A stretch of 35,115 nt of DNA from a virus, in IMG/VR virus record IMGVR_UViG_3300044998_001225, positions 1 through 35,115 of that record; one strand, 5' to 3'. The notes below the pieces were generated by a model. That model was not told where the DNA came from and did no database searches. It worked only from the letters and a program-made list of their open reading frames with translations. Below, in pieces: positions 1 through 35,115 of this stretch. A program made the translations under genes and the position numbers. Positions within the stretch are counted from its first letter, which is position 1; each line of letters opens with the position of its first letter.

Positions 1-237
1 CCGGTGGACGTGTTCCAGGTTCACGACCCGGGCCAATGGGGCCTGATCCTGGCCCTGCGGACAGGCCCAGCGGGCTTCTCGCGCCAGCTGGTGACAAGCC
101 GGTCGCGGGGCGGGCTCTTGCCGGAAGACCTGATGGTCAAGGACGGCTGGCTCTGGTGTGAGACTGGCGACGGCCCACCGGTGAGGATCGCCTGTGAAGA
201 GGAAGAGGACTTCTTTGAGGCGCTCGGGATCGACTGA
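1..237 (+). CDS. C-terminal part of a probable polymerase-X-like nucleotidyltransferase (5' truncated)
   Basis: The reading frame is open from the first base of the window to a TGA at 235-237, leaving 78 residues of C-terminus. The segment PVDVFQV, then WGLILALRTGP, FSRQLV, and the ending EEEEDFFEALGI match my memory of the thumb/C-terminal part of DNA polymerase beta (family X)-like proteins carried by many phages. In that family 'PVD' precedes the catalytic-domain end and 'EEEIFEALGL' closes the protein. The catalytic Asp residues would lie upstream of the window, so activity cannot be judged. It reads toward the leftward late operon and ends just before the tRNA pair. This suggests it is the end of the rightward early region of a circular or permuted phage genome. 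Function is an inference from motif similarity. Confidence 0.6.
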   Translation, partial: PVDVFQVHDPGQWGLILALRTGPAGFSRQLVTSRSRGGLLPEDLMVKDGWLWCETGDGPPVRIACEEEEDFFEALGID

Positions 238-461
238 GGAAACCCTTGCTGTGGCGGCTGACGGACGACGGGGACTTGTTGGTCTTGCAACAAGTGCGCC
301 AGGGGATCGCGCTCACCAGGCTAATGCGGGCGAAGGACCCGACCGGCTCGGGCCACGGGGGACGGTCGCCCTGGCCGCCGCTCGGCCTAGGATGCGTGAC
401 CTTGGTCCTGCCGCCTCGCCTGGGTTCATGCCGTTTCTCCGGGCAGGCGGCTCCCCTCACA
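238..461. other. Stretch after the nucleotidyltransferase: stem-loop and a weak short ORF
   Basis: No convincing gene is seen here. A perfect 8-bp stem (ACTTGTTG / CAACAAGT, loop GTCTTG) lies at 274-295, 37 bases after the stop of the preceding gene. It could act in termination or processing but has no T-run. A TTG-started frame at 246-497 begins with a plausible sequence (LWRLTDDGDLLVLQQVR) behind a GAGG at 236-239. It then turns into Gly/Pro/Arg-rich translation and ends inside the anticodon loop of the following tRNA-like element. I treat it as unproven or decayed. Confidence 0.35.
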
Positions 462-535
462 GCTGGCGGCTGGTCGGTATCAGGGCGGGGCTCATAATCC
501 TGTCTAACCCGGTTCGACTCCGGGGCGCAGCACCC
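462..535 (+). tRNA. Degenerate tRNA-like element with CAT anticodon (tRNA-Met/Ile2-like, possibly pseudo)
   Basis: The 3' half is a good tRNA. The anticodon arm is 486-502 with loop CTCATAA (anticodon CAT, 493-495). The T-arm is 508-524, with a perfect CCCGG/CCGGG stem and loop TTCGACT, and an acceptor-like GCGCAGC plus A lies at 525-532. The 5' half is poor. The D-stem has only three pairs (470-472 with 481-483). The acceptor pairs only if one G is bulged (GCTG-G-CG at 462-468), and the two linker bases are missing. It sits five bases before an intact tRNA-Arg, as in phage tRNA pairs. It may be a decaying gene or an unusual phage tRNA. A covariance-model score would decide. Confidence 0.4.
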
Positions 536-540
536 ACCCC

Positions 541-616
541 GCCCCGGTAGCTCAGTGGACAGAGCAGCGGCCTTCTAAGCCGCTAGTCGGAGGTTCGAGT
601 CCTCTTCGGGGCACCA
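541..616 (+). tRNA. tRNA-Arg (anticodon TCT), CCA encoded
   Basis: All arms pair. Acceptor GCCCCGG (541-547) pairs with 606-612, with a G-U at the last pair. D-stem GCTC/GAGC is at 550-553 and 562-565. Anticodon stem GCGGC/GCCGC is at 567-571 and 579-583 with loop CTTCTAA, and the anticodon TCT is at 574-576. T-arm 589-605 has loop TTCGAGT. Discriminator A613 is followed by an encoded CCA at 614-616. It would read AGA/AGG codons, which are usually rare in high-GC hosts, a common reason for phages to carry this isoacceptor. It lies between the converging rightward genes and the 3' end of the leftward late operon. It could be a host tRNA at an attachment site, but no duplicated 3' end is visible in the window. 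Confidence 0.95.
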
Positions 617-631
617 TCTCCAGCTTGCTGG

Positions 632-1522
632 TCAGGCTTCGACTGCCTTGGCCCGCTCGATCTTCAACCCGGGCCAGTCGCTGTAGCCGTCGACCCCGAC
701 GCCAAGGGGCGCCACGAGCGTCGTCCCAGGCCATCGGGCCGTCGTCAGCGGTGTCGATTGACCGTTCTGAAGGTTCGAGTGCATTCGGAGGGCGACCGGG
801 AACCGACCAGCCTCGAAACGCGCGTCTCGTATCTCCACGTCCTCGCACGATCGGAAAGGCTGGCCCTTGTGGTCGTGGTTTCGGACAGTGGACGGGTTGC
901 CCCAGCCGAGCCGAGAACCGAGCGACCGGAACACCCCGCCGCGCGACCTGACACGGCGACAACCCTGGAACTCAAGGTGCCCCCAGTCCCAGTCGGCCTC
1001 GCCGACCTGGACGGCCACGTCGTCGCAGAGCACGAACTTGAGCATCGTGCCGTAGGTCGAGACCCCGTCACCGCGCATCGCCGCCTTGCCGACCTTCACC
1101 CGGACGTTCCGGCACCTGTCGAGGTAGGCGAGGTGGCCGAACTCGTCGTCGCCGGTGAACGGCAGCAGACCCTCGGCTTCGTCGATTCGGATAGAGACGT
1201 CCTCGCAGTCGGACAGCCGCAGGCCGAAGAGGACGTCGGACATCCGCCTGACCCGGATCCGGAGCTTTTTGCACCCAGCGGCGCGGATCCCGACCCTGCC
1301 CGACATAGAGGCGATGTCGGCCCGGACATCGTCACCATTGGCGACGATCCCCGCCATGCAGTCTTTGTCGCGGCCCCATGAGTTCGGAGCGAGCGACATC
1401 CCCCGTTCAATGGCCTCGGTCGGCACTGGGGCGGCGATAAAGGCCGGCGACACAACGGACGCCGCTGTGAACCGGGCTCCTGACCGCAACAGGTGCGGTC
1501 TCCAGTCTTTGTCCATTGTCAT
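632..1522 (-). CDS. Probable right-handed beta-helix tail spike/adhesin, last late gene
   Basis: This 296-residue protein has a repeating pattern of short hydrophobic strands separated by turns, such as 'LRIRVRRMSDVLFGLRLSDCEDVSIRIDEAEG' in two consecutive rungs, then 'RCRNVRVKVG', 'LCDDVAVQVG', 'GCRRVRSRGG' and 'SCEDVEIRDARF'. The recurring C-x-x-V-x-(I/V) steps of about 22-25 residues are typical of pectate-lyase-like parallel beta-helices in phage spikes and polysaccharide-binding fibres. ATG at 1522 overlaps the preceding stop as ATGA. It is the most distal gene of the leftward late operon, a usual site for receptor-binding proteins. Enzymatic activity on a surface glycan is possible but no catalytic residues can be assigned. 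Confidence 0.75.
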   Translation of the reverse strand: MTMDKDWRPHLLRSGARFTAASVVSPAFIAAPVPTEAIERGMSLAPNSWGRDKDCMAGIVANGDDVRADIASMSGRVGIRAAGCKKLRIRVRRMSDVLFGLRLSDCEDVSIRIDEAEGLLPFTGDDEFGHLAYLDRCRNVRVKVGKAAMRGDGVSTYGTMLKFVLCDDVAVQVGEADWDWGHLEFQGCRRVRSRGGVFRSLGSRLGWGNPSTVRNHDHKGQPFRSCEDVEIRDARFEAGRFPVALRMHSNLQNGQSTPLTTARWPGTTLVAPLGVGVDGYSDWPGLKIERAKAVEA

Positions 1523-2631
1523 AGCACGATCCAGTTGGTGCCGTTCGAGCGCACCAATGTCCCAGTCCCGCCGCTAGTGACCGTTGATCCTTTAGTCCCT
1601 TGACCGTCCGAGGCGAAGACCACCGCGCCAGTGTTGGCCGACGCCGACGGCAACGGCCCGACCCCTGAGACCGTGAACGACGGAAGAACGGGCAGGCCGT
1701 TGGCGTTGACCGTGGTCCTGACCGTCCCAGCCGTGTTGTGGAACTCCAGCAGGTTGGCCGTCTGCGAGGCGCGGGCGACGAGCGCCATGGTGACGTGCGA
1801 GTCGCTGAAGCCTTGGAAGACGTGGCTCTCCGTCGAGTTGCGGTCGACGGGCCCGTACACCACGACCGGCGTGTTCTGTATATAGTGCCGCCTCGTGATC
1901 GTCACGTTGCCGTTGTTGTCGACCTTTTCCTGGAGCTGCGGGTCGAAAGCCTCCAGAAAGACTTGCTTGCCAGCCCCATTGGCGCGGATGCGCAAGAACA
2001 CGGCTGAAGACGAGTCGCTGAACAGTTCGAACGAGCGGTTGCCGGCGCTCATGTCGGGGAACGCCCGGACGACGCGGTCCTCGACGTTGACCTCGAACGC
2101 TTCCTGCGTCATCGAGCCGTAGGACCCCCCATAGAACCGGTGCTTGTTGGCCCGGTGCATGGCGATGACCTTTTTAGCGCCGCTCTTTTCGACCAAGTAC
2201 ATGAACGGCCTGGTCTCGACAGCAGACCCGCCGTTCGGGTCTTTGACCGACAGGTAGGCCTCAATGTTATAGTTCGCCCCATCGAACCAGTTCTGTTCGA
2301 TGGTCCAGGCGACGCCCCATTTGGCGGGATCACGGAGCTGCCCGTCGGCGTCCAGGTTGGCCCCGATCATCTTAATGGGGTTCCGGATCCCGTTCATCGT
2401 CGGTGCGCCGGTAGACGTGTGCCAGTCGGCGAAGGAGTTCGCGGCGCTCGGCGTCCCAAGGACGGTAGCGTTGACCGGCGCGATGAAGGCAAAGTGCTTG
2501 AACTCGCCCGTCCCGACGTCGTCGACCTGGAACTTCGCCAGGTCGAAAGCGCCATAGCGGACGACGAGTCCGTCCGTCGTCCCCGGGACGGCGAGCTCGG
2601 ACGGGTCGACCGGCCCCGCGAACCGGCTCAC
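1519..2631 (-). CDS. Probable tail fibre / receptor-binding protein
   Basis: The protein has 370 residues and starts at GTG 2631, overlapping the upstream stop as GTGA. It is rich in short beta-strand-like segments and Asn/Ser/Thr/Gly. The C-terminal part (NTGAVVFASDG followed by a GGTGTLVRSNGTNWIVL ending) resembles the C-termini of many phage fibres and adhesins, which close with a short trimerising 'G-W-x' motif. It lies between a small tail accessory gene and the beta-helix spike, so it probably belongs to the distal adhesion apparatus. No enzymatic motif is recognised. Membership in a named fibre family is not established from sequence inspection. Confidence 0.65.
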   Translation of the reverse strand: MSRFAGPVDPSELAVPGTTDGLVVRYGAFDLAKFQVDDVGTGEFKHFAFIAPVNATVLGTPSAANSFADWHTSTGAPTMNGIRNPIKMIGANLDADGQLRDPAKWGVAWTIEQNWFDGANYNIEAYLSVKDPNGGSAVETRPFMYLVEKSGAKKVIAMHRANKHRFYGGSYGSMTQEAFEVNVEDRVVRAFPDMSAGNRSFELFSDSSSAVFLRIRANGAGKQVFLEAFDPQLQEKVDNNGNVTITRRHYIQNTPVVVYGPVDRNSTESHVFQGFSDSHVTMALVARASQTANLLEFHNTAGTVRTTVNANGLPVLPSFTVSGVGPLPSASANTGAVVFASDGQGTKGSTVTSGGTGTLVRSNGTNWIVL

Positions 2632-2948
2632 TCGAGCACCTCCTGGAACTGGCAAGAGCCGGTCGAGCTGGCGGCCAGGCAGTAGACGTCCCCCTCGCTC
2701 AAGCCCCCTTCCCACAGCGACCCGGCGGCCACCGTGCCGACATAGCGCCCTGCGGTCACGTCCGAGTCGGCCGGGGCCGCGGCCCCGGCCCTCGCCTCGA
2801 CGACGTAGAGCGCGACGAGCCCAGTGTTCCGGATCCGGTAGCCGACCGAACCCGGGTCCCGCGTCCCAGAAACCTTGGCCAGCGTCCCGCTCGAAGGGAT
2901 CCCCGTCGTCGCCGACCACGGGGCGACCGCTCGATAGCTCTGTCTCAC
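2628..2948 (-). CDS. Small tail-tip accessory protein, unknown
   Basis: The protein has 106 residues and starts at GTG 2948, 13 bases downstream of the large tail-tip gene's stop. There is no Shine-Dalgarno match. Instead CGTACC occurs 6 bases before the start (see findings). It contains Gly/Ser-rich beta-like sequence (GYRIRNTGLVALYVVEARAG, then DVTAGRYVGTVAAGSLWEGG), suggesting a compact beta-sandwich or immunoglobulin-like fold. Its position between the large tip protein and the fibre suggests an adaptor or decoration of the tail tip. The role is inferred from position only. Confidence 0.6.
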   Translation of the reverse strand: MRQSYRAVAPWSATTGIPSSGTLAKVSGTRDPGSVGYRIRNTGLVALYVVEARAGAAAPADSDVTAGRYVGTVAAGSLWEGGLSEGDVYCLAASSTGSCQFQEVLE

Positions 2949-2960
2949 AAATGAGGTACG

Positions 2961-5900
2961 TCAGGCCCAGGACGACGACGACCGGTTGACGAGCTGGACG
3001 ACCGCCCCGGAGGCGACGTAGAGGAGCACCGCCCGGGCGTCGCCGCCCTTCCCGACCGAGACCGCGACCGCGGGCCCTTGGTCGTCGGCCCCTGAGGCGG
3101 CCGCGTCGTGGGCGGCGACGGTGACCGAGCCGTCCGGGCCGACCCACCGGGCCCGGACCTTGCCGGACCCGTCGAGCCAGACCTCGACGGTCTCGCCGGT
3201 CGGGCTGGCCGCCATCGCCGGTTTCCGGCCCGCCTCGACCGCCGCCGACGAGACCGGCGGGTCAGAAGGGCCGGGGAGGACGGCCCGGCGGACCGTCCCT
3301 GAAAGCACGTAGAGGACTGCGACGCGCCCGTCCCGGAGCCTGACCGCCGCGCACCCCTCGTCGTCGACGCCCGAGGCGACCGTGAACGGAGAGCCGACCG
3401 GCGTACCGAGCGCGTCGTACCGGACGGCGACAAGGTCCCCGCCCGTCCTCCTGAGCAGCAAGAACCCCCCGTCGTCCAAGGCCGCCAGGGTCGGCTTCGA
3501 CCCCGCGCCGACAATGGAAGCAAGGGCCCAGGTCTTCGCGTCGTCGTCCGACCTGTAGAGAGCGACCGCCCCGGCCGCCGACTCCCGGGCCATCCACACC
3601 CGCTGGTCGCGCCTTCTCCGCCCATAGCGGACGCAAGCCCAGACCCCCGACGTGAGGGCGGGCGATTCGGCCCATATCGGCGGGCACGGCTCGTTGGGAG
3701 CGGTCGCGACGAGCACCCCAGCGGCGTCCGTCCGGCTCCTGACGTGCCGGAAGGCGTCGGAGACGTCGTAGCTCAACCCTCCTGACGACGGCGCCCCGAG
3801 GTCGACGGCGGAAAAATGGCCGTGCCACGGCCTGAGCCTCGCGTAGACCGTCCCCCCGTGCCTGACCGTCCAGTCGGCGCCCTCGGCCCCGGTCAGGGCG
3901 ACCGACTGCACCGAAAGCCTCCAACCGGCCACCGGGTCGGGGGCCGTGGACGAGGCTTGGACGCCGCCAGGCGTCCACAGGTGGACCGGTGCGGAGTCCG
4001 GGGTCCGGCACGGATGGTTCCGCGTGCCGTAGTCCCAGGCGTGGGTTTTCAGCACGTAGTCAGGACCGGTGTGCTCCAAGGTCGCCGGGTCCCGGTCGAG
4101 AAGCGGGAAACCGGCCATCGGCGGATGGTCGGCGAGCGTGTTGACGAGCGCGAAGCGGGGCCAGTCCTCGACCGGGATCCACCATGCGACCGCCAAGGAC
4201 GCCGCCGACGCCGCCGTCATCCCCTCGCCCGCGTCGAACAGCGAGGACAGCGAGGCGGCCAGCCCGTCCGAGCGGTCTTTGCCCTCGAGGACCGCGTTGG
4301 CCGTGCAAAGCGCGTCCGTGACCGTGCTGGGCGAGTCCGCGCCCCGCACGACCGGGACGGTCAAGAGCCCGGCGAGCGGATCGTGCCAGCGGTACTGCCC
4401 CCACCGGAAGGCCGGGCCGTTCTTGAAGAGCAGAGCCGCCTGGCCGCTCGTCTCGTGCACCCATACCGGCGGGTCGGTCGTGTCGGCCAGAAAGAGCTCG
4501 GGGAAGTGCAGCAGGACGGGCTCGGAAGGGTCGGTCGGCACGACGTCGAACCTGAGCTTGTCCCCGGACCGCGCGGAAAACAGTTGGAAGCCGCCGACAA
4601 GGGCGGGGTCGGCCATGACCGAGGCCGAGGCCCCCGTCCCCAGCTCGTCCGTGCCGAAGTCCGACAGGGCCAAGGCGCCGTACTCCTGGGCCCACGATCC
4701 CGCGTAGCGCTCGGAGGCCGCGGCCCCGACCGTGTACGCTCCCGGCGCCGTCCCAAGGACGCGCGTCCGTCCGAACGGGTCGACCAGCCTCACGGTGACG
4801 GAGGACACGTTCGCCGGGTCCCAGCCCACGTCCAGCGAGCCGCACAGGAGCCAGTACATGTAAGGCGGCGAGGCCCACTGCCCCAGGTCGAGCGACACCT
4901 TCCCCGTCCCCGTCACCCCGGTCACCGTGACCCCGCTAGGCCCGACCGAGACCGTGCAGTCCTCGCCGGACCAGGAAGGGGCCGAGGCGTCCGTCAGGAC
5001 GAACGAGGACGGCACGGCCGGTCTGTAGGACTTGAACCGGCTAGAGCCCCAGTTCGACGTGCGCGAGTTCGCGAACACGTGGGTGTACAGGTGCTCGGAC
5101 AATCCGCCCCAGTCGAAACACGCGGACGATAAGCAGTTCCTGGTCTTCGACCGCTCACCGACCGGTAGCGCCGGGTGCTCGTTCCATTGCTCGCGAAGGT
5201 AAGACCAGTAGTCGGCGCCGCCGATGCCGGGGGGCCACTGGGTCCCGGCCCCGTCGTCCCTCGGCAGCCAGTACAGGTACATGGCGTGACGCGAACCCCA
5301 GTAGTTTAGGTAATAAGCGTCGTCAAAGTTCAGGTGCAGGTAATAGGGCGACATCGTCGCCGAGCCGGTCAGCTTCGGGTAGCGCACCTCCCGGACGTTG
5401 GTCACGCCGCCTAAACGGTCGTTGACCGACTTGGCGCCGGTGATGTCGTAAGGGCACACCACGGTCTCGCCGAGCGTGTCCTCGATAGGATGGCCAGCGC
5501 CCGTCACCCGGCTGAGCAGCTCGGACTGGACAGGGAGCTCTGAGTCAAAGAGGTTCGACTCGGTGAACGTGATCGGCCCTCCGCTGCTGTACGTGTCGCA
5601 AGACGCATACCGCTCGTGCGACGCCCCCGGCATCCCGAACCTGTAAACGAGCGCCGAGTAGTCGCCGCCTTCTTTGCCCACCGACGCGGCCAGGTCGGGC
5701 ACCGCGACCACCGAGCTTTGCGTCCCGCCAAGAGTCTGCGACGTGCCGTCATAGCTGTCTTCGCTCGAGCTCGTCGCGGTCATCGACCAGCAGTCAGAGC
5801 CGCCTACCGAGCCGAACGGGGCGGTGACCGCGCACCCGACCGACGGCGCGGACTTGGCCACGACCGAGCACGGCAGGCTGACCCACGTGCCAGAGCCCGG

Positions 5901-6551
5901 CTCCTGGAACCTCCATCCACCGGTAGCGGTTCCAGACGCCGCCACCGAATAAGCTGGCAACCCTGACGGCGGGAACACCGGCAGCTTAGGATTGGCCTCT
6001 GCGCTCGCGAAACATCCGACGCGCGGAAGGACGCCGACGAGCGGGATCGAGGAGTGCGTGACCCACTGGTCGTTGATGGCCGAGCCCGACCCGCCCGTCG
6101 CGACCGTGCTCCCGTTCCGCGCGAGCGACCACGACTCCCAGCTCACGAGCCAGGAAAAGGCCCGGCGCCAGACTTTCAGCCCGACGATCTCGAGCGCCAG
6201 TTCGCCGGACCCCGGGTACCCGGCGACGCTCGCCGAATAGGAAAGGCCGAGGAGCGGCGCCGAGGCGCGGAACTCCACCGACTCGGCGAGCGGGGGCACG
6301 CCGCCAGGGCCGACCGTCCTCGTCTGCTCGACCGACAACAGAGCCCCGGGCTCGACCGTCGACGGCGCCTCGGTCCAGTAGCTGGCCGCATAGGCCCGCA
6401 CCCCGGCGAGCGACCCGTACGCCCCGCCTAGCGCGCCGACCGTCGCGCTCAGCGAGACCCTCAGTTGGTAACGGCCAAAATGGCGGTAAAGGCCTTTGCG
6501 CCCCACCGACTCCGGGCCCGGCTTCCACCCCGCCAAAGGCCCGTCCGTCAC
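2961..6551 (-). CDS. Large tail-tip protein with C-terminal beta-propeller-like repeats
   Basis: The protein has 1196 residues. GTG 6551 overlaps the hub gene's stop as GTGA, which rejects a longer in-frame ORF extending upstream to 7433. The N-terminal 900 residues are Ser/Gly/Thr/Trp-rich and have no motif I recognise. The last ~210 residues contain about four blades of ~45 residues with the pattern 'K-P-(T/A)-(L/M)-A-A ... DGG ... (L/V)-(L/V)-x-x ... V-R-x'. They are preceded by a degenerate Asp-box (YRSDDDAKTW). This suggests a sialidase/BNR-type beta-propeller used for glycan binding. Placed after tape measure and hub genes, it is likely the central tip or a host-recognition component. 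Confidence 0.7.
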   Translation of the reverse strand: MTDGPLAGWKPGPESVGRKGLYRHFGRYQLRVSLSATVGALGGAYGSLAGVRAYAASYWTEAPSTVEPGALLSVEQTRTVGPGGVPPLAESVEFRASAPLLGLSYSASVAGYPGSGELALEIVGLKVWRRAFSWLVSWESWSLARNGSTVATGGSGSAINDQWVTHSSIPLVGVLPRVGCFASAEANPKLPVFPPSGLPAYSVAASGTATGGWRFQEPGSGTWVSLPCSVVAKSAPSVGCAVTAPFGSVGGSDCWSMTATSSSEDSYDGTSQTLGGTQSSVVAVPDLAASVGKEGGDYSALVYRFGMPGASHERYASCDTYSSGGPITFTESNLFDSELPVQSELLSRVTGAGHPIEDTLGETVVCPYDITGAKSVNDRLGGVTNVREVRYPKLTGSATMSPYYLHLNFDDAYYLNYWGSRHAMYLYWLPRDDGAGTQWPPGIGGADYWSYLREQWNEHPALPVGERSKTRNCLSSACFDWGGLSEHLYTHVFANSRTSNWGSSRFKSYRPAVPSSFVLTDASAPSWSGEDCTVSVGPSGVTVTGVTGTGKVSLDLGQWASPPYMYWLLCGSLDVGWDPANVSSVTVRLVDPFGRTRVLGTAPGAYTVGAAASERYAGSWAQEYGALALSDFGTDELGTGASASVMADPALVGGFQLFSARSGDKLRFDVVPTDPSEPVLLHFPELFLADTTDPPVWVHETSGQAALLFKNGPAFRWGQYRWHDPLAGLLTVPVVRGADSPSTVTDALCTANAVLEGKDRSDGLAASLSSLFDAGEGMTAASAASLAVAWWIPVEDWPRFALVNTLADHPPMAGFPLLDRDPATLEHTGPDYVLKTHAWDYGTRNHPCRTPDSAPVHLWTPGGVQASSTAPDPVAGWRLSVQSVALTGAEGADWTVRHGGTVYARLRPWHGHFSAVDLGAPSSGGLSYDVSDAFRHVRSRTDAAGVLVATAPNEPCPPIWAESPALTSGVWACVRYGRRRRDQRVWMARESAAGAVALYRSDDDAKTWALASIVGAGSKPTLAALDDGGFLLLRRTGGDLVAVRYDALGTPVGSPFTVASGVDDEGCAAVRLRDGRVAVLYVLSGTVRRAVLPGPSDPPVSSAAVEAGRKPAMAASPTGETVEVWLDGSGKVRARWVGPDGSVTVAAHDAAASGADDQGPAVAVSVGKGGDARAVLLYVASGAVVQLVNRSSSSWA

Positions 6552-8905
6552 GGCGCCTCCCGGGCGGAAGGCGTCTGCCGGAACAGGCCGCGCGAGTCCC
6601 TCGCCCCGCGCTCGACCGGCAGGTTCGCCAGCGACCAGGCGACGATCCGGTCGAAGTCGGCGGCGGGCGACGACCCGCGCCAAGCGTCGGCCTCCTCGTC
6701 GATCCGCTCGCCCGTGTAGACGGCGGGCCGGTGGCCCCAGCGGGCGAGGCCGTCGGCGGACGACCAGTCCGGCTCCTTGGCGAGCTCGCACCGCAGCGAG
6801 GTCACCCTGTAGACGCCCTTGCCCGCGAGCTCCACGTTGTCGCCCCGCCAGACCAGGTCCCCGTCCGGGCGGAAGAGCAAGTCCGAAGACCATTCCGCCA
6901 GGCGCCGGGGCCGGGAGAGCCGCCGGAAAAGGGCCAGGCAACACCGGTCGCAAAGGGCCTGCGAGGTCACCGCGGGGTCGGTCCAACCGTACCGGAGCTT
7001 CGCCCCCACCCAGTTCGCCGGGCGCTCGTCCGGGCCAAGGCCGGGGTCCTCCGCGTCCTCGTCCACCTTGTAGGACTGGACAACTTTCCCCGTCCGCGGG
7101 TCGTAACCGGTCACCCGGACGTCCGTCGCCTCGGGCGGGAGGACCGTCTCCCGGAACGTCCGGTACAAGAACTGACCGGCCACAAAGAACGCGTCCTCGC
7201 CGGAAAACCCGGCGGCCGAGGCCTCCGCCGCCGCCTCCTCCACCGTCGGGCGCAGGGTCAAAACGGGCGCCGTCCCCAGCCCCTCCGGGCTCCGCGCCCG
7301 GAACACCGTCCCCGCCGCGGTCGGGACGAAGCCGTAGAACCAGTCGGCGGCGTAATTGTCGAAGAGCCGCCTCACCCAGTCGGCGGCGGTGTCCCCCGGC
7401 TCGACCAGCGCCGACCACTCGCCCCGCGTGCAAGAGGCGTTCAAAGGGACGGTGAAGCCGGACTCCTCGATGTCGAACCGGGCCGGGTCTGCCAGCACCG
7501 TCCCGACCAGCGCCTTCAGCGCCGCCGTGAACGTCAGCCCGTCGAGCGGGACCAAGTCCTGGAACCTGTACTGCTCGAGCCGCGCCCAGCGGTCGCGCAC
7601 GTCGAAAGCGACCCTGTCGGCGTCCTCGTAAGGCGTCGACTCCGAGCTCGGAGGCTGAGAGACCCCGCCGATCACCAGCCCGCCCCCGGCGAACCGGGCC
7701 CGCACCGGCCGGTTCAGCCCGGTGCGGAACCCCTCCAGCCCGCCCGTCCGCTCAAGGGCCAGGCCGAGGCTGACCGAGTCGGCGGTCTCGCCGACCGTCA
7801 GCACCGCCTCCGTCACCTTGTCCGACAGGTCGGTCGGCGCGTCGGCGGTGTCGGCCCGGACCCCGCTGAACTCGCAGTAGGCGCCGTAAACGGCGGGCGA
7901 ACGGGCGCCGCCGGTCAAAGAGACCCGGATCCGGCACACCCGCCCCGTCTCCCCGGCGACGAACGGCGAAGAGCCGTCCGGGGCCGTGAGCGCCGAGCCC
8001 ACCGTGCCGCCATAAAGGTCGTGGAACACGGTCAGGTTCGGCCCGGCTTGGCCGTCCTGGACGTCCTCGGGAAAGGCGAGGAGCTCCGAGACCGCGGCGC
8101 CGGGAGAGACGAACTGGAGAGGGGCGAGCTGGAGCTGGGCCGCGCGGGGCCCGCCCGGCGAGGACCGGGCCCTGACCCAGAAGGGGCCGCCCGGACAGAC
8201 CTCCGTCGCCGACTCGTCCAAGTCGGCGAAGACGTGCGAGAAACCGTTCCCGCCAGAGCCGACCACGAGCAGCTCCCGCCGCCTCGTCGGCACCAGCAGC
8301 AAGTGCTGGTAAGACTGCTGTTTAGCGTCGCCGCCCTCCGCCCCGCTCGCCTGGCCCTCGCCGACGGCCTTCCCGTCCTTGTAGACCCGCACGAGCCCGC
8401 CGCGGAAGACCTCCAGCGCCACCCCCGACGCCTTGGTCCCTGTCCCTCCCCAGCCGCACTCGAAGTCCGCGTCGCCCACCGAGCCGCTCGGGGAGAAAGA
8501 AAACCAGCCGACCAGGAACGGCTGGTCCGCCGCGTAAGAGGCGGTCGTCGCGACCACCTCGTCGGCGGTCAAACCGGCGCCGTAGTGCCAATAGTCGCCG
8601 GTCCCCCCGGTGGCCACCTGCCGCCATTTTCCGGGCGTCGTGAACGACAGGGCCGAGGACTGGAGCCGCGCGTAGATCCCGGTGAACGTCGTCGCCCACT
8701 CCGGGGTCAGGAACGCCGGTCTGAGCAGCACAGTCCCGCTGACCGGCTCTTGCCAAACGCCGGAAGACAGCTCGGGGTCGAACCCCCTGGCCAAAGCGTC
8801 CTTCCCCGGGTACAGGCACTGCGCGAGGACCGAGAGCGGGTACACCCCTACCCGGCTCTGCGGGTAGTCGGCCTCGACGACCAGGGGAGAGGCCCGACCG
8901 CTCAC
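6548..8905 (-). CDS. Baseplate hub / tail-associated protein
   Basis: The protein has 785 residues. GTG 8905 overlaps the tape-measure stop as GTGA. The gene sits directly downstream of the tape measure, where siphoviruses encode distal tail and hub (Dit/Tal, gp27-like) proteins. The C-terminal half includes 'GEWSALVEPGDTAADWVRRLFDNYAADWFYGFVP' in two halves, followed by 'VTGYDPRTGKVVQSYKV' and 'WRGDNVELAGKGVYRVTSL'. Those latter segments resemble the beta-barrel domains of phage hub proteins, where field-like barrels end in 'G..Y.V..l'. Length is within the range of fused Dit-Tal proteins. The family assignment rests on order and general style, not a specific signature. Confidence 0.65.
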   Translation of the reverse strand: MSGRASPLVVEADYPQSRVGVYPLSVLAQCLYPGKDALARGFDPELSSGVWQEPVSGTVLLRPAFLTPEWATTFTGIYARLQSSALSFTTPGKWRQVATGGTGDYWHYGAGLTADEVVATTASYAADQPFLVGWFSFSPSGSVGDADFECGWGGTGTKASGVALEVFRGGLVRVYKDGKAVGEGQASGAEGGDAKQQSYQHLLLVPTRRRELLVVGSGGNGFSHVFADLDESATEVCPGGPFWVRARSSPGGPRAAQLQLAPLQFVSPGAAVSELLAFPEDVQDGQAGPNLTVFHDLYGGTVGSALTAPDGSSPFVAGETGRVCRIRVSLTGGARSPAVYGAYCEFSGVRADTADAPTDLSDKVTEAVLTVGETADSVSLGLALERTGGLEGFRTGLNRPVRARFAGGGLVIGGVSQPPSSESTPYEDADRVAFDVRDRWARLEQYRFQDLVPLDGLTFTAALKALVGTVLADPARFDIEESGFTVPLNASCTRGEWSALVEPGDTAADWVRRLFDNYAADWFYGFVPTAAGTVFRARSPEGLGTAPVLTLRPTVEEAAAEASAAGFSGEDAFFVAGQFLYRTFRETVLPPEATDVRVTGYDPRTGKVVQSYKVDEDAEDPGLGPDERPANWVGAKLRYGWTDPAVTSQALCDRCCLALFRRLSRPRRLAEWSSDLLFRPDGDLVWRGDNVELAGKGVYRVTSLRCELAKEPDWSSADGLARWGHRPAVYTGERIDEEADAWRGSSPAADFDRIVAWSLANLPVERGARDSRGLFRQTPSAREAP

Positions 8906-10347
8906 CGCGCCATCGGCCCCGCGGCCATCGAGCGCCGCATGTCGGCGGTGATCATGCCGATGCCGAGCGCGACGAGCCGGGCCCCGTCCCGACCGGCCCC
9001 TTTCCGCCGCATCGCGCCGAGAGCGACAGGGGTCACGCCGAAAGCCCCGAGGTCGCCGCCCCCCAGCGCCGCCCGCTGGAGGTCCACGGACCGGGCCGTG
9101 TTCCGCTCGATCTCCTTCAAAATTTGCGTCTGCACCCTGGCCGCCTCCTCCGCGGGCGAGGCCGTCTCAGGAAGGCCCTCCTCCTCCCGCCGCTGCCTCC
9201 TCTCGTCGCGCCGCTTCTCGGCCTCCCGCTGGGCCTCGCGGAGCCTGGCCATCTCCCGGAACGCCTCCCCGGACCCGCCGAGCCTCGCGCCAGCCGACCG
9301 CACGGCCCAGCCGAGCGGCACGGTTTTCAGCCACCAGTCGACGAACTCCTTCACGTTCGTGAAAAAGTTGCGGGTCGCGTCGGCGGCGTCGAGCAGGACG
9401 GCGCCGACCTCGATCAGCGCGTCCTTCAATTCGAGACCGCCGCCCATCACCTCGGCCATGTCGGAGGCCAGGTCGGCCACGAAAGTCCCAAAATCGGCCA
9501 GCACGCCGGACTCCCCAAGGTCCTCGACCGCCTTGGTGAACTCCTGGACCATCGGCACCAGGGCCGTGTTGAACCCCGTGCCGATCTGGACCATCGCCTG
9601 GTCCATCGCGATCCCGAAGTTCTCGATCGAGTTTTTGGCCGACTCGCCCGCCCGGGCCGTCTTCGAAAGGCCGTCCACGATCGCCTCGAGCGCCTGCGTC
9701 CCGGTCACGCCGCGCTTCTTCAGCTCCTCCGTGTCGCTGGTGCCGAACCGCTCCTTCAAGAGCCCGTGCACCGGCAACGACCGCTCCATGAACTGCAAGA
9801 GCTCCTCGCCCTGGAGGTGCGGCTTTGCCGCGATCTGCGCCGCCACCCGGAGCAGGCCCAGCAGCTCGTTCCCGCCTCCGCCGACCCTCGCGTTCGCGTT
9901 CGCGAACTCCCGGATCGCGAGTTCAGCGAACGCGCGCGAAAGCCCGGACTGGCGCATCAAAAGGAAGCCGCGGACCGCGTCCTCCGGCCCTGCCCCCGGG
10001 GCCTTCGCGATGTCCATCAAGGACTTCATCGCGTCCTTGGCCGCGGTCGCCGACCCCTCGACCGCCTCCAGGGCCTTGACCAGCGCGTCGAACTCGGCCG
10101 CCTTCCGCCCCGCCGCGACCATGAACCCCGCCGTCCCGGCCGTGAAGGCCGCGAGGGCCGCCACGACCCCGGCGACGGCGCTCCCCACGACCATCGCCCC
10201 GGCCCGCAAGGGCCCCCAGGCCTTCCCAGCGGAAGCGAAGGCCGACTGGTTCGACCGCGTGGCGGCCGTCACCGACGCCGCCTCGCGCTTGTACTGCGAG
10301 GCGTCGAGGCGATAGCGCGTGATGAGCTCGTCGATGACTACAGGCAT
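8902..10347 (-). CDS. Tail tape measure protein (short)
   Basis: The protein has 481 residues and an ATG at 10347, ten bases inside the end of the frameshifted chaperone product. The N-terminus (VIDELITRYRLDASQYKR) is the usual tape-measure opening. It is followed by a hydrophobic Ala/Gly/Val segment at residues ~50-80 and long Ala-rich helices. A charged coiled-coil rich in Arg/Glu (REAQREAEKRRDERRQRR) begins near residue 370. Position directly behind the G/GT pair is diagnostic. At roughly 0.15 nm per residue its length predicts a tail near 70 nm, short for a siphovirus. GTGA overlap with the hub gene. Confidence 0.85.
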   Translation of the reverse strand: MPVVIDELITRYRLDASQYKREAASVTAATRSNQSAFASAGKAWGPLRAGAMVVGSAVAGVVAALAAFTAGTAGFMVAAGRKAAEFDALVKALEAVEGSATAAKDAMKSLMDIAKAPGAGPEDAVRGFLLMRQSGLSRAFAELAIREFANANARVGGGGNELLGLLRVAAQIAAKPHLQGEELLQFMERSLPVHGLLKERFGTSDTEELKKRGVTGTQALEAIVDGLSKTARAGESAKNSIENFGIAMDQAMVQIGTGFNTALVPMVQEFTKAVEDLGESGVLADFGTFVADLASDMAEVMGGGLELKDALIEVGAVLLDAADATRNFFTNVKEFVDWWLKTVPLGWAVRSAGARLGGSGEAFREMARLREAQREAEKRRDERRQRREEEGLPETASPAEEAARVQTQILKEIERNTARSVDLQRAALGGGDLGAFGVTPVALGAMRRKGAGRDGARLVALGIGMITADMRRSMAAGPMAR

Positions 10348-10918
10348 GGCCGTTGAGGCTCGAGCGCCTCCAAAGCGAGGTACGCCGCGAGGGCCCGCTC
10401 TTCCTCGCGCCCGAGCTGCTCAGGCAAGCGGCCCGGAAAATGGCGCCCGCAGACCTTCAGGACGAACCGTCGCCACTTTCCCTCGTCCCCGGAGAGTTTT
10501 TTTTGGCGTCCTCCACCAGCCTGGCCAGCCGCACCGCGTCCACCGTCTTCGAGGCCTGCTCGATCCTGGACATCAAGAACCTGGCCAGGTCCCCGCACTC
10601 GGCGACCATCACACAGGCCTCCCGAGGCGTGACCGGCGGGTCCACCGCGAGCGCCGAGACCAGGTAGGCCACCGCCGCGTCCTCGACCGTGGCGGGGACC
10701 AGCCCGGCCAGGCCGACCGCCTCGAGCCGGGCGCCGTCCATCTCCAAAAGCGAGGCGTACCACCGAGCCCCGTCCTCGTACATCTTCTGGGTCTCGGAGA
10801 AACCGCCGAGCGTCCGGAACACGAGCGCGGCCCCGCAAGGAAGCTGGACCGTCACCGTCTTCGACTCGGGCCGGTACGATCGCAGGATGTCGAGAAAGCT
10901 CTTAGCGGCCTGTTCCAT
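10338..10918 (-). CDS. Tail assembly chaperone fusion G-T, made by -1 frameshift
   Basis: Two overlapping frames lie upstream of the tape measure. The 0 frame (10918 to 10457) ends 40 bases after a canonical slippery heptamer A AAA AAC (complement of 10496-10502). The -1 frame is open from there to a TAG at 10338-10340. Slippage would join ...EDAKKN to LSGDEGKWRRF... and give about 193 residues. The T part ends EALEPQRPCL. In lambda and most siphoviruses, G and GT bind the tape measure and recruit tail-tube subunits, and the same programmed shift sets their ratio. The frame relation and heptamer are seen directly. The efficiency is not known. Confidence 0.88.
10457..10918 (-). CDS. Tail assembly chaperone G (unshifted product)
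   Basis: The protein has 153 residues. ATG 10918 is preceded by AGGAG with a 4-base gap, a good Shine-Dalgarno that lies inside the opposite-strand lipoprotein gene. The N-terminus (EQAAKSFLDILRSYRPESK, then VTVQLPCGAALVFR) followed by helical sequence is typical of siphovirus chaperones. The last residues after the slip site (SPGTRESGDGSS) form a short polar tail unique to the unshifted form. Located between the major tail protein and the tape measure. Its first 32 bases overlap head-to-head with the 5' end of the lipoprotein gene. Confidence 0.88.
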   Translation of the reverse strand: MEQAAKSFLDILRSYRPESKTVTVQLPCGAALVFRTLGGFSETQKMYEDGARWYASLLEMDGARLEAVGLAGLVPATVEDAAVAYLVSALAVDPPVTPREACVMVAECGDLARFLMSRIEQASKTVDAVRLARLVEDAKKNSPGTRESGDGSS

Positions 10919-11171
10919 CGCGCTCCTCGCGGGATGCGGCCCTTACGACGGCGGGCACGCGAAGTTCCGCAGCGTCACCGTCGTCGACGGCCAAGGCAGG
11001 GCCGTCATCAAGCTCCAGGCCGAGGACGGCGACGGCGCCCTCACCTTCGTCGACGGGGCGAGCGGCGAAGCCAGGCTCCTCGTCGGAGAGGTCGACGGCA
11101 AGGCCTCGGTCACCGTCAAAGACGGCGAAGGGCGCTCCAAGACGGTCATGGCCGAGGACGCTCACGAATAG
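10887..11171 (+). CDS. Lipoprotein moron, candidate superinfection-exclusion protein
   Basis: This 94-residue protein on the strand opposite to the late operon starts at ATG 10887. It has a classic lipoprotein signal: positive N-terminus (MSRK), hydrophobic core and lipobox LLAGC with Cys17. The mature part holds three beta-rich repeats (FRSVTVVDGQGRAVIKLQAE, then GALTFVDG..ARLLV, then ASVTVKDGEGRSKTV). It fills the only gap (10919-11161) between the tail protein and chaperone genes. It overlaps both at its ends, antisense. Phage lipoproteins in such positions often block entry of related phages; here that role is inference. TACGAT 6 bases before the ATG could be a -10 box for a leaderless mRNA. 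No other function is visible. Confidence 0.75.
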   Translation: MSRKLLAACSIALLAGCGPYDGGHAKFRSVTVVDGQGRAVIKLQAEDGDGALTFVDGASGEARLLVGEVDGKASVTVKDGEGRSKTVMAEDAHE

Positions 11172-11953
11172 GTCGGCGCCCCCTGGAGCACGAGCGAGCC
11201 GGACGCCGTGACCAGCCCCCCGCTCGCGCACGACACTTTGAGCGACTCCACGACCGCGGTCGCGGTATAGGTCGCCGCCCCCGCGTCCCAGCTGAGCGAA
11301 AGGAGCGCGTCCCCGCTGAAGCAGACCCCCCAGAGCGAGCCGCCGCCCGGGGCCGTGCCCGGAGCCCCCTGTTGCTCGAACGTCGCCGAATACGCCTGCT
11401 GGGAGCCGCGCTCCGCGCTGTGCGAGAGCGCGGTGAGGACCATCGGCAAAGAAAAGGCGAGCGGGCCGAAGGTCAGGGCCACGGCCCCCTTGGTGATCCC
11501 GGACAGGCCGGACGAGCGAAAATCGGTCATCAGCGAGACCGCGCTCCCGCTCGGGACGAACGACTCGGTCGTGAGCACCACCTTCCGAGCCCCGACCACC
11601 TGTCCCCACTCGAACTCGTCGGCCATGCCGGAAGAGTCCGAGACAGGGATGGCGAGAGACAGGTCCCACGACCGGAGCTGGCCAAGGAGCGAGCCGCTCC
11701 CCGGGTTCCATACGCTGGTGTCCAAAGCCGTCGACTTCCGCCCCCCGGACGTCCCGTCGTGGTCGAGCAAGACCTCGAACGAGTGCCGGAAAGCCCGCTT
11801 GGCGACCTGCGTGTAAGAGTCGGTCGCCGCGATCCCTTCGCTCTGCACGGTCGTGGCCGAGCCGTCCATCGAGGCCATCACCAGGTCGGCCAAATAATCG
11901 TTGCCGTCCAGGCTGTAGGCCGCGACCGTCAACCCTGTTTCCCGGGCGCTCAT
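11162..11953 (-). CDS. Major tail (tube) protein
   Basis: The protein has 263 residues and starts at ATG 11953. The sequence is almost entirely short beta-strands with Ser/Thr/Gly/Ala turns (DGNDYLADLVMASMDGSATT, GSLLGQLRSWDLSLAIPVS, QQAYSATFEQQG). The ending, VTASGSLVLQGAPTYS, is usual for tube-forming proteins. Order supports this: neck genes upstream in transcription, chaperones and tape measure downstream. No Shine-Dalgarno is seen. GCGTACC lies 7 bases before the ATG, and a sigma-70-like leftward promoter lies about 60 bases upstream. The 3' end overlaps the convergent lipoprotein gene by 10 bases. Confidence 0.75.
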   Translation of the reverse strand: MSARETGLTVAAYSLDGNDYLADLVMASMDGSATTVQSEGIAATDSYTQVAKRAFRHSFEVLLDHDGTSGGRKSTALDTSVWNPGSGSLLGQLRSWDLSLAIPVSDSSGMADEFEWGQVVGARKVVLTTESFVPSGSAVSLMTDFRSSGLSGITKGAVALTFGPLAFSLPMVLTALSHSAERGSQQAYSATFEQQGAPGTAPGGGSLWGVCFSGDALLSLSWDAGAATYTATAVVESLKVSCASGGLVTASGSLVLQGAPTYS

Positions 11954-12012
11954 GCCGAAAGGTACGCACGCAAGCCCGGCCAGACCTGAGAACCAGTAAA
12001 ACCACCAGTCCC

Positions 12013-12042
12013 ATTATAGTCCCAATTCCCTTGGTGCGACAA
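12013..12042 (-). promoter_or_regulatory. Leftward sigma-70-like promoter upstream of the major tail gene
   Basis: Read on the minus strand, TTGTCG (12042-12037) and a perfect TATAAT (12018-12013) are separated by 18 bases. Transcription would start near 12006, about 53 bases before the tail gene's ATG. The -35 box overlaps that of the opposing promoter at 12031-12059. Confidence 0.5.
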
Positions 12043-12059
12043 GGAAAAGGACGCATAAT
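12031..12059 (+). promoter_or_regulatory. Rightward promoter of the two-gene moron unit
   Basis: TTGGTG (12031-12036), a 17-base spacer and CATAAT (12054-12059) lie just ahead of the rightward gene at 12095. An A/G-rich leader carries GAGG nine bases before that ATG. Such stand-alone promoters are the hallmark of phage morons expressed from the prophage. Confidence 0.55.
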
Positions 12060-12094
12060 AAGAGTGTCGGAGAGAGCCGACGAGGAAAAAGAAA

Positions 12095-12583
12095 ATGGAA
12101 ACAAAAAGCAGCTACAACACCGACGACACTCAAGAATTCGGGATCCTGGTGCATCCGTGCACGTCCGACCCGCTCGCTCACCCCTATCTCCTGACGACCG
12201 ACGATCGCTACCAGGAGGTCCTGGTCTTTGATACCGAGGAGGAGGCTGAGGAGCACGCGGCGGACTGGTACGCGCAATGGGGCCCAGACAATCCCTATCG
12301 GCTTGCGCACAACGAGCACGCTAAGCCCGACCTGCAGGTCGTCCCGTTGTACCGCGACAACTATGGCTGCCCCTGCGTCCGCGCCTACGCGGTGATCATG
12401 GACGGGCTGGACATGGTCCAAGTCTGCTGGACGGAATCCGAGTTTCGGTCTTGGTGGGGCGAGGGCAACAAGGGGCTAGAGGTCGTGTACAGCCCGGAGC
12501 AGCTGTACGAGCTGGCCGACGGCGACGATGACGAGCAAGCGCTGAACGAGGTGGCCGATGCGGCCGGGTGGGGTGAGCGATGA
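12095..12583 (+). CDS. Acidic moron protein, unknown
   Basis: This 162-residue, strongly acidic protein (TEEEAEEHAADWYAQWG, then ELADGDDDEQALNEVADA) lies on the strand opposite to the late genes. Its start is fixed by a GAGG 9 bases upstream and a promoter at 12031-12059. It has aromatic residues and a CPCVRAY segment but no domain I recognise. Acidity could point to a DNA-mimic or inhibitor type of protein, but that is only a guess. It is followed by a DNA-binding-like gene, so the two may form one regulated unit. A 16-codon ORF (12582-12632) overlaps its stop and the next start and may couple translation. Confidence 0.75.
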   Translation: METKSSYNTDDTQEFGILVHPCTSDPLAHPYLLTTDDRYQEVLVFDTEEEAEEHAADWYAQWGPDNPYRLAHNEHAKPDLQVVPLYRDNYGCPCVRAYAVIMDGLDMVQVCWTESEFRSWWGEGNKGLEVVYSPEQLYELADGDDDEQALNEVADAAGWGER

Positions 12584-12610
12584 GCGCCCAACACATGCAG
12601 GATTGGGACA

Positions 12611-12976
12611 ATGACCGTCCTGCATCCTAAGACGGGCCTCCCCTGGGTGCTCGCCCAGGACGAGGCTGGGATCGATTTTCGCCCTGGGCCCGAGGCCCAG
12701 GGCCTGATCGTCGATGCGGCAGGGACTGACCCTTCCAAGCTCGCGCGCGAGGTCAGAGAGCGGGGGCTCGAGGTACTCGAGCACGTGCGGGACACGTGGC
12801 CGACCGTCGCCGACGAGGCTTCGAGACTGGGCGTCTCGAAGCAGAGGATCATGGAGCTCGTGGCCGAAGAGCGCTACGACGCGCTCAAGATCGGTGGGAT
12901 CCTGCGGCTCAGGCCGAAAGACAGCGGGCCGAGGCCGAAGCCGGGAAGGCCGCCCAAGCCGCGCCCGGCCTCATGA
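12611..12976 (+). CDS. Small DNA-binding protein with excisionase-like helix-turn-helix (moron)
   Basis: The protein has 121 residues. Residues ~65-100 (TVADEASRLGVSKQRIMELV, then ALKIGGILRLRP) match the pattern of MerR/excisionase-type winged helices found in 'helix-turn-helix domain 17' proteins: a recognition helix, a wing and a basic end. The C-terminus is basic and Pro-rich (RPKPGRPPKPRP), probably disordered DNA-contacting sequence. It lies 27 bases behind the acidic moron gene on the same strand and converges with the neck gene (6-base overlap). It may regulate its own unit or act in recombination directionality. No integrase is visible nearby. Confidence 0.7.
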   Translation: MTVLHPKTGLPWVLAQDEAGIDFRPGPEAQGLIVDAAGTDPSKLAREVRERGLEVLEHVRDTWPTVADEASRLGVSKQRIMELVAEERYDALKIGGILRLRPKDSGPRPKPGRPPKPRPAS

Positions 12977-13519
12977 CCGCCCCGCTTTCCTGGCCGCGTC
13001 CCTCAAAAGGCGCTGGCGGGCCCGGAACCTGCGCTCGAGCAACCCCATCGGATAGCTGGAGCGCAGGTTCCTCCAGCCCATCAATCCACGGCCCACCATC
13101 AGCCGCGTCCCCGCCGGGTGCAGGACATACCGGGCATAGCTCACGCCCGAGCCGATCGCCACGTCGTAGACCCCGGCCCCGCGCCGGACGAACCGCACCG
13201 ACCGGCGCAACCGCCCGGTCTGGCGGTTGATCGGCAACAGCGGCGCCCTCAGCCGGGCCCTCCCCCGGCCCTTCGTCCCGCGCCTCGAGACGTCCCCCGT
13301 CTTCACATAGTTCACGGCCGCCGACCGCCCGCGGCCATAGGGGTTCCCCATCTCGTCGAGCCGCTTTTGAGAAAGCCCCCCGGCCGTGTTCTCGAAAAGG
13401 TCCTCCCTGCCCGCCCTCGCGAGCTCCCGCACCCCAGCGTCCAAGTCCGCCGCTATCCGCGCAAAACGCGCTTTTTGCGCGGATAGCAGACTGGCGAAGG
13501 AGCCGTGCCGCTTCGTCAC
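12971..13519 (-). CDS. Neck protein, HK97 gp10-like (minor tail/neck)
   Basis: The protein has 182 residues. GTG 13519 overlaps the upstream stop as GTGA. A helical N-terminus is followed by a basic middle (KGRGRARLRAPLLPINRQTG) and 'LRRSVRFVRRGAGVYDVAIGSGVSYARYV', here in two halves, then 'HPAGTRLMVGRGLMGW'. The pattern 'TG.LRrSv...v.Ig..v.YAryvh.G' is that of HK97-gp10-type neck proteins. Such proteins join the portal complex to the tail. The gene carries a perfect 15-bp inverted repeat near its 5' end (13452-13487; see findings). Confidence 0.75.
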   Translation of the reverse strand: MTKRHGSFASLLSAQKARFARIAADLDAGVRELARAGREDLFENTAGGLSQKRLDEMGNPYGRGRSAAVNYVKTGDVSRRGTKGRGRARLRAPLLPINRQTGRLRRSVRFVRRGAGVYDVAIGSGVSYARYVLHPAGTRLMVGRGLMGWRNLRSSYPMGLLERRFRARQRLLRDAARKAGRS

Positions 13520-13947
13520 TGGCCCCACCGCACGAAGACCTGGCAGCGAAAGCCGCACTGGACGGCGAACGCCCCCTCGGCGACGTCGAGCTGCGGCGAC
13601 GGGTCGAACTCCGACAAAACCGGCAGCTCGGCCACACCGGCCAGAAAACCGGGCGTCTCGACCTGGGCCGCCAAGGCGGCGAACTTCGCAACCGCCTCCT
13701 CCGCCCAGTCCAGGCCCGCCGACTTCGGGAACACGCCGAAAACATCGACAAAGATCGGCCAGGAAAGGCCGTCGACCGTCTGCCAGTCGGCCTCCATGCC
13801 GCGCAGGATCAAAGCCGCGTAAGGAAGGGCCGAGACCGTCTCGGAAGGGGGCCGCCAATAGACCTCCTTCAGCCCAGGCCAGGCCTCGGAGACCGCCACC
13901 CCCAGCGCCGTCAACACCGCGTTCCGCACCGCGCCGACCTGGGGCAT
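13516..13947 (-). CDS. Tail completion / tail terminator protein
   Basis: The protein has 143 residues. ATG 13947 overlaps the upstream stop as TGATG. N-terminal helix (GAVRNAVLTALG), a central strand segment (ALPYAALILRGMEADWQ), and the end 'QCGFRCQVFVRWGQ' are in the style of phage tail completion (gp17/Tc1-like) proteins of about 130-150 residues. It lies between head-closure and gp10-like genes, the normal neck module order. It would cap the head-proximal end of the tail tube. Assignment is from gene order and size, with modest sequence support. Confidence 0.6.
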   Translation of the reverse strand: MPQVGAVRNAVLTALGVAVSEAWPGLKEVYWRPPSETVSALPYAALILRGMEADWQTVDGLSWPIFVDVFGVFPKSAGLDWAEEAVAKFAALAAQVETPGFLAGVAELPVLSEFDPSPQLDVAEGAFAVQCGFRCQVFVRWGQ

Positions 13948-14366
13948 CAGAGAGGCACCCCGCCAGGACTGCCGAGCCCGCCGGTCCCACCGCCACCGCC
14001 AGCCTGGCGGCCGCCCCCGGCGCCCGTGTCGGGGCGCCACTCGAGCCACCTCGCCGCCACCCGCACGTGCTCGGCCCCGACCGCCAGACGGTGGGCCTCG
14101 GGCGGGGCCACCGTCGTATAGACCTCCTCACCGACCATAAGCCTCGTCCCGACCTTGTCGAAAAGACCGGCGGAGCCGAGCGGGGCATAGACCGCGAACG
14201 CCCGGTCAGCCTCCACGCCGAACAGCCGGAAAGCCGCGTCCTGGGAGAGCGGCTGGACCTGGCAAGGCGTCGAACCCGCGTGCCGATAGGCCACGCCGTC
14301 GACCACCAGGTCGGCCCCCACCACAGGGGAGGGTTCGTAGACCTCGGCCACAGCGTCGAAGATCAC
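13947..14366 (-). CDS. Head closure (stopper) protein
   Basis: The protein has 139 residues. GTG 14366 overlaps the upstream stop as GTGA, which rejects a longer ORF starting at 14609. The core is a small beta-barrel-like protein (YRHAGSTPCQVQPLSQDAAF, then FAVYAPLGSAGLFDKVG and VGEEVYTTVAPPEAH), similar in layout to gp16/Hc1 head-closure proteins. The C-terminal ~25 residues are Gly-rich and low-complexity (GAGGGRQAGGGGGTGGLG), which is unusual for the family. It would close the portal channel after packaging. Confidence 0.6.
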   Translation of the reverse strand: MIFDAVAEVYEPSPVVGADLVVDGVAYRHAGSTPCQVQPLSQDAAFRLFGVEADRAFAVYAPLGSAGLFDKVGTRLMVGEEVYTTVAPPEAHRLAVGAEHVRVAARWLEWRPDTGAGGGRQAGGGGGTGGLGSPGGVPL

Positions 14367-15397
14367 AAGACCCCGTAAGCGCGGCCAAAGCCGTTGACCA
14401 GCGTCTCGATGTCGGCGGCCGACAGCACCGAGCCCCAGACCGCGACCTCGGCCACGTCCACGGCGGCGACCGCGTCGGCGGCCGTGTCGCCGACCTGGAC
14501 CGTCCCAGCGGTCACGGCGGCGCTCGAGGTCGCGGTCACCGGCGAGTTCAAGTTCAGCTGCACGGTCACGTTCCCACCGGCCGCCTTCGTCACGACCCCC
14601 ACGAACCACGTCCCCAACGATGGCAACGCGGTGTCGGCGACGTCCGAACCGCTCGCCCCCTTGAGGTGCGAGCTGTCGAACGCGAGCCTAGGCCCGTTCG
14701 TCCCGCCGACCTGGGCGATCCCGCGGACCGTCGCGTCAGCCGACCGGACCCGCGCCACCACCGCCAAGGTGCAAGGGGCCGCGAAGGCCGAGACGAGCGT
14801 CGCCATCGCGTCGTCCGTCCCGTCGAACTCGAGGTAAGGCCGCCCCTCGCCGGTGTTGCGCCGGACCGGCCTCGACCCGCTCGTCGACTGGGAAAGGTCG
14901 GCGTCCTGGGCCGAAGCGTCGTCCCAGGTCTGCACCGACGACCCCACCGGCTCCGTCAGCGAGTAGGCCGTGGCCCACAACAGGCACCCAGAAAGCTGGG
15001 TCGGCTGGAAGGTGCGGCGGCGGTTCAATGTCAGCGAAAAAGCCTTCGAGGTGAGCGACGTCCGCGCCGTCCCCGTGTCCCGCGAGACCATCGCATAGAC
15101 CGTCTTGTCCACGCTCGAGCCGGGCGGGGTAGAGAACCCGCCCAGGTCGTTCGCGCCGACCGACCAACGAAAATGGTTGCCCACTCGGGACAGCTCGACG
15201 GCCTGCAAGGTCGACTGGTCGACCAGATAGACCTTGTCCGTCGCCGAGTCGTAGTTCCAGGTCGGATGGTCGATGAAGAAGTCGATGCCCTGCACGTGGG
15301 AGGCGTCGATCGACTGGCCGACCGTCAGGCCCGAAGCCACGATGTTCGAGCTCGAGTCGCGCAAAGAGACGCTCAGAAATCCAGTGTCGACAGGCAT
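14363..15397 (-). CDS. Virion protein with C-terminal LamG/concanavalin-like domain
   Basis: The protein has 344 residues. ATG 15397 is 4 bases after the connector gene's stop. The N-terminal ~140 residues are beta-rich (ASGLTVGQSIDASHVQGIDF, VYLVDQSTLQAVELSRVG, VDKTVYAMVSRDTG). The rest shows the LamG-type pattern: LSGCLLWATAYSL, then WDDASAQDADL, PYLEFDGTDDAM, CTLAVVARVRS, WFVGVVTKAAGGNV, and a closing 'VDVAEVAVWGSVLSAADIETLVNGF'. That ending is characteristic of jellyroll lectin-like domains. Such domains bind sugars or decorate capsids. Its place between the connector and stopper genes suggests a capsid- or neck-attached adhesin (inference). Confidence 0.7.
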   Translation of the reverse strand: MPVDTGFLSVSLRDSSSNIVASGLTVGQSIDASHVQGIDFFIDHPTWNYDSATDKVYLVDQSTLQAVELSRVGNHFRWSVGANDLGGFSTPPGSSVDKTVYAMVSRDTGTARTSLTSKAFSLTLNRRRTFQPTQLSGCLLWATAYSLTEPVGSSVQTWDDASAQDADLSQSTSGSRPVRRNTGEGRPYLEFDGTDDAMATLVSAFAAPCTLAVVARVRSADATVRGIAQVGGTNGPRLAFDSSHLKGASGSDVADTALPSLGTWFVGVVTKAAGGNVTVQLNLNSPVTATSSAAVTAGTVQVGDTAADAVAAVDVAEVAVWGSVLSAADIETLVNGFGRAYGVL

Positions 15398-15401
15398 TGT
15401 T

Positions 15402-16016
15402 TCAGGCCACCACCCTTCGGTACGCGGAGACCGCCCGGTCAAAGGACGAGCGCCAATCGCCCAGCGCCGTCCCCGCCCCTTGGCCGTACGCCACCTCGAC
15501 GCTCCCCTGCCTCACCTTCGACACCGTCCCCGGCTTCTGGCTCGCATAAAGATAGGCCAGCGAGGCCGCGCCAGCCAAGACCGCCGCCTTGACCGCGGGA
15601 AGCGACCGGTGCCGCTCGTCCATCCGCCCCCGCACGCCCGTCACGCGGACCAAAGCGGGGGCCGCCTCGACGAAGGCCACGTGGGTGTAGGCCCAGCCTT
15701 GCTCGACCGCCCCCGCCGGCCACGGGCGCCACAGGCCCGCCCCGACCTCTTCCGCCGAGCCGTCCGCCCCGACCGCCTCCACCTTGGAGACCGACAGAAA
15801 GCCGGTCGAAAGGTCGACCGACCTCGAGCCTGGCTCGGCGCCGACCGTCAGCGACGACTCGGCTCCCGTCGCCAAAAACGGCACCCAGCCGGTCAGGCGC
15901 TCGAACTCTTCGACCGCCATCGCGCAAAACCCCTCGATGACCGGGTCGGAAGCGTCGGCCGCCAGCCCAGCCTTCCGCAAAAAAGCGGCGAGGTCGGTGG
16001 CCGAAACCAGCGTCAT
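15402..16016 (-). CDS. Head-tail connector (adaptor) protein
   Basis: The protein has 204 residues. ATG 16016 overlaps the small upstream gene's stop (ATGA). The N-terminal helical part (LVSATDLAAFLRKAGL, VIEGFCAMAVEEFERLTGW) followed by beta and helical C-terminus (AVKAAVLAGAASLAYLYASQ) fits HK97 gp6/SPP1 gp15-type adaptors. Those dock under the portal, and 'FErlTG' is a common phrase in the family. Gene order (capsid, adaptor, stopper, neck) agrees. Somewhat longer than the ~110-residue minimal adaptors because of a beta insertion at ~50-130. Confidence 0.7.
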   Translation of the reverse strand: MTLVSATDLAAFLRKAGLAADASDPVIEGFCAMAVEEFERLTGWVPFLATGAESSLTVGAEPGSRSVDLSTGFLSVSKVEAVGADGSAEEVGAGLWRPWPAGAVEQGWAYTHVAFVEAAPALVRVTGVRGRMDERHRSLPAVKAAVLAGAASLAYLYASQKPGTVSKVRQGSVEVAYGQGAGTALGDWRSSFDRAVSAYRRVVA

Positions 16017-16192
16017 GGCTTACGGCGCGGGCCCTTGACCGCCTTGTCGTCGACCGTCGGGACGCGGCCCTCGGCCGCCCGGCGCAAGGCCTCGAGCTCC
16101 TCGGCCCCCACGAGGCGCCGCGAACCGTCGGTCATCTCGACCCAGGTCTTCCCGTCCTCGGCGCCCCACACGCGCACGAATTTTGGCTCCAT
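16013..16192 (-). CDS. Small basic/acidic 59-residue protein, unknown
   Basis: ATG 16192, TGA 16013-16015, overlapping the adaptor start as ATGA. The product starts MEPKFVRVWGAEDGKTWVEM and ends in a basic tail (KAVKGPRRKP). The middle AEELEALRRAAEGR is a likely helix. Small proteins of this kind with a short beta hairpin and a helix are frequent between the capsid and adaptor genes in HK97-type phages, role unknown. No Shine-Dalgarno is seen; CGTACT lies 7 bases upstream. A strong hairpin (16205-16233) precedes it, so its expression may depend on read-through. Confidence 0.72.
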   Translation of the reverse strand: MEPKFVRVWGAEDGKTWVEMTDGSRRLVGAEELEALRRAAEGRVPTVDDKAVKGPRRKP

Positions 16193-16204
16193 ACAAAACA
16201 GTAC

Positions 16205-16233
16205 GGGCGGCCCCCGGTGACAGGGGGCCGCCC
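16205..16233 (-). terminator. Rho-independent-type hairpin after the capsid accessory gene
   Basis: A perfect 11-bp GC stem (GGGCGGCCCCC / GGGGGCCGCCC) with a 7-base loop lies 17 bases past the stop of the leftward gene at 16250. On the minus strand it is followed by CGTACTGTTTTGT, a partly T-rich tract. It would reduce read-through from the highly expressed capsid genes into the neck and tail genes. Confidence 0.7.
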
Positions 16234-16249
16234 TCCCAGCCTCGGCGCG

Positions 16250-16735
16250 TCAGGTCGCGCTCGGGGTCGGGTTGTTCAGGACCTGGAGCGACTCGACGCC
16301 GCCCGCAGAAGTCCCTTGCGAGACCGGCTCGTTGCCAGAGTTGAACCTGACCACGAGCATCGAGAGCACGGTCACGTTGCCGCCCGTGCGCTGATAGTTC
16401 AGTCGCAAGTAGCGCCGCTGAGGCCGGTAGACCTCTACGATCAGCAGCTTGTTGTCGTCAGTGTCCGCGTCGTTGGCCAGGGTCGCGATCCGGTCGACCG
16501 TGCCCGAGCCGTACGTCCCGGACGTGTCCGAGTTCTTGAGCGTCCCCGTGAACACGCCGCTCGCCGCGATCGTCCCGAGGCAGACGATGACCATCACGCT
16601 GTTGTAGCCAGCCATGTCGATCTCCGTCCCCGTCGTCACGACCGCGCCGTCGGTGCCCGCGGCCAGCGTGTAGTTCGTCCCGTCGATCGGCCAAAGGTCG
16701 ATCCGGGCCCCGTCCATGATGTTGTGGCCGGTCAT
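16250..16735 (-). CDS. Capsid-associated beta-rich protein, possible decoration protein
   Basis: The protein has 161 residues. ATG 16735 overlaps the capsid gene's stop by one base (TAATG), so the two are translationally coupled; a longer frame upstream is therefore rejected. The sequence is beta-rich (YTLAAGTDGAVVTTGTEIDM, YNSVMVIVCLGTIAASG, KLLIVEVYRPQRRYLRLNY, NVTVLSMLVVRFNSG). This resembles the family that follows capsid genes in many siphoviruses. It opens with a GxNI-x-DG phrase (GHNIMDGARIDLWP). A decoration or capsid-stabilising role is inferred from position and coupling. Confidence 0.65.
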   Translation of the reverse strand: MTGHNIMDGARIDLWPIDGTNYTLAAGTDGAVVTTGTEIDMAGYNSVMVIVCLGTIAASGVFTGTLKNSDTSGTYGSGTVDRIATLANDADTDDNKLLIVEVYRPQRRYLRLNYQRTGGNVTVLSMLVVRFNSGNEPVSQGTSAGGVESLQVLNNPTPSAT

Positions 16736-18036
16736 TAGCTTTGCACTCCTACGCGCAACGCGCGATAGTTCATCACGTCCCCGCCGACTCGGAACCGGAA
16801 CACCCAGCCGACCTGGTTCGCACGGAGCGAGGCCCCGTCGGACTGGCCATACGGATGGGCGGTCAGGCCGACGCGTTCGACCCAATAGTAGCCTTCTTTA
16901 AAATCGCCGTAAACGGCGATGTTGTTGCCGCTGCCCGCGCTCGGCATGTAAGCGGAGAACAGGGCCTGGTAACCGGCGAGCTGCTCCACGAACGGAGCGG
17001 CGAGCCCCGCGATCTGCGAGCGCCAGCCGATAAGCCCGCCACCGGTGCCGGTGTCGAGCTGGGCGATCGCCGTCCAGACCGTCGTCGAGTCGCAAAGGAA
17101 CATGCCGTTCCGCCGGTACTGCGGCGCCAGGGCGCCGAGCAGGCTCATTAGGCCGTTCTTGCTGACCGGGTTGCCGACGTTCGTCGTCCCCGGGTTGTAG
17201 GCCGTGCCGACCGCCCGCAGGATGCCGGAAGGCCGACCGACCCCGTTCCCGTTGACGATGTTGTTCTCGGCCGCGTCGAGCTCGTAAACGTTCTTCGCCT
17301 GGTCGACGAGGAACGCCTGAAGGTCGACCTCGGCGTCCTCGATCAGGTCGCGGCTGGCCCTAATGTCGAACGAGCCGGTGAAGACCGGGATCCGCTTGGT
17401 CCCCCAGTTCTGCATGGCCGTGTCCTCGGTCGTCGTCCCGGCCTCGCCGGACCACTGCACGCGCACCCCGGTTGGGACCGTGTCGCTCGTGGCCGCCGTC
17501 GGCTCCAGCCGCATGAACTGGAGGACGTCCTTGGACGTCCGGACCCGGTTCACGGCCCCGAGCACCGCGGTCGGGTGCGGCCTGCGGACCAAGATCTCGC
17601 TCGCGATGTCCGCTGGGACCAGCACGCCGCCGTCGACGTCCCGCCCTTCGGCCAGCGCCTTCAGGTCGGCCTGGTCCTCGCGCCGCCGCATGAACCGCAT
17701 GAAAGCGGCCTTGTAAGACGGCTCCAAAGTCTTGCGGAGGGTCTGCGTCAGCTCCCCGCCCTCGTCGCAGACGTACGCCTTCGTCGTCGCGTCGGGGTCG
17801 GGGTTCAGGCCGACCGTCACCGCGTCGCCGGTCGGCGCGAAGCTCACGCCGCGCGACCATTCGTCCAGGCCTTCGGCCCGTTTCAGCATGTCGATGTCGC
17901 TTTTCAGCGACTCGGCTTTCTCCAAAGCCGCCTCCAACCGTTCTCGCGAATCGGGCGAGTCGAGGTCGGCCAGCAAGGCCGCCACCGCGCTCGACGCTTC
18001 GCGGAACTCCTTTTGTTTTTCTTGTAGGGTCGTCAT
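16735..18036 (-). CDS. HK97-family major capsid protein
   Basis: The protein has 433 residues from ATG 18036; a 29-residue longer frame lacks support because it overlaps the protease end. Residues 1-55 are a charged coiled-coil (TTLQEKQKEFREASSAV...), the delta/scaffold domain usually removed by the neighbouring protease. The HK97 fold follows: 'ALAEGRDVDGGVLVPADIAS', the P-domain/E-loop region, then 'NIVNGNGVGRPSGIL', and the ending 'VGLTAHPYGQSDGASLRANQ' with 'VNYRAL'-type closing strand (VMNYRALRVG). These match the phage major capsid signature closely. Prohead protease is directly upstream. Confidence 0.93.
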   Translation of the reverse strand: MTTLQEKQKEFREASSAVAALLADLDSPDSRERLEAALEKAESLKSDIDMLKRAEGLDEWSRGVSFAPTGDAVTVGLNPDPDATTKAYVCDEGGELTQTLRKTLEPSYKAAFMRFMRRREDQADLKALAEGRDVDGGVLVPADIASEILVRRPHPTAVLGAVNRVRTSKDVLQFMRLEPTAATSDTVPTGVRVQWSGEAGTTTEDTAMQNWGTKRIPVFTGSFDIRASRDLIEDAEVDLQAFLVDQAKNVYELDAAENNIVNGNGVGRPSGILRAVGTAYNPGTTNVGNPVSKNGLMSLLGALAPQYRRNGMFLCDSTTVWTAIAQLDTGTGGGLIGWRSQIAGLAAPFVEQLAGYQALFSAYMPSAGSGNNIAVYGDFKEGYYWVERVGLTAHPYGQSDGASLRANQVGWVFRFRVGGDVMNYRALRVGVQS

Positions 18037-18046
18037 CTTGTTCGAG

Positions 18047-18898
18047 TCAGCCTCCGTCCACCGCAAGAAAGGCGCGGGCGCGAAGCACCAAGACTTCAGC
18101 GTCAGCGGCCCGGCTGTCCTCAAGCGGCGCGGCCATGTCCGCGACGAGCGCGTCCAACGACCGGAGCAGGTCGTGGGCCTGGGCCAGCCTCTCAGGGCTG
18201 ACCGGCCGACCGTCCGCCGACCTCGTGCCGAGGTACCTGGCGAGACGGACTTTCACCCCCTCGACAGCTGCGAGCACTGTCTCGATGTGGTCTTCAAGAG
18301 TCATCGGGACTTGCGAGCCGTCCCCTCCAAAAACGTCCTTCACGGCCCCGGCCACCGCCCTCGGGTTCATCGGCACCGTCACGACCGAGACCTCGAAAAG
18401 CTCCTCGACCTTCTCCACCAGCCAGCACGGCCCCTCGTGGCCCGCGATCTGGGCATAGTCGAGGTCCATCCCGCGCCCCATGGCGTACTCCACCAACGAC
18501 CCCGCGGTCCTGAAAAACACGTAGCCTGGCTCGCCGACCCGGAAACCGATGGAAAGCCCGGTCTCGAGCCCTGCCGCGCCCCTTTCCGCCATCACGCGCC
18601 GGACCCGCTGGGCGCTGTCGTCCGAGTGGAACTCCGCCTCGATGTGCAAAGACCGGTTGTCGGCCCATGCCGAGACCGGCATGGCGACCGGCACGTCGCC
18701 CCAGTCGTGGCCCACGAGCACAGAGCCGCCCTTCAAAAAACCGTCCAACGCGCCGTCGAAAGCGCCCGGGGCGATCACGTCGCCCCCTCTGTCCACGTTC
18801 CCGATACCGGCCGCCCGGCCGACGAACGAGCCGTTCCCGCCGTCCTCGACGGCTTTGTAGAACGCTTGACCGCTCAGGCGCAGGACCTTGTTCGCCAC
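18047..18898 (-). CDS. Prohead (HK97-type) serine protease
   Basis: The protein has 283 residues and starts at GTG 18898. It contains the family's His and Ser positions: His64 in VLVGHDWGDVPV and Ser116 in LETGLSIGFR. The opening 'FVGRAAGIGNVDRGGDVIAPGAF' (residues 25-47, two halves) is the usual substrate-binding start ('dr.gD.i.pGAF'). The C-terminal ~90 residues are helical and charged and may act as the scaffold. It cleaves the capsid delta domain during maturation. A GCGTACC motif 10 bases before the GTG replaces a Shine-Dalgarno. Confidence 0.92.
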   Translation of the reverse strand: MANKVLRLSGQAFYKAVEDGGNGSFVGRAAGIGNVDRGGDVIAPGAFDGALDGFLKGGSVLVGHDWGDVPVAMPVSAWADNRSLHIEAEFHSDDSAQRVRRVMAERGAAGLETGLSIGFRVGEPGYVFFRTAGSLVEYAMGRGMDLDYAQIAGHEGPCWLVEKVEELFEVSVVTVPMNPRAVAGAVKDVFGGDGSQVPMTLEDHIETVLAAVEGVKVRLARYLGTRSADGRPVSPERLAQAHDLLRSLDALVADMAAPLEDSRAADAEVLVLRARAFLAVDGG

Positions 18899-18914
18899 TT
18901 CGCAGAATGGTACG

Positions 18915-19517
18915 CTAAAGCGGCTCGAAACCGGTCGCGCCGTCCGCCCGCACCAGCACGCACTTGCAGTTCGTCAGGCACGCCGTCCCCCCCTCGCCGG
19001 GCAACCAGCCCAGTTCGTCGCGCCTCCAAGGGCTCATCGCCGCGAGCGTCGGACAGTCGACGCAGTGCTCGACCGCGGTCATGACCCAGGCGAACTCGGC
19101 GTCCTCCGGCCCAGCCTCCACCCAGGCCCGGTTCGCCGTCCCCCGGTACTTTTGCGGGTACAGCTGCGCCCGGGCCGCGGCCCGGTCCGGGTCCTCGTCG
19201 TAGCGCCCGTCCTCCAGGTCGGCGAGGAACCTCAGCGACCATTCCGACTCCGCGTCCACGATCGCCCTCGCGACGAGCCCGTCGCCCTCGTCGTCGTCCG
19301 CCAAGTCCCCGGCGAGGCGCCGCCCCAGGGCCCAAGAGCGCCGGTGGCCGCCCCAAAGCTCGGCGTTGAAGTCCTCGTACCACCGCGCGAAGTCCCGCGT
19401 GGCCAAGGCCCTCCTGGTCAAGTCCGCGAGCGCGTCCGAGGACGAGGCGACCTCCCGGGCCAGGGCGGCCTGGGCCTCGCCCCGCGACGGGGCGGGCTCA
19501 GCCTTCCAAAGCCGCAC
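18915..19517 (-). CDS. Phage head morphogenesis protein (SPP1 gp7-like)
   Basis: The protein has 200 residues; GTG 19517 lies 20 bases inside the portal gene's end. The C-terminal third holds the Cys/His cluster typical of this family: HCVDCPTLAAM followed by GTACLTNCKCVL. The N-terminus is helical (GEAQAALAREVASSSDALAD). Members bind the portal and are packaged in the head in a few copies. It is shorter than the usual ~300 residues. Placement between portal and protease is standard. Confidence 0.8.
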   Translation of the reverse strand: MRLWKAEPAPSRGEAQAALAREVASSSDALADLTRRALATRDFARWYEDFNAELWGGHRRSWALGRRLAGDLADDDEGDGLVARAIVDAESEWSLRFLADLEDGRYDEDPDRAAARAQLYPQKYRGTANRAWVEAGPEDAEFAWVMTAVEHCVDCPTLAAMSPWRRDELGWLPGEGGTACLTNCKCVLVRADGATGFEPL

Positions 19518-20787
19518 GGCGCCCCCTGGCCCTCCGCCCGGCCGCCTCGAAGGCCGCGAGGCGAGGGTTCGCGCCGAACAAGTCCGTCGCGAACACCGAG
19601 TCCCGCGCCTCGTCCACCTCCAGGCCGAGCCGCGACCGCACGTCGGCCCTGGTGAGGACGCCCGCGCGGTAGGCGTCGGAAAGTCTGGCGTACAACCGGT
19701 CTTGGTCGTCCTGCAACGCCCGCACGCCCGACCAGTCGGCCCGGACCTCGAGGGCCGGGTCCGCGAACCACCGCCTCGCCTCGCGCTGGAGCTGGGCGCA
19801 GAACAGCGACTTGAGCGGGATCACGCCCTTCTCCCAGGCCGACTCGACCGCCTCGCGGTAGTTCGAATACGTCTTGTCGTCGCTCGGCAGGTCGAGAGCC
19901 ATGGCCGACAGCCCCAGCGCCGCGAGGACGCGCTGGGCGGGGACCGACCGGAGCGGCCCGAGGTCCATCTCTTTCGGCTTCGCCGAGCTCGCGTGGACGT
20001 CGAACGGCACCGGCATCACCGCGACCCTGCCCTGCCCGTCGCGCGAGTACACCGCCCGGAGAGACTCCTTCAGCGAGGCCTGCTGCTCGGTGGTCAACGA
20101 CAGGTCCCCCTTCGGAGTCAGCATCAACGGGGGCACACCCCAGTTCGCCAGCATGGCCGCGCTGTAGGTCGAGGCCAGGTTGTCCGTCGCGACCTCGCGC
20201 AACAAGGCCGCGAGCGGCGAAAGGCCGAGCCGCACGTCCTGCGGGTCGAGGCCCCAACGGAAGTGGACGACGCGCTCGGGCGGGTAGACCGTCTCCGTGC
20301 CGTCCGGCGAGCGGTGCCGATAGGCCCCGACGAGCTTGCCGCCCCCGCCGCCGGTGGGAGTCACGTCGAAATGAGGAAGATAGCCGAACTGGGGCGTCCC
20401 GTCGTTGCGGGAGCCGATCAGCCAATAGGCGTTTCCGCTCACCGCCATCGAGAGCACCGTCGGCGACCAGAGCTCCGACCCGGAGTACCATGGGTTCGGG
20501 TCGTCGAGCGCCGCCGCGAGCGGGTGGCGGGGGTCGCGGACGAAAGTCCCCGAGCCGTCCGTCCTTCCGACCACCACCGGCGCCTCGTGCCAGTTCGAGG
20601 CGATCCAGTTGACGGCGATCGCGACGACCGCGTTGTCATAAAGCTTCCCGGCCTCCCTCGCCCAGTCGACCCGGGAAGCGGGCGCGAAGAACCTCCACCA
20701 GGCGTCCGTCTGGACCGGCGCCGCCACGAGCGAGTCCTCGAGGCGCCCTAGGCCAAGGAACCGTTTGAGGCGCCGGGCGATCGTCAC
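19498..20787 (-). CDS. Portal protein
   Basis: The protein has 429 residues. I prefer GTG 20787 (TIARRLKRFLGLGRLEDS...). It gives the normal short N-terminus and lies 7 bases behind the CGTACC motif also seen before other uncoupled late genes. TTG 20805, overlapping the terminase stop, is the alternative. Family features are 'AVVAIAVNWIASNWHEAPV', 'LSMAVSGNAYWLIG', 'VVHFRWGLDPQD' with 'GLSPLAALLREV', 'GVPPLMLTPKG', and the long helix end 'RAGVLTRADVRSRLGLE'. These are typical of HK97-type (Phage_portal) proteins. It forms the dodecameric DNA channel. Confidence 0.93.
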   Translation of the reverse strand: MTIARRLKRFLGLGRLEDSLVAAPVQTDAWWRFFAPASRVDWAREAGKLYDNAVVAIAVNWIASNWHEAPVVVGRTDGSGTFVRDPRHPLAAALDDPNPWYSGSELWSPTVLSMAVSGNAYWLIGSRNDGTPQFGYLPHFDVTPTGGGGGKLVGAYRHRSPDGTETVYPPERVVHFRWGLDPQDVRLGLSPLAALLREVATDNLASTYSAAMLANWGVPPLMLTPKGDLSLTTEQQASLKESLRAVYSRDGQGRVAVMPVPFDVHASSAKPKEMDLGPLRSVPAQRVLAALGLSAMALDLPSDDKTYSNYREAVESAWEKGVIPLKSLFCAQLQREARRWFADPALEVRADWSGVRALQDDQDRLYARLSDAYRAGVLTRADVRSRLGLEVDEARDSVFATDLFGANPRLAAFEAAGRRARGRRAALEG

Positions 20788-20801
20788 ACTGTCCGGTACG
20801 C

Positions 20802-22133
20802 TCAAGCCCAAAACGCCTCCGCCGAGCCCCTTGAACAAAGCTCCCGAAAAGCGTCGGAGAGGGCGTCGACCTGGTCGTCGTTCTGGCCAAGCGGGAACGA
20901 GGCGAGCTCGTCGAGGAACTTCCGGTTCCAAGGGCCCGCCAGGACCCTCAGGTTCCCGGCGCCCGCCTGGGCGGCCACCGGCCCCGCCCTGACCTCCTTC
21001 GAGCCGGTCGGCCTGACCGCGCGAAAGCGGAACCCGGCGAAGAGCCGCGCCCAGGCCGCGACCTGCGCGACCCCGGCCGCGCCAGGGTCCTCCGGCACCA
21101 CCACCGTGGTCTCGGGGCCGTCCGCCTCGGCCACCCGGCGCATCCTGGCGTCCCGGTCGCCGGGCCCCAGCCTAAACCGGTCGACGTCCGTCGCGTAAAA
21201 CCGCCCCGAGCCGTCCGGCCCCTCCAGCAAAAGACCGACCGTCCAGTCGCCCTTCGTCGTGGCCCCGACGTCCCAGGCCCGGCAGCGACGGAGCCTCGGC
21301 GGGACGTCCTGGACCACCGCGACCCGGTCCACGTCGAACAGCCCGCCCGACCCCGGCGCCGGGCTCTGCTGATAAAGCGCCGACCAAGAGCGCGGGTCCA
21401 TCGTCTCCCGCCGCCGCCGCAAGTAGGAGGCGTCGAAGGTCTCCGGCCAAAGCGCCTCGTCGTCCCCCGACAGCGCGGGAAGGGCCAGCTCCGTCCACTC
21501 GCCCGGCTCCAAGGCCTTCAGCCTTCCCGCCAGGTCGTCCTCGTGCCACCTCGTCATCACCACGACGACCCAGGCGCCGGGCTGGAGGCGGGTCGCCAGG
21601 TCGTCCTGCCACCACTCCCAGACCCGGTCGCGGAAGACGACCGAGTCGGCCTGGGCCCGGTTCCGGACGGGGTCGTCGACCACCACGCCGTCGAAGCCGA
21701 CGCCGGTCGGAGGCGACCCCACGCCGCGGGCCATCAAGACCCCGCCCGCGCTGGTCTCCCACTCGTCGCTCGCCGACTTCTCGCCACTGAGGGCGACGAC
21801 CGAGGCCGCGACCGACCGCGCCTTCCTCGCCAGGCGCTGAGCGAAGCGCTCGTTGTAGCCCGTCATGAGGAACGACCGGTCGGGCCGGTGCGACAGGGCC
21901 GCGACCGGGAGCCGGACCGTCAGGTTCTCCGTCTTCCCGTGCCTCGGCGGCATCGAGACGATCAGGCGCTTCAGGTCACCGTCGAGCACCGCCTGGCAGT
22001 ACTCCGCGATCCTCGCGACGTGGGCAGGGAACCTTGACCAGTCACTCCTGTACGTCCGGTCCAGAAAGCTCAGGTAGTCCGGAGCCGCCGACCGGACGAA
22101 CGAGATCAAGGTTTCTCTTTCGTCTCTCGACAA
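20802..22133 (-). CDS. terL: Terminase large subunit
   Basis: The protein has 443 residues. Walker A is at 62-68 (PPRHGKT), Walker B at ~148-154 (DGVVVDDP), and the 'TRWHEDDLAGRL' motif at ~194-205 with 'LPAL' after it is typical of this group. The RNase H-type nuclease domain follows, with first Asp in RAWDVGATTKGD (~288) and the last acidic motif in QNDDQVDALSDAF near the C-terminus. It pumps and cuts phage DNA. The chosen TTG 22133 has GGAGG nine bases upstream, giving a 92-base overlap with the small terminase gene. Later starts would cut into the conserved N-terminus. Confidence 0.95.
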   Translation of the reverse strand: MSRDERETLISFVRSAAPDYLSFLDRTYRSDWSRFPAHVARIAEYCQAVLDGDLKRLIVSMPPRHGKTENLTVRLPVAALSHRPDRSFLMTGYNERFAQRLARKARSVAASVVALSGEKSASDEWETSAGGVLMARGVGSPPTGVGFDGVVVDDPVRNRAQADSVVFRDRVWEWWQDDLATRLQPGAWVVVVMTRWHEDDLAGRLKALEPGEWTELALPALSGDDEALWPETFDASYLRRRRETMDPRSWSALYQQSPAPGSGGLFDVDRVAVVQDVPPRLRRCRAWDVGATTKGDWTVGLLLEGPDGSGRFYATDVDRFRLGPGDRDARMRRVAEADGPETTVVVPEDPGAAGVAQVAAWARLFAGFRFRAVRPTGSKEVRAGPVAAQAGAGNLRVLAGPWNRKFLDELASFPLGQNDDQVDALSDAFRELCSRGSAEAFWA

Positions 22134-22494
22134 TCGCGCTCGCCTCCTCCAGCAGACGGTCGTCCGACAAGACCGGCGCGACCGCGACCGTGCCGGAGAG
22201 CTCGAGGTTGTCGGTCTCGCGCCAGCCCGCCCTTGTCTTCAGCCAAAAGAAAGTCGCTGCGGGCACCCTGCCGCTCCGCGCCATTCGGAAAAGCGTCTGG
22301 GCGACCTGGGCGTTCGCGATGGCGAGGCCGTCGTCCAGCTCCTTCCTGTAGTGCTTCCTCAGCGTCGGCTCCGACACCTTCAGCAACCTGGCGATCACCG
22401 CCTGGGGCGTTCCCGCCGCCGCCAGGACCGCCACCGCCTCGCGCGACTCTTCGTCCGGCTCGTGCCCGCCCGTCCGCCCCGTCCGCCGTTCCAT
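22042..22494 (-). CDS. terS: Terminase small subunit-like DNA-binding protein
   Basis: The protein has 150 residues. Residues ~28-55 form a helix-turn-helix (TPQAVIARLLKVSEPTLRKH), followed by YRKELDDGLAIANAQVAQTL and ATFFWLKTRAGWRETD. This 'TLrkHyr.EL..G...an..v...L' to 'FWLKtRaGW' pattern is a recognisable family adjacent to large terminases. It recognises the packaging site. The C-terminus (RRKRNLDLVRPVGG) is basic. Confidence 0.85.
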   Translation of the reverse strand: MERRTGRTGGHEPDEESREAVAVLAAAGTPQAVIARLLKVSEPTLRKHYRKELDDGLAIANAQVAQTLFRMARSGRVPAATFFWLKTRAGWRETDNLELSGTVAVAPVLSDDRLLEEASAIVERRKRNLDLVRPVGGSGLPELSGPDVQE

Positions 22495-22497
22495 ACC

Positions 22498-23082
22498 TCA
22501 CAAGTTGAAGGGTTTTCGGGTCGCGGACTCGGCCTCGGCGTTCGTGCAACCGACCACCGGGCGCTCCGCCCACAAGGCGTCCAGCGCCCCGTCCAAAAAG
22601 TCGCACAGGCGAGCGTCGTCACTGACCTCGAACTGCTCCCAGCGCATGTTGCGGTTCAGGTTCATGCTCGTCCTGACGGCCAGGTCGAACCGCTCGTTCC
22701 GCAGGACGGCGAACTTCGCGTGGACCCTGCCGACCATCACGGACTCAGGCCCGAACAGGTCGCGGACCGACTCGCAATAATGCCCGGCGCGGCTCTCGAA
22801 ACTACGGTCGACGAGCAAGCGGAACCGTCGGATCTTGCCCGACTCGACGAAGTCGTAGGCTTGCCGCAAGTCCGCGTTGTGGGCCGTCCACGTGCTGAGC
22901 GAGACGTCGGCCGGGCCAGTCTTGGCGAGCAAGGCCGCCAGCAGCTCGATCAAGCTGAACTGGCCAAGCGTGAAACCAAAGATCTCGCACCCCTTGAGGT
23001 TGACGCCCGCGAGCGCCTCTTCGGCCGAAGCGAGGCCCTCGGCCCGGATCGCCCGTACCCGGCGCCTGCCGCTGAACACCAT
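22498..23082 (-). CDS. Phospholipase-D-like (HKD-type) protein next to terminase
   Basis: The protein has 194 residues and starts at ATG 23082. One HKD-like motif is visible: His121 and Lys123 in VHAKFAVLRNERFD, with a following TSMNLNRN (138-145) that corresponds to the G/S-x-N of the family. The spacing between Lys and Asp133 is longer than in the standard HxKxxxxD. The N-terminal half (GFTLGQFSLIELLAALLAK, DVSLSTWTAHNAD) looks like the first strand-helix units of a PLD domain. Dimers with one HKD motif each are known nucleases (Nuc-type). Between the lysis and terminase genes it could act in DNA end processing; this is inference. Confidence 0.7.
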   Translation of the reverse strand: MVFSGRRRVRAIRAEGLASAEEALAGVNLKGCEIFGFTLGQFSLIELLAALLAKTGPADVSLSTWTAHNADLRQAYDFVESGKIRRFRLLVDRSFESRAGHYCESVRDLFGPESVMVGRVHAKFAVLRNERFDLAVRTSMNLNRNMRWEQFEVSDDARLCDFLDGALDALWAERPVVGCTNAEAESATRKPFNL

Positions 23083-23085
23083 GGT

Positions 23086-23421
23086 TTATAACCGGAACCC
23101 CACCGAGGCCCCCAGCACCGGTCTCACCGGCCCGCCTTGGACAGCCATCAGGCTCAAAGAAGCCCCGGCCACCAGCCTCCGCTGGTCGTAGCCGACCGTC
23201 AGCCCCGCGCCGACGACGGGCGCCTGGTCCGACAGCCTCAAGCCGCCGACCGGGCCGTAAGAGACCGACAGCCCGCGGCCCAAGCCGACCGTGTCGACCG
23301 GCTGGAAGGCCAAGGCGTAGCGCTCGCCGTCCGGCGACCATTGGACGCTGAGGACCGGCTCCTGGGCCACGCCGACGGCCACCAGGGCGCCGCCCATGAC
23401 GGCGGCGCAAGTCCGCCTCAC
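23086..23421 (-). CDS. Secreted beta-rich protein of the lysis region, unknown
   Basis: The protein has 111 residues. GTG 23421 overlaps the upstream stop as GTGA; longer upstream frames are antisense noise. Residues 1-20 form a signal peptide (RRTCAAVMGGALVAVGVA, with likely cleavage before QEPV). The mature part has amphipathic beta-strands (LGRGLSVSYGPVGGLRL, VVGAGLTVGYDQRRLVAG, VRPVLGASVGFRL), including a C-terminal Phe-x-x residue arrangement like small outer-membrane barrels. The position after holin-like genes suggests a spanin-like or envelope role, but no lipobox is present. Confidence 0.6.
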   Translation of the reverse strand: MRRTCAAVMGGALVAVGVAQEPVLSVQWSPDGERYALAFQPVDTVGLGRGLSVSYGPVGGLRLSDQAPVVGAGLTVGYDQRRLVAGASLSLMAVQGGPVRPVLGASVGFRL

Positions 23422-23615
23422 AGCCCCGCCTCCACTAGGCCCAAACCCGCGACCAACCCGGCGACAGCCCCTTGGAACCAGCGCCACAAAGCCAGTCCCC
23501 AGTCGTAGCTCCGCGCCTCGTCGAACGACTTCCACGACCGGAAGGCCTGATAGTCGATCGTCATCGCCGCGACGAGCCCGGCGACGACGGACAAGATGGT
23601 TTTTTCCCAGTTCAT
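23418..23615 (-). CDS. Small two-helix membrane protein, holin candidate
   Basis: The protein has 65 residues. ATG 23615 overlaps the upstream stop as ATGA. Two hydrophobic segments (residues ~6-22, KTILSVVAGLVAAMTI, and ~43-61, LWRWFQGAVAGLVAGLGL) flank a charged loop. This is the size and layout of class II holins. It sits immediately downstream of the endolysin and a coiled-coil membrane protein, with overlaps at both ends, so the lysis genes are translated together. Confidence 0.65.
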   Translation of the reverse strand: MNWEKTILSVVAGLVAAMTIDYQAFRSWKSFDEARSYDWGLALWRWFQGAVAGLVAGLGLVEAGL

Positions 23616-23857
23616 TTTCCGTGCTTGATCTCCTTTCTGATCTCCGTAAGCTCGACGAAAAGCCTGTCCTCGAGCCTCTCCAACGTCTGTTCGATCCGCG
23701 TGACGCGGCGGTTGAGGTCCTCCTTGATGGCCGACTTGTCCGTCTCCAGCGAGGCCACCTTCGAGGCCATCGCGGCCACAGAGCCAAGGATCGTCACGAG
23801 CAGCGCGAGGCTCGCGACGACGAACATGCCGAGGTTCACCGGGTCTTTGACGCTCAC
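23612..23857 (-). CDS. Single-span coiled-coil membrane protein (XhlA-like holin/lysis accessory)
   Basis: The protein has 81 residues. GTG 23857 overlaps the endolysin stop as GTGA. One transmembrane helix (residues ~9-30, LGMFVVASLALLVTILG) is followed by a heptad-rich coiled-coil (LETDKSAIKEDLNRRVTRIE..LERLEDRLFVELTEIRKEI). XhlA-type hemolysin/holin accessory proteins have the same two parts, usually with the membrane segment at the C-terminus, so the order here is reversed. Probably assists membrane disruption with the neighbouring small protein. Confidence 0.6.
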   Translation of the reverse strand: MSVKDPVNLGMFVVASLALLVTILGSVAAMASKVASLETDKSAIKEDLNRRVTRIEQTLERLEDRLFVELTEIRKEIKHGK

Positions 23858-24366
23858 GCCAGCCCCTCCAGAACGATGTAGCCGTCCCAATCGCCTTCCC
23901 GGCGCCACTTGTCGAGCACGGCCACCCCCTCCCGCGCCCCGGCCTCGTTGGTGTTCCCTTCGATCGTCCTGACACGGCCTCCCGAGGCCTCCGCCACGAG
24001 CCCGATGTGCCCTGTGCCGTCCTTATTGAGCCAGTAAGCGAGGCGGCCCCGCTTGGGCGAAGCCCCCGACCGGCCGTTGGCCGCGGCCCAGTCGCGCCAG
24101 GACCTCACCCTCCCCGCCGCCTTCGGCAAGGCCTTTTTCGGCGCCCCCGCCTCGACGAGGCACCAGTGGACGAACGCGGCGCACCAGGCGTGCCCTGGGC
24201 CCAGCCCGACCGAGGCCAGGAACCTTTCGACCCAGAACCCGCGGTTGACCGGCAGCTCGCGCACGCCGACCTTGCCGCGAGCCTGGGCGAGCGCCCTTTC
24301 CGGGAAGGGGCTCCGCCGGTACTCGGCGTCGGTCAGCCACGCCACTGGAGACTTCAGTTCCGCCAT
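23854..24366 (-). CDS. Endolysin with CHAP-type catalytic domain
   Basis: The protein has 170 residues and starts at ATG 24366. Catalytic Cys62 lies in HAWCAAFVHWCLVEAG, His120 in DGTGHIGLVAE, and the third-position Glu/Asn in TIEGNTNEAG (136-138). 'GKVGVRELPVNRG' upstream is a common start of this CHAP/TIGR02594-like group. It cleaves a peptidoglycan amide bond during lysis. No separate cell-wall-binding domain is present and no signal peptide, so it depends on a holin. GCGTACC lies 10 bases before the ATG, inside the sigma-like gene's end. Confidence 0.9.
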   Translation of the reverse strand: MAELKSPVAWLTDAEYRRSPFPERALAQARGKVGVRELPVNRGFWVERFLASVGLGPGHAWCAAFVHWCLVEAGAPKKALPKAAGRVRSWRDWAAANGRSGASPKRGRLAYWLNKDGTGHIGLVAEASGGRVRTIEGNTNEAGAREGVAVLDKWRREGDWDGYIVLEGLA

Positions 24367-25034
24367 GCCTGAGACTGGTACGCTTCCTCCACGAGTTTCA
24401 TAAGACGGCGGCCGTCGACGGTCTCGGCCAGGCCGTCCGGCGGTTGGACGCCGACCCTGGCCGTGGCGCTGGCGAGGACGGCCACCCGCTCGAGCGCCCG
24501 GCCACCGTAGAGCCGGAAGCCCGGCAAAGGCCTCTGCACCTTGGCCTTGCGGACCTCCTTCCATCCGTTCGCCGCCGCGCCCCACAGGCCGAACTCCCGC
24601 GCGTGCCGAAGGCCGAACATGGCCAGCCGCTCCGACCGCCGCGACTGCCAAAGCGAGACCAACCGCGCCGCCACGATCGGCTCGATCTCCACGAGCCTTA
24701 GCTGGCGCGGGTCCTGGACAGTAGGGGCCAAGCCCTCCGCGGCCATAAAGTCCTCCGTTCTGCCCGCCCTCCGCCCATGGTCGATGGCACGGAACTTGAG
24801 GCGCCGCCTCGCCCAGGGGGCGAACGGCCCCTTGCTTGGGTCCCACTTGCGCAGGTTGAGGACCAGGTCGAGCGCGGCCTGGGCCGCCGCGTCCTCCCGC
24901 TCCTCCAGGAGCGCCCGGCTCGTCCGGACGACGGTCGCCGCCTTCCTCGCCATGCCGAGCACGGCCCTGGCGAGCTCGTCGAGCGCGGCCCTGTCCCCGT
25001 CCCGGGCCCTGAGCGCGAGCGGCTCGAGGCTCAC
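24354..25034 (-). CDS. Sigma-70-like factor, probable late-gene regulator
   Basis: The protein has 226 residues. GTG 25034 overlaps the upstream stop as GTGA. Residues ~6-90 match sigma-70 region 2: 'LALRARDGDRAALDELA' (2.1), 'DAAAQAALDLVLNLRKWDPSKG' in two parts, 'PFAPWARRRLKFRAIDHGRR' (2.2-2.4). The phrase 'fdp.kG.F..Wa..r....idh.RR' is characteristic. The C-terminal part (residues ~110-160, VAARLVSLWQSRRSERLAMF) is not a clear region 4. It precedes the lysis and structural genes, so it may direct host polymerase to late genes. A region-2-only regulator is also possible. Confidence 0.75.
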   Translation of the reverse strand: MSLEPLALRARDGDRAALDELARAVLGMARKAATVVRTSRALLEEREDAAAQAALDLVLNLRKWDPSKGPFAPWARRRLKFRAIDHGRRAGRTEDFMAAEGLAPTVQDPRQLRLVEIEPIVAARLVSLWQSRRSERLAMFGLRHAREFGLWGAAANGWKEVRKAKVQRPLPGFRLYGGRALERVAVLASATARVGVQPPDGLAETVDGRRLMKLVEEAYQSQAWRN

Positions 25035-25384
25035 TTCGAAGCCCTCCAGCCATGGGCGCCGAACGCCTTCTTGACGGCGGCGGCCAGCCTTTCGCCCGTC
25101 AGCGGCTCGGCGCAGTCGGCGAGGTCGGCCTCCCAGCCCGGGTAGGGACGGCCCGCCTCGACCGCCTCGGCCAGCCTCGCCTTGCCCCCGGCCGCCAGCA
25201 CCGAGGCCGCGACGATCAGCCTTCGCTCGGGCGACCGGCCGTCGGCGACCCCCCGCCCGAGGCCCGAGGCCCACGCGCGGACGGCGGCCTTCGCCTCCGG
25301 CGGCCCGCCGACGACCAGCCCGTCCGGCCCGGCCCGGACGGTCAGTCCCGCCTGGATGGCGGACGCGAGGAGGGCTGCCGTCAC
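25031..25384 (-). CDS. Small protein with TubC-like N-terminal docking domain
   Basis: The protein has 117 residues. GTG 25384 overlaps the primase-helicase stop (GTGA) and has a strong Shine-Dalgarno, GGAGGAGG, five bases upstream. The first 40 residues (MTAALLASAIQAGLTVRAGP, then DGLVVGGPPEAKAAVRAWAS) follow the 'LL..L...Gv.l...gd.L...gp......l...' pattern of the TubC N-terminal docking domain. That domain is often present in short phage proteins near replication genes. The C-terminus (LTGERLAAAVKKAFGAHGW) is helical. Probably mediates protein-protein contacts with a replication partner (inference). Confidence 0.65.
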   Translation of the reverse strand: MTAALLASAIQAGLTVRAGPDGLVVGGPPEAKAAVRAWASGLGRGVADGRSPERRLIVAASVLAAGGKARLAEAVEAGRPYPGWEADLADCAEPLTGERLAAAVKKAFGAHGWRASK

Positions 25385-28068
25385 CAGACCTCCTCCCCTG
25401 GCCCGAGGCCCTGAAAGTCAGCGCCGCGGCTAGTGTCACAGTTAGTGTCACGGTTAGTGTCACAGTTAGTGTCACGCCCTTCCGGCCCGTCTTGGCCCGT
25501 GTTTTGAACCTGAAAACCCTTTGGATCGGCCGTATAAGTGTCATTAGTGACACTAGTGACACTAAAATCCCTACCCCCCACACGTGCGCGCGCGCGTGAG
25601 CCCTCTACTTCGTTTTCTTTCTTCGCGCGTTTATATAGGAAATTAGTGTCACTAGTGTCACAGACGCTTGTTTCGGAGAGGTCTGCGTCCGCAAACTTGT
25701 ACAGATCCTGCGTGACACTAACTGTGACACTAGGTGTGACACTAAAACCGCCGTCCTTAGTGTCACAGGCGACCACCTTCAGCGCCCGCCCTTTTCGCCC
25801 CTTCGGGCCGCGCTCGAGCCGGAGCCCGTCCAGGACCTGGCCGACCATGTGGCTCATGGCGATCCCCAGGCTCCGGCGCGGGCTCTTGGCGTCCGAGAAC
25901 CTTTCGGCCCACGCCGAGAACGCCTCCATCGTGATCAGCTGGTCCCACCAGTCCTCGAGGAAGAAGTCCTCGCCGCCGGTCGCGGCGCGGACCTCGGCGA
26001 GCACCGCCGCCCTCAGTGTCCGGTCGTCGTCGTTGGCCGCCCTGAGCTCCTCGAGGTTCCCCAGCAGTCCCGGCACTCCGACCGTCCCGAGGATCCCCGA
26101 GAGCGCCCTCGCCCAGGCCCCGAACCTTGTCGGGGGCGCGTCCCCGTCCGGCGCCCCGGCGTCGAGCCAGCCTTGCACGACCGCCAGGCAGGCCGAGACG
26201 GCCTTCGCGCGGTTCTCGCCCAGCCAGGCCAGGAGGTCCGGGTGCCGAAAGCCGGTCCGTTCTTCCGGCCGCTCCGACCTCGAGTCGAGCCGGACGTAGA
26301 GCGAGCGGCTGACGAAGTCCTCCTCCAGCCGCGCGTTGTTGGCCGTCGCGACGAAGACCGTGCGGACCTCGAGCTCGTAGACCTCGTTCCCGCCAAGGAT
26401 CCGCTCCTCGACCTTCGAGCCGGTGACCATGGCCATGAGCGCCGGCGAGGAGAGCCTTCCTTTGACGTTGTCGATGAGCACGGCCGGGCGGCACGCGGCG
26501 ACCAGCGAGACGAGCGCCTTCTGCCAGTCCTCCTCCCGGCTCGGAGGGGCCTTGACGCCGACCAGGCCGCACCCTGGGTGAAGGCAGGTCTGGGCCGCGA
26601 GCGTCTTGCCCGTCCCTGGAGAGGGCGCGTCGAACACCACGAGCGGCGACGGGCCTTTGAGCCAGAACCGCAGGAACGGGGTCAGCATCAGCGCGAAGGC
26701 CCCGGCCCGGTCGGCCTCGCCCGCCCATGGAAAGTCGCCCAGCAGCTCGTCCAGCAGCCATTCCGCCGCTCTCCTGCCCCCGCCCTCCCACGTCCCGGAC
26801 GGCTCCGCGGCCAGGAAGACCCCGGAACCGGCGTCGTAACCGTTCTCGGTGACGAGCCGCCCGTCCGGAGCCAGGAACGGGCAGTGCGAGACGCCCTTCA
26901 GCGGAGGGGCGAAGGACCACTCGCCGAGCGTCAGCGTCCCCGCCGCCACGTACTTCGGCGGCTGGACCGGCCTCGTCCCTTTGGGAGAGCTGGACGTCCA
27001 GTCCGCGGCCCGGGCCAGGCGCTCGGCCATCGCCGCCTCGGTGAGCGGCCTCACCGCCCCTGCCGCGAGCTCCACGAGCCGCCCGTTCTGGGCGAACCAG
27101 CGCGGCGGGTCGTTGGCCCGGGCGAGGCACGCCAAGGCGTCGTCGAGCACGTCCCTGGCCTGCCTTCCGGCCGTCTCCACGTTCGGCAACCCCGCATCGG
27201 GCCCGTCCAGGAAGAGCACGGCCTTCGGCGCGGGCGCCGGGCCGGGGCCGAGCGCCCGCGCCGCCGCCTTGAAGTCCCCATTGTGCTCGAGCCTGGCGTA
27301 AAGCCCGAAGGCGTCGTACCGCCCCGGCGGCAAGCCGGGCCACTCCGTCGTGTGGACGTGGACGAGGCCGCCGCCGCCGAGGCCCACCGTCGCCGATACC
27401 CCCCGGGGTTTACCGGGCCGCGTATAGTAGCGGAGCCCGCCCGCTTCGCGGAAAAGCGTCCCACCGGCCAGTTCCAACAGTCGGCCGGGGTCGTTCTCGG
27501 CGTTGTAGCGGTCGCCGGGCCGACCGCCCAGGGTATCGGCGGTCTCCGGCGCCGGGAACGAGCCCGGGTCGAGCCAGGCCCCGTCCCGCGCCAGGGACGA
27601 TCCCCCCGCGCCCGGCGGGCAGGACGGCAGGTAGTACAGCCGGGCCGGGTCGGTGTGGGGCTCGGCCAGGCCGCACCCAAGGGCCTCGGTCGCCCTGGCG
27701 CACCAGTCCGGCCACTCGGAGGCCGGGACGGGCCTTGCGAGCGGGAAGACCGCCCGCCACCGCGGCGACTCCGGCGAGCTCCTCCATGTCGTGTGGAGCG
27801 CGTAGGCCAGCCCTTGCTCGTCCCACAGGTCGGCCAGGTCCTCCCAGGCGTGGCCGCCGTCGAAGTCGAGGCACAGGCAGGAGAGGCTCAGGACGGCCTT
27901 GTTGCCGCGCTTGGCCCCCGCCGGGTATTCTGTGGGGCTCCAGCACGGCCCTGTCTTCGGCCCTTCCCGGAACGAGGCCAAGGCCTCCCGCAGGTCGGCG
28001 AACGACGGCGACCAGTCTTTCGGGAAGGCGTCGCGCTCAGACTCGAACTTGCTCGCCCTCAGGCGCAA
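25381..28068 (-). CDS. Primase-polymerase / helicase (replication initiator) with origin repeats in its 3' end
   Basis: The protein has 895 residues. TTG 28068 has GGAGG six bases upstream. The N-terminal domain is AEP/primpol-like: catalytic-type DFD at 68-70 (CLCLDFDGGH), HTTWRSSPESPRWRAVFPL (92-110), and DPARLYYLPSCPPG (140-153). The C-terminal part is an ATPase/helicase: Walker A PGTGKT (484-489), Walker B AVLIDN (529-534), sensor-type VFVATANN, and arginine residues after SRSLYVRLDSR. From ~768 to 880 the sequence is low-complexity (SVTPSVTVSVT, DTNCDTNRDTNCDTS). There the DNA carries the TTAGTGTCAC repeats rather than a conserved domain. It likely opens the origin and primes synthesis. 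Confidence 0.88.
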   Translation of the reverse strand: MRLRASKFESERDAFPKDWSPSFADLREALASFREGPKTGPCWSPTEYPAGAKRGNKAVLSLSCLCLDFDGGHAWEDLADLWDEQGLAYALHTTWRSSPESPRWRAVFPLARPVPASEWPDWCARATEALGCGLAEPHTDPARLYYLPSCPPGAGGSSLARDGAWLDPGSFPAPETADTLGGRPGDRYNAENDPGRLLELAGGTLFREAGGLRYYTRPGKPRGVSATVGLGGGGLVHVHTTEWPGLPPGRYDAFGLYARLEHNGDFKAAARALGPGPAPAPKAVLFLDGPDAGLPNVETAGRQARDVLDDALACLARANDPPRWFAQNGRLVELAAGAVRPLTEAAMAERLARAADWTSSSPKGTRPVQPPKYVAAGTLTLGEWSFAPPLKGVSHCPFLAPDGRLVTENGYDAGSGVFLAAEPSGTWEGGGRRAAEWLLDELLGDFPWAGEADRAGAFALMLTPFLRFWLKGPSPLVVFDAPSPGTGKTLAAQTCLHPGCGLVGVKAPPSREEDWQKALVSLVAACRPAVLIDNVKGRLSSPALMAMVTGSKVEERILGGNEVYELEVRTVFVATANNARLEEDFVSRSLYVRLDSRSERPEERTGFRHPDLLAWLGENRAKAVSACLAVVQGWLDAGAPDGDAPPTRFGAWARALSGILGTVGVPGLLGNLEELRAANDDDRTLRAAVLAEVRAATGGEDFFLEDWWDQLITMEAFSAWAERFSDAKSPRRSLGIAMSHMVGQVLDGLRLERGPKGRKGRALKVVACDTKDGGFSVTPSVTVSVTQDLYKFADADLSETSVCDTSDTNFLYKRAKKENEVEGSRARARVGGRDFSVTSVTNDTYTADPKGFQVQNTGQDGPEGRDTNCDTNRDTNCDTSRGADFQGLGPGEEVW
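25431..25766. repeat. Array of 13 TTAGTGTCAC-type repeats: candidate iteron origin of replication
   Basis: Copies on the plus strand start at 25431, 25442, 25454 and 25466 (about 12-bp period), at 25643 and 25652, and at 25757. A degenerate copy lies near 25535. Reverse copies (GTGACACTAA/G) are at 25547, 25556, 25712, 25724 and 25736. Spacings are 12 bp or 9 bp within groups. TAGTGTCACTA is an odd-length palindrome, so tightly spaced copies form larger dyads. The array lies in the 3' end of the primase-helicase gene and flanks an alternating CG tract (25579-25598) and an A/T-rich patch (25602-25645). Lambda keeps its origin iterons inside the O gene in the same way. A regulator-binding array is the alternative. 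Confidence 0.8.
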
Positions 28069-28579
28069 GGGCCACCTCCGCTTCCTTGTGCTCCCAGCGC
28101 CCGGAGGCGCCTTTGCGCCAGCCGACGACGACGGCCCTCCAGCCCGACCGCGCCGCTTCGCGCAACAGGCCCGACCCCGCCATTTTCTTGGCCCTCGAGG
28201 CCGTGTTGTCCCAGCTCGTCGCTTGGAGCGCGACGGTCTCGCCGTGTCCGACCGCCAGGCCGTCCACGCAGCCGAACAGGTCGCGCTTCCGCTTCAGGGC
28301 GGGGTCGTAGGTCTCGGTCCGTTCGACCAGGTACCCGCGGGACTTGTAAAGGTCGAGCGTCTTCCTCAAGAGGTCCGGCGGCTCCGACTTTCCGGCCGCC
28401 CTCCTCGCCTCTTTCCGCTCGCGCCGCTCGCGCGAGAGCCGCTGGCCCGCGGTCTCGCCGCGGGCCGCGTGCTCCCAAAAGGCCTTTTCGATCCTTTCGA
28501 TGTAGCGGCGGGCCAGGCCCGGCCCGTCGTCCTCGACCGGGGCGAACACCCCGTCCAGCCGGGCCGGGCCGTCGCTCAC
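28037..28579 (-). CDS. PD-(D/E)XK-like nuclease/resolvase family protein
   Basis: The protein has 180 residues. GTG 28579 has GGAG eight bases upstream, and the 3' end overlaps the primase gene by 32 bases. The N-terminal half is basic and helical (RLSRERRERKEARRAAGKS). The C-terminal half carries 'LYKSRGYLVERTETY', 'RKRDLFGCVDGLAV' and 'TVALQATSWDNTASRAKKM'. The pattern Glu...RDLFGxxDxLA...(L/V)Q-x-T-S...R..K resembles the VRR/Holliday-junction-type PD-(D/E)XK fold of phage replication modules. Whether all catalytic residues are present is uncertain: the usual (D/E)xK is replaced by Q-x-T. DNA-processing role inferred. Confidence 0.6.
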   Translation of the reverse strand: MSDGPARLDGVFAPVEDDGPGLARRYIERIEKAFWEHAARGETAGQRLSRERRERKEARRAAGKSEPPDLLRKTLDLYKSRGYLVERTETYDPALKRKRDLFGCVDGLAVGHGETVALQATSWDNTASRAKKMAGSGLLREAARSGWRAVVVGWRKGASGRWEHKEAEVALAPEGEQVRV

Positions 28580-28770
28580 TCTTTCTGCTCCAGGACGGTC
28601 GCCACGATCGCGGCCACGACGTCCTCCGTCGGCGCACCGAAGCGCTCGTGGACGAGCTCCGGCACGAGCTCCTCCTCGACGAGGAGCCGCGCGACCGCGG
28701 CCGCGGTCGTCGCGGGGTCGCCGAACCGGCAGTGCCGGGCCTGGGCGAGGAGGGGGGCGGGCAAGGTCAC
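28576..28770 (-). CDS. Small acidic protein, unknown
   Basis: The protein has 64 residues. GTG 28770 and the upstream stop overlap as GTGA, and its own end overlaps the next start. Sequence: PAPLLAQARHCRFGDPAT, then AVARLLVEEELVPELVHERF and VVAAIVATVLEQKE. It appears to be two or three helices with no recognised domain. Location between the SSB-like and nuclease-like genes suggests a role in DNA metabolism, but nothing more can be said. Confidence 0.65.
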   Translation of the reverse strand: MTLPAPLLAQARHCRFGDPATTAAAVARLLVEEELVPELVHERFGAPTEDVVAAIVATVLEQKE

Positions 28771-29573
28771 GCGAAAGCCCCCTGGGCCGGGGCGTCGGCC
28801 GCGAACGGGTCGTGCTCCGCCTCTGGGAGCCACGCCGGGCGCGAGGACGCCTTGGACAGCTGTCCGAACGCGGCCTCCCAGACCTCTTCCGGCACGTCCT
28901 CGGGCCGCGCGTGCTCGCGCCCGGTGCCCTTGGCGATCTGGGCCTTCCACGCGGCCCAGGCGTCGTCCGGCGCGGCCCAGCCGCGCTCCGCCAGGAGGCC
29001 AGTGAGCTTGTCGAGGGCCGAAGGGGCTTTCGCGGCCTCCTCCTGCGCCACCCAGGCCGGGTGCTGGCGGAGCTCCTCCATCAGCGAGTCGAGGTACTCC
29101 TCGTCGAACCCGCCCGCGCGGTCCCGCCTGGCGGTCGGGCTCGGCTTGAACGTCACCGGGTCGATGTGGCTGACCCGGGCGTATGTGCTGTAGGAACCGA
29201 ACTTGTTCTTCGTCCTGCCTTGCGCGGCCTCGATCTGGACGAGCTGCCCCTTGGCGCAGTCGAGCAGGGCCTCGGCGAGGCTCACGCAGGAGCTGAGGGT
29301 CGGCTTGCCGGTCGTCGGCTGGATCAGGGGCGTGGTGACGGTCTGCCGGCCGTCCCGGCACTCCAGGGTGACGGCGAGCTTGCCATAGGCCCGCCCGTCG
29401 TCGGTCGTCCCGTAGCGCTCGGTGATGGAGACGAGGCGGCCGAGCAGCGCCTTGCGCTCCTCGGTGCTGCCCTCCTGGCCGCGCTGGATCTTGCCTTGGC
29501 TGACGCGCCAAGAGCGACCGCCGCCGGTCTCGACGTGGTCGGGAATGTTGTCAGTGTGGTTTTCAGTGCTCAT
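28767..29573 (-). CDS. Single-stranded-DNA-binding-like replication/recombination protein
   Basis: The protein has 268 residues and starts at ATG 29573. The central region (RYGTTDDGRAYGKLAVTLEC, QTVTTPLIQPTTGKPTLS, CVSLAEALLDCAKGQLVQIE) reads as an OB-fold. The C-terminal third is linker and Trp/Pro-rich acidic sequence (PAWLPEAEHDPFAADAPAQG), like SSB tails that recruit partners, although a final DDDIPF-type tip is missing. Placement first among the replication genes fits. A weak purine-rich site (AAGAAG) lies upstream. Two GC hairpins lie just before its start. Confidence 0.6.
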   Translation of the reverse strand: MSTENHTDNIPDHVETGGGRSWRVSQGKIQRGQEGSTEERKALLGRLVSITERYGTTDDGRAYGKLAVTLECRDGRQTVTTPLIQPTTGKPTLSSCVSLAEALLDCAKGQLVQIEAAQGRTKNKFGSYSTYARVSHIDPVTFKPSPTARRDRAGGFDEEYLDSLMEELRQHPAWVAQEEAAKAPSALDKLTGLLAERGWAAPDDAWAAWKAQIAKGTGREHARPEDVPEEVWEAAFGQLSKASSRPAWLPEAEHDPFAADAPAQGAFA

Positions 29574-29603
29574 GTGCTGCTTCTTTGTTGTTCTGCGGTC
29601 ACA

Positions 29604-29656
29604 GCCCCGGCCACGAGGGCCGGGGCCGTCCTAGTCAAGCGGGGTTTAAGCCCCGC
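29604..29656 (-). terminator. Two tandem GC hairpins between a 31-codon ORF and the SSB-like gene
   Basis: A 9-bp stem GCCCCGGCC/GGCCGGGGC with loop ACGAG lies at 29604-29626. A 6-bp stem GCGGGG/CCCCGC with loop TTTAAG lies at 29639-29656 and contains the stop codon of the small ORF. There is no T-run. They may attenuate leftward transcription into the replication genes or protect the upstream mRNA. Confidence 0.5.
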
Positions 29657-29741
29657 CGTTGTCGGTGCCCGTGGGAGCCTCGGCGGGCTCGGGCGCGGCG
29701 GTCGCGGTGCCGCCCTGTTCGTCGTCATGCATGTTCTTCAT
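29646..29741 (-). CDS. 31-residue acidic peptide, unknown (possible leader peptide)
   Basis: ATG 29741 has AGGAG about ten bases upstream, one of the better ribosome sites in the window. The product is polar and acidic (MKNMHDDEQGGTATAAPEPA, ending TGTDNGGA) and probably disordered. Its stop codon lies inside the second of two hairpins, so its translation could affect transcription into the SSB-like gene. No homolog is recognised. Confidence 0.5.
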   Translation of the reverse strand: MKNMHDDEQGGTATAAPEPAEAPTGTDNGGA

Positions 29742-29862
29742 GTGTTGTTGTCTCCTCCCCCGCACGGGCCGGGGGAAACCGTGAAAAGTGCCGGGCGGAA
29801 TGAAGAGCCAAAGGCGCCGCCCGGCGAGTGGTCGTCTGCAGGTCTGACGCCTGCGTTTGTCG
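29742..29862. other. Short gap between early leftward genes
   Basis: This gap holds the ribosome site of the 31-codon ORF and short inverted repeats (CACGG..CCGTG near 29762-29783). No promoter match or other gene is seen. Confidence 0.5.
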
Positions 29863-30204
29863 CTACGAGAGGTAGGAAGCAAGTCGGATCTGGTGCGTGA
29901 CAGGCGGCAAGGCCACCGGGTCGACGGGGTTGGCCCCAGGCGTGGCGCCAACGGCCAACAACGCATGGCGGAGGCTAGAGCAATAGCCAGACGCCGTCAG
30001 TTGGGCGATGCCGCTTGGATCGGCGGCGATGCCGACTCTGCCGCCTTCTGTGTCGACCCATATGGACAGTCGGCCGCCCGGACGCAGCTGGGCCATGCCG
30101 ATCGCAGCTTTGTTGAACCGCAGCGACTTTTCGGTCAAAACGACCGCGGGGCGCCTTGTGCGACAGCACGAAGCGGGAGGTACGAAAACCTTAAACTCGC
30201 CCAT
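29863..30204 (-). CDS. Early phage protein, unknown
   Basis: The protein has 113 residues. ATG 30204 overlaps the end of the HTH gene by 14 bases. In-frame ATGs at 30216 and 30225 are possible, but only 30204 has a G-rich site (GGATGGGGG) at workable distance. The sequence has strands and helices (AVVLTEKSLRFNKAAIGMAQ, RLSIWVDTEGGRVGIAADPS, AQLTASGYCSSLRHALLAVG). It resembles AbrB-like or small beta-barrel proteins in style only. As the second gene from the leftward early promoter it may be regulatory. Function unknown. Confidence 0.65.
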   Translation of the reverse strand: MGEFKVFVPPASCCRTRRPAVVLTEKSLRFNKAAIGMAQLRPGGRLSIWVDTEGGRVGIAADPSGIAQLTASGYCSSLRHALLAVGATPGANPVDPVALPPVTHQIRLASYLS

Positions 30205-30394
30205 CGTCGCCCCCATCCTGGCCATGCCCGCGCGGCTCGCCGAGCGCTTCCGCCATTCGGAGATATTTGTATACTGTAGGCACGCTGACGTCCATCAGCG
30301 CCGCCAGCTTGCTCTTCGCCAACCCAGTCTGCGCGAGCTCGCGCAGCCGCCTCGCCTCTTCCGGCCCGAACGCCGGTCTGCCTGCCTTGGCCAT
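30191..30394 (-). CDS. Small helix-turn-helix regulator, first leftward early gene
   Basis: The protein has 67 residues. Residues ~5-46 (GRPAFGPEEARRLRELAQTG, LAKSKLAALMDVSVPTVYKY) match the Hin/resolvase C-terminal helix-turn-helix ('GRP..lt.e....v..L...G.s...iA..lgvs..TvYryl'). No recombinase domain is attached, so it is likely a Cro-like or antirepressor-type regulator. The TATACT -10 box ends only 6 bases before the ATG, so its mRNA should be leaderless. It is divergent from the repressor and shares the -35 region with it. Confidence 0.75.
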   Translation of the reverse strand: MAKAGRPAFGPEEARRLRELAQTGLAKSKLAALMDVSVPTVYKYLRMAEALGEPRGHGQDGGDDGRV

Positions 30395-30400
30395 AAGACC

Positions 30401-30430
30401 AGTATAACGGCGGGCTGTAATTTTTGTCAA
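30401..30430 (-). promoter_or_regulatory. Leftward early promoter (PL-like)
   Basis: Consensus TTGACA (30430-30425), 18-base spacer, TATACT (30406-30401) on the minus strand. Transcription should begin at or within a base or two of the ATG at 30394. The block 30414-30433, containing the -35, is repeated in inverted orientation at the rightward promoter (33604-33622), suggesting one repressor controls both. Confidence 0.8.
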
Positions 30431-30452
30431 GACTGTGCCACAATGAATTTGA
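30424..30452 (+). promoter_or_regulatory. Possible repressor promoter, overlapping the leftward early promoter
   Basis: TTGTCA (30424-30429), 17 bases, then a weak -10 (ATTTGA, 30447-30452) four bases before the repressor ATG. The -35 hexamer occupies the same bases as that of the leftward promoter, so the two should exclude each other. A palindrome TGTGCCACA at 30434-30442 is a candidate half-operator. The weak -10 makes this tentative. Confidence 0.4.
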
Positions 30453-30456
30453 AAAA

Positions 30457-31416
30457 ATGCTACTCGTGCCGACCGGGGACATCGGACGCCGCGTGCGCCA
30501 AGTCAGGCTTTCGGTCAAGCCTGTCGCTCCGAAACAACAATGGCTCGCCGAGCAGCTCGGCGTGTCGCAGGCGGTCGTCTCGAACTGGGAGCGCGGCCGC
30601 CACGACCCGTCTCCTCACCACGTGTCTAAGATCGCGCAGGTGCTGGGCGTCGATCCCGGCTTCTTGACGGGTGGATCGACGGTGCGCGCGACGCTTGGGT
30701 CGCCGACGATCCCCGTCGGGTTTCCTATGGCCAGGATCAGGCACGCCGGGACCGTGCCGGCCGGCGACTGGGGCGACCCGCTCGCCTCCGAAGACTTCGT
30801 CGAGGTCGACGTCAGGTTCGACCACCCTCGCCGTTTCGCCGCGACGGTGGTCGGGGACTCTTGCTGGCCGGCGCTTCGGCAGGGCGACCTAACCGTCTGG
30901 CACTCAGACCCGGCCCCGCCGTACAACCTGATCGTCCTTGCCCAACGGGTGGGCGACCATGGGTGCACGGTCAAAGAGCTCGTCTGGGACCCGGGGGCCA
31001 ACCGTCCTGTGCTCGCGCCGGTGAACCCGGCCTATGGCCAGACCGATGACGGCGATGGATGGGCCGTCACAGCCAGACTAGTGGCAGTGGTGCGGCGACA
31101 AGACGGCGTCGAGCAGACTTGGTACTCGCCCGAAGGGCTCAGAGTGAAGTACCTCGCAGGGGCCGAAGCCGCGAAAGACCCCGACGGGGCGGCGTCGCTG
31201 TTGCTTCAAGCTATCGGCGATTCGTGGGACGTGAAGTACACCGAAGAGGGCAAGGCGGCGAACGAAGCGATCATCGACCACGTTGAGCTACCTTCCGGCG
31301 TCGAGGCTCATATCCTCGGCCGGCAAGTTCCGAACGACCTACCCGAAGGCGTTCTTGGAATCGAACGGAAGGCACCCGAAGACCCACTTGGAAAGTTCTA
31401 TGTCTCGCACAAGTGA
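30457..31416 (+). CDS. CI/LexA-like repressor: XRE helix-turn-helix plus S24 autoprotease, extended C-terminus
   Basis: The protein has 319 residues from ATG 30457; an upstream TTG frame (30424) would begin in the promoter. Residues ~10-70 are an XRE domain (QQWLAEQLGVSQAVVSNWER). The S24 domain has the cleavage pair Ala102-Gly103 (TVPAGDW), nucleophile Ser135 (VVGDSCWPALRQGD) and Lys173 (CTVKELVWD). The 38-residue Ser-Lys spacing is as in LexA/CI. It should therefore be cleaved during the SOS response and maintain lysogeny. Residues ~230-319 extend beyond the usual fold and have no recognised match. The next gene starts inside its end. Confidence 0.9.
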   Translation: MLLVPTGDIGRRVRQVRLSVKPVAPKQQWLAEQLGVSQAVVSNWERGRHDPSPHHVSKIAQVLGVDPGFLTGGSTVRATLGSPTIPVGFPMARIRHAGTVPAGDWGDPLASEDFVEVDVRFDHPRRFAATVVGDSCWPALRQGDLTVWHSDPAPPYNLIVLAQRVGDHGCTVKELVWDPGANRPVLAPVNPAYGQTDDGDGWAVTARLVAVVRRQDGVEQTWYSPEGLRVKYLAGAEAAKDPDGAASLLLQAIGDSWDVKYTEEGKAANEAIIDHVELPSGVEAHILGRQVPNDLPEGVLGIERKAPEDPLGKFYVSHK

Positions 31417-31984
31417 CCCGATGGGCATGGCCGCCACGGCCATCACGTTCCTCACCGAAATCGGCCTCGGGTGGCCGGGTGTGGGGAAGCTCGTGGAACT
31501 CTTGGTCGATCAGAAGCCGGGAAAGATCGGATACGCCCCGGGCGCGGGGGCCTCGCCGATCTTGACGGAAGCCTTCGGGACGAAGGAACTCGGGGAAGAA
31601 CGCTTCTCGCTTCGATTCGATTGGACCATCGGCGAGGTGTTCGCCACTCGCGGCCCCAGTGATCAGCGGATTCTCTACCCGCCGATGATGGAAATGGCCA
31701 CGGGGAACACGATGAGGGAACTCGTCGAGGCGATCAACACCAAGAAGGGCGAGCCGTGGATCGTCATGAGGTCCGCGAACTTCTTCTTCGACCTCTTTCC
31801 ACCGGATGAGATTGGGCGCGTGAAGCTCGAAGCGTTCCACCGGATCGACCCTTCCGAATGGTGGACCGACCAAGGCGTGAGCGACGAGGCGGTGACACGA
31901 ATGAGGCCAGGCGGCGCGATCTGGCGGGACATGACCGAGGACGTGGCCGGGCGATTCCAGTGGGTCCTCTTGGGGGTCGAATGA
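31400..31984 (+). CDS. Unknown protein, first gene of the cassette behind the repressor
   Basis: The protein has 194 residues. ATG 31400 lies 16 bases inside the repressor gene with GGAAAG upstream; ATG 31420 is an alternative. A moderately hydrophobic N-terminus (MGMAATAITFLTEIGLGWPG) is followed by a mixed region with many aromatics (FSLRFDWTIGEVFATRG, ANFFFDLFPPDEIGRVKLEA, WVLLGVE at the end). No family is recognised. Codon and base use look less GC-extreme than the neighbouring replication genes, hinting at separate acquisition. Co-transcription with the repressor implies expression in the lysogen. Confidence 0.75.
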   Translation: MSRTSDPMGMAATAITFLTEIGLGWPGVGKLVELLVDQKPGKIGYAPGAGASPILTEAFGTKELGEERFSLRFDWTIGEVFATRGPSDQRILYPPMMEMATGNTMRELVEAINTKKGEPWIVMRSANFFFDLFPPDEIGRVKLEAFHRIDPSEWWTDQGVSDEAVTRMRPGGAIWRDMTEDVAGRFQWVLLGVE

Positions 31985-32310
31985 ATCCAGGCGAGCTTCC
32001 CATCGTGAAGGTTGGTGATCCGGTGAATGTCGGCGGATGGCTCTTCTACAAGACCGAGCCGATGGTCGAGTTCAATCTGGCCGGTGGAATCTTCGTCGAG
32101 GGGCCGGGGGCTGATTGGCTGATCGCCCCGTGGGGAAAAGAAGAGTCCGAACTTTGGGTGTTTATGCGCGGAAACGACGGCAAGAGTAACCCGGGATGGC
32201 GATCCATCCGCAAGGTTGAACCGTACCTTGAACCCACGTCGAAGTCGAACCAAAACGACAAGATATACGCCGCCGTTTGGAACCACCTTCACTTAGGGGT
32301 TCCGCTGTGA
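31981..32310 (+). CDS. Unknown protein, second gene of the cassette
   Basis: The protein has 109 residues. ATG 31981 overlaps the preceding stop as ATGA, so translation is coupled. Features: VKVGDPVNVGGWLFYKTEP, GGIFVEGPGADWLIAPWG, ELWVFMRGNDGKSNPGW. It appears to be a small beta-rich protein with conserved-looking Gly/Trp turns. No family recognised. It is tied by overlaps to both neighbours, suggesting the cassette works as one unit. Confidence 0.7.
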   Translation: MNPGELPIVKVGDPVNVGGWLFYKTEPMVEFNLAGGIFVEGPGADWLIAPWGKEESELWVFMRGNDGKSNPGWRSIRKVEPYLEPTSKSNQNDKIYAAVWNHLHLGVPL

Positions 32311-32765
32311 TCATTTCCTTCGCGTGGACCACGCCCGCCGTGGTGATCGACGAAAAGACCGTCACGCGCCGGGACTGGAAACCGATCACCATCGCCCAGT
32401 TCCAAGGGGCGGCCAGGACGGGCGAACTCGTCGAAGCGTGGGACAAAAGCCCCCGGTTCGGCGGGAAGCGGTTCGGAACGGTTCGGATCGTCGAGGTGAT
32501 CGCCGAAGAGGATTCGCGCACGATCCCCGAAACCGCTTGGGAGGAAGAAGGCTTCCACGTTCTCACGCCACTCGGGGCCAAGATCGGCAAGAGCACGGCC
32601 CGCGACGTTTGGCTTTTCTGGCTTCACGAGAACGATCAGCCGCAAACGGTGGTGAGATTCGAGCTTGTGGAACTGAACGACTACGGGCGCGAGCTTGAGC
32701 GTTCGGCGCGGGCCGCGCTCGAGGCGTCGGGCGGCGTGATGATCCCTCTTCACGAAGCCCTATGA
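32307..32765 (+). CDS. ASCH-like domain protein, third gene of the cassette
   Basis: The protein has 152 residues. GTG 32307 overlaps the previous stop as GTGA. The N-terminus (IISFAWTTPAVVIDEKTVTR, RDWKPITIAQF, then LVEAWDKSPRFGGKRFGTVR, IVEVIAE) fits the small ASCH/PUA-like families in phages and hosts that begin 'isFawt..al..g.KtvTRRdW' and contain 'v.a.dk.pr.GGk.ig.i'. ASCH folds bind RNA or modified bases, and some members are ribonucleases or deaminases. The enzymatic residues cannot be assigned by eye. The best-recognised member of the cassette. Confidence 0.72.
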   Translation: MIISFAWTTPAVVIDEKTVTRRDWKPITIAQFQGAARTGELVEAWDKSPRFGGKRFGTVRIVEVIAEEDSRTIPETAWEEEGFHVLTPLGAKIGKSTARDVWLFWLHENDQPQTVVRFELVELNDYGRELERSARAALEASGGVMIPLHEAL

Positions 32766-33022
32766 CGCACACTTACGGCCTCAAGATCACGAAGGCCGAC
32801 TCGAAAGGCGGGGTGAGGTATCAGCTTGGCCCCGCCTTCAAGGTGTCGGACGACGATCCCGAAACATACGCCCGGTCGATGATCGAAGCGAACATGCACC
32901 CGCTTGGCGCGATCATCGAGCGCGTGCAGGGGGCCACGATCCGCGAGACTCTTGGGCTCGAGGGCGGCGTGATCCTTCGCTTCCATGCTCGAGGGGCGAG
33001 CGCGAGCCGACGTAGGTTCTGA
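32762..33022 (+). CDS. Small unknown protein, fourth gene of the cassette
   Basis: The protein has 86 residues. ATG 32762 overlaps the previous stop as ATGA. Sequence: YGLKITKADSKGGVRYQLGP, YARSMIEANMHPLGAIIERV, GVILRFHARGASASRRRF. It has a mixed alpha/beta pattern and a basic C-terminal tail, which may bind nucleic acid. No family recognised. It ends the tightly overlapping run that begins at the repressor. Confidence 0.68.
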   Translation: MTHTYGLKITKADSKGGVRYQLGPAFKVSDDDPETYARSMIEANMHPLGAIIERVQGATIRETLGLEGGVILRFHARGASASRRRF

Positions 33023-33048
33023 GCCGATCCGAAGTTTCTCGGGGCGTC

Positions 33049-33408
33049 TTGCCGCTGTGGGCCGATTTGCGGCGCGTTCCCGCCAAACTGCTCTCTTATG
33101 CCCTGAGTCACCTCTTCCGGACGTGGCGTGCCGTCTGGCGGGGCGGCGGCGGGCCTTCTCATCGTGTCGCCATACCGAAGGGCACACTCTACGGCCAATG
33201 CGCGGGCGATCACCACGTCGTCGTTCGGCTCGCTATAGCAAGGCTCGAGTTCCATGCCAGGCCTTGGAATCCTGTGACCTGGAGGGGAGCGATCGCAGGA
33301 TGGCTCTTCCTCGACTTTCTGCCAAGGGTCGAGGAAGAGCCGCGCGTGCCGACCCCCGAGCGGGCCGCGCATGAGGTCTGTGAGACCTCGCGCCTAGCGC
33401 AGACCTGA
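33049..33408 (+). CDS. Possible small protein, uncertain coding
   Basis: This TTG-started frame of 119 codons fills the space between the cassette and a convergent small gene. The translation is plausible (LLSYALSHLFRTWRAVWRGG; DHHVVVRLAIARLEFHARPW; TWRGAIAGWLFLDFLP). However, there is no clear ribosome site, and the DNA forms strong hairpins (33302-33341 and 33373-33389). It could be a real gene, or a structured non-coding region whose frame is open by chance. Confidence 0.4.
   Translation: MPLWADLRRVPAKLLSYALSHLFRTWRAVWRGGGGPSHRVAIPKGTLYGQCAGDHHVVVRLAIARLEFHARPWNPVTWRGAIAGWLFLDFLPRVEEEPRVPTPERAAHEVCETSRLAQT
33302..33389. repeat. 14-bp perfect inverted repeat followed by a 7-bp hairpin
   Basis: GGCTCTTCCTCGAC (33302-33315) and its exact complement (33328-33341) are separated by 12 bases. 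A second stem GAGGTCT/AGACCTC with loop GTG lies at 33373-33389. They sit between convergent transcription units and could terminate from both sides or be part of an RNA. Confidence 0.7.
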
Positions 33409-33416
33409 AGGCGGAC

Positions 33417-33539
33417 CTATCTGACGCAGGTCAGACCAAGGAACAAGACCGCCGCCGCGGCCAACAGCCAGACGGCGGCGGCCCACACCCGTCTCGCCGC
33501 TTCCACGCGCAGTTCGAAAGGCGTCTTCTCGCTGGACAT
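33417..33539 (-). CDS. 40-residue single-span membrane protein
   Basis: ATG 33539, TAG at 33417-33419. The charged N-terminus (MSSEKTPFELRVEAARRV) leads into one hydrophobic helix (WAAAVWLLAAAAVLFLGL) and a short end (TCVR). A CATAAT box (33550-33545) ends five bases before the ATG, so a leaderless transcript is likely. It lies inside the immunity region, opposite to its neighbours. Small membrane proteins in this position in other temperate phages may act in exclusion or toxin-like roles; no specific function can be assigned. Confidence 0.65.
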   Translation of the reverse strand: MSSEKTPFELRVEAARRVWAAAVWLLAAAAVLFLGLTCVR

Positions 33540-33544
33540 GGCCG

Positions 33545-33550
33545 ATTATG
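33545..33550 (-). promoter_or_regulatory. -10 box for the small membrane protein gene
   Basis: CATAAT on the minus strand, five bases upstream of ATG 33539. No good -35 at 16-18 bases is seen; TTGGCG lies 22 bases away. The position suits a leaderless mRNA. Confidence 0.4.
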
Positions 33551-33603
33551 CGTAAACAAGCGCCCCGCCCGCCGCCAAGAATTTTGAAAAATATACCTGC
33601 CAT

Positions 33604-33636
33604 GTCTTGACAAAATTATAGCTCATGCCATATCAT
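33604..33636 (+). promoter_or_regulatory. Rightward early promoter (PR-like) with shared operator element
   Basis: TTGACA (33607-33612), an 18-base spacer and TATCAT (33631-33636). The segment 33604-33622 is an inverted, near-identical copy (one base change and one single-base gap) of 30414-30433 at the leftward promoter. It drives the operon beginning at 33672. Confidence 0.8.
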
Positions 33637-33671
33637 CTCCCCGAGGCCGCCTACGGTGGCCGAAGGGAAAC

Positions 33672-34001
33672 ATGAGCAACGCTGACAACCGCACTGCCGC
33701 CCGGAGCGCGATCTCGCGCCGAAGGTATCAAGTCGTCTTTCCAAACCCGGCAGGACCGCTCACTGTCACTCGCACCAATTCGCGTGAACGGGCGAAGAGC
33801 TGCGCGCGCGCGCTGAAAGGGTTCGTCCGCGACACCCTCACGGACGAGGTCTTCTGCCCGCCCATCAACGCGTGGGCAAGCGAGGAGACGCTCGCAGAGC
33901 CAGCCATGAGAAGGCTGATCGACGCTGTCCTGAGCCACGACTGCCGATGCGACCATGACTACATTTGCCCGCGGTGTGCCCGCGCCAGGGGACTTGTCTG
34001 A
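33672..34001 (+). CDS. Small early protein with C-terminal Cys cluster (possible zinc ribbon)
   Basis: The protein has 109 residues. ATG 33672 has GAAGGGA upstream, about 35 bases from the rightward -10 box. The N-terminal part is basic (SAISRRRYQVVFPNPAGPLT, RTNSRERAKSCARALKG). The C-terminus has HDCRCDHDYICPRCARARG, with Cys91, Cys93, Cys99 and Cys102 and two His, likely to bind zinc. As the first rightward early gene it could be regulatory or a DNA-binding protein. No family recognised. Confidence 0.75.
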   Translation: MSNADNRTAARSAISRRRYQVVFPNPAGPLTVTRTNSRERAKSCARALKGFVRDTLTDEVFCPPINAWASEETLAEPAMRRLIDAVLSHDCRCDHDYICPRCARARGLV

Positions 34002-34303
34002 TGGCCTACCCCTACGGCGAGATCCCTCAGTTCCACTTCAGCGCCGAAGTGAAGCTCAACTTGGGCAACTACGAGTCGGGCTCCGTCTCATTCGGGCTCT
34101 CGAGAGTGCCCATCGACGTGACGGCCGAACAGTTCGAGCAAATGCTCGACGGAGTCGTGGTCGACATGCTCGGCCGGGTGCACGACCGCGTGCGAGGCGC
34201 CGTCGTGCAAAAGCTCCGGACGGTCCTCGGGCCGTACGCCGAGAACCACGATCTGGTGCGTTCGCACAATGAGGGCCGCCATGGGCCAGCGGGGCTCCGC
34301 TGA
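34001..34303 (+). CDS. Early phage protein, unknown
   Basis: The protein has 100 residues. ATG 34001 overlaps the previous stop by one base (TGATG). It begins with a strand-rich part (FHFSAEVKLNLGNYESGSVS, FGLSRVPIDV) and continues as a helix (TAEQFEQMLDGVVVDMLGRV). The 'v.lNLGnyEs..vs.gls.vp' opening recurs in small phage proteins next to recombination/exonuclease genes, in my recollection; the function is not known. Coupled to the nuclease gene that follows. Confidence 0.7.
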   Translation: MAYPYGEIPQFHFSAEVKLNLGNYESGSVSFGLSRVPIDVTAEQFEQMLDGVVVDMLGRVHDRVRGAVVQKLRTVLGPYAENHDLVRSHNEGRHGPAGLR

Positions 34304-35115
34304 TGGCCGCCGCCAAAGAAGCCAAGTTCTTGTCGCTCGACCGACTGGGCTACAAGTGGCGCGGCCAAAGGTACGTCCGCGTCTCGACCGTCAAGGCCAA
34401 GAAGTCCACCGGTTCGGCGCTGGTGGACTGGGCCGCGCGGGCGGTCCACGAGGAGGTCAAGCGCCTTGTCCAGCTCCGTCTCGCGGGCGGGATGGGCGAG
34501 ACCGAGCTATACGTCGCGCTCATGGCCGACCAGGTCGGCCAGGCGCACGACCAGCGGCGCGACGAGGCCGCCGACTTCGGCACGGTTTTCCACGAGCTCG
34601 TCGAGCGCCTCGCCGCCGGGCGCCAGGACGCCCTCCATGCCGCCGAGAAGGCGGTCGAGGGGCTCCCGGAAGACCAGCGCGACCGGCTCTGGGCCGACGC
34701 CGAGGCCTTTCTCGACTGGCACGACCGCGCGAGGCCCGAATGGCTCATGAACGAGTTCCACGTCGGCCATCACAACCACGGCTATATGGGGACGTGCGAC
34801 GCGATCGCCAGGATCGAGGGCGAGGACGTCCTGTTGGACCTCAAGACGTCGAAGAACGTGTATAGCGAGTACGCCCTCCAGCTCGCGGCCTACCGCTACG
34901 CCGAGTTCGTCGCGGACGCCGAAACCGGCGACGAGACCCAAATGCCGCAGGTCTCCTCGACCGCCGTCCTCCATGTGCGGGACGGCCGTTGCCGCCTTCT
35001 CGGGGTCCCGGCAGGGGAGCGCGAGTGGGAGGCGTTCAAGGCCTGTCTCGCCTTGTACAGGTTCGACCGGGCCGCCCCGAAAGAGTTCGTCGAACGGGTT
35101 CCCGAAGCCTCGCTC
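34303..35115 (+). CDS. RecB/Cas4-like PD-(D/E)XK exonuclease (3' truncated by window)
   Basis: ATG 34303 overlaps the previous stop; 271 codons are visible and the frame is open at the window end. The RecB-family motifs are in order: GTVFHELVE (93-101, His98 and Glu101), then MGTCDAI (Asp166), LLDLKTSKN (Asp179, Lys181) and QLAAYRYA (Gln193, Tyr197). These are the metal-binding and QxxxY motifs of phage exonucleases. It probably prepares DNA ends for recombination or replication. A short basic stretch (34-52) precedes the domain. Confidence 0.85.
   Translation, partial: MAAAKEAKFLSLDRLGYKWRGQRYVRVSTVKAKKSTGSALVDWAARAVHEEVKRLVQLRLAGGMGETELYVALMADQVGQAHDQRRDEAADFGTVFHELVERLAAGRQDALHAAEKAVEGLPEDQRDRLWADAEAFLDWHDRARPEWLMNEFHVGHHNHGYMGTCDAIARIEGEDVLLDLKTSKNVYSEYALQLAAYRYAEFVADAETGDETQMPQVSSTAVLHVRDGRCRLLGVPAGEREWEAFKACLALYRFDRAAPKEFVERVPEASL

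Follow-up and report, generated by a model that had tools for sequence, protein, structure and literature searches.

The window analyzed here, the whole 35,115-nt stretch of viral DNA in IMG/VR record IMGVR_UViG_3300044998_001225, carries a perfect palindrome with 15-nt arms (13452-13487) inside a gene for a structural protein. The question that this locus raises is whether such a palindrome reflects a function, a mutational event, or chance. The initial annotation had proposed an RNA hairpin that tunes translation, a binding site for a recombinase or another protein, or a packaging-type signal. We favor a mutational event, for the reasons given below.

The palindrome and its gene

The gene that holds the palindrome runs on the minus strand from a GTG at 13519 to a stop codon at 12971 and encodes an HK97-gp10-like tail-completion/Neck1 protein of 182 aa. 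Its earlier label as a neck gene agrees with profile matches to PF04883 (HK97-gp10_like, E=1.5e-4, better than the curated cut-off) and to phrog_5, 'tail completion or Neck1' (E=2.8e-5). The GTG start overlaps the stop codon of the upstream gene (GTGA). On the plus strand the palindrome reads GCTATCCGCGCAAAA-CGCGCT-TTTTGCGCGGATAGC, where, in the mRNA sense, the left arm (13452-13466) forms the 3' side of the hairpin, the 6-nt spacer (13467-13472) reads AGCGCG, and the right arm (13473-13487) forms the 5' side. Re-reading the sequence bore out the perfect repeat and spacer originally reported, with 15 of 15 positions complementary between the arms, and the distance from the start codon, first given as about 30 bases, measures 29 nt. 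If pairing is extended into the spacer, the arms become 18 nt with one mismatch. The palindrome runs from the third position of codon 11 to the second position of codon 23 and encodes LLSAQKARFARIA; the initial annotation was right that a peptide is encoded across the palindrome, although the one it gave, SAQKARFARIAADL, is slightly shifted. Structure prediction places a helix at residues 7-36 of the N-terminus of the neck protein, with low confidence (mean pLDDT 43).

Three contigs of this virus are known, namely, the window and two IMG/VR contigs that are >99.9% identical. Of the latter two, only one extends over the site, and its palindrome is identical, which argues that the repeat is not an assembly error of a single record.

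Chance expectation and codon usage

When the whole window was simulated with a second-order Markov model, 2 of 300 runs (0.7%) contained perfect arms of at least 15 with a loop of 3-30; with a loop of 3-20, such arms appeared in 4 of 400 codon-usage resamplings in which the proteins were kept (17 genes, ∼17 kb). None of 1000 within-gene synonymous shuffles reached 15 (longest arm, 13), and resampling of codons 4-40 of the neck gene alone gave 0 of 20,000 (longest arm, 11). A repeat of such length is about a 1% event per genome of the same kind, a figure uncorrected for the palindrome having been chosen by eye. The earlier statement that it is improbable by chance thus stands at these values, which are not astronomically rare. 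Because a feature with odds of ∼1% was found by hunting for palindromes, it is unusual, yet it is no proof of function. Among the annotated background phage records, perfect arms of at least 15 turned up only in Gordonia phage Eyre (6162-6209 and 25883-25917), and both of these repeats are intergenic by annotation; no annotated gene in these records contains such arms, while inverted repeats of 13-14 bp are found within genes.

Among the 12-codon windows of the 16 genes compared, the palindrome stretch also has the most atypical codon usage (z −5.16), ranking first of 4,699 after the trimming of two regions of doubtful reading frame and 61st when untrimmed. GC3 falls to 57% in codons 11-24, versus 90% elsewhere in the neck gene, and the palindrome includes the rare codons CTA (5 of 484 Leu), ATA (2 of 81 Ile), and CGT (15 of 436 Arg). 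This atypicality and the palindrome are not independent observations, as an A or T in one arm forces a T or A in the other, and the codons show that the sequence of the palindrome is not dictated by codon preference.

These values bear directly on the simplest alternative, that the palindrome is a rare, unselected coincidence of codons that was noticed because the whole window was scanned for palindromes. We regard this as unlikely, if still a reading to be reckoned with. It is consistent with the frequencies at which codon-resampled gene sets and Markov windows reach such a length, with the many windows that were presumably scanned, and with the finding of neither conservation nor a second copy. 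That the repeat falls where codon usage is most atypical in the genes tested speaks against it, as does the lack of intragenic arms of this length in the annotated background records.

Relatives and the origin of the palindrome

Searches for relatives with the terminase, the major capsid protein, and the neck protein, both singly and as alignments, returned the same virus and one distant neck orthologue, in IMGVR 3300005690_000055 (36% identity; 38% over residues 39-144). The orthologue in Synechococcus phage Sc-Yong805-2 is P0004 (33% identity, E=1e-22); P0003, considered for this role, was rejected as the neighboring gene. No neck homologue was found in L012, a relative with a 41% terminase. 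Neither of the two orthologous neck genes contains a comparable inverted repeat, and no pairing kept by compensatory change was seen in them, both being distant. Relatives that encode the same protein with no complementarity between the arms, the kind that the initial annotation had named as speaking against its reading, therefore exist, but only as distant ones (33% and 36%). The window protein has 46 residues ahead of a conserved GGLS, and so does the orthologue in IMGVR 3300005690_000055. MAFFT scatters gaps over the poorly conserved N-terminal part, where they nearly cancel. The equal counts point to substitution within a segment of constant length and not to insertion; the palindrome is probably a sequence substitution rather than an inserted element.

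The palindrome itself is a single-copy feature. The window holds one copy of the 36-mer, its match on the reverse strand being the palindrome itself, and within IMG/VR the palindrome is confined to this virus, searches with core patterns giving the same virus and one unrelated hairpin. A scan of 84,980 species genomes with the palindrome core gave five matches, in Clostridia, Porphyromonadaceae, Oscillospiraceae, Gemmataceae, and Pedosphaera, and the outer stems of these differ from the palindrome, so the five do not resemble members of a single repeat family. Because distant relatives encode the protein with no palindrome and searches of viral and bacterial collections gave no second copy, a local mutational product is the most likely origin. 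A regulatory, recombination, or packaging function is unsupported and is not required by the evidence.

The explanation that we prefer, to which we give about an even chance of being correct, is that the palindrome is a lineage-specific quasipalindrome whose arms were made alike by template switching and which is tolerated in the coding sequence. Quasipalindromes are known to undergo template switching in E. coli and phage T4 (PMC7202029), and in yeast the process yields multiresidue changes in coding genes (PMC8604942). The event would have started within the 5' part of the neck gene, from an inverted repeat that was shorter and imperfect. While the DNA was being replicated, the nascent strand may have folded back upon itself, whereupon the polymerase would have copied one arm into the other before returning, such that the repeat would have been perfected in one step. 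Frame and protein length could have been kept since what the palindrome encodes is a variable, probably helical segment of the N-terminus. Elongating ribosomes would then have to unwind a 15-bp hairpin in the mRNA, as judged from the computed fold.

A feature expected of a template-switch product is present, in that the arms are closely spaced (6 nt) and complementary at every position, and they are more perfect than codon usage yields in either the shuffles or the resampling. The atypical codons also fit bases that were imposed by pairing and not by codon choice. Two observations weigh on the other side. Both arms contain unusual codons, whereas the copied arm should stem from an original of normal composition, and strong hairpins seem over-represented in the neck gene, a second one lying at 13024-13071, which is not expected of plain mutation. 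For the comparison with ancestral sequence, the relatives found are at 33-36% protein identity. Like the hotspots of E. coli thyA and phage T4 rIIB, the palindrome is a short, near-perfect inverted repeat with a small spacer within a coding gene; unlike them, it points to an event in one lineage, with no ancestral imperfect form or recurrent mutation seen.

Taken alone the palindrome is of little weight and is ordinary in kind, and it serves as a caution that a single palindrome should not be taken as function. It is nevertheless a clean case, a perfect intragenic palindrome with rare codons in its coding segment and unchanged protein length. Should close relatives be found, it could help to decide, for phage genes, between mutation by template switching and selection acting on mRNA structure.

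Proposed functions and surroundings

As sense RNA the palindrome folds fully into a 15-bp hairpin, with a computed energy of −24.9 kcal/mol (z −4.9). The tuning of translation proposed in the initial annotation is therefore physically plausible as a fold and unsupported as a function. In its fuller form, this reading holds that the hairpin was selected to tune translation of the neck gene, for example by slowing ribosomes after initiation at the coupled start (GTGA). The stable fold, its place 29 nt past a start codon overlapping the stop of the gene upstream, and the rare codons at the same position are all consistent with it. However, the two orthologues lack such a palindrome, the 5' end of the Sc-Yong805-2 neck gene has a fold only moderately more stable than those of shuffled sequences (z −2.2), and the hairpin begins beyond what is generally taken as the footprint of the initiating ribosome; we consider selection for this purpose rather improbable. 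Coding-region mRNA hairpins near bacterial start codons offer a likeness, as these too are stable stem-loops shortly downstream of a start, here one that overlaps a stop, but the palindrome differs from them in its lack of conservation, and any effect on expression is putative. A search of the window against Rfam returned only a tRNA, with no described RNA family at the palindrome. An intrinsic terminator is not supported, as the palindrome is not among the terminator-like sites of 12000-14000 and has A/T tracts flanking the loop in place of a T run after a G+C-rich stem. The cyanobacterial octamer HIP1 shows no enrichment.

A protein-binding dyad or a site for site-specific recombination (an operator, or a Xer/lox-like site whose arms flank a 6-bp spacer) would share the two-fold symmetry about a 6-bp center, as known in general for such sites. 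We find this very unlikely. The palindrome lies inside a structural gene and in no other IMG/VR virus; the window offers no second site, only a single half-site with 2 mismatches; and no tyrosine or serine recombinase (PF00589, PF00239) was matched in the window, which is probably a fragment. The recombinase site suggested earlier thus found no backing, and the suggested packaging signal fared no better, the palindrome being ∼7 kb from the terminase gene and missing from relatives.

The second hairpin (13024-13071), in the 3' part of the neck gene, is imperfect, with its outer 13 bp perfectly paired, and is stronger than the palindrome in the mRNA sense (−36.1 kcal/mol, z −8.1). The heptamer GCTATCC is common to both hairpins, which hold all three of the copies in the window (1.4 expected). 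The interval 12681-13487 holds four of the ten inverted repeats whose perfect arms are at least 10 long. Two plus-strand open reading frames, 12095-12583 and 12611-12976, lie between the neck and tail-tube genes and interrupt the minus-strand late genes; the second encodes a possible helix-turn-helix, as judged by eye, with no Pfam match over the cut-off. In Sc-Yong805-2 and L027 the neck and tail-tube genes abut, and the plus-strand pair (12095-12976) looks like a moron insertion. Both hairpins are downstream of these convergent frames, and the two relatives have neither frames nor hairpins. Because the extra frames and the hairpins coincide in this lineage, one can suppose that the hairpins form a functional pair handling antisense transcription from the frames, a reading that we hold to be highly doubtful.

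Least credible of all is a small mobile palindromic element of the Rickettsia palindromic element or REP/MITE type inserted in frame, for which atypical codons and several reading frames open through the palindrome could speak, as openness in several frames is likewise found in Rickettsia palindromic elements and REP/BIME, but from which the palindrome departs in being single-copy in the window, in showing no gain in length up to GGLS over the 36% orthologue, and in having no family in other genomes. The related idea of a palindromic element of the host was rejected on the five unrelated single matches of the genome-wide scan.

Several other features of the window were noted. Outside all genes used in the analysis, an inverted repeat at 33302-33341 has perfect 14-bp arms separated by a 12-nt spacer. 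A motif of the TAGTGTCAC type recurs several times, in direct and inverted orientation and with strongly atypical codons, at 25538-25768, at the 3' end of a large open reading frame (25381-28068) that by eye is probably replication-related; these copies are possibly iterons or operators. A CI-like repressor is encoded on the plus strand at 30424-31416 (HTH_3, E=1.4e-11; Peptidase_S24 just below the cut-off), which suggests a temperate phage, although an integrase was not found in the record. On the minus strand, the open reading frame at 24354-25583 matches sigma-70 region 2 (PF04542, E=1.9e-6) and is a possible phage-encoded sigma factor.

Follow-up and report, generated by a model that had tools for sequence, protein, structure and literature searches.

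Organization of the probable repressor operon

The window analysed here is IMG/VR virus record IMGVR_UViG_3300044998_001225 at its full length (35,115 bases), and all positions below are window coordinates. On the plus strand it carries a repressor gene followed by four small overlapping genes, here named gA to gD. The features of this region are as follows.

30401-30433 (minus): predicted leftward early promoter, TTGACA-18-TATACT, with a shared element GTCTTGACAAAAATTACAGC (consensus scan)
30457-31416 (plus): repressor with an XRE-type HTH and an S24-like domain (profile matches)
31400-31984 (plus): gA, 194 aa, orphan (codon use +0.36)
31981-32310 (plus): gB, 109 aa, orphan (codon use +0.15)
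32307-32765 (plus): gC, YqfB-like ASCH-fold protein, 152 aa (phrog_11705, structure model, residues)
32762-33022 (plus): gD, 86 aa, orphan (codon use +0.29)
33302-33341 (plus): perfect 14-bp hairpin after gD, with 17 pairs in the predicted fold
33604-33636 (plus): predicted rightward early promoter, TTGACA-18-TATCAT, with the same element GTCTTGACAAAATTATAGC (consensus scan)

The minus strand of the window encodes a terminase, a major head protein, a tape measure protein and an endolysin. On the plus strand, the repressor and gA to gD are followed by a stretch that is non-coding or of doubtful coding status, then by two small genes and lastly by a PD-(D/E)XK exonuclease gene that continues past the contig end. 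Because no end repeats were found in the 35,115-base record, the window is probably a fragment. The virus appears to be a temperate tailed phage of the Fimbriimonadaceae (Armatimonadota), judging by the host of the sister prophage described below; as a clue to the host, the terminase led to distant phages only. A tRNA-Arg (tct), which may be a carried gene or an attachment site, lies at 541-616, close to the left end of the contig, and an Rfam search gave no match besides a tRNA.

The repressor matches the PHROGs repressor family phrog_4 (E-value: 2e-20), the domain HTH_3 (E-value: 1.4e-11) and, just under the cut-off, Peptidase_S24 (E-value: 1.6e-4). Its PADLOC matches are confined to the HTH region. 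The four open reading frames behind it, reported by the initial annotation, are coding-like. When all six frames were scored by codon use, with securely identified genes of the same contig as the training set, the frame of each gene ranked top of the six (+0.15 to +0.36 bits/codon, versus -0.72 to +0.09 for the other five frames), with gB having the weakest support of the four. The genes overlap each other by ATGA (gA/gB), GTGA (gB/gC) and ATGA (gC/gD), as annotated; the repressor and gA, said to be joined in the same way, instead overlap by 17 nt (31400-31416) and not by ATGA. The lower GC content reported for these genes relative to their flanks also holds, as the lowest values in the 35-kb contig are found in 1.26-kb stretches starting at 31101-31301 (0.606-0.607).

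A promoter consensus scan of 29500-35115, in which 0.7 sites are expected by chance, found two promoter-like sites only (30430-30401, leftward, and 33607-33636, rightward), and these flank the repressor operon. In the sister prophage, the identical 19-mer GTCTTGACAAAATTACAGC is present at both promoter sites. This shared element makes a good candidate operator for the repressor. Because gA to gD lie between the repressor and the rightward promoter, the early programme should skip them and the repressor transcript should cover them. The scan found no other promoter-like site for these genes on their strand. The proposal that they are co-transcribed with the repressor is therefore likely to be correct, given that the genes overlap and that both promoter-like sites are early promoters.

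The hairpin at 33302-33341 may end the repressor operon. It is one of five perfect hairpins of at least 11 bp in the contig, it has no T-run, and the 181 nt around it have a folding z-score of -4.8. Perfect hairpins are also found at 13452-13487 (15-bp) and 25735-25767 (11-bp), both of which are possible late-gene terminators. The 33302-33341 hairpin is contained in an open frame at 33049-33408 (plus strand, 119 codons) that is a possible fifth gene: it shows one amino-acid difference from the sister prophage and is protein-like in part, with no codon-use support and no relatives outside the same virus in the collections searched.

Relatives of the four proteins

gC belongs to phrog_11705 (E-value: 3.5e-23). 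The model of its family (pLDDT 90.7) is most similar among solved structures to E. coli YqfB and EF3133 (E-value about 0.01, probability 0.99-1.00), and it shares its fold with the YqfB-type ASCH amidohydrolases, with 9kyh and 9kyf as top matches (probability 1.00, TMt 0.64-0.65). E. coli YqfB is an N4-acetylcytidine amidohydrolase with the catalytic residues Lys21, Thr24, Arg26 and Glu74 (PMC9599836). These align with K17, T20, R22 and E81 of gC, such that both proteins have the residues Lys-x2-Thr-x-Arg ... Glu. Unlike YqfB, to which it is about 23% identical, gC is longer and carries the MIISFAWT-like and PR.GG motifs found at the N terminus in the phage family phrog_11705. The Pfam ASCH domain matches 16 of 27 members of the gC family; the gC of the window, taken alone, is unmatched. 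Judging by the model and residues, gC most probably acts on N4-acylated or otherwise modified cytidine, as an enzyme or binder of the YqfB kind.

About 30 other virus contigs encode relatives of gC, as do 15 genome contigs (sister prophage included), mostly without an adjoining repressor gene. Among the genes beside these relatives, named by eye from ORF lists, are replication initiators, methyltransferases and DUF5131-like genes. One relative is encoded by Salisaeta icosahedral phage 1 and another lies in a Gam/J-domain/xis/int operon of another Fimbriimonad prophage. The Fimbriimonad prophage end in contig L063 (226-7324) encodes, with names given by eye from translations, a repressor, a 183-aa gene, a Gam-like protein, an 88-aa gene, a J-domain protein, two small genes, an ASCH protein, an excisionase-like protein and a tyrosine integrase, with most of the genes overlapping. 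Among the 31 virus contigs, only L024 has an HTH_3 gene directly upstream of ASCH (positions worked out from the contig ranges of the ASCH relatives). In this unrelated phage, an XRE-type HTH gene overlaps ASCH by ATGA (L024 3792-4456), a second case of coupling between ASCH and a regulator.

gA, gB and gD have no family match in Pfam, PHROGs or NCBIfam, which bears out the initial view that only one of the four proteins, the ASCH-like one, resembles a known family. None of gA to gD matched the defence models of PADLOC-DB 2.0, and no named exclusion protein was matched by gA, gB or gD in Pfam, PHROGs, NCBIfam or the phages. They have no relatives in the phage collection and, in single-protein scans that pick up close relatives only, were found in IMG/VR in the same virus only. 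gA has no relatives in the genome contigs (scanned with the same reach), the host family or the phylum. Searches of Armatimonadota genomes with gA and gB gave nothing beyond chance level, the phylum matches being weak (E-value 0.007 or worse), short and scattered. A plasmid match to gA and a phage match to gD (E-value 1 in each case) were likewise judged to be chance, and gB does not align with the 'GDPI' gene upstream of ASCH in contig L011. The single-sequence structure model of gA (pLDDT 40.5) was unusable. gD is present in the sister prophage and elsewhere unmatched. Their position makes a role of gA, gB and gD in the lysogen most likely, either in phage exclusion or in host modification.

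Comparison with the ACE_ARM1 prophage

A scan of genome contigs with the ASCH alignment identified a sister prophage, which defines two further features of the window.

CP075364.1, about 2.28-2.29 Mb: sister prophage in the chromosome of Fimbriimonadaceae bacterium ACE_ARM1
31168-31413 (plus): C-terminal tail of the repressor, 82 residues (homology to the sister stops at 31167)
31168-32430 (plus; end approximate): segment apparently replaced relative to ACE_ARM1, comprising the tail, gA, gB and the 5' part of ASCH (alignment, GC)

Over 29770-33630 the two phages are 99-100% identical at the DNA level, with three exceptions: a patch near 30940-31100 where identity falls to ~90%, gD, whose length differs by 43 bp, and the segment from 31168 to ~32430. 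They have in common the early promoters, the repressor core, the 3' part of ASCH, gD and the hairpin region, whereas the genes flanking the immunity region are clearly more diverged. The rightward early operon also diverges (window 34303-35115 versus L046 after 6000), with the PD-(D/E)XK exonuclease gene in the window and Gam-like and J-domain genes in the sister. Near one of its ends, the sister prophage has a tyrosine-integrase-like ORF and then ORFs resembling type I restriction-modification proteins, all named by eye from translations rather than by profile search.

The ACE_ARM1 repressor is 97% identical to that of the window. The core (30457-31167, 237 aa) has the same length in both phages, but the sister protein stops at residue 237, 82 residues earlier, and its gene overlaps the start of ASCH by ATGA. 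The sister prophage thus lacks the repressor tail, gA and gB, and carries ASCH and gD directly behind the repressor. Its ASCH gene differs from that of the window at the 5' end: identity is 67.5% over the first 123 bases and 100% over the following 297. The 5' part of a second Fimbriimonad ASCH gene (contig G039) is about equally far from both (71% and 72%). gD is identical as far as ~33005 and encodes 98 aa in ACE_ARM1 versus 86 aa in the window, where 43 bp are missing near the 3' end.

An abrupt step in identity within ASCH is a signature of homologous recombination. The difference from 31168 to ~32430 (GC 0.609, at the contig's GC minimum for this length) accordingly reads as a recombination mosaic that ends inside ASCH, with breakpoints mapped to within about 110 bases and in which either phage may be the recombinant. 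It could have arisen by insertion in the window phage or by loss in the sister; we infer insertion. The reading frame of the tail is coding-like (+0.26 bits/codon; GC 0.598), and no homologue of the tail was found. A match in contig G279 was judged to be chance, as it lies on the strand opposite a 300-aa ORF whose translation looks like a genuine protein. Of the other repressor homologues viewed, the closest (L068-L070, 51-53% identical) stop at or near the same alignment point. Because neither these nor the sister have the tail, it is unusual and is probably the 3' end of a donor gene that became fused in frame. The initial annotation had proposed a transferred cassette of four genes. Part of the block does appear to be recombinational and of unusual GC content, but the four genes are not one unit and do not travel together, as the sister has gC and gD without gA and gB.

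A candidate accessory slot behind the repressor

The locus is probably a repressor-linked accessory ('moron') slot that is predicted to be expressed in lysogeny. Its genes are co-directional, lie directly behind the repressor and have no early lytic promoter, and its content differs between otherwise near-identical phages. The proposed model is as follows. In the lysogen, the repressor would shut both early promoters via the shared element. Its rightward transcript would continue through the cargo up to the hairpin and early promoter at 33302-33636, such that cargo and repressor would be produced together, with coupled translation. For the sister, this cargo would be ASCH and gD. In the window phage, recombination with a donor arranged as '(end of a gene)-gA-gB-ASCH' would have placed gA and gB before ASCH; with the crossover resolved inside ASCH, the repressor would have gained 82 residues, if the swap ran in this direction. 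The cargo would presumably be of benefit in the lysogen, and the location of the slot favours superinfection exclusion or lysogenic conversion.

Points against this reading are that relatives of ASCH are mostly early or replication-region cargo, so gC could be a passenger, and that the hairpin after gD has no T-run. The initial annotation had considered whether the four genes are standard replication genes in relatives; this is not so for gA, gB and gD, and several relatives of ASCH are indeed cargo of early or replication regions. An unlikely alternative, though the best placed, is that the genes are cargo of the early phase or of metabolism that recombination left behind the repressor and that plays no part in the lysogen. 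The replication initiators, methyltransferases and DUF5131-like genes near ASCH relatives and the Gam/xis/int operon of the other Fimbriimonad prophage are consistent with this idea. In two Fimbriimonad phages, however, ASCH and gD are coupled to the repressor with their frames intact, and the early promoters lie outside the operon.

It is improbable that the genes form a four-gene system dedicated to anti-phage defence and produced in the lysogen, as had been suggested. The position behind the repressor, the small genes of unknown function and the unusual GC content would suit such a system, and some defence operons contain ASCH and EVE domains (PMC7641849). However, no specific sign of defence was found: gC and gD stand without gA and gB, which leaves a four-gene cassette unsupported as a unit, ASCH is widespread as phage cargo, and gA, gB and gD have no PADLOC, Pfam or NCBIfam match. 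Equally improbable is that the tail, gA and gB are recombination debris heading for loss, since despite a tail that resembles a fused gene end, the lack of relatives for gA and gB and the 43-bp difference in gD, every frame is intact, codon use is coding-like, stops and starts overlap at the junctions, and the repressor-gA-gB-ASCH arrangement recurs in a second contig of the same virus.

An accessory slot expressed from the repressor transcript is thus the preferred reading. A more doubtful extension is that gA and gB are a new exclusion or conversion pair gained by recombination through the ASCH gene that both phages carry, and that ASCH genes repeatedly act as sites of exchange downstream of phage regulators; the ATGA overlap between the HTH gene and ASCH in L024 points in this direction. 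For a little-studied phylum, the two phages offer a clean natural comparison, as their immunity regions almost match while the cargo behind the repressor differs. If gA and gB alter superinfection or the lysogen, the pair would show how Armatimonadota phages gain conversion genes and would give a function to orphan genes. gC, in turn, gives a direct enzymatic prediction for phrog_11705, a widespread uncharacterised phage family.

A precedent for such a locus is phage Fc02, in which accessory genes in or beside the repressor transcript are transcribed in the lysogen (PMC9936078). Like e4 and olg1/olg2 of Fc02 (PMC9936078), the genes of the window are small, adjoin the repressor on the lysogen side and vary between close relatives. 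Unlike Fc02-type loci, the window has no match to a named exclusion gene, and the change affects more than the cargo: the repressor is lengthened and the following gene has a different 5' end.
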